The notes beneath the pieces were generated by a model. It was given only the letters and a program-made list of their open reading frames with translations. It was not told where the DNA came from and ran no database searches. A program made the translations under genes and the position numbers. This document shows, piece after piece, positions 1 to 64,000 of a stretch of 64,000 nucleotides of DNA. The first letter of the stretch is position 1, and each line of letters opens with the position of its first letter. Source of the DNA: Brachyhypopomus gauderio (lineage: Eukaryota; Chordata; Actinopteri; Gymnotiformes; Hypopomidae); the NCBI RefSeq assembly GCF_052324685.1, contig NC_135219.1, positions 24,221,532 to 24,285,531 on the forward strand, written 5' to 3'.

Positions 1-60
1 TTGGTGCGCGTCCTGTGATCGCACATTAGCGCTGCCTCCTCCTTCAGATGTGGATGTGTG

Positions 61-88
61 AGCACACACACACACACACACACACACT
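61..88. repeat. (AC)n microsatellite
   Basis: Short dinucleotide tract, about 13 CA units, next to the promoter-like cluster. Confidence 0.8.
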
Positions 89-139
89 AACGCTTCTGGG
101 ATTATGAGTTCACATGTTTCCCTCCGAACTGCAACCACA

Positions 140-200
140 GTAAACTACATTACCCTGCAAACGAAAAAAAGAAAATCTCTACCGCGCCTGCGCAATGCGA
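140..200. promoter_or_regulatory. Promoter-like motif cluster (ZNF143-like and NRF1-like sites)
   Basis: Positions 144-158 (ACTACATTACCCTGC) resemble the ZNF143/SBS motif. Positions 184-194 (GCGCCTGCGCA) are a perfect reverse-complement NRF1 palindrome. The two sites lie 25 bp apart in a locally CpG-rich stretch, as in many housekeeping promoters. No coding exon was found to the right, so the promoter would most likely serve a minus-strand gene lying beyond the left edge. The motifs are seen directly; promoter function is inferred. Confidence 0.4.
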
Positions 201-909
201 ATAGCACGGGCTGCAGCGTATACGCCTGTGACGCCTGGAGAATCAGCGACCTCTAGCGGTACAACTGAAAAACGGCTAGAGGATTCAAAAAGTAAAAATG
301 AATGGCTATCCAAAAAAAATCTAATTTCACACCTTGATGGAGGACAGAATGATTACAGATAATACAATCTTTACAAACTTTTTTACAGCAGAAACGAAAT
401 TTTAGCTTGTTAAGTAAGGTATACCTAGCTACTAAATTCTTACTGGCTAATCGTGATATTTTTTGTGGTGGTATGCCAAAATGCAAACGGTCCGATTTTG
501 CAGGCAGTAGCTATGATATGTTGTCAGGGCTAAACCCAGTTCACACGATGACTTAAGAAGTAGGCCATTAAGTACACCATGCATGTGTCAGTAAGATCTT
601 CTGTAGGCCACTGTAATGTTGGGAATATCCACGTAACTGTATGCAACTAGCAACAGGCAAGATTTGTAGATTCCGTAACTTTCAGTAGGCCTAATGCAAA
701 TAAATTGTGCCAGAGATGTTACAGCTCTACTCTAAATCAACTCTACTGACATGTTAGTTTCCTGTGCTTTATTCCTTAACAGATGGAGGTATACGCTTGT
801 TTTAGTCAACAGAACAACGTGACAGACGCAGACAACATTCTGATATTTTGTGATAAATGTTTTTAGCAGACGATGTTGAAATGATAAACGAGTCTTTCGT
901 GGTCACCAT

Positions 910-1750
910 CAGTGATGGCTTAGTTACCTTGAAAAAGTAAGACGATTTCTGATTACTCCTTTAAAAAGTTACTTAGTTACTTTACTGATTAGCCTATTTG
1001 ATTTTAAACGTAACTACGTTAGATTACAAGTTACTTTATTACATTCAGCAGCCGACAACGACAAAATGACAAAATTAAAAATCAGTTTTTCCAATACTCA
1101 CTTTATTGGAAGTGCATTTTTAACAGTAACAATATATCTCCTGACATTTAAATAATGTATCTCCTGACATCACGTGTGTGTTGCTGCACGGTTTTATTTG
1201 TAAATGTATTTGTTAACATAATACAAGACAGCTATTCAGTCAGACAGCTATTTGTTTTGAAACGAAATACAGTTACAATTTAAAGCATTTTAAGTACGTT
1301 AGCCTAAATTCCAGCATTTTTCAAACCTGAAACACAAAGCAACATTAAAATCGTTCAGTTAAATGTTCCTTCCCCTGTTTTTGAGGGGTGTTTCTTTATA
1401 CTACCACATATCGTTACGTCACTGCACAGAATGGCGTGAACGCGCTCGCGCTCTCACATGGTCGCGCGCAGCGTGCGGAGTCGCGCGCTACGGTCAGACA
1501 CGAAAGTATTATCCTTATAATCCATAACATAATCCAGCCTTTAAATGTCGCATAGGCCGGACGTCACAGAAGAAAGCAAAAATATATTTTTTATTAAGGA
1601 ATATAACAAAAAATATTAATGCAATTACTTGGATTAGTAACTTTATCTGGTTACTGGATTGGAAATAGTAACTCGTTATATTACTCGTTACTGAAAAAGT
1701 TGTCATATTAGAGTAACGTGTTACTGAGTAACCCGTTACTGACATCACCA
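910..1750 (-). mobile_element. hAT-like non-autonomous element, copy A
   Basis: The left end begins CAGTGATGGCTTAGTTACC and is the reverse complement of the right end of the element at 49889-50587. The right end (GTTACTGACATCACC) matches that element's left end. Both copies share internal blocks rich in GTTACT/AGTAAC. No transposase is recognisable. Flanks show no clean 8-bp duplication, so the boundaries are approximate. hAT assignment rests on copy B, which has a near-perfect 8-bp duplication. Confidence 0.6.
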
Positions 1751-1759
1751 GTGTTGCCC

Positions 1760-2980
1760 ATGTGTGTTGCCTTAAACAGACTCGTCCTAAGCAAATAGAA
1801 AACTAATCTTGTTGTACAAGTTGTGAGGGCCAAACGAGTCTGAATCATATTTTAGTTCCTGGATGGCTTTCATGTGAACAATGTGATGACAAGGAAAAAA
1901 CTGATATTAAGTCATTTGATGAATCACGTCACATAGCAGTCTGTGACCACAGAGACCATTACTACACATTTCCTGCTCGAGTGTTGTCGAGAACTAGGGA
2001 GAGTGTTGACGTATATTCTGATAACTACACATCATAAGGTACTCCATCATTTATTGTAATTTAGAAGGCAGTTAATGTAAGTCAAAGTTAAAGTTTAAAT
2101 TTAATTTCACGTAGAAATAATAAAAAATAGAACAGTTGATTCTGAAACCTTTTTGGCTAAAAATGTTAACTTAATTAAGCTTTGTACTTTATACTGACAA
2201 ATGCTATAGAGTGGTTAGTAGGCTACGTTACCTCTTTTCCCACAGTATTATCTGGCGATTACGAGCTTGGACATGGAGTAATCATAACTCATATCAACGT
2301 AAATCATAACTTTATTTGAGTTATTTTTGTAAACGCTCTTCTTCGTGCCTTTCACAACACACTGCGGTCAGCGATTACAGAATCCGATGGTCACCGATTA
2401 AACACAGATTAATAAATAATCATAATTCAGTGATTTTACTTTTGTGTTCTTTGCTTTACAATACTATCAACATTTTTTACAGGTGAAAAATATTTTCACT
2501 TGTAAAGCAATTCGTTTTGGGACTAAACACTGTAGGAAAGTTAATATTTTGAGGTGTGTAGTTGGGCTCTGTTGCGGTGCACCATAAATAATCATTAGCT
2601 GCTCTTATAGACTCCTGCCAAGGCATCGGGGCCCTGGAGGAAGACAGCTGCACAATAACACCAAAGAACAGTGAAAGAGCTTTTTTTTCTGTGGGTGAGC
2701 TTAGTTGAGGGGGGGGGATACTTGCCGTTTGAGTTGAGGGGGGGTACTTACTTTACCCAGAGGTGCTCTGGAGAGCACATTTTAAATGCACGTGCATGCA
2801 GAGGTTTTATCATGACACTCATAAATCTGTCAAATCTTTATTATGGCTTTGAATTACTAGTAAAGTATTTTCATTTACATTGATATTAGCAAGATTGGTC
2901 ATAGGCAAATGAATTTATAAATACTCCAATACTCAATACTTGATTTGAGGAGAGATTCAAGGAGATACCCCCCCACCCCC
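1760..2980. other. AT-rich intergenic DNA, nothing recognised
   Basis: Many stops in all frames, no splice-flanked exon and no repeat family recognised. A G-rich/T-rich stretch lies around 2700-2750. Confidence 0.6.
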
Positions 2981-2984
2981 CAGT

Positions 2985-3130
2985 TAAAAAGAAGTATGGG
3001 GATAATAACCACACTCATCTCCCATTACCCCCCATACCCCCCCCCCCCCCCCCAACACTAATCTCCCTTTACCCCCCCATAACACTCATCTCCCCTTACA
3101 CCCCATAACACTCATCTCTCTTTACACCCC
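2985..3130. repeat. C-rich degenerate tandem repeat
   Basis: Four to five degenerate copies of a unit of about 25-30 bp containing ACACTCATCTCCC followed by C-runs and ACCCCCCAT. It includes a C homopolymer of about 17 bases. Confidence 0.6.
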
Positions 3131-3134
3131 CATA

Positions 3135-3275
3135 CAGGTGAAGGGGTTCTGTACAGATGAGGGGGTTCTGTACAGGTGAGAGGGTTCTGTACAGGTGAGA
3201 GGGTTCTGTACAGGTGAGGGGGTTCTGTACAGATGAGGGGGTTCTGTACAGGTGAGAGGGCTCTGCAGAACTGCA
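3135..3275. repeat. 19-bp tandem repeat
   Basis: About seven copies of a 19-bp unit (GGGTTCTGTACAGGTGAGA-like, with AGATGAG/AGGTGAG variants). It directly follows the C-rich array. Confidence 0.8.
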
Positions 3276-3393
3276 AGCATTCTCTTCATTGCTCAGTGGA
3301 GAATGTGGTGCTGTTTGCATCTGTTTACTGCAGGTCTAGGTGAAGCTGATTTTTGACATGACATGGAGCTAGCAGATGTGGCATTATCAAGTT

Positions 3394-3637
3394 CAGGCCC
3401 GTAGCCCCCCCCCCGTACACACATGCCCCTCAAGATAGGTAGGCTATTCAATGAATGAATTGTTAATCTCCGGTGATTATACAGACGAACAAATAAGATA
3501 TGTGTAAATTAAAAGGTTTGAAGTGTGCTCGTGTATTTAGGGGGCATTGGAGTAGAGAGCCTAATGAAGTCCACTTTTGGGGGGAAAAGATCCCCCCCCC
3601 CCCCCCCCCCCCCATCACAATGCTGGCTACGGGCCTG
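3394..3637. mobile_element. Small MITE with inverted ends and internal poly-C
   Basis: The left end CAGGCCCGTAGCC is the exact reverse complement of the right end GGCTACGGGCCTG. Internal C homopolymers lie just inside both ends. There is no coding capacity. The CAGG...CCTG ends suggest hAT, but the flanking octamers match at only about half of positions. Confidence 0.55.
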
Positions 3638-4144
3638 AAGTTGTTGAGAAAATCTGGGCCAAATATCCACCCCATCCCAGTACAACCTTTATAATACAAG
3701 ACGTATTGATGGGAAACTTAAAATTAATTTAAATTACAACCCCACAGGGGGCAGTGTTTGCTAACAGATTGAATGTGTCTTCTAACCCTATGTGCCACAA
3801 AACAACCCTCACACAGACCTGCCAGTTTCATCTAGCATTCTAGTTTGAGTATTCAGTTTTACTTTTAAGCGTACAAATGCATTCATAATGATTTTACACA
3901 AGCACTGAGTCGTCCTGTTTAAACTAATATTTAAGCAAATGTTTAAACATATTTAGTTATGTAATAACCAGCACAAATTTTTTTGTTAAACTTGTGTTCT
4001 GTCAGGAGCAACTTTTTAATCCATATACATTGTCTTTGGTGAAAAAAATACATTAAGAGTTCATTTGCTTTTCTTTCCAACTTGCATGTTCTGTTTGAGC
4101 AGAAAGGAAATGCACTTTTATTTTGAGATTTTCACACTAAAAGT

Positions 4145-4235
4145 CCGGAAGTGTCTGAAAAAGTTTATTCTAACGCTAGGAGCCTGTTCGGTTGTCTTTA
4201 TTAAAGTCTCCGCTTGAGCTAGAAGGGAGATCAGG
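4145..4235 (+). promoter_or_regulatory. FAM177A1 proximal promoter / 5' UTR
   Basis: CCGGAAGTG at 4145-4153 is a canonical ETS-family site 83 bp before the start codon. There is no TATA box at a suitable position. TATA-less ETS promoters are typical of broadly expressed genes. The start site itself cannot be placed. Confidence 0.45.
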
Positions 4236-5007
4236 ATGGCAGAAATATCGCTTTATCTCGCTAACGCCAACATTACTTTGACAGAGGACATGGGCCCCGA
4301 AAAGGTAGTTCATGCTATCGTGTGGATAAATGTGTCAATACTTCTCTTAGATGGTAGAAAATACTCCAGCTCTTACTTTTGGTAACGGTTTCTTAGGGGA
4401 ACATGCACGCTGATTTTACAATTGACATGCATTCTACATTATAGATTTGATATTAATTGGACTTTACATGTAATTTGCTGGATATTATTGCGTTTAGCCT
4501 AAATAAAATTTTATTACAATGGGAATAATTTGTCAAATTTTAGTAGACATTAATTTACCAAGAACTATCTAGAAGTAGCTAAATTATCTGCTTTCTTGTG
4601 TTTAAAATATTTTTTTCATGTTTGCCTAAACATGTTTGAAATGTGCCTCTTGGAAACTTTATACAGGAGCTATTAATCCGAGTTCAGCAAAGGTTCTTTC
4701 TTCTGTAAATAATCTAACATAAATTGCTGAATCTAAACTAGATTAGGAGTTGGTGTGTAGTGTTTCACTCACACTGCATTGTGCATTTCACTACAGAGCA
4801 TCACCAAAGGGAAGGAATTTGAATTTGTTGAGCTTGGAGACCTGGAGACCAAAGAGGAGAAAAGTGCCCGCAGACTGATTCACTTCTCCAGTGGGGAGAC
4901 CATGGAGGAGGTCAGCACTGAGGAGGAGGAAGATGCTGAGAAAAACGCAGAAAAAAAGGATCTTTTGTCCCCAGTAGACATGGTGTGTGTGTGTGTGTGT
5001 GTGTGTG

Positions 5008-5057
<50 letters not shown>

Positions 5058-5079
5058 TGAGTGTGTGTGTGTGAGTGTG

Positions 5080-5125
<46 letters not shown>

Positions 5126-5184
5126 TGTGTGAGTGTGAGTGTGTGTGTGTGTGTGTGTGTGAGTGTGTGTGTGAGTGTGTGTGT

Positions 5185-5218
<34 letters not shown>

Positions 5219-6484
5219 GTGTGTGTGTGTGTGAGTGTGTGTGTGTGTGAGTGTGAGTGTGTTTGTGTGTGTGTGGGGGTGGGTGGTATTTATACTATTG
5301 TCTCAGAATAAATGAAATGATGATGTTGGAGAAACAGAATTGAGCAAAGAAGAAGAAGAAAGAGGTGATTTAGTCCAAGAAGCTGTTGACTAACTGTTGT
5401 TTTTCCCCCGTGTTTGTTTGTAGTCTCAGATGACATGGGGGCCGTATGTCTGGTTTCAGATGTGGAGAGCTGCTTCATCCACAGTCTCAGGTACAGCTGT
5501 TCTCCAGTTGGGCTCTCACCGCTTTCTCTTCACTGCATTAGGGATTGCTGATTGCTGACAGTAATGTGTGTGTGGTACTCTATGTTGTACTTCATTTATT
5601 GATTTATCTTTTCATGAAAATGTAGTAACCGGAAATCATTTGACACTTGATCATTCTAACAAACACATCCCAGTTCCTGAATAATATATGTTTACGTGAA
5701 ATTAAGACTGTGAGTCGGGCCTTGGAACAGTGGGTGACAAACCGTTTACAGGACTACCTATGCTAAGATCAGTGCTCAGATGTGGGTACTTTGACTGCTT
5801 TACTGAGGATAAGGAGTACTGAACCTGTTATTGTTTTTACACACCAATTGTATCTCCTTCTACTATATGTATACTGGGGTCAAAATGATTTCTTCTGCAT
5901 GTTTAGTCTTTCCTGTGATTAATTGTGCACTTCCCATGAATTTTCTCTCTCCAGCTTGCGATTACCTGGGTGAAAAGATGGCGTCGCTGTTTGGCATAAC
6001 CTCATCTAAATATCAGTATGCCATTGATGAGTACAACAAGATAAAGAAGGTATGAGCTGCTCTGGGTGTGATGGTGATCATGAAGTAATGGAGACCTTGA
6101 GTCTGATGCCTCAAACATATAGTACTTCCTTTACCTCCTTCATTTTCCATTTCCTGGTCTTTCCCTTATTTATTTACTTACTTTCTATCTTCTTTCCTTC
6201 TTTCTTTCATTCATTCTCCATGACATTTTCTGGTCTTTCACACTTTGACTCTTTTCCCATTCCCTTTATGTTCTTCTCTCTCCCCCCGTAAGAGGGAGGG
6301 GGTGCCTGTGGACTCTGGCCTCTCTGAGGAGGCTGAGGAACTTTTTGTGGAACCACAAAACGAAGAGACACATGAGCCAAACCTCCACCAGCCTGAAGCT
6401 ACCGCTGCTGAGGACATTACCACCAGTCTTCCTGTTCCTTCACCCAGCACCATCAGTGTCCATGGACACACAGTCAGTCCTTAA
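4236..6484 (+). CDS. fam177a1: FAM177A1-like protein, 5 coding exons
   Basis: Coding exons are 4236-4304, 4797-4982, 5424-5490, 5955-6049 and 6293-6484; all junctions are GT-AG and in phase, giving 202 aa. Family hallmarks: FEFVELGDL, then RRLIHFSSGETMEEVSTEEE (residues about 50-70), MTWGPYVWFQMWRAA, the conserved block CDYLGEKMASLFGI, KYQYAIDEY, and an acidic, Ser/Pro-rich C-terminus. These match vertebrate FAM177A1 (about 213 aa in human). The family is poorly characterised and no enzymatic role is claimed. The ATG at 4236 opens exon 1 in good context (AGGATGG). Exon 2 ends in GACATG and its donor GTGTGT is the first part of a long (GT)n tract. The probable poly(A) signal is AATAAA at 6966-6971. 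The N-terminal 23 residues are the least certain part. Confidence 0.93.
4983..5279. repeat. (GT)n/(GA) compound microsatellite in FAM177A1 intron 2
   Basis: About 300 bp of GTGTGT interrupted by GAGTGTGAG units. It begins exactly at the 5' splice site of exon 2. Confidence 0.95.
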
Positions 6485-6971
6485 CCACCATAACCCTCAC
6501 ATTCTCCCCCTCTGTCTCCGCTACAGTATTAATAAGGCTTTGTTTACTGCTTCCTGTCACAGACAGCAGACAAGAGGGTGTGTCTCTATTAACACGTGCT
6601 TTCTCCAACCTGCCACACTACACTCAATCTATGCTAGTAATAAGCTGCTTTACTCTAAAAGTACTAATTGAAAGTAGTTTAGGGTTCAGACCTCACCAAA
6701 GACCCCAAAAGACTCAGTTATTCTATTATACATTGCACTTAAATTAATTAACCCAAAAATGTAAACATACACATACATCTGTCTCTGAAAATAGGAAGTC
6801 TGAGGGGAAAAAAAGCCTTAAACTCTACAGTTTTCTCTGTATTTATTACATATTTATTAATTCATATTTATGTATTTGTATGTATGTGTTTATTTAATTC
6901 TTTATAACATGCTCAGTGTTTTTGAGAGAACAGGTTTTTTTTACAGTTTTATATGTTAACAGTGGAATAAA

Positions 6972-8899
6972 ATTCTAATAATAATATTTGTTTCACCTTT
7001 TTGCTTGTTTTATTTTAAGTTAAAAGATTAACCCAGACTCTTGTGTTTTGAGGTCTCCAACTCACTACAGGTTGTGTTATTTGTGACTATTATGCTGAAT
7101 GACAGCTGAGGTCAGTCCCTGGACAGCACGACTGAAAGTTGTTGAATCAGACCAGCTACTTCATTCCTCATCACCTCATCTTAAGATGGTTGGAGGTGGC
7201 CCTTTTTGAGCATGTGTGAGTCTAGCGTTTTGTACTGGTATACTGAAGACTGGTAGGTCAGACTCAAAGGTCTAGTTTTGAGACTGAGAAGAACTCCTTA
7301 AGCTGAAAATGGAAGAGAATATTACTGTTCTTAATCCTTACAGTAAGGCCTTCCCAACGGCTCCAGACAGGCTAGTAACCATAATCCTACACTCTTAGAC
7401 TGACTGTCTACTTGTTCATGTTTATCAAGGCAAAATATTTTAACTAAGATAATATATACATGAGTTATACTGTGTAGGCAGTGCTTTGGAAATTCACCCT
7501 TGTGAAATGTATTGGTAGTGTGGTATTTCTACATGTCATAACTTATCACATTTGTGGTATTGTGCTAGCTTTCCACCCACCATGTGCTAGTCTGGGGAGT
7601 TGAGTGGTGGATGGTGGTACCACAGAGAGATAGCACAAGTCAGCTCCCCAACCCCCACAGTGAAGGTCAAACAAGGCCAGTCTTGAGACATGATACAATA
7701 GAGACCTCAGAGAACGCTGGACTGCAAAATAACGTAGCGCTGAATCAGTCAAATAATGACACCTTGGTCTCAACATCCTGGTATCTCGGAGCACTTTATT
7801 ATTCAGAGACAGGTTGTGGGTACCAGTGTTTGATGTGTGTACTTTACAAAGTGATTAAACAGTCCATAACCCAAAAAAACTAAATCAATTCAAAGAGTCA
7901 AAACCATTGTTCAGAACTGCATACAGAAACATGATAAGACTGCTAATGGGTTGTGTGTAATGTTTGCTGTCTGTAATGTGTTCAAATGCAGTCTGTGTCC
8001 CAGAGAAACAAAGCAAGGTGGCGCTCTAGAGTCTTGACGTGGTTGTTACAGCAGGTAGCAAAAGCATGTGTGACAGCTGATTACTGTTATAACTGTGTGT
8101 TTACTGCTGCTGTAACCAACTCTATGTCAGAGGCAAATTAACTTCTGAAAAACACGTCTATTAAAAAAATTCCTAGAAATTCAGAAATCCATTGTATATT
8201 ATCCATTTCCATGTATTAGTGGCTACACCATATGTATTTAAACCGTTGTGAATGTCACTGAATAAACATGGTATGCCAGATGAATAGTTTATGGCGAATA
8301 AGCGGATACTCATCATTTCAGGCGAATAAGCAGATACTACAGAGATGTAATACATAGTGCAGTATATCTGTTATCCACTAGGTGGCCATATAGACATGAT
8401 AGCCTCTATTTTGGACACACTCAAGAAAACTGTATTAAAACACATCTGCACAATTTTCACTTACCTTTGTCATAATTAATGAGTAAGTAGTCTTTTATAA
8501 CAAATAGGTGTGTGTGTCACAGAGGTTAAATATCATTGTAGCTGATGTACTGACACACAGTCATGCAATAATGCCCACGGAAAATCCCAAGTGACTCCTC
8601 ATGACAGTGTTTGTCTACATCTAAAGCATTTGTCCGGAAATAACACCCCAGGAAATCTGGCTAACACATTGTTGTAGAGTCACATGAGATCTAGCGTGTC
8701 CCAAGCCATGTCTGTCATCTTTATCTAAAAGTGTACAAACTCCCCAGAACAGCAGAAACACCCACACCGTTAACACCCTCCGCTGGGATTGCAGGGGGGA
8801 TTTTTCAGTGCGTCTTCTTGCATTTTGCACTTTGCCCTCTTGTATTAAATTTGAATTTGCACTTCACTTAATGACTTTCACATTCTACATTCCCATTTT
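6972..8899. other. Intergenic, no gene recognised
   Basis: Both strands were read. Short open frames lack conserved motifs and splice-flanked structure. No transposon ends were recognised. PPP2R3C and PRORP, which lie between FAM177A1 and PSMA6 in human, were not found here. Confidence 0.6.
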
Positions 8900-9015
8900 G
8901 TGCAAAAGCATTTCCTCTTTCATCTGGCCGTTTCTAAAAATGGACCTGGATTGATGTCTTTGTGTTTCTCTGTAAACACACTTCTGACTTCATTCACTGA
9001 AGAGTCTGAGTCTGA

Positions 9016-9650
9016 CCCATCGCCAGTGACCAGTACCTGCAGTAAAGTGGACCGGTCAGGCCCATCGCCAGTGACCAGTACCTGCAGTAAAGTGGAGCGG
9101 TCAGGCCCATCGCCAGTGACCAGTACCTGCAGTAAAGTGGAGCGGTCAGGCCCATCGCCAGTGACCATTACCTGCAGTAAAGTGGACTGGTCAGGCCCAT
9201 CGCCAGTGACCAGTACCTGCAATAAAGTGGAGCGGTCAGGCCCATCGCCAGTGACCAGTACCTGCAGTAAAGTGGACCGGTCAGGCCCATCACCAGTGAC
9301 CAGTACCTGCAGTAAAGTGGACTGGTCAGGCCCATCGCCAGTGACCAGTACCTGCAGTAAAGTGGAGCGGTCAGGCCCATCGCCAGTGACCAGTACCTGC
9401 AGTAAAGTGGAGCGGTCAGGCCCATCGCCAGTGACCATTACCTGCAGTAAAGTGGACTGGTCAGGCCCATCGCCAGTGACCAGTACCTGCAATAAAGTGG
9501 AGCGGTCAGGCCCATCGCCAGTGACCAGTACCTGCAGTAAAGTGGACCGGTCAGGCCCATCACCAGTGACCAGTACCTGCAGTAAAGTGGACTGGTCAGG
9601 CCCATCGCCAGTGACCAGTACCTGCAGTAAAGTGGACTGGTCAAGCCCTT
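9016..9650. repeat. 45-bp minisatellite with 270-bp higher-order repeat
   Basis: About 14 tandem copies of a 45-bp unit (CCATCGCCAGTGACC... AGTAAAGTGG...). Because 45 is divisible by 3 and units contain no stops, frames stay open on both strands: a 15-residue repeat P-S-P-V-T-S-T-C-S-K-V-D/E-R/W-S-G on + and its mirror on -. Unit variants (GAGCGG, GACCGG, GACTGG, ACCATTACC, AATAAAG) recur in the same order every six units, so 9061-9330 and 9331-9600 are essentially identical 270-bp blocks. No promoter, splice signal or conserved domain supports a real protein. Confidence 0.95.
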
Positions 9651-9667
9651 TTTGTATTGCCAGCTGA

Positions 9668-11114
9668 AAAGCCACCTGTGGTTTATTCTGATCTCAGACC
9701 CGGTAGCCGTGCTCCCCCCCATTGACTGTTGAAAAATGAGGGTTGCTAATAATGGCAACTTCAAGCCAAAGCAAAACAGCCCCCTCTTCCGCTAGTGGTC
9801 TCCATGGTGATGCGCTGGCGGGGATTTCCACCCATTCTCCTGTTTCCTGGCCCGTCCGTGGTAGGACTGGCCCCTCCCAGCACGACCCACACACACCCCT
9901 CCCAGCCCACACATGAACCAGGACCAACTGTTAAAAGCACCACAATGTCATTTAAAGCCTTGGACCAAAGATGGATCTGAATGCACACAATTTAATCTGA
10001 TATCTACAAATACGTCAAGACTTCTTGGTGAAGGCATTCTGCATGCATACATGACAACAGGAGTTCAAACAGCAGAAATATGTTTCATTACATTAACTTT
10101 AAAAATAATTACTTGCTGTACTGATTTCTATTCCTGTGCTTCTTTATCCACATTCTCTTCTCATAAACAACCACAAATGTGTCTACGGTAGTTGAATCGC
10201 TAGCTCTAGCTTGGCTAGAGTAGCTAGGATACACTACCGCATCACTTCCTGTATTTCAGCAACAATTTGAGTTCTGCATTCTTAATTTGTGAAATTTTGT
10301 TATGCTGGCAAGTGCATACATACACACAAAAGATTTGAACCATCATGCACTAACCAGTGTCAAAGCAAACGCTATGCATGTGTCACTACAGAATGATGGG
10401 GACCGTGCAGACATCTTTTTTTGTGTCTGGAAAACCCCTGCATTGCGGTAGTTGAGTGTAAGACTCTAGGATGAGGTCAAACTTTCCTCTTTCTAAGGGT
10501 GCTAACCAGTGGCTGTGTGCTGTGACTGCACAAAGTGGTACAGCGTGCTCTCAAAAGCTTCAAAACGGACCTACTGTGACGTTCTCTCATTCGGGCTCAC
10601 TACATTTACTCTATGTAGCAATGGCTCAGTAGTTCGAATGAGTAGGGAGAACCTCGTGTTTTGCAATCCCATGCAGTTCCATATTGCACCTGGGATCGAT
10701 CACTGGTCATTACACGATGGTGTGATTCATACACCCAATGTGTATAATAGCAAAAGTGTTTCAGATGTGTCCCGTGCAACAGAGGTTAGGTTATCATGCA
10801 CGCTGTGTGGGTTCAAAAATTTAGCAAGTCTGGCCAACTCTTAGGGTGTCTGTTCTTTACATTTACACAGTGATTTACACTAAGTCTGACTTTATTTACA
10901 TCATTGATAAGGGAGGGATCTGTGTGCTGCTTGTTGGCTGCTAGCCAAGGGTTCCATGTGACCCCCAACATGTTAGATCTGATTGGGCCACTTCCTTTAA
11001 CTTGGCACGGAGCAGAACCTGTTGACATTCCATCGTGTCATTGTATCTGGGATGTTGTGCTATTTCCTGTTACAGAGAGCTCATGTCTGAACGCAGATAG
11101 TTTTGAGGGTGGAT

Positions 11115-11164
<50 letters not shown>

Positions 11165-13221
11165 CGTGCATGCATGTGTGTGTGTGATGACCTTTTTTTT
11201 TGTTTTTTTCTGTCCTGTTCTACATTGTATTTTACACTGATATGATCATCAATTGCAATTTTCTTGGCTTCTAAGTGTAAGGAATCGACCATACTGTGCC
11301 CACAGTAGACTAATTAACATTAATTTAATTGATTCATGCATTATGAAATAAGGCTATGGGCTAAATTTTATGAATGGACTATTAATTATCAGAAGAGGTT
11401 GGACCAGGAGGTTAATGGCATATTGAGTTCAGGTTGTATCATGTTCTACTGGTGCCTTTGTCTGTATCGTGAGAAGTAACTTTGCTTTCAGGGAGGAGAT
11501 GCTAATGTGAACATTTTTAAGCCTGTTACTGAAAGGAACTCTAAATATTTTTGCCCTAGAAGATAAAAATAACACATTTACCAGTGGCCTGTTTAGCAAC
11601 ATTCTTGTTTCTATTATCACAACATAATAGAAAATCATGAGAAGTAACTTTGTTTCAGGAAGGAAACGCTAATGTGTACATTCCTAAACCTGTGCCTGAA
11701 AGGAACTTAAAGTATTTTTTCCAGACATGATGATTTTACACAAGATTGTGTAAAATGTGTAAAAGTACAGGAGATGTTCGATTTTACACAAGATTGTGAA
11801 GAGTGCAGTGTGCATGGTGGTGGAGTGTGTGGCAGCAGTTTGGATTTTCTCCTGCACATTTACGCTGTAGTGAGCTACTACAAAGGCACACAGAGGTGTG
11901 TGTGGGATTTCCCCCCCAGAAACCTGAACAACTACAGATGTGTAAATCCCCGCTCCACGTTCAGGGGCAACAGACTCTCCCTGTCTCTCTGCTCCACGTC
12001 AGCACGGTCCGGGTTAGATGCACATGCCTCTGCTGCACAATCTCTGTAGGTTTCTGGTTCTTTATAGAATGTCTGGGGTCCATGTAGGTGCAACAGGGCA
12101 GCATATATGGATATGGTAATTGTCACATGCCTTGAGTGAGCCCTTAAACTGGGTGTTTTATAGGTTCTTAATGGACTGTATGTGAATTATTGGTTAAATA
12201 ATGGTTAAATCTGGAGGCACCTGACCCCCAGAAAAGCATGGAAAAAACTAACAGGCATTTTGGACTTCTACACACCTGGGCCTCTGACAAACGGGGAAGT
12301 TGAGGGGATTTCTGAAATGAAGAACTGCAACCAGTTTAAGGAAGTACAGGAGATGTTCGATATGAATTTTCATAGATGTTTCTGAATGACTTCAGGTTCA
12401 GTAGACAGTTTGCACCATCATTGTAGCGGATGCAGCTGAGAACAGTAGATGATTACTGGTACAGCAATGATTAGCTATAGGCCTACCATTCAAAATATCC
12501 AGAGGAAAAAACAATAAAAATGTTTATATATTTATTGTGAAACATTCCTTTAGCAATCATGTCTAGGAACAAAATGATCAATTATCAGCAGGCGTATCTA
12601 AGAAACTACCGGTAGTTGCATCTTGTCGCGGGAATTACACCAAGTCATACACGACAAAAACACAGAAGGAACTCTGGTTCCGTGAGCAACGCCCTCATCA
12701 TTCCGGTATAAGTCCTCTAATGTTCTAGAAAATCACACCCTTTGGGCTGTTAGGTCTTTTTGTTTCATGTGCAGTCTGCTTGCATAACAAAATTTTAAGT
12801 AAATCAGTTTCCATATCAACAGCAATTCTAAGTGGATCAGTTCCGCGCAATAGCCTAAAACAGAAAGGGGAAATTGATTATTAAGCTACTACTTTTAAGT
12901 AATAGTAAAATCACATTAGGCAAGACTTCCCTGAGACGTCAAAAAATATTATGAGTTGACGTCTATGGTAAAATAGGCCTACTACTGATACTAAATCTTT
13001 GATGATAACGCATTTTAGTCATACATGCGCAATGCTAAAATGGCGTGTGATAGTGTTGGATATGCGCTCCATGAAATCCAAGGGTAATTCCAAAGTGAAG
13101 CCAGACGAGCCATAACTCCTTATTCAAAGTAATATGCAAACATCAGAATCAAAATGACATCAAAGAAGGTGTTTAAACAGTTTACTGTCAGCCATTTATG
13201 AAACAAAAACAGGTATTTAAC
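9668..13221. other. Intergenic, no gene recognised
   Basis: Stops in all frames and no recognised exons. It contains a (GT)n tract at 11117-11160. A motif containing GGAGATGTTCGAT occurs at about 11768 and again near 12348. Two related segments (GAGAAGTAACTTTG...) at 11469 and 11640 indicate a local duplication of about 170 bp. Confidence 0.5.
11117..11186. repeat. (GT)n microsatellite
   Basis: About 22 GT units followed by GCGTGCGTGCATGCATGTGTG. Confidence 0.9.
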
Positions 13222-13376
13222 CAGAGCTGGAGTGGCTAATCGGGAGATTCGGGAGGATTCCCGATGGGCCGGCTCATGTCAATCTCTAGTTTGGGCCGAT
13301 TGGGATGGAAAAATAATTTTGGGCCGGATTTGGGCATGAAACTCCCAGGCTGAAAAAGTGGCCCACTCCGGCCCTG
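13222..13376. mobile_element. 155-bp hAT-type MITE
   Basis: Begins CAGAGCTGGAGTGG and ends CCACTCCGGCCCTG (imperfect inverted repeats). It is flanked by a perfect 8-bp duplication TATTTAAC (13214-13221 and 13377-13384). There is no coding capacity. The 8-bp duplication with CAG...CTG ends places it in the hAT superfamily. Confidence 0.9.
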
Positions 13377-13611
13377 TATTTAACCATATACAGAGCATGC
13401 CCTAAACCTTTGAAAGCAGATTAAATAATATTGAATTGTTGCAATTAAAATAAATTCATTCAAATTAACACTTTTAACACTTTTTAAATTACATTTTAGT
13501 CTATTCTGCAAATTGCTGTAAATTAAAATCTAATTTATTATTCCAATTTGTTTATCCATTTTCAGGAATGTTAGTTATCCCACCAGGAATCTGAGATCTT
13601 GTCCATTGTGT

Positions 13612-13660
13612 TATAATCCAGGGTTAATCCAGGGTTAATCCAGGGTTAATCCAGGGTTAT
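13612..13660. repeat. Short tandem repeat (CCAGGGTTAAT)n
   Basis: Four tandem copies of a 12-13-bp unit containing CCAGGGTTAAT. Confidence 0.8.
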
Positions 13661-13664
13661 TTCC

Positions 13665-16440
13665 ATGTTGCCAGAAGGAGGATCGTCTCCAGGGTTCCCC
13701 ATCCTTCCCCAGTCATGGTCACATCATGACCGTCACTGCTCATACAGCCGTGTATATTCTTATCCTCTTCTCCACCCAGCATGAAAAATTTGACTTCATA
13801 CAAGAAAAGCTTTAATATGATTCATTTTTTAAATGGCATTCATAATATTGTGAAATCACAAAATTGCCACAATATCGCAATTGTGAAATGCACATTTGTA
13901 AAACTAAGTCTACGTTATAGCCTATCTGTAATACCTTTTTCTAAAGCTACTATTAAGACACTAAACAAGCCACATTTGCTAAGCCATGCATTTTTAAAAT
14001 AAAATAATGAATCCGATGCCTATTCATTTTATTTTAGATAAATTCATCACATACACACATACATACACACACACACACACCGTCAGTAAAACGTTGCACC
14101 AGATAATGCACTTTACTATAACATACAAAATAAAGGTTTTAGATGCTGTGCAAAATATTGCATTTGGAATATCTTTTCAACTTTTCACCTTTAAGTTCCC
14201 ATTTCTCTGAAAAACGTAATTCTCTAAGACATGAATGACAAAGATATGTGGGGCTTTTTTCTGTGTTGCTGGACAGCTCTGCCTGCCTATTTTAAGCTTG
14301 AGTTACATGTTCTAAATCAGCTACAATTCATGATGATTGTATGGTCCTGTTTGTGGTAACGTCTAAACATGCTAACCTGTGTGCGTTTCCACATGAAATA
14401 TATTTCCACTTTTGAAGTCTGTGCTTTTTTGTTGCCTTACTGACATTTGTGGTAATTAGAAGCTTCTACACAAAACCAGGCGCTCAGTTTGCAGCCCGTA
14501 TGTACGCCAGGCTGCAAGGCTGAAGGTCTGTACTGAGTCTGTTCCAGTGCAGGAAGCTGTGACACACACCCACGCCCCGTGTTTCTGAAGCGTGGTTGGG
14601 TAAGGAGGGGATTTCTGCACCACATTGTGGTAGATGTAATTTAAAAAGCTCCTCTTTCTCACTCCTTAGTGTTATTGTGCTACATGTTACATTTTCTAAA
14701 TACTTTTATTTTGGCGTGAGTTGGTAATTTTGCTTTCAAAGGCAACAAGTACTGGAACGCATTAGTCTGGAAAGAGGCAGATTTAAGGGGTTGCACATAT
14801 GTGAAAGTTATAGTCTTGCACTTAATATTCTCTGAATCCATGAAAGGCTGGCATCTGAGGAGAGATGTGCTTTTCCATTAGAGACTTTTAAAGCATGGCT
14901 AGATGTGTGATCCTACATAACATCTTGGAAAATGCATCAGTTCTTAGAAGCAGAATTCCTGTTGGTGTTGAGTATGTCATATATATCTGTTTTAATTAGT
15001 GTACTGAGTTTACTGTTACTCTTCAGTTACACACGTTTATGTATGGACAATGATATGTCTGGCCAAATGTACATATATGTCATTGTTTATAGATATTAAA
15101 ACATTACACAAGGTTGTTTTTTACAAGGTTGTTTTTTTTCTTTTTTTGGGGGGGGGGGAGTGAGGGCGTTAGCTTGCAGGTCTTCTGAGAACTTGAGGCA
15201 AGTTTAACATAAAGGAAGGATGTGTAGATTATGGTTAAGCTCCTGCTCCTACCACACTGTATATCACATTACATGAATTACATTTCAAAAATATCCTGTA
15301 GAGCAAAGTGTATGTTGTTGTGTGATTCAGTCAACAATTTGAATTATAGTAAAATATAGTTTTTTAGGCTCTGAAGAGGAGTTTTTTCAAGTTTCACAAG
15401 CATGTGTTGGCTTAACAACACCAAAATGCTGGTCAGTTAGTGTAGTCTCCACACAGTTGAACAAATATAGATGCTGCATAAATGGGATACAGCCACTCTG
15501 GCTAGATAAGGATCCATTCAAGACAGTTAGCAATAGGTGAGGGAAGATTTCTCTAAATTAACTTTATTTATTTTTACATTCTACTATTTGTTTTTAAAGC
15601 CATCAGTGAATTAGCTCCACAATGCATTTCTCCATCTCCTGTTCTCATATTGTGTCCCTAGGACTTTTAGGTCATTTCCCCACATTAAGACTTGTCCCAG
15701 TGTTAAGTTCAAAGCAAAATGAAAGACCCACCTTTTAACTCTTAGTTAGTTAGACCTGAGGTGCCCTGTGGCGTTTGTCAAGTTCACTCTTGTACTCTTT
15801 ATGCATTGTTAATTCATCTGCTTCATTTGGAAAACACTTTGCAACCTGTTGTTTTTAAATGTGCTATACAAATACAGGTGAGCTTGTCAATCACCTACTT
15901 TAATCATCGCATATTAATTCATCCCTCAATAAGAATGTTCTTTGTTCAAGAAGAGAAATCAGATGCATTGTCCGATCCCAGTTAATGTGGATGGGAATGA
16001 ACCAGACACACTGTGGCACTGGAGTCAAAGGTGTGATCTGTTCCGTAATGCAACCTTATACCAGCAATCATTTAACTTGTACAACCACACAATTAGTTGA
16101 TGTTTTAATAACCTCTTGTTTTATGCAAAAACTAAACGGTACTATCAGCCCGGCGTCATACTTAAGAATACGGTTCGGTCCTGAAATGAGTCCATTATTT
16201 TGTCTGACAGCAATATTGTGTTTAATTGATCGTGATAATAAATGAGAAGCTGAGATGTGAGATTTTGTAACCTACAGTTAAGCTATATTGCGTTGCCTAA
16301 AGATCAATCGATGTCTTCTGAACGTTAATTTGCACTTTTAGGAATAACAAACCAACATTCAGGAAACGGCGACTTTACTCGAATTATCTGATTTAAACGA
16401 GGTAATTCAACTGGAAACGCAGCCAAAGCCGCGCTGGCTC
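13665..16440. other. Intergenic between MITE and PSMA6, mostly unrecognised
   Basis: Apart from a LINE-tail-like segment near 15.6-15.9 kb and a poly-T/poly-G tract at 15117-15160, nothing is recognised. Short open frames show no family motifs. Confidence 0.5.
15590..15870 (+). mobile_element. LINE 3'-tail-like fragment (L2-like)
   Basis: Contains a degenerate coding tail (AAAGACCCACCTTTTAACTC) followed by the characteristic fish LINE ending CACTTTGCAACCTGTTG...AATGTGCTATACAAATA. A related ending occurs at 50740-50790. It is a 5'-truncated, dead copy. The family is assigned by resemblance to known fish L2-type tails, so it is tentative. Confidence 0.45.
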
Positions 16441-20777
<4,337 letters not shown>

Positions 20778-20853
20778 GCTGTGGAAGAGTCCCAGTACTG
20801 CTGATCAGAAGTGCAGGCTTGGTCCCCATGTATATTCCCCCTGTTCCATTAAA

Positions 20854-21646
20854 GATGTTTTTGGAGAAAATGTGTAATTCACTCTTTGTTGTTTTGGGGT
20901 CATTATACAACAATATGGAGAACTGTTTTTTCTACTACATCATAAAGCAGGATTTGCCACAGATATTTAGTTGAATGTCTATGGTTACAACTACGATGCA
21001 CAGACCAACACTCATCTTGTAATGAAAGGAGCCCAACAATTTAGAAACCTTTATACATCTGGAAGTGTGCAGTCACAAATTGGGCCACTCAGAACTTAAG
21101 GTACCTCCATCAACTTCACGCTTCACAAGCTTGAAGGAATACTAGGCAGGTGTTGGTGTCTGTGATATCTGAATGGATGTGTTGTACTCTATCATTGACT
21201 GAGAAACACTGCATTTTATGTGGCTTTAATATGAATATATCAAACCTTTTTTACATATAATGTGTTGCATCCAATGGTATCTCATTGCCCTATGAGAGGA
21301 TAAAGATAAGCCTCCCACAACATTTCTGTTTTAGTACCAAACTGGAAATGAAATGATTATGAAAGAGATAAATGATTGTTTCTCAATAAAAAAAAAACGT
21401 CAATAACTTGACATTATCTGACTATATACAATCTGGAAGATTACCAGTAATGGCCAGTATTTATTTGACTTACATTCACATAAATACAATCGACTCCTCT
21501 GACGTATCCTTCATTGAAGGTGTGTTTTGTTTATTGCTGCTATACCCGACAGCACTGGACTGTAAACAAATACCTTAGAAAAGCCTAAAAAAGGTCAGAA
21601 TTTGTAATTCCCTTAAGCAAAGAAAAGGGAAGTAATACATATAGGG
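20854..21646. other. PSMA6 downstream intergenic
   Basis: AT-rich, with no exon or repeat family recognised before the hAT element that starts at 21647. Confidence 0.5.
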
Positions 21647-21948
21647 CAGGGGTGCTCATTACGTCGATCGCGATCGACCGGTCGATCGCGAAGGACGTGT
21701 CGGTCGATCGCGAAGGAATGTGCGTAGATCGCGTCACATAAAATAGTAGTAGATGAATCGCACATCTGCACTGACGGTTGTATTTTGATTGACATTCACG
21801 GTAGCCAATCTGCAATCCACTCAACAAATAACGTTCGCCACCCCCCACCCCCCCGCTCAACAAATTACGTTCGCCGCCACCCCGGTAGATCTTTCTGACT
21901 TGGTCATCTTATAAGTAGCTCGCAAGCTGAAAACTGTGGGCACCCCTG
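21647..21948. mobile_element. 302-bp hAT-type MITE
   Basis: Begins CAGGGGTGCTCATTACGTCG and ends CTGTGGGCACCCCTG. It is flanked by a perfect 8-bp duplication ATATAGGG (21639-21646 and 21949-21956). The left subterminal region is dense in GATCGCGATCGACCGGTCGATCG, an extended palindrome. Non-coding. Confidence 0.93.
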
Positions 21949-21962
21949 ATATAGGGATTCTA

Positions 21963-24696
21963 CACTCACCGGCCACTTTATTAGGAACAACGTGCCAGTA
22001 CCGGGTTGGACCCCCTTTTGTCTTCAGAACTGCCTTAATCCTTCGTGTCAGATTCAACAAGGTACTGGAAACATTCCACAGAGAGTCTGGTCCATATTGA
22101 CATGATAACATCACACAGTTGCTGCAGATTTGTCAGCTGCACATCCATGATGTGAATCTCCCGTCCCACCACATCCCAAAGGTGTTCTATTGGATTGAGA
22201 TCTGGTGACCGTGGAGGCCATTCGAGTACAATGAACTCATTGTTGTGTTCAAGAAACCAGTATGAGATGATTCATGCTTTATGACATGGCGCATTATCCT
22301 GCTGGAAGTGGCCATCAGAGAGATGGTTACACTGGTCATAAAGGGATGGACATGGTCAGCAACAATATTCAGGTAGGCTGTGGCATTGACAATGTTCAAT
22401 TGGTACTAATGGGCCCAAAGTGTGCCAGGAAAATATCCCCCACAGCATTGCACTACCATCACCAGCCTCATGTTACTGACGCCAAATTCTGACCCTACCA
22501 TCCGAATGTCACAGCAGAGATTGAGACTCATCAGACCAGACAACTTTTTTCCAATCTATTGTGCAATTTTGGTGAGCCTGTGCGACTTGTGGCCTCAGTT
22601 TCCTGTTCCACCTTAATGTTCAACGTTGTGTGTTCAGAGATGCTCTTCTACATGCCTTGGTTGTAATGAGGTACTGTTGCCGTTCTATCAGCTCAAACCA
22701 GTCTGGCCATTCTCCTCTGACTTCTGGCATCAACAAGACATTTGTGCCCACAGAACTGCTGCTCACCACATTTTCTTTTCCGGACCATTCTCTGTAAACC
22801 CTAGAGATGGATGTGCATGGAAATCCCAGTAGATCAGCCCTTCTGGCACCAACAACCACGCCACGTTCAGAGTCACTTACCCCTTGTATTACGTTTTGGG
22901 TCAATTTGACCCATTTCAATTTTTGTGTTAACCAAAGAGCAGGTTATCCTTTCTTTTTTTCCATTATATTTTATAGATGAGTTTTCCTCATCTAGGGTCA
23001 TGAACTGCGGTGTAAAGTCTGGACACTTTGATGTGTTGTGGTGTGTCTACAGTGTTTGTATACAAGAGAAGAGAATTCAGAGGACAAGTCTGTCAGTGTC
23101 CCTTCATCAGATGAAAACCAAGAAACGTAGCAATCATCATCCACAAAGGAGACATGGACATCTAAAGATGGTAAAGTAAAAGGATCAACATCCCCACACC
23201 AAAGCCGAGGGAAACTGTCATCCTCTTATGTTATCAAAATGACTCCTGAATCAGCATTTCAGCGTCATATCCCCACCCATAGAGAAGATAACCCACGATA
23301 CAACCAACTTGGAAGGGAGGCGTGTCTTCTAAGAAAAATGGAAGCCCCTGGATCCAACTGACTCGCATGCTTACATTGGAATTCTGGAGTATACCTGGAG
23401 TATTCAGGTCAAAGGTGAACTTAACCGTAAGTTCATGAAATGAAGAGAATGGAAAGGTGATCTATGTCTTTAGAGACACTTCACATGCTCTTTCAACCAT
23501 GACACCAGAGCTGGTCGACGTTGGAGAGACAAACTTGTAGCGATCAGAGATGTTATAAATGGGTCAAAAACATGCCTTTATTGTATAATCCTGGCCCACA
23601 TTACTGTGGATGAGCATCTCTTTCTGTTCAGAGGACGCTGTCCTTTCTGACAGTATATGCCAAACAAGCCTACAAAATTAGACATCGAAATATGGGCAGC
23701 CTGTGATGCAAAATCCAGATATGCATGGAACCTGTAAGTCTATACTGGAAAGCCAGCTGTGGGAGCACCTGAGAAGAATCAGGGAATGCGTGTGGTGTTG
23801 GACATGACTGACAGGTTGCAAGATCATAACATCACGTTTGACAACTTCTTTAGATCCTGCCATCTTGGAGAAAAACCTCTGGAGAAAAAGTTGACCATGT
23901 TGGGAACAGTCAGAAAAATAAGCCAGAACTTCCCAGTGAGATTCTGAAGATGCAAGGAAGACCTCAGCATTCCTCAAAATTAGTTTTCACAGAGAAAACA
24001 ACACTTGTTTCTTACTGCCCAAAGAGAAACAAGAATGTTCTTGTGATGAGCACAATGTACACAAGAGAGGACATGGAGCCACAAACGATCCTGGATTACA
24101 ACTCCATCAGAGGATGAGTGGACAATCTTGACAAAGTCACAGCAAGACTGCCCGCTGGCCCCTGGTGGTTTTCTACAACATTGTGGACATGCCTGTGTGC
24201 TGTGGATTGAGATCACCCAGCAGTGGAATGCCAGCAAACTCTTGACTTTTCTTGTAAGAACTAGGCAAAGCACTCGTGACTCCCAAGATCCAGAACCGGG
24301 CGAGGCCAGCTCAGTCCCCAGCAGCTGTCATCACAAAGGTCCAGGGCGGGGCATCTGTGTTCATGAAGAGGGAAAATTTGAAATCAAGGAGTTATTTAAA
24401 ATAGTGTTGGAATTATATAAAATTTCTTTTCATCTCTTCTAAATGTTTGTATAATCTAAATGTTTGTCAATCTATTTTGACTGTTTTTAGTGGATTTACA
24501 CAATATTGGTAAAAATGACCCATAACATCATACATTTTTTTTCACCGTTATACAAGGGTTAAGTCACCTTTCTTCTCCATTCTTGCCCATGTCTACATGT
24601 CTAAATGCATTGAGTTGCTGCCATGTGATTGGCTGACTCAACATTTGTGTTAATGAGCAGTTGGACAGGTGTACCTAATAAAGTGGCTGGTGAGTG
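21963..24696 (-). mobile_element. Tc1-like transposon, copy 1, interrupted by piggyBac
   Basis: The ends are CACTCACCGGCCACTTTATTAGG and its inverted partner CCTAATAAAGTGGCTGGTGAGTG, inside TA dinucleotides. The minus strand carries a decayed Tc1/mariner DDE transposase: fragments at 22919-22620 (SDSERGVVVGARRADLLG...) and through 22.5-22.0 kb, with multiple stops and frameshifts. The piggyBac at 22881-24558 splits it near the transposase N-terminus. A sister copy lies at 38860-40300 without that insertion. Inactive. Confidence 0.9.
22881..24558 (+). mobile_element. piggyBac-type element nested in Tc1 copy 1
   Basis: The ends are CCCTTGTATTACG and (reverse) CCCTTGTATAACG. The insertion lies at a TTAA site, now TTAC on the left (22877-22880) and TTAA on the right (24559-24562). 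The plus strand carries a decayed piggyBac transposase: 23747-23947 reads KNQGMRVVLDMTDRLQDHN and ITFDNFF, and about 24060-24270 holds the region around LDYNS, DNLDK and LVVFYNI broken by frameshifts. piggyBac moves by cut-and-paste using a DDD catalytic core. No intact frame remains, so this copy is dead. Confidence 0.9.
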
Positions 24697-24698
24697 TA

Positions 24699-26140
24699 TA
24701 TGTAGTCACATAGGACACCTTGTTGTAATAGGCCCTTTGAAAGGAACACAACTGTGGCTTTTCCTAACCTATAGCCATATATGGTCTGCTGTAAAAAAAC
24801 GATAGCAAAACCTACACACCAAAGCTCTGGTTTGGCATCTTGACAATTTAGCTAGAAGTGTCTCAAAGACTTTCTCTTTCCCTTTATTGTCATTCACTTA
24901 TACATCTTTAGTTTGAAGTAATGCAAAACACATGCGAAGCCCAAACAATTTGCTATGCACTAAGAGTGTACTATAACACAGTCAGCTGTCCTGCAAACTG
25001 TTGATATTTCATGGTTTTACTGTTTGATCTGTCTAGTGTCCAGTCTTCTGGAGTGGTGAGATGACTTCAGGCTGGAATTCACCCTCCATCATGGGCTGAT
25101 GCTGCACGGCTAGTTTGATGATTAGTTTTCCTCATTGGACTAAACACTGTGTGAAGTATTGGGGATTCCCTAAGATGTCCCCTCTGTGTACTTTAGTTCC
25201 ATGGTCTAGACTGTGAGCTAATCATAAATGGTAATCCTGGTTTGATTTTTTAAAATGCTTTCCTAAAAGGACATCAATTATAATGCATATGTTGATGATG
25301 TTTTGATTTGAATATAAGAGACAAAAAATTTTAAAGATCTTATGAACTGCATTTTTCCAGCATTTGACAGCTCGGTCCTGTCAGAGGTGAAAACTTCATA
25401 TTCAGTCTTCTACAGTTAAGAGGACATTTTGTTTTAGAAAACCACAGGGGAACTTCTGTTTAAATGAGTCACATGTGACCCACCTCTACAAACATAAGGA
25501 ATTTTATTCACTGAGTAATGACCTCTATATGACTCACGTTCTCCATTGAGGAAACGATACCCTTTACAGTACAGAGTTGGCAGTTTATGTACGGTAAATT
25601 TCAAGTCATGAATTTTGGCTTTTCCAAAAGAACCCGGGTACTTGCACAAGATTCAGTTAGTGAACTCTTATCATTTATTAGTATTGTTTTAATTTCAAAA
25701 CTAGAGTATCTCTAGTTTTCATCTCACCCCTTTGTCTCTGTGGACATTACTCTTTGTCTGTAGTCTGCCTACCAACCATGAGGTAATGTAATCAACCCCC
25801 TAATGTGGCCGCCATGAAATCCCTGAAACATATTGATGGTTGTCCATCTTTGCAGAGTCAACATCTCCCTCCCTTTGTTTTGAAGTCTCATCCCTAAGGT
25901 GATGACTATCAAACCCCACTACTGTCGATTGCCCAAGTGCCCCCACCTTCATCCCACTTGCCCCTCACATTACCCACATAATGACCTCCCGAAATAGATG
26001 ACCCAGAACTGGTTGTGATTAACGTTATACCATATATTCTGTGTCAATAAACTCGTTAACGCTGAAGCCGTTTCCTGAATCAGAACCCGATTCCTGAAGG
26101 CCGGATTTCTAACAGAACCAAACAAGTTTCAAAGAAATAT
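24699..26140. other. Intergenic downstream of NFKBIA
   Basis: No gene, transposon ends or structured repeat was recognised. Short frames lack family motifs. Confidence 0.5.
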
Positions 26141-26145
26141 ATATA

Positions 26146-26487
26146 TTTAATTTAAAAGGTGTTTTACAGTCATACATATAAATACACAATTTACAATAGT
26201 GTCATAATTGATATTTACATGTACAAAAATATCTCTTTTTTTACAATATGATACATCTGTGCTATTCAAACACAGTCTCCAACGCTTCTGTTGGCAGGTA
26301 TTTCCCACAATCCCATGCCTTCTGAACACTGTGTTAAGTCCTGCCATGTGTAGTCCAGCAGCATACCATGATGAATCTTTCCCAGTGGTCTTTGATATTG
26401 AGCGCTAACTGCCCTTCACGTTGGGCAGTTTTCACGTTGGGCAGTTTTCACGTTTTCAGTTGGAAGAAGTATTCTACACTTATCCCT
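26146..26487 (-). other. NFKBIA 3' UTR with probable poly(A) signal
   Basis: On the minus strand an ATTAAA hexamer (26151-26146) lies about 340 nt past the stop codon and is the first plausible poly(A) signal. The UTR also contains a short duplication (TTCACGTTGGGCAG twice) at 26415-26448. Confidence 0.45.
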
Positions 26488-28341
26488 TCACTTCCCGCCA
26501 AACTGAATGTCATCGTACAACTGTGAAGAAAAATACAAATGTGTTGATCAGTGACTGAATCCAAAAATATCTTAACAAATTAATATCTTTGATAAGATTT
26601 TACATTTTAAAGCTTATAGAAAACACAAGCCCATATCACGGAAGCGCGAGTCAAACTTACGTATTCGTCGTCGGACATCGGCTCCTCTTCGCTCTCCTCA
26701 CTGTCGCTCTCGGGCAGCGCCCGGAGCTCCTGAGCTGTTCTCTCGTACAAGTGCTGTCGGATCTCGTTGTTGTGTCTGCCGTAGGTCAGGTGGTACGGAG
26801 TGTAGCCGCCGTACGTTAGGCTGCTGGTGTCGGCTCCCAGAGCGAGGAGCCTGTCTACCAGGTCTAAGTTCTGCAGGTCTACGGCCAGGTGTAGGGATGT
26901 TCGCCCACTGCACTGTTCCTGAAATAAACATTTCAATGTTCATCAGTTCCCACCTTCTTGAAAACACAGAAAACTTTCATTCTTAAAACCCAGAGTAAAA
27001 CGTAATGACACATTAGCGATTAAGACACCCACCTTTGCATTGACATCAGCCCCAAGTTGCACAAGATTCTCCACCATTGACAGGTAGCTGGAGATTGATG
27101 CTATGTGAAGACACGAGTGTCCTGTAATGGAAAAACAATAATGAGAAACTGGCATACAGCAACACTCTATGGGCGTATTTCAGAGTAGGAGGGTTGTGTG
27201 GCACGGAAAGCAAATGTACGCACCACTGTAATTTGGCAGCGAGAGGATGTAGCGGAGGTGCTGTGTGTTGATCTGTGTCAGCACGGAGAAACAGGCCAGG
27301 GAGCCTCTCCTGCAGGCCAGGTGGAGCGCCGTGTTCCCGTCGTGGTCCACCATACGCGGGTCACATCCAGCCTTCAGCAGAGCCTCCACCGTGCGCGGCT
27401 GCTCTGTAATCACGGCCAGGTGAAGGGCAGTCTGCAGGCAGAAACCACAAACCGCTTAGACCTGGAGTCTGTGACGCTCACTGATCATGAATGACAGGAA
27501 GTCTTTTTTGGCTTTTGATAGTTTAAAATGCAATTTACCTGTCTCTGGTTATTTTGTCTGTTCAGGTATGGGTCGTTCACGGACTGCTTAATTATCTGGG
27601 TGGCACAATCTTCAGCTTCATGTATAATTGAAAGGTGAAGATACCTGGAAAATAATGTAGGTGTTATTTAGAATATAGCGTTTCGAGAACAACCAGAGGA
27701 AGTGGTTCAGCAGAGACAAAGCCTGTGCACTCAGGCATTTCGCAATAATGGCTTTTCTAGGGTTATTTCCACCCGCTGTGGCCTGACACATCTGATGCAT
27801 TATCAAATGTTGGCTGCGTGCCCGGGACTTTCCTGCCTTATGCAGTCTCCGCCTGCAGCGCCTCCACGGTGTTAACACAGTTTATGTCTTTACTCATCTA
27901 CTTACTTTCTACTAACGCTTTGCATGCTATTATTTAATTAAACCTTGCACGGTCAGTTCCGACACTGCACAAATTAATATTACATTCATATACTGCTCAA
28001 ATTTGAGACAGGTTAAAAATAATTAAGCATTAACTTAATTATTGGCAATAAAGTCGCGCCACAGTAAAATTAATAAATACAAATGAGAAGATTAATGAAA
28101 CTTACGTGTCCCCATCATCTGTGGTCTCTTTCTTCCATGCTTCGTAAGTGTGTGGATTTTCAACAATACGAGGCAACGCCAAATTCTCCATTTCCTCCAG
28201 TATTTTGTTGTACTCGTCCTCCGTTAGCGAGTCCACGCCGCTGTCGTGACGCTCCTCATTTTGCAGTTTCCCAATTTTGGGATCCATTTCATCAAAACAA
28301 TCCATGAAGTTACTCCGTGTGGGTCCCCGAAGAGTGTCCAT
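26488..28341 (-). CDS. nfkbia: NF-kappaB inhibitor alpha (IkB-alpha), 6 exons
   Basis: Minus-strand exons are 28341-28106, 27644-27539, 27431-27224, 27121-27033, 26918-26661 and 26520-26488, all GT-AG, giving 309 aa (human 317). IkB-alpha holds NF-kappaB dimers in the cytoplasm and is degraded after IKK phosphorylation. The N-terminus has the phosphodegron HDSGVDSL, with both IKK serines, at about residues 33-40. Ankyrin repeats follow: [82 protein letters not shown] and [10 protein letters not shown]. An acidic PEST-like tail ([18 protein letters not shown]) precedes the end [10 protein letters not shown]. The ATG at 28341 is chosen; an upstream in-frame GTG is not needed. The upstream kappaB site implies the usual negative feedback. 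Fish often have two paralogues and the a/b assignment is unknown. Confidence 0.97.
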
Positions 28342-28394
28342 GTGTGTGAGGTGCACCGTGTGTGTGGTGGCTCCGTGTGTGTGTGAGGCAGTAA

Positions 28395-28510
28395 TGAAGG
28401 CAGAGGGGGAGGCGCCGCGCTATATCAACACCGCTCGGGGGATTTCCGAGCCCAACGGTCTCCACAGCAGGGGAACTCAGTGCGGGGTTTTATTGACAGA
28501 ATTTCCCTCC
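28395..28510 (-). promoter_or_regulatory. NFKBIA promoter: kappaB sites and TATA-like box
   Basis: GGGGATTTCC at 28438-28447 is a perfect kappaB decamer. A second near-match (minus strand GGGAAATTCT, 28507-28498) lies upstream. On the minus strand a GATATAG TATA-like element (about 28427-28420) sits about 15 bp downstream of the first kappaB site, predicting a start near 28395. This is the arrangement expected for NF-kappaB autoregulation, known for mammalian NFKBIA. The sites are seen; function is inferred. Confidence 0.75.
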
Positions 28511-28519
28511 TCATGACTC

Positions 28520-29060
28520 CGCAAAGTAAGAATGAAATCTGTATTTTCCTATTACACATTGAGAGCTACCTGTATTTCCAGGGTAACTCTGAATAATGAA
28601 TGAAGATGGTGCATGAATGAAATCGCTTAAAACTAAAAGATAATGCAGCATTGTCAGTCGTGCATTCTTGTGTAGACTACATTACACAAATATTGTTAAT
28701 TAATATTATCTTTTTTATAAAATTTTATATATTGCAATCTTAACAGTATTTGTGCCCATGCATTTGAATGAAATATTTCACCATTTTGAAATGATTACTT
28801 TTACATTTTGAAATCTTAATGTATAAACACATGTGAGCATATTGGTTACAGTAATAAAAAAAACACCATTCAAAAGTCTGCACGCTTTCATTTGTGCAAC
28901 TTTAAAATAATTTTGTCTGGCATTTTTTGCATTATTTAAATCTTAGCTTTAAAATTTAGATTTAAATAAAATAACAGAAATTAACAAACACCATTCTGGC
29001 TACCTGAAGCTGACTGAAACTGGCTTTGATAAGTAGAATCTGTAAATCAATGAGTGTGCT
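28520..29060. other. AT-rich intergenic DNA upstream of NFKBIA
   Basis: No exon, repeat or motif cluster was recognised. Confidence 0.55.
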
Positions 29061-29067
29061 CAAACAT

Positions 29068-29316
29068 GGAAGGCCCCACAGTCTGGGGTTTATAGGTATG
29101 AAGGCCCCTCAGTCTGGGGCTTATAGGTATGAAGGCCTCTCAGTCTGGGGTTTCTAGGTATGAAGGCCCCTCAGTCTGGGGTTTATAGGTATGAAGGCCC
29201 CTCAGTCTGGGGCTTATAGGTATGAAGGCCTCTCAGTCTGGGGTTTCTAGGTATGAAGGCCCCTCAGTCTGGGGTTTCTAGGTATGAAGGCCCCTCAGTC
29301 TGGGGTTTCCAGGTAT
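29068..29316. repeat. 31-bp tandem repeat
   Basis: Eight copies of a 31-bp unit (GTATGAAGGCCCCTCAGTCT + GGGGTTTATAG), differing at TTATAG/TTCTAG and CCCC/CCTC. Two-unit patterns repeat, suggesting expansion by blocks. Confidence 0.95.
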
Positions 29317-29319
29317 GTT

Positions 29320-31500
29320 TGGTAACTTTACTAGGACACTCCCTTCAAAAACACCTTCTAACGATCATCTTTTCTGGACTGAACAAATCAGAACCATTTT
29401 CCAATGTGCAGGCATTCCCTCTGGTTTTGCCCGTATATAGGTTAGTGGTAGTCAACCTATATCAAAGTAGGTTAAATCAGTACTGCAGGTATTTACCATC
29501 TACTGTATACTCTGTTAAGGTTTAATGGAGACCCCCCCCCAGGAAAAAGGCGACTGCTGAAAAATAATAATAAAAAAAATTCTCAGGGAAACTCCTCTTA
29601 TGTAACATAATAGGGTACTGGTTTGTACAAGAGCACGGCTGCACTATCTGTCTGGAGCTGACAGAGGTTTCACAATGGGAAACCTCTGTACACACTGAAA
29701 CACACACGTTAGCAACTGTCTCCAACAACAATACACACTCAGAGCTTGAACAGTGATACTGTTAATGTAACACAGACATCACACCCGGATATATGACGCC
29801 ACAGCCCTGCGTCTGACACATTCCTGCAGTCCGTGTTCACAGAGACAAGCACCAATCCTTCAATTATCCACCACTCAGATCCAGAGCTCGTCACTGGAGA
29901 TAACAAGCTGGAACACCGTGTGACATTCTTCAGCTCTGTTATACAACGTCGTCAAGCTTGTTTCACAAGCTGATTGGTCTAAATTTTTATATAACTTGTG
30001 GTTACTTGTTTGTCTATATTGGCATCCAAGGACAAAGGGTTTAAACTAACATTCCAAAGACATTCATAAAAGAGACTTTTTAATTTAACTGATATTTGTA
30101 ATTATACATAATTATTTGTATAAAATAATTTTATTATTTAAAAAATAGTTTTTGAAGTTGCGATAAACACTGTGGGTTACCCCCCTATATACGTAAAATG
30201 TCAGACTCATGCATATCAACGCTTATATATCAGATTAATTGAATTGTTAATGGAATGTATAAAGTATATATAGATGTATAAAGTGATTCATGAAGAAAAT
30301 TTCAGGGGCTTGCAGGGGGGCTTGGTTCCATTTTGAATAGAGGGAGTTTTGGGGACTCTAGCTGTGAAGACTGATGCATCTTACCCAGTGGGGGCAGACA
30401 GCTAGACAGACACTTCTGCTTTCTGTCTGACTGCACAATAAAGATCAGGCAGTGCGATGTATCTTTATGTGAAATGTAAGAGAATGTAAGAGACCAAAAA
30501 GCATCTTTGGATGTGTGTGACATTTGTCAGACTAAAAGAATGAATTTGATCAAATTAGGTCAACAGTATGATTAATTTAATCACTATCTCTCACAGAAAC
30601 CTGTGGGTCATACTGATTCTATTCAGCACCCAAGTTGAATTAACACAATTTCACAAAGTGCTGAACTCAAATGATTGGAACTCAAGAGTATCAGATGTCA
30701 TGTAATTAGTCAATGTGTCAGCACTTCATAAGCCTTACATACAATTTGGGTCACATTGAATCTCTTTAAAAAAAACTTAATGAAGAGGCATGACTTTTCT
30801 ACATGATGGTACAGGTGTATACCTGAAAGAGAGATCTTGTCTTCCATGTGTGTTTTCACTCCCAATTGTTTTGTACATTTGGAAGAAGAAAAAGAAGAGG
30901 ATGAATATATTCCAACTGTGGAGATGTCATGGCTAATGGCTGCCATTAAGTAAAGGAGAGGTGGACAACCTTGAGAAGCTCAAAAGCACATTCAGAGGAA
31001 ACGTATATCCAGTAGAGTACCAGACTACCATGAGGTGACAGAGCAGCTCCAGGACTCATTGGTACCACCAGACCCTGAAGGTTCCTCCAGACTACAGGAG
31101 GAATGAAACACCATACTTCTAAAATATATTTCCTCAGATGGTGCTTTGATCTGAAATCTCTAAGAGATGTGAAAGTTGGTTGAGATCTGGAGGCTGCTAA
31201 CTCTTATGGATTTACATATCATAGTCATCAAACACCCATCATGATAGAAATAGTTTATCGTATGATAGAGGTGATCACTCAGAACAGCTTTACATTGAGT
31301 TGCACTGACCTTTCGCCCTAAGGGGTCAAATGACCCCGAAGCACATGGTCTCCACACCTCTCCGTAGGCGTTAAGCATTTAGGCCTGTGCTGTACTATTG
31401 AAAATATAGAAATAAGTGACCATATCACCTCTCTCCTGTAGACCTACAGCGGTTTTCAGTACCACTGACCAGTCAAATGTGCATTTGTCTTTGAGGAGTT
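29320..31500. other. Intergenic, no gene recognised
   Basis: Both strands are full of stops. INSM2, an intronless gene that would be easy to see, and RALGAPA1 exons are not present although human has them between NFKBIA and BRMS1L. Confidence 0.55.
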
Positions 31501-31506
31501 TATATA

Positions 31507-33078
31507 CACTACCGTTCAAAAGTTTGGGGTCACTTAGAAATGTTCTTATTTTTGAAAGAAAAGCAGTTTTTTTTTTTCAATTTAGCTAACATTAAATGCA
31601 TCAAAAATACACTCTATACACTATTAATGTGGTAAATGACTATTCTAGCTGTAAACATCTGGTTTTTAATGCAATATCTACATAGATGTATGGAGACCCA
31701 TTTCCAACAACCATCACTCCAGTGTTCTAATGGTACATTGTGTTTGCTAACTCTGTAAGGAGGCTATTGGATATTTAGAAAACCCTTGAAAACCCTTGTG
31801 CAAGTAGGTTAGCACAGCTGAAAACAGTTTTGCTGATTAGAGAAGCTATAAAACTGACCTTCCTTTGAACTAGTTGAGAATCTGGAGCGTTACAATTGTT
31901 GGTTCGATTAAACTCACAAAATGGCCAGAAAAAACAACTTTCAATTGAAACTTGACAGTCTATTCTTGTTCTGAGAAATGAAGGCTATTCCATGCGAGAC
32001 ATTGCCAAGAAACTGAAGATTTCCTACAATGGTGTGTACTACTCCCTTCAGAGGAGAGCACAGACAGGCTCTAACCAGAGTAGAAGGAGAAGTGGAAGGC
32101 CCCGCTGCACAACTGAGCAAGAAGACAAGTACATTACAGTCTCGAGTTTGAGAAATCGACGCCTCACAGGTCCTCAACTGGCAGCTTCATTAAATAGTAC
32201 CCGCAAAACGCCAGTGTCAACATCTACAGTGAAGAGGCGACTCCGGGATGCTGGCCTTCAGGGCAGAGTGGCAAAGAAAAAGCCATATCTGGCTAATAAA
32301 ATAAAAAGATTAATATGGGCAAAAGAACACAGACATTGGACAGAGGAAGATTGGGAAAAAGTGTTATGGACAGATGAATCAAAGTTTGAGGTGTTTGGAT
32401 CACACAGACGAACATTTGTGAGACGCAGAACAACTGAAAAGATGCTGGAAGAGTGCCTGACACCATCTGTCAAACATGGTGGAGGTAATGTGATGGTCTG
32501 GGGTTGCTTTGGTGCTGGTAAAGTGGGAGATTTGTACAAGGTAAAAGGGATTTTGAATAAGGAAGGCCATCACTCCATTTTGCAACACCATGCCATACCC
32601 TGTGGACAGCGCTTGATTGGAGCCAATTTCATCCTGCAACAGGACAATGACCCAAAGCACACCTCCAAATTATGCACAAACTATTTAGAGAAGAAGCAGG
32701 CAGCTGGTGTTTTATCGGTAATGGAGTGGCCAGCGCAGTCACCAGATCTCAACTGCTGTTGTGGGAGCAGCTTGACCGTATGGTACGAAAAAAGTGCCCA
32801 TTAACCCAATCAAACTTGTGGGAGCGGCTTCTGGAAGCATGGGGTGAAATTTCTCCAGATTACCTCAGCAAATTAACAGCTAGAATACCAAAGGTCTGCA
32901 ATGCTGTAATTGCTGCTAAGGGAGCATTCTTTGACGAAAGCAAAGTTTAAAGTAGAAAATTATTTCAAATAAAAAAAAAACATTATTTCTACCTTGTCAA
33001 TGTCTGGACTATATTTCTATTCATTTTGCAACTCATTTGATAAATAAAAGTATGAGATTTCAGGGAAAACACAAAAAC
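31507..33078 (+). mobile_element. Tc1-like transposon lacking its 3' inverted repeat
   Basis: The 5' end is CACTACCGTTCAAAAGTTTG after a TA. The end of the transposase frame and the AT-rich 3' flank are present up to about 33078. The matching inverted repeat expected there is missing and hAT-like sequence follows instead. The sequence is clearly fish Tc1 and is one of the best-preserved transposons in the window, but not mobile on its own. Confidence 0.9.
31921..32950 (+). pseudogene. Tc1-like transposase, frameshifted
   Basis: Reading begins at ATGGCCAG (31921). An early frameshift/stop separates the first about 20 codons from the long frame at 31992-32804. The paired helix-turn-helix region (MRDIAKKLKISYNGVYYSLQ; GRPRCTTEQEDKYI; TSTVKRRLRDAGL) and the catalytic domain are clear: first Asp in KVLWTDESKFEVFG, second in LQQDNDPKHTS. 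A small deletion after SPDLN (near 32752) shifts the frame and removes the third acidic residue. Downstream the correct frame resumes (LLWEQLDRMVRKKCP ... FFDESKV) to a stop at 32948-32950. It would encode a DDE cut-and-paste transposase but is broken at two points. Confidence 0.92.
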
Positions 33079-33368
33079 TGGGAGCTACTTCTTGGAGACC
33101 AATTATTGCGGAGGGCTACCAGATGAATTCGCATCAATCTAACGAAAAGTTGTTGAGCGGGGGGGTGGTGTGCGTGTGCGAGTGTCAATTGCTAAGCGGG
33201 AAGACCGCTAGCAACCGCGGACAATCTATAATAGTAGCAAAAACATAAACGATGCAGCGCTTTGGTGCATGACGCTATAGTGAGCTATTTTTAAAACAAA
33301 CCCGCGGGCGACTCGTGACGTCCTCGCGGGCGACATGGTGCCCGTGGGCACCACGTTGGTGACCCCTG
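33079..33368. mobile_element. hAT-like fragment (left end missing)
   Basis: The right end is GGTGCCCGTGGGCACCACGT followed by TGGTGACCCCTG, a typical hAT terminus, with the internal segments GGAGCTACTTCTTGG and CGCGGGCGAC. The left terminus is absent; the fragment abuts the truncated Tc1 element. Non-coding. Confidence 0.6.
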
Positions 33369-33638
33369 ATATAGGTCTTTTTGTCCTGTTGTGGTGTAGA
33401 CCAGAGGAGGATGGTTGGACTCGAACATCTCTATAGCTGCTTGGTAACAATTGCTGGTGTAAAATGCTCCATATTAGAAATATTTTGACAATTATAGAAA
33501 AATTCAAGCTGATTTGTTTTAAGTTTATTGGCAAAAACAGCACATACACCCAAATAAGTGTTACTTTTATAGTGGATGAGATGATGAAAAAGGTTATGAA
33601 ATGCATTGGAAAACAATGACTCATTTGTTTATGTATTG

Positions 33639-33964
33639 CTGGGGTGTCCAGACTTTTTGCAATGAGGGCCAGACCTGGTAAAGTGAAACTGTGGGGGCCG
33701 ACCATTATATAATTAATGCAAATTATCTAATTAATTTTATTATAAAGATGGGGCTGCTTTGTGTTTGCGTGTGACGGGGTGGGGGATGGGACGTTGTGGC
33801 GAGGTCTGCTCGTGTGTACCAGGTCTACTGCCACCTTCTGGTGAAATATAAAATAGCGGGGATTTTATTTAGACAATAGCGTGTGCTGGCGGGTCGCATA
33901 TTAGTGATTTTATGGCACAGGCTGCGGGCCGGAGGAGGTTTGAACGCGGGCCGTATTTGGCCTG
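33639..33964. mobile_element. 326-bp hAT-type MITE
   Basis: Begins CTGGGGTGTCCAGACTTTTTG and ends GGGCCGTATTTGGCCTG, with an 8-bp duplication ATGTATTG on both sides (33631-33638 and 33965-33972). The right terminus looks eroded compared with the left. Non-coding. Confidence 0.85.
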
Positions 33965-34047
33965 ATGTATTGGAAACAAATTTATTTCCATGCCCAAATG
34001 TCACATAATACAGTATAGTAGACAGTCAATAGTTCCATGATTTATGT

Positions 34048-34096
34048 ATCCAATAATAATAATAATAATAACAACAACAACAATAATAATGATAGG
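34048..34096. repeat. (AAT)n/(AAC)n microsatellite
   Basis: Trinucleotide tract of AAT and AAC units. Confidence 0.85.
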
Positions 34097-34459
34097 TTAT
34101 GTAAAGCTGATTATTAAGAAAAATGTCAACATACTTATAATATAGTGGGATACAAAGGAGCGTTTAATTCACTTACTTTACTTTGACTACACATTTCCTA
34201 TACTTCACATACAGTATATTTTAGGTTTAAAACTACTGCGGTAAAACACAATCACAATGTGCTTTTCCCCAACATAACTCAGCAAGACTGACAAAGCAGG
34301 TAAAACATAAAACACTTGGCTAAACAATCTGAAAGAAAAAAGCTACTTAGAAAATACAACACTGTACTACCGCCCCCTCCTGGTAACATTTAGTTTATCA
34401 TCTCAAAACATGAAGAATGAAGCGGTTGCATATGGACTGCAACTCCCGTCGCCCCTTGG

Positions 34460-34659
34460 TGTTGACGCCATTTATTTTGTCCAATTACATTTGAGGCTGA
34501 ATGAAGACGGTATTTATGTTTGAGCACATGATTGGTCATCCACGTGGCCGTGACTGAATCGTAAAGACGGTGGATTTGTTAGCCGGTTGTTTAAATGTTA
34601 TGCTGTGCCCTTTTGTTTTTAGTTAATGCGAGCGTCTGTATCAGGTTTACATTGTTATT
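34460..34659 (+). promoter_or_regulatory. BRMS1L promoter / 5' UTR
   Basis: Contains a YY1-like GACGCCATTTAT (about 34464), an inverted CCAAT box (ATTGG, 34531-34535) and a perfect E-box CACGTG (34541-34546), all within 200 bp of the start codon. No TATA box was seen. This is a plausible housekeeping promoter; the start site is not determined. Confidence 0.5.
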
Positions 34660-37254
34660 ATGCCAGTTCATTCGCGTGATAGAAAAGAGTCGCACGAAGA
34701 TATGGACGTGGACTACCCGGACCATGAAGGCGCCAGCAGCTCTGATGAGGAGGACACAGTAAGCTCGTCTGCGTCTGAAGATGGAGACAGCTCAGGTGAG
34801 CCTTCAGCGTTTAGATGATTCAACAGCCATTTAACAATTTAAATACTTAAAATTTCGTAAATATGGTTCAGTAATGTACCTGAGGAGCTATCTAACACGG
34901 ACGTGGTTTGCCTTTATCTCATGCTGTCATGATGATGATGAGATGTGCAGAAATGGATGATGAAGATTGTGAAAGGAGGCGACTGGAATGTCTGGATGAG
35001 ATGACCAGTCTGGAGAAGCAGTTCACTGACCTCAAGGACCAGTGAGTAACAGTCCCAGCTCAACAATAACTCATACTCACCAGAATATTTACGTTAACCA
35101 TCTGACCGTGTCAAATCGCTGAAATGGTTCAGAAGTTTGATATTTGATCAGGTTGTACAAGGAGAGACTTAACCAGGTGGATCTGAAGCTACAGGAGGTC
35201 AAAGCTGGCAGTGCTGCTGAATACCTGGAGCCCCTGGCCAACCTCCAGGAGAATGTACAGATTCGTACCAAAGTGGCTGGTAGGTTTCCACAAAACTTAA
35301 TTCAGAATATGAAACTATGTGAGGACAACGATTAGTTCACTTCACTTACTGGAAGTATCGTTTAGCATTAGACAAGCTGAAATTTTTAAGATAATTGAAA
35401 CCATCATAAAATATTATTTGTTTAACCAACTAAATTATCACAAATTAATTTTAAACTGATTCAGTGACATGAAATGGTATTGGGCATAGGCTCAATGTTC
35501 AGTCGTCCTGGACCTGAACTCGTCACGTAATCATGGAGAGTTCATTAGGAATGCTTTGAACATGTGTCATGTGCAATCATGGGTTATTCTTCACTTTCCT
35601 GTTTTGAAGGTATCTACCGTGAGCTATGCTTGGAGTCTGTGCGGAATAAATATGACTGTGAGATGCAAGCAGCGAGCCAGCACTGGGAGGTAACACTCTG
35701 TGTGGCTACATAGGGAGAATACGGTGTGTTGTGCAATAAACCTTTGGCCTACACTGTCTGGCCGCTGTATTAGGTGTACCTTTATTAGGTATACCTTACA
35801 TACAGGTGCATTTTACAGACAAACAATTAAATACTGTAGTACTCCCCATGACATGCAGTTTGTCTGCAACCCTGTACCCAGTTCACCAGTGTTCAGATTC
35901 TGACACCAACCAACGTCTTTCTTTTCAGCCTATATCTAAATGTGACTATACTGTATATAAGACATATAGATATAAGACATGTATATATGTGTTTCTTCTT
36001 TCTTCAGTAAGTGTAGCCCAATCCTCTTAAAGGTATTTTACTAAGAGCTATTATACTATAGGCTACATGATACAAACATATTTAAGGAAATAATGGCAAT
36101 TAAAATAATATTTTAAGGAAAATTATCACAATTCCTTTAATTCCGATTTGTTAATGTAGGCTAATCATTTGCATATTGGGTATATTGTGCCATCTTTTGC
36201 ATATTACGTATTACATTGTCATTTAGTGAAATTGCTGTAACAGTCATACTATTGTTTGTGTGTGACAGAGTGAGAAGCTGCTTCTGTTTGATACAGTCCA
36301 GAGTGAACTAGAGGAGAAGATCAGACGTCTAGAGGAGGACAGACAGAGTATTGACATTACGTCAGGTTAAAAAAAACAACACAAACACATTGTATCACAA
36401 GCTTAAGCATCTATGTATTAGCTTGTACGGATTACATCGTAATTTTTTTATTGTATTTTATATTATAAATTGTATATTATTTCTTATTTCCTACACCAGA
36501 ACTGTGGAATGATGGCTTGCAGGCAAGAACCAATAAAAAAAAACATCCCTTCTCTCCTGGCAAGAAGAAGAAACCCGTGGTTGTGTCCGATATCCTTTAC
36601 CTGAGCACTCATCTGTTTTCAGCTATACTGCAGTTGCATCAGTTATTATACATATGTCCTGTATTTCCTTATCTTCCCACGACCATATATCGTTTACATG
36701 TTGCAAGACCTAGACATACTCGAAGACTGGACGGCTATACGAAAGGTCTGCAGGTGTTTTCCTAAGTTGTGTTTATTTGTAGAAATGTACTGCTTTATAT
36801 TTTTTTATTTGTTTGTTTTATTCACTGCACTGTTTTTCACAGGCTATGGCTTCGATGGGACCACACAGAGTAAAAGTTGATGGTAAGAGATTTAATGTAT
36901 TTTAGCATGATTAAAAAGGTGTGGATTCTTCTCCTTACATTGTAACGTACATTTGTATTATATTGTGGCAAACTAGCTAGAATTGTAGCAGCCGTTCAGA
37001 ATTCACAAGAGGCAGTGATGTAGGACAAGAAGTTTAGGTGAGGGATCTGCTAAGAGGGCGTTTCAGTTAGTGCAGTGAATGAGCCTGTGTTCAACAGTCC
37101 CGTCAAAAGCTGATGGACAGCATCACCATGCTGCTCGCTCTGAAGATGGACGTTTATTCTACGACAACAAGTGGTACAGTCGAGGGCAGGCCGTGTGCAT
37201 CGCTCGCAAGGAGGAGTACCCCATAAGGTACGGGAGCAAGAGAGTGCATGTCCG

Positions 37255-37296
<42 letters not shown>

Positions 37297-37473
37297 ACTT
37301 CTTGGGAATACTAGCATGAACATGCATCTTTCTTTGGTTCCCATTTCTGTCCTAGTGCCATTATAACCACCATTAACCATGACGAGGTCTGGTTCAAGCG
37401 TTTGGATGGCAGCAAATCGAAGCTCTACATTTCACAACTGCAGAAAGGCAAATACACCATCAAACACTCCTAA
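34660..37473 (+). CDS. brms1l: BRMS1-like transcriptional repressor, 10 exons
   Basis: Exons are 34660-34795, 34951-35041, 35152-35279, 35610-35689, 36269-36365, 36500-36589, 36681-36745, 36843-36882, 37098-37227 and 37356-37473, totalling 975 nt (324 aa; human BRMS1L 323). It starts [11 protein letters not shown]. An acidic Ser/Glu stretch is followed by [19 protein letters not shown] and the coiled-coil Sds3-like domain ([15 protein letters not shown] to [14 protein letters not shown], about residues 60-185). Then come [20 protein letters not shown] and a C-terminal domain ending [21 protein letters not shown]1L is a subunit of SIN3-HDAC corepressor complexes in the nucleus. All introns are GT-AG except intron 6 (36590-36680), which fits a U12 AT-AC intron. 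The 3' UTR probably ends after AATAAA at 38230. Confidence 0.97.
36590..36680 (+). other. U12-type AT-AC intron (BRMS1L intron 6)
   Basis: The 91-bp intron begins ATATCCTTT, the exact U12 5' splice-site consensus, and ends CCCAC. A branch-site match TTCCTTATC (36665-36673; consensus TTCCTTAAC) lies 7-15 nt before the end. Joining exons at these AT/AC borders restores a conserved stretch ([16 protein letters not shown]). No GT-AG alternative was found that keeps the frame. Confidence 0.9.
37257..37292. repeat. (GT)n microsatellite in BRMS1L intron 9
   Basis: About 18 GT units starting 30 bp after the exon 9 donor. The intron is only 128 bp long. Confidence 0.9.
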
Positions 37474-38240
37474 ATGTTCTTCTGGTCTCCTCGTGGCTGG
37501 AGGTAGTGCAGCCCTACCCATGGTGCACCTCGGTGACATTTTCTGAACTCTTGTCATCTTCAGTTTACTATCAGTCCTTGTTTGCTTGATCCAGCTGCAT
37601 TGGGTCCTTTATGTATGTACTAATCCTTTTGAATCCTCAATCTAAGAGGAATGTTGCACTGCTAAAGAGAAACACAGAAAGAATTGCTGGTTACCAATGA
37701 GAGCGTGTGCATGCATGTGTATGTATGCATGCGTGCTAGCAATAGGGCTACAAGCCATTGTTTCGTAACCCTTGTTTTTAAAGAACAGAAGAGAAGAAAG
37801 ATGCCTCAAGGCCAACGTAGCTCTGTGTGCATTGTTGCCTGTTTAGACCTCTGAAATGTTAATGTGTATTTTTGTCAGAGCACTGTGTATGCCTTGCAGT
37901 AGCCAGCACTTTATTTTTATTATTGTCCAAGAATTCTGCACAGAACTGAATCAGTGTTTGCCCTTTAGGTTCAAGTATTTCTCTGTTTTATAGTGTTCAG
38001 TTTCACATTTAAGCTTCTGTCCATAGGAGATTGAGTGAATAATGAATTGTTTTAAAATTAGCTAATGTTTTTAGTGTTTTTGAGCCTTATACCAATGTAT
38101 TAACAGAACATTAACGAGTCTGGCTATACCTCATACATTTTTTAATTTGATGTGTGTGTACACATTTAAACCACCATCACTCATGATTTTGTTAAATGGT
38201 GCCAACCAGTTCAGGGGCAGAAATGTAGCAATAAAAAATT
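37474..38240 (+). other. BRMS1L 3' UTR
   Basis: AT-rich, without long frames. The first strong AATAAA is at 38230-38235, giving a UTR of about 770 nt. 38240-38857 shows nothing recognisable. Confidence 0.5.
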
Positions 38241-38859
38241 GGTTAAATCGCAGTGGTGTCCAGATGCTTTGTCTTATTAAGTATTTAACAAAAACAGAAG
38301 TTTGATAAAAATTTGGATAAAACTAATTTCTGTTATGCAGTATATTTCATGATCAATGTGATTTGAATATTTAATTGCTCAGAAAACAGATATTTTGCAT
38401 GTACATGTATATATTCACAAATAGATCAATTAGTAGGTTGATTTGCAAATACTTTAATCCTGGTGTCTTTGTGTTTTAAGGGACACTGATTTCTATTGTG
38501 CATTTTCAAAAATGTGAACCTTATTTCCTCGAATTTATTGTCCTATTAACTTCCAAAGGGTTTGGCTGTCCTGTCCCCTATAGTGCAGAGTGAATATGGC
38601 AAGTCCAATTGTGAAAACTGCCCCTAATTAAACCTTGTTTTTGCCTTTTACATTCATAATGGATACACATTCTTTAAATCACATAACGGCAACCATAATA
38701 TTCTACATAACATTACTGAAAACATGCTTGAGATAATGGCTATAAAAAGCATTGTATTTATTTTAAAGTGAAGTTTGGACTATGAATGACATCCAGAGAA
38801 GCAGTTCAAATGTAGATATAATGTCTTCTGTTAGAAACTACCACAAACATTACAGCATA

Positions 38860-40300
38860 CACTCACCGGCCACTTTATTAGGTACACTTGTCCAAGTGTA
38901 CATTAACGCCAATGTCGAATCAGCCAATCACATGGCAACAACTCAAGGCATGTAGACATGGCCAAGACAATCTGCTGCAGTTCCATCCGAGCATCAGAAT
39001 AGGGAAGAAAGGTGATTTAAGTGACTTTGAACGTGGCATGATGGTTGGTGTCAGACAGGCTGGTCTGAGAATTTCAGAAACTTCTGATCTACTGGCAATT
39101 TCATGCAAACCATCTCTAAGTTTTACAGAGAATGGTCCGAAAAAGAGAAAAAAGTGGCAGTTTTGAGGGCTCAAATGCCTTGATGATGCCAGAGGTCAGA
39201 GGAAAATGGCCAGACTGGTTCCAGCCAATAGAACCCCAACAGTAACTCAAATAACCAGTTACAATCGAGGCATGCAGAAGAGCATCTCTGAACACACAAC
39301 CAGGTAGATGGGCTACAGCAGCAGAAGACCACACCGGGTGCCACTCCTGTCAGCTAAGAACAGGAAACTGAGGTTAACATTTGCACAGGCTCACCAAAAT
39401 TGGACAATAGACTGGAAAAAATATTGGAAAAATTTTGTCTGGTCTGAGGAGTCTCAATCTCTGCTGTGAAATTCAGATGGTAGGGTCAGAATTTGGCGTC
39501 AACAACATGAAAGCATGGATCCATCCTGCCTTGTATCAATGGTTCAGGCTGGTGGTGGTGGTGCAATGGTGTGGGGGATGTTTTCCTGGCACACTTTGGG
39601 CCCATTAGTACCAATTGAGCATCGTGTCAACGCCACAGACTACCTGAGTATTGTTGCTGACCATGTCCATCCCTTTATGACCACAGTGTACCCATCTTAA
39701 TATGTAAAGCCAATATTTTCATTTTTTAATTTGAAAACTAAGAACATACTATGATAAAAATAATAAAAAACTACACAAAACTAAAGAATAAACTAAACAT
39801 TTATTTAGCACAGTCTGCTATTTGCTCTTTTTGCAGTTCACTTCAATTAAAAAAAAAACACAAAAATAAAATACAAAATTTTAGTGCACATAACACACAA
39901 GCAGACAGCAGCATCAGTATATTTTTAAGAATGAACATTCATAAAAAAAAAAAAACATAGCAGCAGTAGTTTTTGGTCTCAACAAACTAATGAGCCATTA
40001 TTAAAGCACCAAACACATTCTGTCTGCAAATTTAGTAATCAAAATATAAATAACATAGTAAAACTAATTTTTCAATAAAAATTAAATGTAAAATCTAAGT
40101 GCACTTAACAGCATTTATTAACAGATAACTGCTTCTGTTTGTTCCTGAGAATGGACACAAGGGGGCGCTCTACCAGCCAGAAGGACAGAGCTACCCACAG
40201 CATTGCCTGTGTGCATTGTAAGTATCTGCCTCTTGGGCTCATATATCGATATATCGGTCGATCACTAGCAAGGTGTATCTAATAAAGTGGCTGGTGAGTG
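38860..40300 (+). mobile_element. Tc1-like transposon, copy 2 (same family as 21963-24696)
   Basis: The ends CACTCACCGGCCACTTTATT and AATAAAGTGGCTGGTGAGTG are set in TA dinucleotides. The plus strand holds the first two-thirds of a decayed transposase (38910-39700): GDLSDFERGMMVGVRQAGL, then several stops, then GGGGAMVWGMFSWHTLGP and YLSIVADHVHPFMTTVYPS. The C-terminal third is replaced by about 560 bp of A/T-rich DNA whose right end (ATATATCGGTCGATCACTA) looks like the terminus of another inserted element. Inactive. It keeps an intact TTAA (39016-39019) where copy 1 carries its piggyBac. Confidence 0.9.
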
Positions 40301-40302
40301 TA

Positions 40303-42062
40303 CGATTACATCTGCATCCATATAGCCTATATACACAATGTATTTATATAGTGAATACATGTAAAAATGAACAATAACAAATATGAAAATGAATTTGAAT
40401 AGATTTTAAAATGTGAAACATGTAATAAGCAGTTTTGGTATAGTCATTCATAGCATTATATTATGTTTAGTCTCGTTTAATTTGCACAGATTTGCAAAAA
40501 TAAACAATTAGAACCTGAGGCATTTGTTCAGATCTATAATACATGAACAGTTTACTACTGAACTACTGTAAAAACAAATTATTGATGAAAACCACAATAT
40601 AAATTTTAGGAGCATTCATTTTGGGACAGGACCAACAGATAACCCTGGAATGGAAACAGGAATATGAGCCCAGTCAAGACCAGGGAACACATGATGATGA
40701 GTTGAGAAGACCGCAGGCCAGCAAGTGAATGAAGGGGACATCATCTGTGAACACAACAGATGTGTCCACAAGACCAAAGGAGACTTGAGGGTCTGTGAGG
40801 GCAGAAAGCAGGCCCAATGTTTTGCAAACACACAATCTGCTATAACAAATATAGCTTGACAGCTTGAAATATAGACTTAATTACTTCATTACATTAGTAG
40901 TAAAGGGAAATTAGTGACAGTAAAAGGACATTTTTGCACTGGATGCATGAAATCAGGCAGAACTTCCAGGTGCCTAAGCCAAAGGTTACAGTGGCAAGTA
41001 GAACATTCCAAGATTGGGAGGACCAAAACTCACGAGGGAACCTCCTCCACTGGGCAGCCTATAGTAACCAGTCCTTGCTTTATTGCATTTACAATACAAG
41101 TACCAACTTCAGTATAGATGTGGAGCCTTACTCACTCCAGTTGGTCTACCGTGGACAGGCTGTTTGACATATCAGCATCAGATAATCTACCAGCAGTATA
41201 TGTTTGTGTACAGACAGAACTGGGACATTTTCTTTTATGCTGTCACAGATGATCAGGTCCAGTCCAGTGCTGGGATCATCTCTGATGTCACAAGAACCGA
41301 TACTTCTGTGCCAATTTGATACCAAAATTCTGAAAACATTACGGCTACTGTTTCCTGGTTTCACAGATATTCCAGACTACACAAGGGCAGCATGTTAAGT
41401 CTACACACTACACACTAATAAGTCAAGAACACTAAAACAACAACACAAATACAAGGAATGGTATCAGCAAAATCAGAAATAGCAACACGTCCACTGTGAC
41501 TAACTGAAGAAAGAAAAAAAAAAGTCAAAATGGACATATTTTGCGTTTGAGTCCGCCAACCGGGGTCAAATAACACAATCATAATGCAAATATCATGAAA
41601 ACCTGACACTAAAGGAGGTAACACAAATTTAGCAAAGCACCTTTAATACATAGCCTATCCACAGCTGTATAAAGGTGAGGTTTGTCAAAATGCTTGTAAC
41701 CTGAAACCTTACGGTTGTTTGTGAACTGACAGCTACATTACTTATGCTCAGCATGCAATGTTCACAAACGGCTAATGTTAGCTTGCTTAGGCTAATGCAA
41801 TGGTACTTCATAACCAGTAATGTACTAGAAAAAAGTTCATATTTAAAAAGCTACATAATCAAGAGTTCACTCGGCATCCCTGCTCACAATATGAATAGGC
41901 TATTAGGAGACTGTGTATAGCAACTCTGGTTTTCTTTTAGGTATTTTGCGAATCTCTGTGTACATAACACATTCTACTAGGTAGAACTGAAGTATACAAC
42001 ATACAATTTTTCATTGGTTTATTTTTAGATGTGGTAGCAAAATTTGTATTGAGAATTGTAGA
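40303..42062. other. Intergenic, unrecognised
   Basis: Frames at 40914-41320 on + are open for 60-80 codons but show no family motif and no good splice context. This may be old transposon debris. Otherwise stops in all frames. Confidence 0.45.
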
Positions 42063-42070
42063 ATTTTAAT

Positions 42071-42882
42071 TAGGGGTGGGCATAGATAATTTTTTTTTAT
42101 CTAGATTAATCTATATTAAAATGGCTCATATGCGTGCTACCCAAGTAATGACTAAAAGTCAGTTTTTGAGATAGGGTTTCTTAATACAGAAGGTGATCAG
42201 GGGCTCATCTCCTGTTTCCAAAATGCATCAATGACTGTTTGAGGAAGCTGTTCTACTTTGATACTTGAAGAAAAAAAAAACATGCTCAATAAAATGTAGA
42301 CTTGTGTTTAACGGTTTATTCAGTTAAACATGAATTTGTAAGCCTATACTGTACATTAAAAGGGGTTGATAACATGTTTATTCAGCTAAACATAATATTT
42401 GAAATGTAAGCCAACATTTAGTACATTTAACCTCATGGACGTAATTTGGGGGGGGACTTTTTCAAAAGCCGGTTTTGGTCCTCTGCAGTTTTAACGGTTA
42501 AAAAGAAATATTTAAATAGCGACAAATCTAGCGCTAGGACCATGCAGAAAACGACTGCTCCGAGCTCCGCTCTGTTAACACTTTATGTTCCTAAAAATGA
42601 ATTTTCCATGAAGCAAACCTGGCGACTTCGTGGCTGCATCCATGTAAACACACGTACGATTTGTAATTCACAAGTTTGAAAACTCGTTCTCGCCCCTACT
42701 GTGCTGTGCAATTTGGTTAGGAATACAGCGGAGCTAAACTATCAAGTTGAAAGTAATCATAATTTGCTTACCCATTTTGGATCAGTTCCCAACCCAACTT
42801 TAAGAATAGATTAACGGCGATAATTTTTATATTGCCCGATAAGAGTATCAAATTAACGAACGCCGTTAACGCCCCACCACTA
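42071..42882. mobile_element. 812-bp hAT-type element
   Basis: Begins TAGGGGTGGGCATAGAT and ends GCCGTTAACGCCCCACCACTA, with a perfect 8-bp duplication ATTTTAAT (42063-42070 and 42883-42890). No transposase is recognisable. Confidence 0.9.
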
Positions 42883-43014
42883 ATTTTAATGTTATTGGTA
42901 CTGGCCAATACATTTCTGATATTGTGATATGCCTATTCTGCAGTAGCATGCAAATAAAATAGAAAAATGTAGGTTATATCTGTGAAGATGACCACCATAT
43001 ATAGTGGTGACCTA

Positions 43015-43165
43015 GTCAAGTTAAATTTATCTATATAATGTTTTTTACAACACATGCTGTCACAAAGCAGATTTACAAGCAGATGGGTCCAGATCCCTAA
43101 TGAGCCAGGGGCGTCAGTGGCAAAACTCCCTAGGCGGAGATTAGTTAGAAACCTTGGGAATTGGA
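43015..43165 (-). mobile_element. Dispersed LINE-tail-like repeat
   Basis: TATATAATGTTTTTTACAAC, then ACATGCTGTCACAAAGC, is an inverted relative of the segment at 50745-50790. It is followed by GGTCCAGATCCCTAATGAGC, GGCAAAACTCCCTAG and GAAACCTTGGGAA, a common fish dispersed repeat. Truncated and non-coding. Confidence 0.5.
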
Positions 43166-43257
43166 ATTTAGAAGAAAATTAGACACCATCCACATTTTTT
43201 ATTTCCTGGACGCAGTTCTCAATTTTGGGAGATATATTTTGCCTAATAGTAACATAT

Positions 43258-43345
43258 ATACCGTATTTTATAGACTATAAGCCGCTACTTTTTCCCCCCA
43301 CGCTTTGAACCATGTGGCTTATATTGAGGTGCAGCTTTTCTGTAG
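43258..43345. mobile_element. Transposon-end-like fragment
   Basis: ACCGTATTTTATAGACTATAAGCCGC, then a C-run and GTGGCTTATATTGAGG, resembles one terminus of a common fish DNA transposon. The partner end was not found. Confidence 0.35.
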
Positions 43346-43986
43346 ATTTTTCTTCACCTGTCAGGGGCGGAGCAGAAAGTTAATCAGGTGGTAGGTCAAA
43401 GTTGTAAATCAAAGAAGGAAGTGCAAATTTTCATTTAGCACATGCAAGCAGCAGGCACGACGGAGACATTTTTTCCAAGCAACATGTGTTGTGCTGAATT
43501 TCGACTCCCCTCGTTTGCACATGCATACTGCTGTAATACTGCAAAGTCATGTGGTCAGAGGTGAACTTCGGTATAGCCAGTGTGTATTTTATTTAAAATA
43601 ATTAACACCCTTGAGCCAGTGTGTCTTTGGACATAGATAATGCCATGCTGTTTGCTGTGATGGATAATTAAAGTCTACACAACATTACACAAAACATTAC
43701 ACAGCCTGGACACACACGCACACACGCATACAAACACCAGTAAACGTGCAGAGTTGTATGTTGCAATAAAGTGCATCTGCAAAGGACACAGTGCAAACTG
43801 CATTAAATAAGGCGTATGAATATAAATACGGAGTGCAGAACAGGAATGAAAATGGGTCAGGGGTTAAAAAGGTGAGAAGACCGGGGGGCGGGGCATGTGA
43901 CGTCATGGGTATACGGCGACCGGGGAGGGGGGGGCGGTGTGGCTGCTGGTGTACGGGGATACAGCGACAGGTGATGCCAAATATTA

Positions 43987-44270
43987 CGGAGCCTGTAAGG
44001 TGACATCATGTAAAAAAATATAATAACGCGTGGCCACGACTTACTAACGAGTGCGAACAAGATAATTAAGTATTACTTTATATAAAGCCAGGTTTACCTT
44101 CCTTGGGCAGTCAGTTCGCGAACATCCCTGGGATCTGCTTGTTTTGCTGTGAAAAAATAAACTTTGTTGCCGCGTGTGAAAGGCGACATTAGTATCTCGT
44201 TCCCACGCGTTAGTAAGTCGTGGCCACGCGTTATTATTATTTTTTACATGATGTCACCTTACGGGCTCTG
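43987..44270. mobile_element. 284-bp MITE with long inverted repeats
   Basis: The left arm CGGAGCCTGTAAGGTGACAT and CATGTAAAAAAATATAATAACGCG..., about 75 bp, is mirrored at the right end with few differences (right end in reverse: CAGAGCCCGTAAGGTGACAT). A TA dinucleotide on both sides fits a Tc1/mariner-type target. Only about 130 bp separates the arms. Non-coding. Confidence 0.85.
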
Positions 44271-45235
44271 TAAAATATAGTAAAATCCATTAAAAAAATT
44301 TTTTTGACTGTCTTGTCAATGGATTCAATGTATGGAGCCAGATCCGTAAACGCAAGAAGCCGCTTTCGCCATTCCAGATGGCTCAGTCAAAACCATTACG
44401 TCTTAATGAACCAATAAATACATCAGCGGCGAAAATGAGTGTAAAAATACCAGGTTCACGTGTTTTTATTTTCTAACATGGGCTAAAGCACAGGGTAGAC
44501 TCAAACGACAAGCGTTTACAACTTCATCTTCAACCTTTTCAGCCCTGGCGCGAATGTTATCCTCACCCGTCCCTAGATTCACCAGTTACAACTACAGACA
44601 CTAGAAAAAAATCTTGTTTCTTATTTTATGTCACCGTTAACTACACGGGGTTGACGCGAACTTAATAGGTCTATCTATCTACCTATTTATCACAAGAGCT
44701 TGTGGCTCTGACAGTATTCAACGCTGTAGCGAACGGCAGTAACTTTGTTTTACCGCAAAATATGAAAACGATTGAAACCATTAATAACCCAATTAAATCC
44801 ACTGGGAAATGTACGATCTGGTAAATGTAGTGGTAAATGTACGATCTGATAAATGTAGTGGTAAATGTACGCTCTTCTGCCTTGTCCGCGGTGTAGCACT
44901 AGGTCCTGCTTCTCGTCCCGCTTAGCAGTAAATGAATAACATGAATGAAGAACATTCGTATGATTGAAACGCTATTTGGCCTCTATGATGGTTCGGGGCG
45001 GAAACTGCTGGCCACTCATTGAAATTGCCGATTTCGGAAGTGCTCTGTTTGCTTATTAAGTCAATGATAATTAAAATATATACATATAATCTCCCGACCC
45101 CCCCCAACAAAAAACTCATCGGATCTACACGATTCACGTAGGTCACCCTTTTCAACTTCAAAACGGCGAATATCGCCGAAAGGTGACAGATTTTCATGCC
45201 TGGCAGAAAAGTCACTGGTTGAGACCGTAGGTACA
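44271..45235. other. Intergenic, unrecognised
   Basis: No gene was found. A short tandem duplication GGTAAATGTACGATCTG occurs around 44818-44875. Confidence 0.45.
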
Positions 45236-45239
45236 GTTT

Positions 45240-47230
45240 GTTTCTGAGTATCACCAGATCAAAAGTCTTAGTGCAGTGCAGGAAGGTTCAGAGATCAGAG
45301 TGAGAGCACATCCCCAGATGTGCAGAATTTGGGTGTAGGCCAGGGGTGTCAAACTCATTTTCACCGCGGGCCATATCAGCATAATCCAACTTATAAATGT
45401 ACCTACTCCTTAATGTTAAATACCTCTGAATTTATTACTTATTCAAGTTACAAATATTACAGATATATTTGTGTAAATGTAAAAAAAAAAAATGTTTGCT
45501 TGTTGCTCAATTATTATAACATAAATCCTTTAAATTTGTTAGGTTATGAAACCCACATTACTCCATCAATCAACGATCAAACTATCCCAAGTGAATAAAG
45601 AAAAATTGATCAAATATATCACATTTACTTTGTTCAAAACTTAAAATTTCAATTAACTGTGAAAATTGTGCTTCAAAAATGCTCCCTCTGAAAAAGACTG
45701 AAGCGCCGTGATATATTCAGCCACAACAAAGCAGCTTTTACTGCCGTTTCGTTGTGGTTTGTGGTTCATACCCGTTTTTCTCCTTGAAGCAAAAACATTG
45801 CTTTCCCATCTGCATCGATGTTTCTCTTCCTGATCATTTTGAGATCATTATTTGTATTTCTCAATTACACTTCGCATCGATATGGAAACACTGCAGTGTC
45901 AAGATGCCGTCACTTCGCGGGTAACATAATTGTGGGAAATGTAGTTTTTGCTCACTTTTACTTCTTTTTTGTGTGGATATTTGGCTTTTTAAGCTCTCGC
46001 GGGCCACATAAAATGCCGCGGCGGGCCACATTTGGCCCGAGGGCCTTGAGTTTGACACCTGTGGTGTAGGCCATATCTGGAAATAGCATTATTATGTCCA
46101 ACTGTTCATGAGTGTGATGGCGAGTGGGGAAAAAGCTTCTCTGTAGTCTGGTGGTCGTAGTCCTCAGTTGACAAAAACGCCGGCCGGAGGGGAAACGCTG
46201 GAGCAGGTGATGTCCAGGGTGTGAAGGGAGAGATGATGTTCCTTGCACGCTTCTTGGTTCTGGAGGTGTGCAGAGCCAACAGGGAGGTTGGTTCACTCTG
46301 ATGGTCCTCTCTGATGATGCACTGCAGTCTGTGGGTGTCACGATTAGTGGCTGAACTGCCCCATACTGTGACGGATGTGGTGAAAACAGATTATACGGTG
46401 GCGGTGTAGAACTGCACCATAAGCTTCTGGGGCAGGTTGAACTTTCTCAGCTGACGCAGGAAGTACAGCCTCTGCTGCACTTTCTTGATGATGGTGCCAA
46501 AGTTGCAGTCCCATATCAGGTCCTTGGAGATTGTTGTGCCAAGGAACTTGTAAGCGTCTACAGCTGTCACAGTACTGTTGAGGATGGCGAGTGCTGGAGG
46601 GGTTGGGGGGGGCTTCTCCTGAAGTCCACTCTCATCTCCACTTTTAGCTGTGTTCAGCCCCATTTGTATCTGGGTACGATAGTGTTGAAGGCGGAGTTGA
46701 AATCCAGGAACAGAACTCTTGCATAAGTTCTTGGATGGTCGAGGTGATGGAGGATGTGAAGTCCCATGTTCACTGCATAGTCCACTGACGACACACAGCT
46801 CCAGTAATTTATTGAAGATCTTTGTGGAGACAGGGGCAAGCTGGTCTGTGCAGTTCCTCAGGCAGGAGGGTGACGCTCCATCTGGGCCTGGTACCTTCCT
46901 CACTCTTTGTTTTCTGAAGAGTCTGTGCACGTCTACTTCGCAGATCTTCGGGGCAGGCTGGATGGGTGGCTGGGAGCTAGGAGGGTGTGTATTTGTGCTG
47001 TATTGTTGCGTGGAGCTGGGCTTTTCAAACCCAGGAGGGTGTGTATTGGTGCTGTATTGTTGTGTGGAGCTGGGCTTTTCAAACCTACAGTAGAAACTGT
47101 TATAGTCGTCAGCCAGCTGGTGATTCCCTATTGTCTGGTGGGGGGTTCTCTTGTAGCCTGAGATTGTGGAGGCAAGTCCAGACAGCTGATGGCTCATTTG
47201 TAGACATCAATCTGCTCAGCTTGGTGGAGT
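45240..47230 (-). mobile_element. L2/CR1-group LINE fragment, split by a hAT
   Basis: On the minus strand 47197-46391 reads parts of a reverse-transcriptase polyprotein: VPGPDGASPSCLRNCTDQLA, an internal rearrangement, FLDFNSAFNTIVP in another frame (46700-46660), then DAYKFLGTTISKDLIWDCN and VQQRLYFLRQLRKFNLPQKL. The C-terminal LFQRFPSGRRF...TTRLQRSFFP region follows at about 46220-46130, in a different frame. A 3' UTR-like part flanks the inserted hAT (45341-46063). Frames are broken and an internal 35-codon stretch is duplicated (around 47030). Dead copy. The clade is by motif resemblance. Confidence 0.8.
45341..46063. mobile_element. 723-bp hAT-type element
   Basis: Begins CAGGGGTGTCAAACTCATTT and ends TTGAGTTTGACACCTGTG, with GCGGGCCA/TGGCCCG subterminal motifs and a perfect 8-bp duplication GTGTAGGC (45333-45340 and 46064-46071). 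Inserted into the LINE fragment. No transposase frame. Confidence 0.95.
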
Positions 47231-47244
47231 AGCTCTTCTTTTTC

Positions 47245-47350
47245 TCCCCCCATGCATGATGTGTTAACTGCATTGATTGCTAAAAGAATTACTGCAGTAT
47301 TACATGTAATACAGATTTGCATGGCCCCACATGATCAGTTTTCAAATGGT
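47245..47350 (-). repeat. Dispersed repeat shared with 61545-61705
   Basis: CCCCATGCATGATGTGTTAAC, GTATTACATGTAATACAG and ATTTGCATGGCCCCACATGATCAG are reverse-complement matches to 61545-61705. The family is unknown, probably internal hAT sequence. Confidence 0.7.
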
Positions 47351-47689
47351 AGCATTAACTAGTGAATGAATCATATAGCATCACAGTTGCAGTAAAAATT
47401 TTATTTAAAACATTTTTCAGACTGAATTTACAGGAATGACATGGCATAATAAACATAAACAAGGAACATTGTCAAGGCAAAAACCAAATAAGAAAACAAA
47501 CTTAAGTACAACATGAAATGATGAAGTGATGATCATGAAGTGATGATTCAAAATGGCACTGCAGATGGTGACTGACAGAATCTCCATCGTGCTTTGTTTG
47601 TATGTTGGAAATTTTATCCTAGCCCAGTCTGCCAAATGTATTCCACTTGGAAATGGCATTGAAAATGGATTATAAATGCTAGCTAGCCA

Positions 47690-47880
47690 GTTAGCTAGCA
47701 TCTACAGTCCACTTACAACATTTGAAAGTTTCATTAACATGAAAATGTTAATGAAAGTAAGTTGTCTAGCTTAATGTTAGCTAGCTAGCATTTACAGACA
47801 ACTTGCTTTCATTAACATGTTCATGTTAGTGAAACTTTCAAATGTTAATGAAAGTGGACTATAGATGCTAGCTAACCGGC
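47690..47880. repeat. Long imperfect inverted repeat (about 190 bp hairpin)
   Basis: GCTAGCATCTACAGTCCACTT followed by ATTTGAAAGTTTCATTAACATG on the left is mirrored on the right by CATGTTAGTGAAACTTTC, AAATG and AAGTGGACTATAGATGCTAGC. Inner arms AAGTTGTC / GACAACTT surround a TAGCTAGC-rich loop near 47785. A third partial arm lies at 47905-47985. No target duplication was identified. Confidence 0.8.
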
Positions 47881-48084
47881 TAGCTAGACTGTAAGCACTA
47901 GTTAGCTAGCAACTTCATGTTAATTAAACTTTCAAATGTTAGTGAAAATGGACTGTAGACGCTAACTAGCTAATCAAAATCAAATTTTTACAAGTGAAAA
48001 TGTAATTGCTACTAGACCAAATGGATTTTTTGTTTATAAAATCTACAATGGCTTTTCTGAACTCCTCTACTGTCTTCACCATGT

Positions 48085-48157
48085 GGGCCAGTGGCGCAAT
48101 GGATAACGCGTCTGACTACGGATCAGAAGATTCTAGGTTCGACTCCTGGCTGGCTCG
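48085..48157 (+). tRNA. tRNA-Arg (ACG)
   Basis: 73-nt gene with a full cloverleaf: acceptor GGGCCAG/CTGGCTC plus discriminator G, A-box GTGGCGCAATGG, anticodon arm TCTGA-CTACGGA-TCAGA (anticodon ACG), T-arm CTAGG-TTCGACT-CCTGG with one U-G pair. A Pol III terminator (eight T) follows within 10 bp. Identical to the gene at 48792. Confidence 0.98.
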
Positions 48158-48329
48158 AAATCTTTTTTTTACATTTTATTTTTCCTTCTCAAAAAATCTC
48201 ATGCTTTAACACTGCTATCAGAAATAGCAAGGGTACACTCAAATGAAAATAATATAGCAATTTCTGTTTCTGTAAAATCTGTACAATTTAAAAGCACACT
48301 GACTGTCCTTGACAAGATCCCTGTAGCTG

Positions 48330-48401
48330 TCCCATATGGTCTAGCGGTTAGGATTCCTGGTTTTCACCCAGGCGGCCCGGGTTCGACTCCCGGTATGGGA
48401 A
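48330..48401 (+). tRNA. tRNA-Glu (TTC)
   Basis: 72-nt gene: acceptor TCCCATA/TATGGGA, A-box TGGTCTAGCGG, anticodon arm CCTGG-TTTTCAC-CCAGG (anticodon TTC), T-arm CCCGG-GTTCGACT-CCCGG. It matches vertebrate tRNA-Glu-TTC. The downstream T-run is short (TTT), so termination may be weak or further on. Confidence 0.98.
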
Positions 48402-48791
48402 GTGTTTATTATAGATAAGCTAAGTGAATTAAGGGGGGTAGTTAACAGTACAAAAACCATGGCTCAATCAGTGCTAAAGCTATCTCTAGAGTGTACTTTA
48501 TTTTGTAATACCATAAGGATACATTAAACAACAACAAAAAAAACAGTACTTTCTATGTAACAATGTCTCCTAAATGATGTAAATGTTGTTTATAGGTGCA
48601 CTATTAAAAAAAAAATTTAAATTAAAAATTTTTAGTTTTTTTTAATGTTTTGAGAAGAAAAACTAATTTTAATTTTTTTTCTAAAACGATTTACAAGTCA
48701 GAATCTCTGTTCTTCTGATCTGTAATCAATTGTTCTTGTCTAAAGACTCATGTTGACCTCAAAGGACCACCCACTATTCTCACTAACAACA

Positions 48792-48864
48792 GGGCCAGTG
48801 GCGCAATGGATAACGCGTCTGACTACGGATCAGAAGATTCTAGGTTCGACTCCTGGCTGGCTCG
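48792..48864 (+). tRNA. tRNA-Arg (ACG), second copy
   Basis: Identical to the gene at 48085-48157 over 73 nt, followed by the same AAATCTTTT terminator. Flanks beyond about 8 bp are unrelated. This implies either recent local duplication or gene conversion. Confidence 0.98.
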
Positions 48865-48869
48865 AAATC

Positions 48870-49880
48870 TTTTCTGCCTGATTTTTCCAATGCTGTTTGC
48901 CCTTAAAGAAAGTCAAGTATTATTTCACATTAATTTGACTTTTAAAACATTCTTGAGTGTAAAAGGAAAATAAACATACCCTACATATACTGAAAAAGTA
49001 TTGTACATGTGATGCATAAGCTTGCCACTAGGGTGCAGCAGAACCTTTTAAAAGAGTTGCTGTAGTTGCACACTAAAGATCAGTTTGTGGTACCTGTGTT
49101 TAGGGCCACATGTGGTTCATACTGACTGAAAAAAAAATCTACCCGTTTCCATTTTCTCAATATGAGGAAACCTTACCAACTATTAATGAATGTGGCATTG
49201 CACTTGATTTATGTATTACACCAAGTGATTGTTTTTATGTGGTCTGAAACTGATGTAATGTTGCCATCAGAACTTTTTCAGACCAATCATAGGAACACCA
49301 ACATGGCAAAGTTGGAGTTTGATTTTAGAATGTTCCAGAAAATTTACAGAAGACCTGGGTGAATATATTAGAACATGTATACGGTAACAACAAGGTAACC
49401 TTTTAGTGTCCGATTCATTATCGAGGAACAAACCACATTAACACAAAAGGTGTGTCAGTTTAGACATAAGTTCAGAAAAGCTGTTCCAAAACAGTAATGA
49501 TTTCATTTTACAACACATTACAACCATTTTACCCTACTCATAAAAAAGTACTTTTTCTTCTTGTCATAAATTTTTCGAGTGAATCCATTTAAATAGTACA
49601 TAAATTGTTACAATGAAATACAAATTTCAATATCTTAAAACCCATAGCGGAAATATGTCCAGGTAAAGGCATCTTGTCAGCGGTAGATTTTGATCAATAT
49701 CTGAATCAGAATAACTATTCTCTCCAGATGTAGTTACAGAGTACCGGATGATGTCAGGACAGAGCTGCTTCTGACCAGTTAGCCCTGCTGCTGTGCACAC
49801 AATCTGCTGCAGTCTGCCATTTGAGCAGGAGGGGAGGAAGAGCTGAACTTCACTTAATCAGATTCTTTCAATAGTAGATG
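48870..49880. other. Intergenic, unrecognised
   Basis: AT-rich. No gene or repeat family was recognised between the tRNAs and the hAT copy at 49889. Confidence 0.5.
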
Positions 49881-49888
49881 TGTGTAAC

Positions 49889-50587
49889 CGGTGATGTCAG
49901 TAACGCATTACTCTAATCTTACCACTTTGTTCAGTAATATAATGAGTTACTGTTTCCAGTCCAGTAATCAGATTAAAGTTACTTATCCAAGTAACTGCAT
50001 TACTATTTTTATTTTCCTTAGTAAAAATATATATTTTTGCTTTCTTCTTGGCTCAGTTATACTTTTGCGTCTGACCGTAGCGCTCGACTCCGCGACCCTG
50101 TGAGAGCGGAGAGTACGTTTTACACGTCGTTCTGTGCGGTGTTGTCCGTAACGATATGTGGTAGCGTAAAGAAACACCCCTCAAAAACAGGAGAAGGAAC
50201 ATTTACCTGACCAATTTTAATGTTGCTTTGTGTTCCAGATTTGAAAAGTGCTGGAATTTTGGCTAAAGCAAAAATGCTTGAAATGGTAATTGCATTTTGT
50301 TTCACAACAAATACCTGTCTGACTGAATAGTTCGCTTGTATTACGTTGACAAATACATTTACAAATAATACCATGCAGCGACACAATGTCAGGAGATACA
50401 TTACTTTGTTACTGTTAAAAACGCACTTCCAATAAAGTGAGTATTGGAAAAACTCATTTTGCTAAAGTAACTTGTAGTCTAATAGTTACTTTTAAAATTA
50501 AGTAACCAGTAACGCAAGTTACTTTTTACAGGATTAATCAGTAATCAGAAATCGGATTACTTTTTCAAGGTAACTAAGCCATCACTG
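49889..50587 (+). mobile_element. hAT-like non-autonomous element, copy B
   Basis: Begins CGGTGATGTCAGTAACGC and ends AAGGTAACTAAGCCATCACTG, with an 8-bp duplication TGTGTAAC / TGTATAAC (one mismatch; 49881-49888 and 50588-50595). It is the reverse-oriented relative of 910-1750. No transposase. Confidence 0.85.
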
Positions 50588-50689
50588 TGTATAACTGAGA
50601 AACTGATGGAGAGATTATGAATTTTGGCTAAGTCCTCAGGAAGAACACAAGGTGATGAGCTTTTTTGGTGATGGTTGTGTTCATGTTCC

Positions 50690-50806
50690 ATTTAGTATGA
50701 GTGGAGATGGTAAACCTTGTAAATTAACCTTGTAAATCCTGTAAAGTGCTTTGTGACAACATATGTTGTGAAAAGCGCTATACAAATATATTTGATTTGA
50801 TTTGAT
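50690..50806 (+). mobile_element. LINE/SINE 3' tail fragment
   Basis: CCTGTAAAGTGCTTTGTGAC, then AACATATGTTG, AAAAGCGCTATACAAATATA and a TTTGATTTGATTTGATGG microsatellite tail: the standard 3' end of a fish retroposon. Confidence 0.65.
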
Positions 50807-51825
50807 GGTGGGACCTCGGAATCTGAATCACTAGTATTTCTGAATTATAATGGCAGATGAAGGGGTGGGTTACTTCTACTATGTGTGTGGCCAGTACATG
50901 ATTCTGTCGCTGTTATTAATGAGGCCTACCAGGCCCACTTGTGCCATCAACAAATTTCATCAGCTTGATTACATGGTCACTAGAGATTAACTCAATGATG
51001 TGCACTGAAGAGGGATGAGAGTACACAGTCTTGAGAAGCCCCAGTTTAAGGGCTTAAGGGCTCTTACAGGTAAGGTCCCAGGTGCACAAACTGTTTTGTT
51101 GAAATGACCCAAAGTTGACAATGCCGTGGTTGACAGTTCCATTCTGGCACAAATGTATTGAAAGTAGAGCTGAAGTCTAACAAATATGACTCTGGAAAAG
51201 GTATTTAGAGAGAACAGATGATAGTGTAGAACCTAGCCACTTGGGTGCACACACCAGTGTATTTTAGTGCCGGTCCCAAGCCCGGATAAATAGGGAGGGT
51301 TGCGTCAGGAAGGGCATCCGGTGTAAAAACTGAGCCAAATCAAATGATGCGGATCAAAAATATAAATTCCATACCGGATCGGTCGAGGCCCAGGTTAACA
51401 ACGACTGCCACTGGTGCTGTTGTCCAACAGGGCATTAGCAGAAATTGGACTACTGTTGGGACAAGGAGGAGGAGGAGAGGGGGGGGGAAGAGGGTTCTGA
51501 AGATGAAGGAGAGGAGGCAGAGCAAGAAGGTGGAGGTTAGAGTTGGTACGTTGAATGTGGGCTCTATGACAGGTAAAGGGAGAGAGCTAGCTGATGCGAT
51601 GGAGAGGAGGAAGATAGATATACTGTGTGTACAGGAGACCAAGTAGAAGGGGAGCAAAGCCAGGAGCATTGGTGGTGGCTTCAAACTCTTTTATCATGGT
51701 GTAGACAAGAAGAGAAATGGAGTAGGGGTAATCCTGAAGGATGAGTTTAGTAAGAGTGTAGTGGAGGTAAAGAGAGTAAGTGACAGGGTGATCTGTGTAA
51801 AGTTAGAGATTGATGGGGTGATGAT

Positions 51826-52625
51826 TAGGGATGCACCGAAAATTCGGCCACCGAAAATTTTCGGCCGAAATGGCTTAAATTTGCATTTTCGGTTTTCGGC
51901 CGAAATACTTTCATCACCGAAACAACACGGCCGAAACAATGTACTGTGATGACGCAAGCAAAAATCGCCACCTGCACGCGCTTATTTGGATAAAGCTAGC
52001 AAAAAAGTTTTCCAGTGATGGCGCCAAGGCAAAGGACATTACACCAAAAATTATGGAACTCGCTGCCAGACGATCAGCCGTTCTCTGTCGTAGGGATTTC
52101 GTAGGCTAATAGAGCACATTGAGCCCCGTTATGTTTTGCCGATCAGACGACATTTCTCAGAAGCGTGTTTACCTGAGCTGTTTAATGTTGTTGCAACTCA
52201 CGTCACGTTTTTATGAGAGAATTTATATTTATCTTTCAGGCCAGTCAGTTATAATTAAATTTAACTCGTATAAAATACATATATTTATCCTCTCAGATAA
52301 AAACGGTCTGCAAGCGAGTTAAATTTAATTAGGGGTCGGCCGTTGTCAGCGTTATCGTCGTTATCGGCCCACCACTAATTTTATTTTATAATATGCATTA
52401 CTGTAATGTCAGTGCTAAATAAATATTTTCAAATGAAATTTTGTAGTTGATTTATTCTTTGAATAGCAATGCCTTGATTTTAGTGAGGTTAGCCATAAAT
52501 CCAGTGTTACTAATAATTGGCATAATGTAGGCTATTTCGGTGTTTCGGTTTTCGGCTTTCGGCCTTGGTTTCCTAATTTTCGGTTTTCGGTTTCGGCTAA
52601 GAATTTTCATTTCGGTGCATCCCTA
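51826..52625. mobile_element. 800-bp hAT-type element nested in the RTE LINE
   Basis: Begins TAGGGATGCACCGAAAATTC and ends TTTCGGTGCATCCCTA, with TTCGGCCGAAA repeats inside both ends and a perfect 8-bp duplication GTGATGAT (51818-51825 and 52626-52633). Near 52331-52374 it contains a tiny TAGGGG...CCACTA segment that may be a further deleted insertion. No transposase. Confidence 0.95.
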
Positions 52626-54912
52626 GTGATGATGAATGTCATCAGTGCTTATGCTCCTCAGGTAGGTTGTGATTTGGAGGAGAAAGAAGATTTCTAGAGA
52701 CTTAGATGAAGTTGTTTTGCAGGTTCCTAAAGATGAGAGAGTGGTTATTGGAGCAGATTTAAATGGACATGTTGGTGGAGGGAACAGTGGTGATGAGGAG
52801 GTGTTGGGTAGACATGGGGTTAATGTAAGGAACACGGAAGGACAAATGGTGGTAGATTTTGCAAAAGGGATAAAGATGGCTATAGTTAACATTGAGAAAA
52901 AGGAAGAGCACAGGGTAACATAAGAGTTGGGGAAAATGCACACAGGTCGACTATATCCTTTGGAGGAGACGAAACCTGAAAGAGGTTAGTGATTGCAAGG
53001 TGTTACCAGGGGAGTGTAGCTAAACAGCATAGGATGGTGATATGTAGGATGGTTTTGGAGGTGAAGAAGAGGAAGAGAGTGGAATCTAAGACCTAAGGCA
53101 GGTACTGGGTAATGGTGGTGGTGTTCTGGATACCTGGGATGAGACTTCAAATGCAGTGAGGGATGTGGCTAGGAAGGTACTTGGTGTGACCTCAGGACAG
53201 AGGAAGAGAGACAAGGAGTCATGGTGGTGGAATGAGGAAGTTCAGGAAAATTTGAGAGGAAAGCGGTTGGCTAAAAAGAATTGGGATTTTCAGCGAGATG
53301 AAGAAAGTAGACAGGAGGTACAAGGAGATGTGTCGCAAGGCAAAGAGAGCAGTGGCAGAATCTAAAGAGAAGGCATATAGCAAGCTGTATGAGAAGTTGG
53401 ACACTAAGGAAGGGGAAAAGGATCTGTACAGATTGGTCAGACAGAGAAACCGTGATGGGCAGGATGTGTAGCAGGTTAGGATGATAAAGGATAAAGACGG
53501 AAATGTGTTGTCTGGTGAGGAGTGTGTCTTGGGAAGGTGGAAGGAGTATTTTGAGGAACTGATGAATCATGAGAATGAAAGGGAAAGAAGGTTAGAAAAG
53601 GTAGAGGTTGTGAATCAGGAAGTGCCCCAGGTGAGCAAGGAGGAAGTTAGGGCTGCAATTCAGAGAATGAAGTGTGGTAAGGCAGTTGGACCGGATGATA
53701 TTCCAGTGGAGGCATGGAAATGTTTGGGAGAGACAGCAGTGGAGTTTTTGACTGGGTTATTTAACAGAATCTTGGAAGGTCAGAAGATGCCTGAGGAGTG
53801 AAGACCAAGCATAATTGTGCCGATTTTCAAGAATAAGGGTGACCTTCAAAGCTGTAGTAATTACAGGTGAATAAAGCTGATCAGTCACAGCCTTAAAATC
53901 TGGGAAAGAGTAGTGGAAGCTAGGCTTAGAGGAGAGGTAGAGATCTGTGAGCAGCAGTATGGTTTCATGCCAGCTAAGTGCACCACAGATGCTATGTTTG
54001 CTTTGAGAGTGTTAATGGAGAAATATAGGGAAGGACAGAAGGAGTTACATTGTGTGTTTGCTGACTTGGAGAAAGCTTATGATAGAGTACCGAGACAGGA
54101 ATTGTGGTATTGTATGAGGAAGTCAGGAGTAGCAGAAAAGTATGTGAGGGTGGTGTAGGATTTGTATGAGAACAGTGTGACAGCAGTGAGATGTGCGGTA
54201 GGAATGACAGATGGGTTTAAATTTGTGGTAATACTACATCAGGGATCAGCCCTGAGTCCCTTCATGTTCGCAATTGTCATGGACAGACCGACGGACGAGT
54301 TTAGGCAGGAGTCCCCTTGGACTATGTTTGCTGATGACATTGTGATCTGTAGTGAAAGTAGTGAGCAGGTGGAGGTGAGCTTGGAAAGATGGAGATATGC
54401 TTTGGAGAGCAGGGGAATGAAAGTGAGCAGGAGTAAAACAGAGTACATGTGTGTGAATGAGAGGGCAGATGGTGGTCAGGTCATTACAAGGAGTTGATTT
54501 GGTGAAGGTTGACGAGTTTACCTACTTAGGGTCGAGGGTACAGAGTAATGGAGGAAGTGAAAGAGAGGTAAAGAATAGAGCGCAGACAGGGTGGGGTGGA
54601 TGGCATAAAGTGTCTGGGGTGATCTGTGATAGAAGGGTGTCAGCTAGAATGAAAGGAAAGATCTACAGGACAGTAGTGAGACCTGCTATGTTGTATGGAC
54701 TGGAGACAGTGGCACTGACAAAGAGACAGGTAAGGGAGATAGAGGTGTCTGAGATGAAGATGTTGAGATTCTTATATGGAGTGATGAGGAAGGATAGGAT
54801 CAGAAATGAGTTTATTAGAGGATCAGCACATGTAGCATGTTTTGGAGATAAGGTTAAAAAGTTAGATTGAGATGGTTTGGACATGTACAGAGGAGGGAGG
54901 AGAGGTATATTG

Positions 54913-56186
54913 TAGGGGTGGGAATCGTTTACTATCTCACGATTTGATTCGATTTTGGGGGCCACGATTCGATTCAAAATCGATTTTCGATTCAAAACGA
55001 TTTGATTTATAAAAATGTCTGCTTCAGTCTATAAAATCTGCATGATCTACTACAGTCTGCTTTGCAAGACAGAATGACAAATACAGAAAATTAAGTGTCT
55101 TTCACATTTACTTAACAAAAATAAAGTGCTTTGGTAAAATAAAATGGTTTTTGTTTTGTTACCAAAATTCTTGAGCTTCATTTTGCGAGCTCTCAGGGCT
55201 GGCTCGGGTGCTGTTCCCCCAGCCGTTGCTAGGGGCACCAGAGTCAGTCCCAGACTAAACCAGCGTAACCGTACACAGCCAGGTCCCTGCTTTCTCTGTG
55301 GTTGCTTATCGTTTAATGGTCTCGCCACCTCTCTGTTATGCTTTCTCTTTACTTATTCGAGTATTTATCTCCTGCGTCGCTTCCTGACCCATCTCAAGTT
55401 TTCCCAATCCTGTATTTCTTCCTATCCGTTTTGCCTTTATTTTTGGGAAGGGTTTTATTTTGCTGCGGCGTTTTTTGCCATGTTACTGCGGCGTTACTTC
55501 TGCTGGCGTCCTTGGTTTCGTTTTCGCGTTGCATTTATCTGCGCTGTTTTTTAGTTACTGTTGTTATTTTGTTTCTTCCTCCCGTCTCATTACGGTTGAG
55601 TTATTTTTCACCCGTTGTATTTTCCGCGTTGTTTCTTTGTTTCTATTTACTCCGTGCCCTCACGGTTTTGGTTTCTATTCATTTGCGCGTCGAGTCTTCT
55701 GCGTTGTTTTGTTTGTTCATTTTGGGTTGTTGTGCGCGTTTCCCTCTCGCTAATACATTTGACAAGTATCAAATGTCTTAATCTTGCGAACCAGCACTTG
55801 GGTCCACCCTTCTCTATATTATTTCTCACCCATCTCTATATTAATGCTCCCGTGCTCACCGCGTTACACAAGCCTTGCACATGAGCTACATTGTGTCCAG
55901 CTCGGTCTTCCCTGGCATTCGGTAAAAACCAAAATGAACCCATATTTTTGCCTTAAATGAAGACGGGACAGGTTGAATATCTCTTTCCTCCATCTGTTTT
56001 GAACCTTTTCTGCGCACGAGTGTGTCCCAGAACCTGCTGCATAAAGTCTCGCCTAATTTTGTAATTACATAACGCGAGACTTCACCACGACTTAGAATCA
56101 ATTTTAGGACATTTAAAATCGATTTTGAATCGTAGTAAATGAGAATCAATTTTTGATATATGAATCGATTTTTTGGCACACCTTTA
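54913..56186. mobile_element. 1274-bp hAT-type element nested in the RTE LINE
   Basis: Begins TAGGGGTGGGAATCG and ends TTTTTTGGCACACCTTTA, with AATCGATTTT-rich subterminal repeats and a perfect 8-bp duplication GTATATTG (54905-54912 and 56187-56194). The middle (about 55190-55780) is a T/C-rich stretch with several long overlapping plus-strand frames that match no known domain. It may be a separate insertion. Confidence 0.93.
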
Positions 56187-56349
56187 GTATATTGGTAGAC
56201 CTAAGAGGAGGTTTATGGATGCAGTGGTAGAGGATATGAGAGTGGCTGGTGTGTCAGTGGAGGACACTCAGGACAGGGCCAGATGGAGGAGTTTGATCCG
56301 CTGTGGTGACTCCTAAATGGGAATAGCCAAAAGAAGAAGAGGAAGAACC

Positions 56350-57394
56350 TTTGCAATTACAGAGGTCAAAATGTTTCCTGTAGTTTTTCACCAGGGATTT
56401 TGACCCATCTTTAATCCTTTAACTGAGGGCAGGAGGTTGTTCCACAAATACTCACAGTACATGGTCCCGGTCATTCTCTCCTTAATACAGTGCAGTCATC
56501 CTGTCCTATGTGCAGAAAGAACACCCCCAAAGCATGATGCTTCACAGTAGGGATGTTTTTAGATGGTACTCATCACTCTTTGTCCTCCAAACACGGCGAA
56601 TGGGAATAAGACCATGAAGTTCTATTTAGGTCTCATGTGACCACAGAACTTTCTCCCATGACTCTTTTGGATCATTCAAATGGTCATGGGTCAACTTAAG
56701 ACGGGCCTGGATGTGTGCTGATTTAAACAGGGGAACCTTCTGTACCATACATGACTTTAAACTATGACGTCTTAGTGTATTACCCACAGTAACCTTGGAA
56801 ACAGTGGTGCCAGCTCTCTTCAGGTCATTGACCAGCTCCTCCCATGTAGTCCTGGACTGATTCTTCACTTGTCTTAGGATCATTGCTACACCACGAGGTG
56901 AGATCTTGCATGGCGCCCCAGTCCGAGGGAGATTGACAGTCATATTTAGCTTCTTCCATTTTCTACTAACTGCTCCAACAGTTAATCTTTTTTCATCAAG
57001 CTGCTTGGCAATTTCCCCATAGCCCTTTCCAGCCTTGTGGAGGTCTACAATTTTGTCTCTGGTGTTTTTGGACAGCTCTTTGTTCTTAGCCATGTTAGTA
57101 GTTGGTAGGGTGGACGGGTGTCTTTATCCAGCTAACGACCTCAAACAGGTGCTTCTAATTTAGAATAATAAGTGGAGTGGAGGTGGAGATTGTCAGGTGT
57201 TCAAATACTTATTTGCAGCAGTAACACACAAATAAATAATTTAAAAATGATACACTGTGATTTCTGGATTTTTTTTTTATTATGTCTCTCACAGTGGACA
57301 TTCACCTAAGATGAAAATTTCAGACCCCTCCATGATTTCTAAGTGGGAGAACTTACAAAGTTGCAGGGTGTTCAAATGCTTATTTTGCTCACTG
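56350..57394 (-). mobile_element. Tc1-like transposon, 3'-truncated
   Basis: The right end holds the inverted repeat CAGTGAGCAAAATAAGC (minus strand) followed by the usual CACTTAGAAATCATGGAGG leader. The partner end is missing; on the left it joins the RTE tail directly. It carries a transposase pseudogene on the minus strand. A different family from the other Tc1 copies here. Confidence 0.88.
56360..57093 (-). pseudogene. Tc1-like transposase pseudogene
   Basis: Start ATG at 57093. The intact first 155 codons (57093-56626) show the helix-turn-helix ([32 protein letters not shown]), GRPR-hook equivalent [13 protein letters not shown], then [26 protein letters not shown], where the first catalytic Asp region is already altered (SHET instead of SDET). 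A stop follows. Downstream decayed segments (HAEKHHP-like reads) continue to about 56360. A DDE transposase, inactive. Confidence 0.88.
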
Positions 57395-57419
57395 TATGTA
57401 CTCCGATAATTTTTCTTTG

Positions 57420-57960
57420 TCACGCGGGACGGGAGGAGGTTGACCGCCATCTCCGTTATTGTTCGCCCCTTCCATTGAGCCATTGTCCATTGCAATTAAA
57501 TCCCTTAAAACCTTTCAGGGTATATTGCGTTCTGTTATCAAATTGAAGTTGTCATTATATGCAGATGATTTAATGTTTTATGTAAACAATCCCATCTGTA
57601 GACTTCCTTCAATTGTATCACTTTTTTGAAGAAATTTTGTTCATTTTGGGAGTATAGGCTCAACCTCCAGAAGAATGAATGTTATCCAGTGAAATCGCTA
57701 GCACTCTCACTGAGTCAATCAACATTGCCCTTTAAGTTTGTTCCATCGGGCTTCAGATATCTGGGGATTTTAAAAACTTGTACACTGCCATCTCTTTTTC
57801 ACTCTGACTTCTCTCCTTTGCTTAACAAACTTAAATCAGATTTGGAGAGATGGAGGTCTCTTTCCCTTTCATTTGTTGGTAGGAAAAATTTAATAAAGAT
57901 GAATGTTTTGTCTAGATCTCCACAAACACCCCTGCTGTGTGTGTATGTTTGGGCGTGTGT
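57420..57960 (+). mobile_element. L1/Tx1-group LINE reverse-transcriptase fragment
   Basis: In alternating frames: FAPSIEPLSIAIKSLKTFQ-like, then LSLYADDLMFYVNNP with the YADDL catalytic motif (57558-57572), KNECYPVKSLALSLS, RYLGILKT, LNKLKSDLERWRSLSLSFVG and RKNLIKMNVLSR. These match the palm-to-thumb part of fish L1 reverse transcriptase. 5' truncated at the Tc1 end and 3' truncated at 57.96 kb. Dead. Confidence 0.85.
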
Positions 57961-58228
57961 GTTTATATAAGTGAATAGAGATTATGTTTAAAACCAAAAG
58001 AAAAATTGAGGTTGTTTTTGTTCAGTGATTCATTTGAATTGTGTCTTATGAAATAATGCAGGTATGTAATCATTTGTGTGAGGAAAAAAAGAGAGAATTT
58101 AGGATCAGATGAATCCACTGTTATGGTGTAAAACAAATGGAGCACAGTGTCCAATGCTGGCAAAGCTAATCCTTGTTGTACACTGGATCAGTTTTACATG
58201 GAAATCTCTTCCTTAATAAGCCTGCAGG

Positions 58229-59919
58229 TAGGGCTGAACGATTTTGGAAAATAATCTAATTGCAATTTTTTATCTATAAATTGCGATTGCGATTTAAAAT
58301 CGGGATTTTTTCCCCATTGTTCCACTTCAGGCCTGTGGTTGGCGCCAGAGCGAACTACTAACTTTTTAGTCTAACTGTGCGTTCACACCGAAAGCGATAA
58401 AATCGCTCTCCGTGGCCGAGTCGCCAGCATCGCGTCGCGTGAGGGCGTGTCCAACATCACGCCTGCATGCAGCACGTGACAGATATGCAAATCACGTTTT
58501 TAAAGCAGGACGCAGTATTTATTTTAATCTATTGATTACAGGACACACGATTATAAAGGAGTGCGTGTATAAAACATAGTGTGTGTATAAAACACATAGT
58601 ATATAAACCTAAAATGTTTATGTATTTTTTTTACTTTTTACCCCAGACCCGAAGATCAAACAGGAATTTAAAAAATCATAACCAATAATAGGGTATACGC
58701 TAATTTATTGCAGATGTTTTTTTAACAAATGAACAGTATTCCCTCCAAAAATAAACATCGTAAAGTGCGGGACATCCAGAGACATCCACTATTAATCTCT
58801 CCTCCATTTTGCAATCGGAACAAATAATCAGTAGGAACCAAAGTCAGAGGTGCGGTTTCGGAGGAGGGTGCAAACATACTTTCTGATTGGTAGTCGCCGC
58901 CGCGCGTCACTGCTCATTTGCATAAAGTTGAGCCAAGCTCAACTTGTTCGCGTCGCTCGAATCGCTCACTTCGCGTCGCGCCGCATCGCTGGGTGTCGCT
59001 CACTCTCATTGAAAATGAATGACTTCCGGTCGCCGTGTCGCTCTCGTCGCTTTCGGTGTGAAAGCAAGTAAGTAAGACGCTCAATGCATGAGAGTTGGCA
59101 ACCCTGCAGGTATAGCAACTTGGTTAAAATATGTGCGTGAGGGCATTTGGTAGCGCATATCCAGTGTGTTTAACAAAGCCATGAAGCCGGGCTTGTTCAC
59201 TACATTAACGGACATCATGTCTTTCACTATGAACTCCATTACTGCCCGAGTTATTTCAGCGTGCTGCTTCAAATTACATCCATAAGGAGTTACAGTTTCA
59301 AACGGTTCGGTCAGTGAACCCTGTCTGCTGGACCACGGTCAAGCTATCCGCGCTTTCGCGATTCATCCGCGCTTTAAATCTTATTGCGCCTATATGCGTG
59401 ATTTTACGGTATTTCGCTGCTCACCGCATACTAAAGCTGTATAAGCGCAGAGAAACACTTTTGCGTATTTGAAGATGCAGCACTGGTCGTTGGCATTTTA
59501 GCCTTACAAATATCATACGAGGCTTTGTGGTAGTTTTTTTTATGCTGAAGAAGGTTTGTAGTGTTATCTCGCGTCGTAGCAACAGTAGCAAGGCACGTTT
59601 TGCAGGGTACCTGACGTTGAGCAGCATCTTTTTAAAAGCCAAAGTAATTTCACACAACTGATGTGCTGCCCCTCTTTGGTATTAGACTTTCAGTTGTGTC
59701 AGCTTCCGTCGAGCCTGAAGCCATTGTGCAACAAGTTAAAGTGCGCTGTGTTAACTTCACTTCTCCACCTCTGCCTCCTGCTCGGGTTTGCTCCGTTCGT
59801 CTTCGGCTCGGCTCGCTCCCAAGTCACGTGACCAGTTTAAATCGCAGCCTGTGCGATTAGACAATCGCGTTTTTAAAAATCGCGAAATTATCGCAAATGC
59901 AATTAATCGTTCAGCCCTA
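58229..59919. mobile_element. 1691-bp hAT-type element
   Basis: Begins TAGGGCTGAACGATTTTGG and ends AATTAATCGTTCAGCCCTA, with ATTGCGATTGCGATT/AATCGCG subterminal repeats and a perfect 8-bp duplication CCTGCAGG (58221-58228 and 59920-59927). It carries a nested MITE (58379-59065). No transposase frame. Confidence 0.95.
58379..59065. mobile_element. 687-bp MITE nested in the hAT element
   Basis: The terminal repeats GCGTTCACACCGAAAGCGA and (reversed right end) GCTTTCACACCGAAAGCGA are followed by CGCTC/GTCGC-rich arms. An octamer ATGCAAAT lies inside the left arm (58489) and its reverse ATTTGCAT inside the right arm (58915). The superfamily is not assignable and the target duplication is unclear. 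Confidence 0.75.
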
Positions 59920-60075
59920 CCTGCAGGATCTCACTTTTCTCATTGATCTCACTGATGCTCTCCCATGTAGTGCATGGAGTATAAGCTTTACCATCCAGAC
60001 TAATAGCTAGGCTTAAATGGTTCAGGGAGTCATAATATCTAACTGCTGGTCACCCCTACTCATAGTACACTTGTG

Positions 60076-60250
60076 GGGCAGTCATGGCCTGGTGGTAGGG
60101 AACTGGTCTTGTGACCGGAGGGTCGTGGGTTCGATTCCCAGCCCTGACTGAAGTGCCCTTGAGAAAGGCACCTAACCCCAACTGCTCCCTGGGTGCCGGG
60201 CTAGGGCTGTCCACCGTTCTGGGCACGTGTGATCCACAGCCCCCTAGTAA
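60076..60250 (+). mobile_element. tRNA-derived SINE
   Basis: Starts GGGGCAGTCATGGCCTGGTGG with a Pol III A-box-like TGGCCTGGTGG and a perfect B-box GGTTCGATTCC (60128-60138). It is followed by the conserved body AAGTGCCCTTGAG, GGCACCTAACCCCAACTGCT and GTGATCCACAGCCCC. This is a widespread fish SINE. It cannot fold as a true tRNA. Confidence 0.88.
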
Positions 60251-60520
60251 TCAGTAGGGTTTCTGGTGTAGGGTTTCTCAAAATCTATGAGACTAGATAT
60301 TTTATTGCCAAATGTGATGCAACATCTGCCTGGAAAATCTGAATTTAGCAGCACCATTACCACAAAGTTATGCACACATGTTGGCAACGAAGGTGGAGAT
60401 TGGGACATTGATCCAATGTTGATCCCAACTAGGCTAAACCAATTAATAAAAGATACACTACTCACTAATAATGAGGTATATTTGTCTTTCGGGTGAAATT
60501 TATGAATTTATGGATGGTCG
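60250..60520 (+). other. Unrecognised open segment
   Basis: 60287-60484 is open on + with a protein-like composition (PNVMQHLPGKSEFSSTITTK; GGDWDIDPMLIPTRLNQLIK). A donor-like GAG|GTATAT falls at about 60476. I do not recognise the family; it may be a fragment of a mobile multicopy fish gene or a decayed exon. No flanking exons were identified. Confidence 0.3.
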
Positions 60521-60639
60521 CATCATTTATACCTTGATGAGCTGGATCATCACTGACGATGTGTCCAAGCTGCACCGGCAAGGTGTTTCAATTGATAAGA
60601 ATTTTTCACATATCGGCCACACCGGTTTAAATAGCCTTC

Positions 60640-61772
60640 ACGTGTCTGGAACGCAGCGCGGTTGTTAATCGTTTCTCAAGAGACGCTTTTTATTGCTGCA
60701 CCGCTAAGCACACATGCAACAGAGCGCAAATCTACCTTGCTGAAAAGGAAGGACGTTCTGAACCACAATTTCTCCCAAACATTGAAGTAAAAAAGGAACA
60801 TTTGCCAAATAAAGGAACCGTGTTTGTTGTCAGGAAGTACATCGGGTTTTAAAGGTCAGACGTGGACCAAACACAGTCACTTACTGCAAATGCTGTCGAG
60901 CAAAAGTTTTCGCGGCTGGTGGTAACGATCAATCTGCTGCACCACCCATAAAGCTGCTTAAACTTGACGCATCGCGATCAGCGTGAGGGTCCGCACGGCA
61001 AAAATGACGCAAACGCGGTGGCTCCGCTGTCATGCCGCGAGCTCGTGCACCTCTCGATTTTTGCACTTCGCGCATGCCGCTCTTCAGCGCTGTGTTTTGC
61101 GCCAAGTTATGTTTACAGGGTTCATACAACATTACGGAACTTTCAAGGTCCATTTCAAAATTTTTCAGCACCTTCAGCTTAATTAAGTTACTTATACAAA
61201 TACACATATGGTCGAAATTATTCAAAATTATTAGATTTTAATCACACTAAAAGAGATGGTACTGTCTCCCCAGTATTCGACTGCTATTATTATTTTTTTT
61301 GTTTAAATATTATGTTATTTAAAAGGTAAGATATTTGGGACTTTTCAGTACAATACAACTATTGATAAACAGCCCTGTCTACTTTGTCTAAATACCTCTT
61401 ATTTGTAATTAAGAAACTGGTGTGCAATTTATAATATTATGTGTAGCTGGTTCACATAAGTTGCATAAACCTACAGTTTTGGTGCTGTCTGAAAAATGTT
61501 TTAAATAAAAGGTTGAATATGATTCATTCACTACTTTAGTGCTACCATTTGCAAACTGATCATGTGGGGCCATGCAAATCTGTATTACATGTAATACTTA
61601 GATGGAGACATTTTTCTAACAGTGGAATAGGGTACTCTTAACCACTCTACTGCAGAAATTATTTTCGTAATCAGTGCAGTCAACACATCATGCATGGGGG
61701 GGGAAAACCGATATAATTTCTAAAAAAAAAAACGTGATGTAGAATTTTGGTCATACCGCTCAGCACTAGCGT
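60640..61772 (+). mobile_element. hAT remnant with BED-zinc-finger fragment
   Basis: Around 60880-60960 a degenerate BED finger is visible (YCKCCRAKVFAAGGN) preceded by SDVDQTQSL-like residues in a shifted frame, as in ZBED/hAT transposases. The right end AAAAAACGTGATGTAG...CCGCTCAGCACTA (to about 61772) resembles a hAT terminus. 61545-61705 is shared with 47245-47350. The left border was not found. No intact frame. Confidence 0.5.
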
Positions 61773-61901
61773 TTAGGTTAAATAAGGTGTCACAATAAGG
61801 GTCTAGTCAGAATCGACCTACTGTGTTCACTTTTCTGTCTCTATTGACATGCACTTGTATGTGAAGGAATTCAGCCTAGTACTGTGTAGTTGCATCTTAA
61901 C

Positions 61902-63037
61902 TAGGCCTGTGTTGAAAAAATCGATTTTCCGATTTAGAATCGATTCGCATATGATGATCTGATAATCGATTCGTACGTCCAAAGTTTTAAAAATTAAAAT
62001 AATTTTTTACATTTCCCCCAGCGAACTTTTACCCCCGCCTCGTCACTGAATTCACGCAGGCGTGCTCAGTCCAACTAACTGTAAAGCAACATGGTGTCGG
62101 GCAGTGCCGGTAACGATGATAGTCAAATCGGAAATCTAAAAACAGAAGGACAGTTTATCCAGTGTCAGTGACTATTTACAGTTAGTCCATGTCACTGACA
62201 GTTTACCCAGTGTTTTTACAGTTTAAAAAAGTTTAAAATGTTCTTGTAACGTTGGGCGCAAGGCGATGGACAAGTCGAGACAGAATCCTTTGCACTTTCC
62301 AAGTCGTTACGTTTATTACATTTACCGAAGCGCAGACAGTGCACATAAAACACACATAAACGACACGCATAGGACGCTGCGCGAACGCACATTAAGTAGA
62401 CAAACCACACAAACCCCATGTGATGACGAGACGAGCCACAGGTGAGACGGATGATCTCAAGATGCACCCGCACAAACGGAGATACACAGACGACGTTAAC
62501 ACGCCCAAAAGGGAGGGGTCAGGGACCGTAACGTGACAGTTCTGTTCTTATATTCTCACTTTAAAGAAAAATACACGTTTACATTTTATACTTTCAGTTT
62601 ATTAAGTGTGAGCATTTTTTAAATAAAAATGTCTTTGGTAGCAATAGCTTTTAGGTGAATTCTTAATTATTTCAATCATAATAATAATGCACTGGTTAGT
62701 GTCCCAGTAGGAGTCCACTGTTGCAGATATAGACACCTCAAAGATGTCCTCTGTTTATTGTCCTGGATTACCTTTCTTGAAGGTAGATTTATGATTACCC
62801 TTTTCACCAGTCTTCCAGCCATCAGTAACTACCAAATACCAGTAACTATTTGCCGATATAATACTAGTTTTAACATGTTGCTTCTGTACACAGTCAGGAA
62901 ACAGCTCAAATACATTTTTAATAACACTAAACCCCGAATTGGATCGAATCAATTAAATCGGATTAAATCGAAATAAATAGATTCTTAATCTTCAGAATCG
63001 GATCGATTCTTGAAATTTGAATCAATACCCAGCCCTA
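61902..63037. mobile_element. 1136-bp hAT-type element
   Basis: Begins TAGGCCTGTGTTGAAAAAATC and ends GAATCAATACCCAGCCCTA, with AATCGATT-rich subterminal repeats and a perfect 8-bp duplication ATCTTAAC (61894-61901 and 63038-63045). It carries a nested LTR (62245-62538). No transposase. Confidence 0.93.
62245..62538. mobile_element. 294-bp solo-LTR-like insertion
   Basis: Starts TGTAACGTTGGG and ends CCGTAACGTGACA (TG...CA with inverted TGT...ACA termini). Flanked by a perfect 5-bp duplication GTTCT (62240-62244 and 62539-62543). No internal retroelement sequence accompanies it, so it is best read as a solo LTR left by recombination. The family is unknown. Confidence 0.75.
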
Positions 63038-63045
63038 ATCTTAAC

Positions 63046-63830
63046 ATTAGGTAACTGAATAACTGAAGTTGCTTTTGACTTTATCTGGGCAGCAAAAATA
63101 TAAGACATAAGTAACTTGCTAACTAGTTAACTTAATTTTAGTTAAGCTAAAGGCATCTTCAAGTGTTTCCACACTTTAAGAAAAACCTAGAAAAATACCT
63201 TGTGTCGACACATGTATAGACACATCAGTTCGCAAACTGCGGTTGCTTTTATAGCTACGCAACTAGATGTTAACTAGCTAACGGTTTAAAAATGCAGGAC
63301 ACCTAAGATAAATAACGTCAGTTAAGACAGCCAACATGGCGAACATAGCAACAGCTAACATAGAGGAGAGACTAAAACAACCGAGTAACACCTGTTAAGG
63401 CCCATGAAAATGAACAACGTCCTATTATTTAAATAAACATGTTACTGCTAATCTAGTATCTAGCCACCAACCACTTAGTAAATTAGCTAACATAGCTAGC
63501 CAGACAACATTAAGGAGCTTTCTGTAGCTACCTAGCTTTCATCTGGAATGATTGACAGTTCTGTGACATATATCACTTTTACTGATAATTTAAGAAAATG
63601 TCAGTATAACAAAACGATAGACTAAAATATCCAAACTAGAACGAGAACAGGCTAACTGTTCACACCAGCTAACATGGCTAGTTAGGATGCTAGCTGGTTA
63701 ACATTAGCTAGCATAAGCAATGTTAGGTTTGACTAGAGGGAATAGAAAAGACTTCAAATGCATGAAATTATAAACATGAACCGTACAAATGAGATTTCAC
63801 ACATACGAATACCACTTAAATTAATCACGT
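63046..63830. other. Right-edge intergenic or intronic DNA
   Basis: TAGC-rich low-complexity stretches (GCTAGC, TTAGCTAG). A YY1-like CAACATGGCGAAC lies at about 63332, where a short plus-strand frame of 20 codons begins. No recognisable coding exon. Confidence 0.4.
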
Positions 63831-63832
63831 AC

Positions 63833-63950
63833 CTCGATCTGAAGCTGTTTTACGCTCCGTCAACGGCCAAACGTTGTTGAAGCCCGTTTGAGCGAGAGCG
63901 AGTACAGCAGCGCCGTGAGGACCAACGACCTACAGACACCACAGGCGAAA
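63833..63950 (-). other. Possible minus-strand 5' exon with strong donor
   Basis: On the minus strand GATCGAG|GTACGTG at 63833/63832 is a strong 5' splice site. It ends a CpG-containing stretch of about 115 bp that lacks ATG, as expected for a 5' UTR exon. By synteny with human 14q13 the next gene after BRMS1L is MBIP on the opposite strand, so this could be its first exon. No MBIP coding sequence was found, so the gene identity is inference. Confidence 0.3.
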
Positions 63951-64000
63951 CAATAAATGAACTAAAGTGACTAACTTAAATCATAACTTTAATGGGTTGT

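Follow-up and report, generated by a model that had tools for sequence, protein, structure and literature searches.

The BRMS1L gene in the 64-kb window (the whole stretch of DNA analyzed here) is interrupted at 36590-36680 by 91 nt that begin with AT and end with AC. Is this a genuine intron of the minor, U12-type class, or can an intron with ordinary borders be drawn at the same place?

Gene model and family membership

Gene reconstruction in the window yielded a complete BRMS1L gene (34660-37473, + strand), whose 10 coding exons encode 324 amino acids with zero internal stops:

34660-34795, 34951-35041, 35152-35279, 35610-35689 and 36269-36365, + strand: coding exons 1-5
36500-36589, + strand: exon 6, ending in ...VVVS and the first base of a Gly codon
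36590-36680, + strand: intron 6, AT-AC, very probably U12-type, 91 nt, phase 1
36681-36745, + strand: exon 7, 65 nt, opening with bases two and three of the Gly codon, followed by PYIVYML
36843-36882, 37098-37227 and 37356-37473, + strand: coding exons 8-10

Eight of the nine introns in this model have GT-AG ends and lengths of 97-579 nt, and intron 6 is the only AT-AC intron. The AT-AC intron of 91 nt claimed at this place in a preliminary description of the DNA is thus borne out by the sequence and by the gene model. Directly 3' of exon 7, intron 7 (36746-36842) has a weak-looking donor (AAG/GTCTGCAGG) and exon 7 itself is short; use of a GT located eight bases past this donor would shift the frame.

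Residues 60-180 of the deduced protein match the Sds3 domain (Pfam PF08598) with an E value of 1.3e-22 and 81.4 bits, against a cut-off of 25.4, and 132 of 247 aligned columns are identical to human BRMS1. The seven PDB sequence matches of the whole protein include BRMS1 and SDS3 chains. None of these seven spans residue 208 at the intron 6 junction, since they match best at residues 50-179 or 253-322, and a PDB search with the junction segment alone returned a single insignificant match (E 0.92). The Sds3-like domain and the similarity along the length of BRMS1 point to a member of the Sds3/BRMS1 family, which is probably BRMS1L rather than BRMS1, its longer C-terminus being like that of human BRMS1L. 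Viral contigs were scanned once for stray sequences of vertebrates, and no relative was found.

Elsewhere in the window, three tRNA genes lie on the + strand within 0.8 kb (48084-48864; Arg(ACG), Glu(TTC), and Arg(ACG)). The domain scan of the window covered 10 of 96 ORFs. Upstream of BRMS1L, the ORF at 31956-32801 matches a Tc3-type transposase HTH, has a DDE match that stays under its cut-off, and is a putative Tc1/mariner-like element. Matches to a Sleeping Beauty-type HTH and to a Tc3-type transposase domain were obtained for a minus-strand ORF at 56629-57123. A further minus-strand ORF (46394-47206) carries an ALKBH8_N match at its end (E 1.5e-15); matches of this kind are common among the retroelements of fishes, so this ORF may not be ALKBH8 itself. 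Tc1-like elements and compact introns suggest a fish as the probable source of the window.

Borders of intron 6 and alternative excisions

Intron 6 starts with ATATCCTTTACC, ends with TTCCTTATCTTCCCAC, and splits a Gly codon within ...VVVS-G-PYIVYML. Joining 36589 to 36681 gives tcc-g/ga-cca, read as S-G-P, in an open frame of 324 amino acids. The junction cannot be slid in either direction, as the bases differ between 36590 (A) and 36681 (G), and likewise between 36589 (G) and 36680 (C).

The uniqueness of these borders was assessed by enumerating all in-frame, stop-free excisions of at least 20 nt that start at 36511-36700 and end no later than 36738, the remaining exon borders being kept unchanged, and by aligning the resulting proteins to the human BRMS1 sequence printed in PMC8598058. 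Excision of 36590-36680 was the single best of the 6235 candidates, with a score of 666, and it leaves an 11-residue segment across the junction identical between the present protein and human BRMS1. Intron-like ends (GT-AG, GC-AG, AT-AC, AT-AG, or GT-AC) were found in 127 of the excisions. Moreover, 31 excisions, whatever their ends, place zero to three residues between VVVS and YIVYML, and of these only 36590-36680 yields Gly-Pro. The alignment with BRMS1 that had been proposed as a check, run here with the human protein, therefore places the AT-AC excision on top, and the conserved protein sequence is restored across the junction as had been claimed.

An ordinary U2-type intron with GT-AG or GC-AG ends, to which the AT-AC look would be added by chance, has some room in the reading frame. 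For introns of at least 30 nt that start with GT, GC, AT, or GA and end with AG or AC, 154 choices are in frame and open, and these include eight GT-AG pairs; GC-AG pairs of this length also keep the frame open in eight cases. However, the best GT-AG excision scores only 632 and the best GC-AG excision 605, against 666 for the AT-AC borders, and on this account both alternatives were rejected. The three top GT-AG pairs would remove only 28-58 nt and keep intron-derived residues in the conserved segment, and VVVSGPYIVYML is kept in none of the eight in-frame open GT-AG pairs, in agreement with the earlier statement that the protein cannot be restored by any GT-AG choice. We regard such a U2-type intron as extremely improbable.

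Splice signals and the spliceosome involved

The AT-AC borders of intron 6 are accompanied by the following signals:

36590-36598, + strand: 5' splice site ATATCCTTT, 9/9 to the U12 consensus
36665-36673, + strand: branch-site-like TTCCTTATC, 8/9 to the U12 branch-site consensus TTCCTTAAC, with the likely branch A at 36671
36679-36680, + strand: 3' splice site AC
36682-36683, + strand: second in-frame AC three bases downstream, use of which turns Gly-Pro into Ala

The 5' splice site had been described as an exact U12 consensus, and it indeed agrees at 9/9 positions with (A/G)TATCCTTT; PMC8199999 gives the consensus as (A/G)UAUCCUUU. The eight remaining BRMS1L donors agree with it at only 2-5 of nine positions. 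By themselves, however, the U12 motifs are not significant in 64 kb. The window contains two copies of ATATCCTTT on both strands together, at 36590 and 52953 and both on the + strand, where about 0.42 per strand are expected. A loose U12 layout (RTATCCTT, then TTCCTTNNY closely before AC or AG, within 3 kb) was found once per strand, and the expected number of 0.57 per strand is a point in favor of the U2-type intron discussed above. What carries the case is that both motifs sit precisely where the conserved protein is interrupted. The second exact copy of ATATCCTTT (52953-52961, + strand) is followed by GGAGGAG, and no U12-like branch site (TTCCTTNNY) close to an AC or AG was found within 3 kb after it; this copy probably occurs by chance.

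When 20000 random 46-nt stretches were drawn from the + strand, 0.8% of them contained a match of 8/9 or better to the branch-site consensus. The one mismatch of TTCCTTATC falls on the usual penultimate branch A, which is T here, and thus the branch would be formed by the preceding A (36671), which occupies the earlier branch position of the two. Such a shift appears acceptable, because either of the two consensus A residues can be used as branch point (PMC3584512) and A at either position is accepted (PMC7367187, PMC6717393); the branch-site consensus is printed as UCCUUAAC in PMC8199999. From A36671 to the intron end at 36680 there are 9 nt, just under the published range of 10-20 nt with an optimum of 11-13 (PMC8199999, PMC3584512), depending on how the ends are counted. 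The preliminary description had passed over the missing penultimate A. A separate polypyrimidine tract upstream of the 3' splice site is not typical of U12-type introns. The last 17 nt of the intron (TTTCCTTATCTTCCCAC) are pyrimidine-rich, yet they consist largely of the branch site itself, and this pyrimidine-rich 3' end (TTTCCTTATCTTCCC) does not by itself make a distinction from a U2-type tract.

The short spacing draws attention to the second AC, whose end at 36683 lies 12 nt from A36671 and thereby within the published optimum. Used as the main acceptor with the same AT donor, it would define an intron of 94 nt (36590-36683) that is in frame and open and produces VVVS-A-YIVYML. This excision ranks second of the 127 with intron-like ends, at 645 versus 666. 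On the other hand, it drops the Gly-Pro that human BRMS1 has there, and because Ala would then stand for Gly-Pro in a stretch where the human protein is identical, we rank the second AC as a minor alternative, and consider it very unlikely to be the main acceptor. It is also unlikely, if less strongly so, that CAC-GAC acts as a tandem acceptor with the branch A at the first position, in which case two BRMS1L forms, SGPYIVYML and SAYIVYML, would be made in a ratio set by the conditions of the minor spliceosome.

AT-AC ends could also be processed by the major spliceosome, as is the case for a few AT-AC introns; the data of PMC8280824 list 85 major introns of AT-AC or related subtypes. Against this reading, intron 6 has a perfect U12 donor and a U12-like branch site, and removal by the major spliceosome is hardly credible here. 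We are therefore highly confident that BRMS1L intron 6 belongs to the AT-AC introns of the U12-type (minor) class.

Splicing route, consequences, and comparison with known minor introns

For a U12-type intron 6, the U11/U12 di-snRNP would jointly recognize ATATCCTTT and the branch site TTCCTTATC, after which U6atac would take over from U11 at the 5' site and act in the catalytic core. An A, probably 36671, would then attack the 5' site, and the joining of 36589 to 36681 would rebuild Gly208 of the conserved SGPYIVYML. If intron 6 is retained instead, its 91 nt shift the frame and lead to a stop at codon 272, so that the output of BRMS1L protein should track how active the minor spliceosome is. 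By arithmetic this stop lies about 130 nt upstream of the last exon junction, which makes decay of the retained transcripts plausible. Skipping of exon 7 also shifts the frame, and skipping of exon 6 keeps it. Depletion of CENATAC affected 92% of A-type minor introns (PMC8280824), and by analogy intron 6 is predicted to be CENATAC-dependent. Retained minor introns are, in addition, shorter than non-retained ones (PMC6717393). Both observations together make a short AT-AC intron a plausible sensitive target, and intron 6 could be used to monitor the activity of the minor spliceosome.

An eLife 2013 paper (PMC3728624) counts human BRMS1L among the minor-intron genes. BRMS1L and E2F6 are named as examples in its minor-intron section, their splicing and expression being enhanced by anisomycin, and a section title states that p38MAPK activation raises the U6atac level. 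BRMS1L expression is suppressed in HeLa cells under normal growth, and E2F6 is likewise a suppressed gene (PMC3728624). This was the only publication found that ties BRMS1L to a minor intron, the U12 type, or the minor spliceosome, and the search for BRMS1L together with intron retention found none. Among the U12-type introns of fishes, AT-AC introns make up 22% in zebrafish and 12% each in Tetraodon and fugu (PMC7367187, Table 2), and short introns form large peaks in both classes in fugu, and two peaks are seen in zebrafish (PMC7367187).

Intron 6 thus appears genuine, if ordinary, given that human BRMS1L is already in print as a minor-intron gene, that AT-AC introns reach these shares in fishes, and that the sister introns measure 97-579 nt. 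For the same reasons the preliminary description overstated rarity and the 91-nt length, although its U12-type AT-AC reading stands with the best of 6235 excisions and rightly placed motifs. Alone, the intron raises no new question; it does provide a clear case of such a minor AT-AC intron within a Sin3/HDAC complex gene, and its AT-AC borders should be annotated because exon 6 or 7 would be disrupted by gene finders built on GT-AG borders.

Three known systems allow a closer comparison. Firstly, the human BRMS1L minor intron shares the gene with intron 6; PMC3728624 provides support at the gene level, and the two introns are likely orthologous in position. Secondly, U12-type AT-AC introns of vertebrates (PMC7367187) have in common with intron 6 the AT-AC ends, the ATATCCTTT donor, and a U12-like branch site near the 3' end; intron 6 differs in its branch site TTCCTTATC, where the usual second A is missing, and in a branch distance at the short edge. 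Thirdly, the U2-type AT-AC introns SYCP2 intron 5 and TAF2 intron 1 (PMC8280824) carry the same terminal dinucleotides, but are spliced by the major spliceosome, while intron 6 of BRMS1L has the U12 donor motif.
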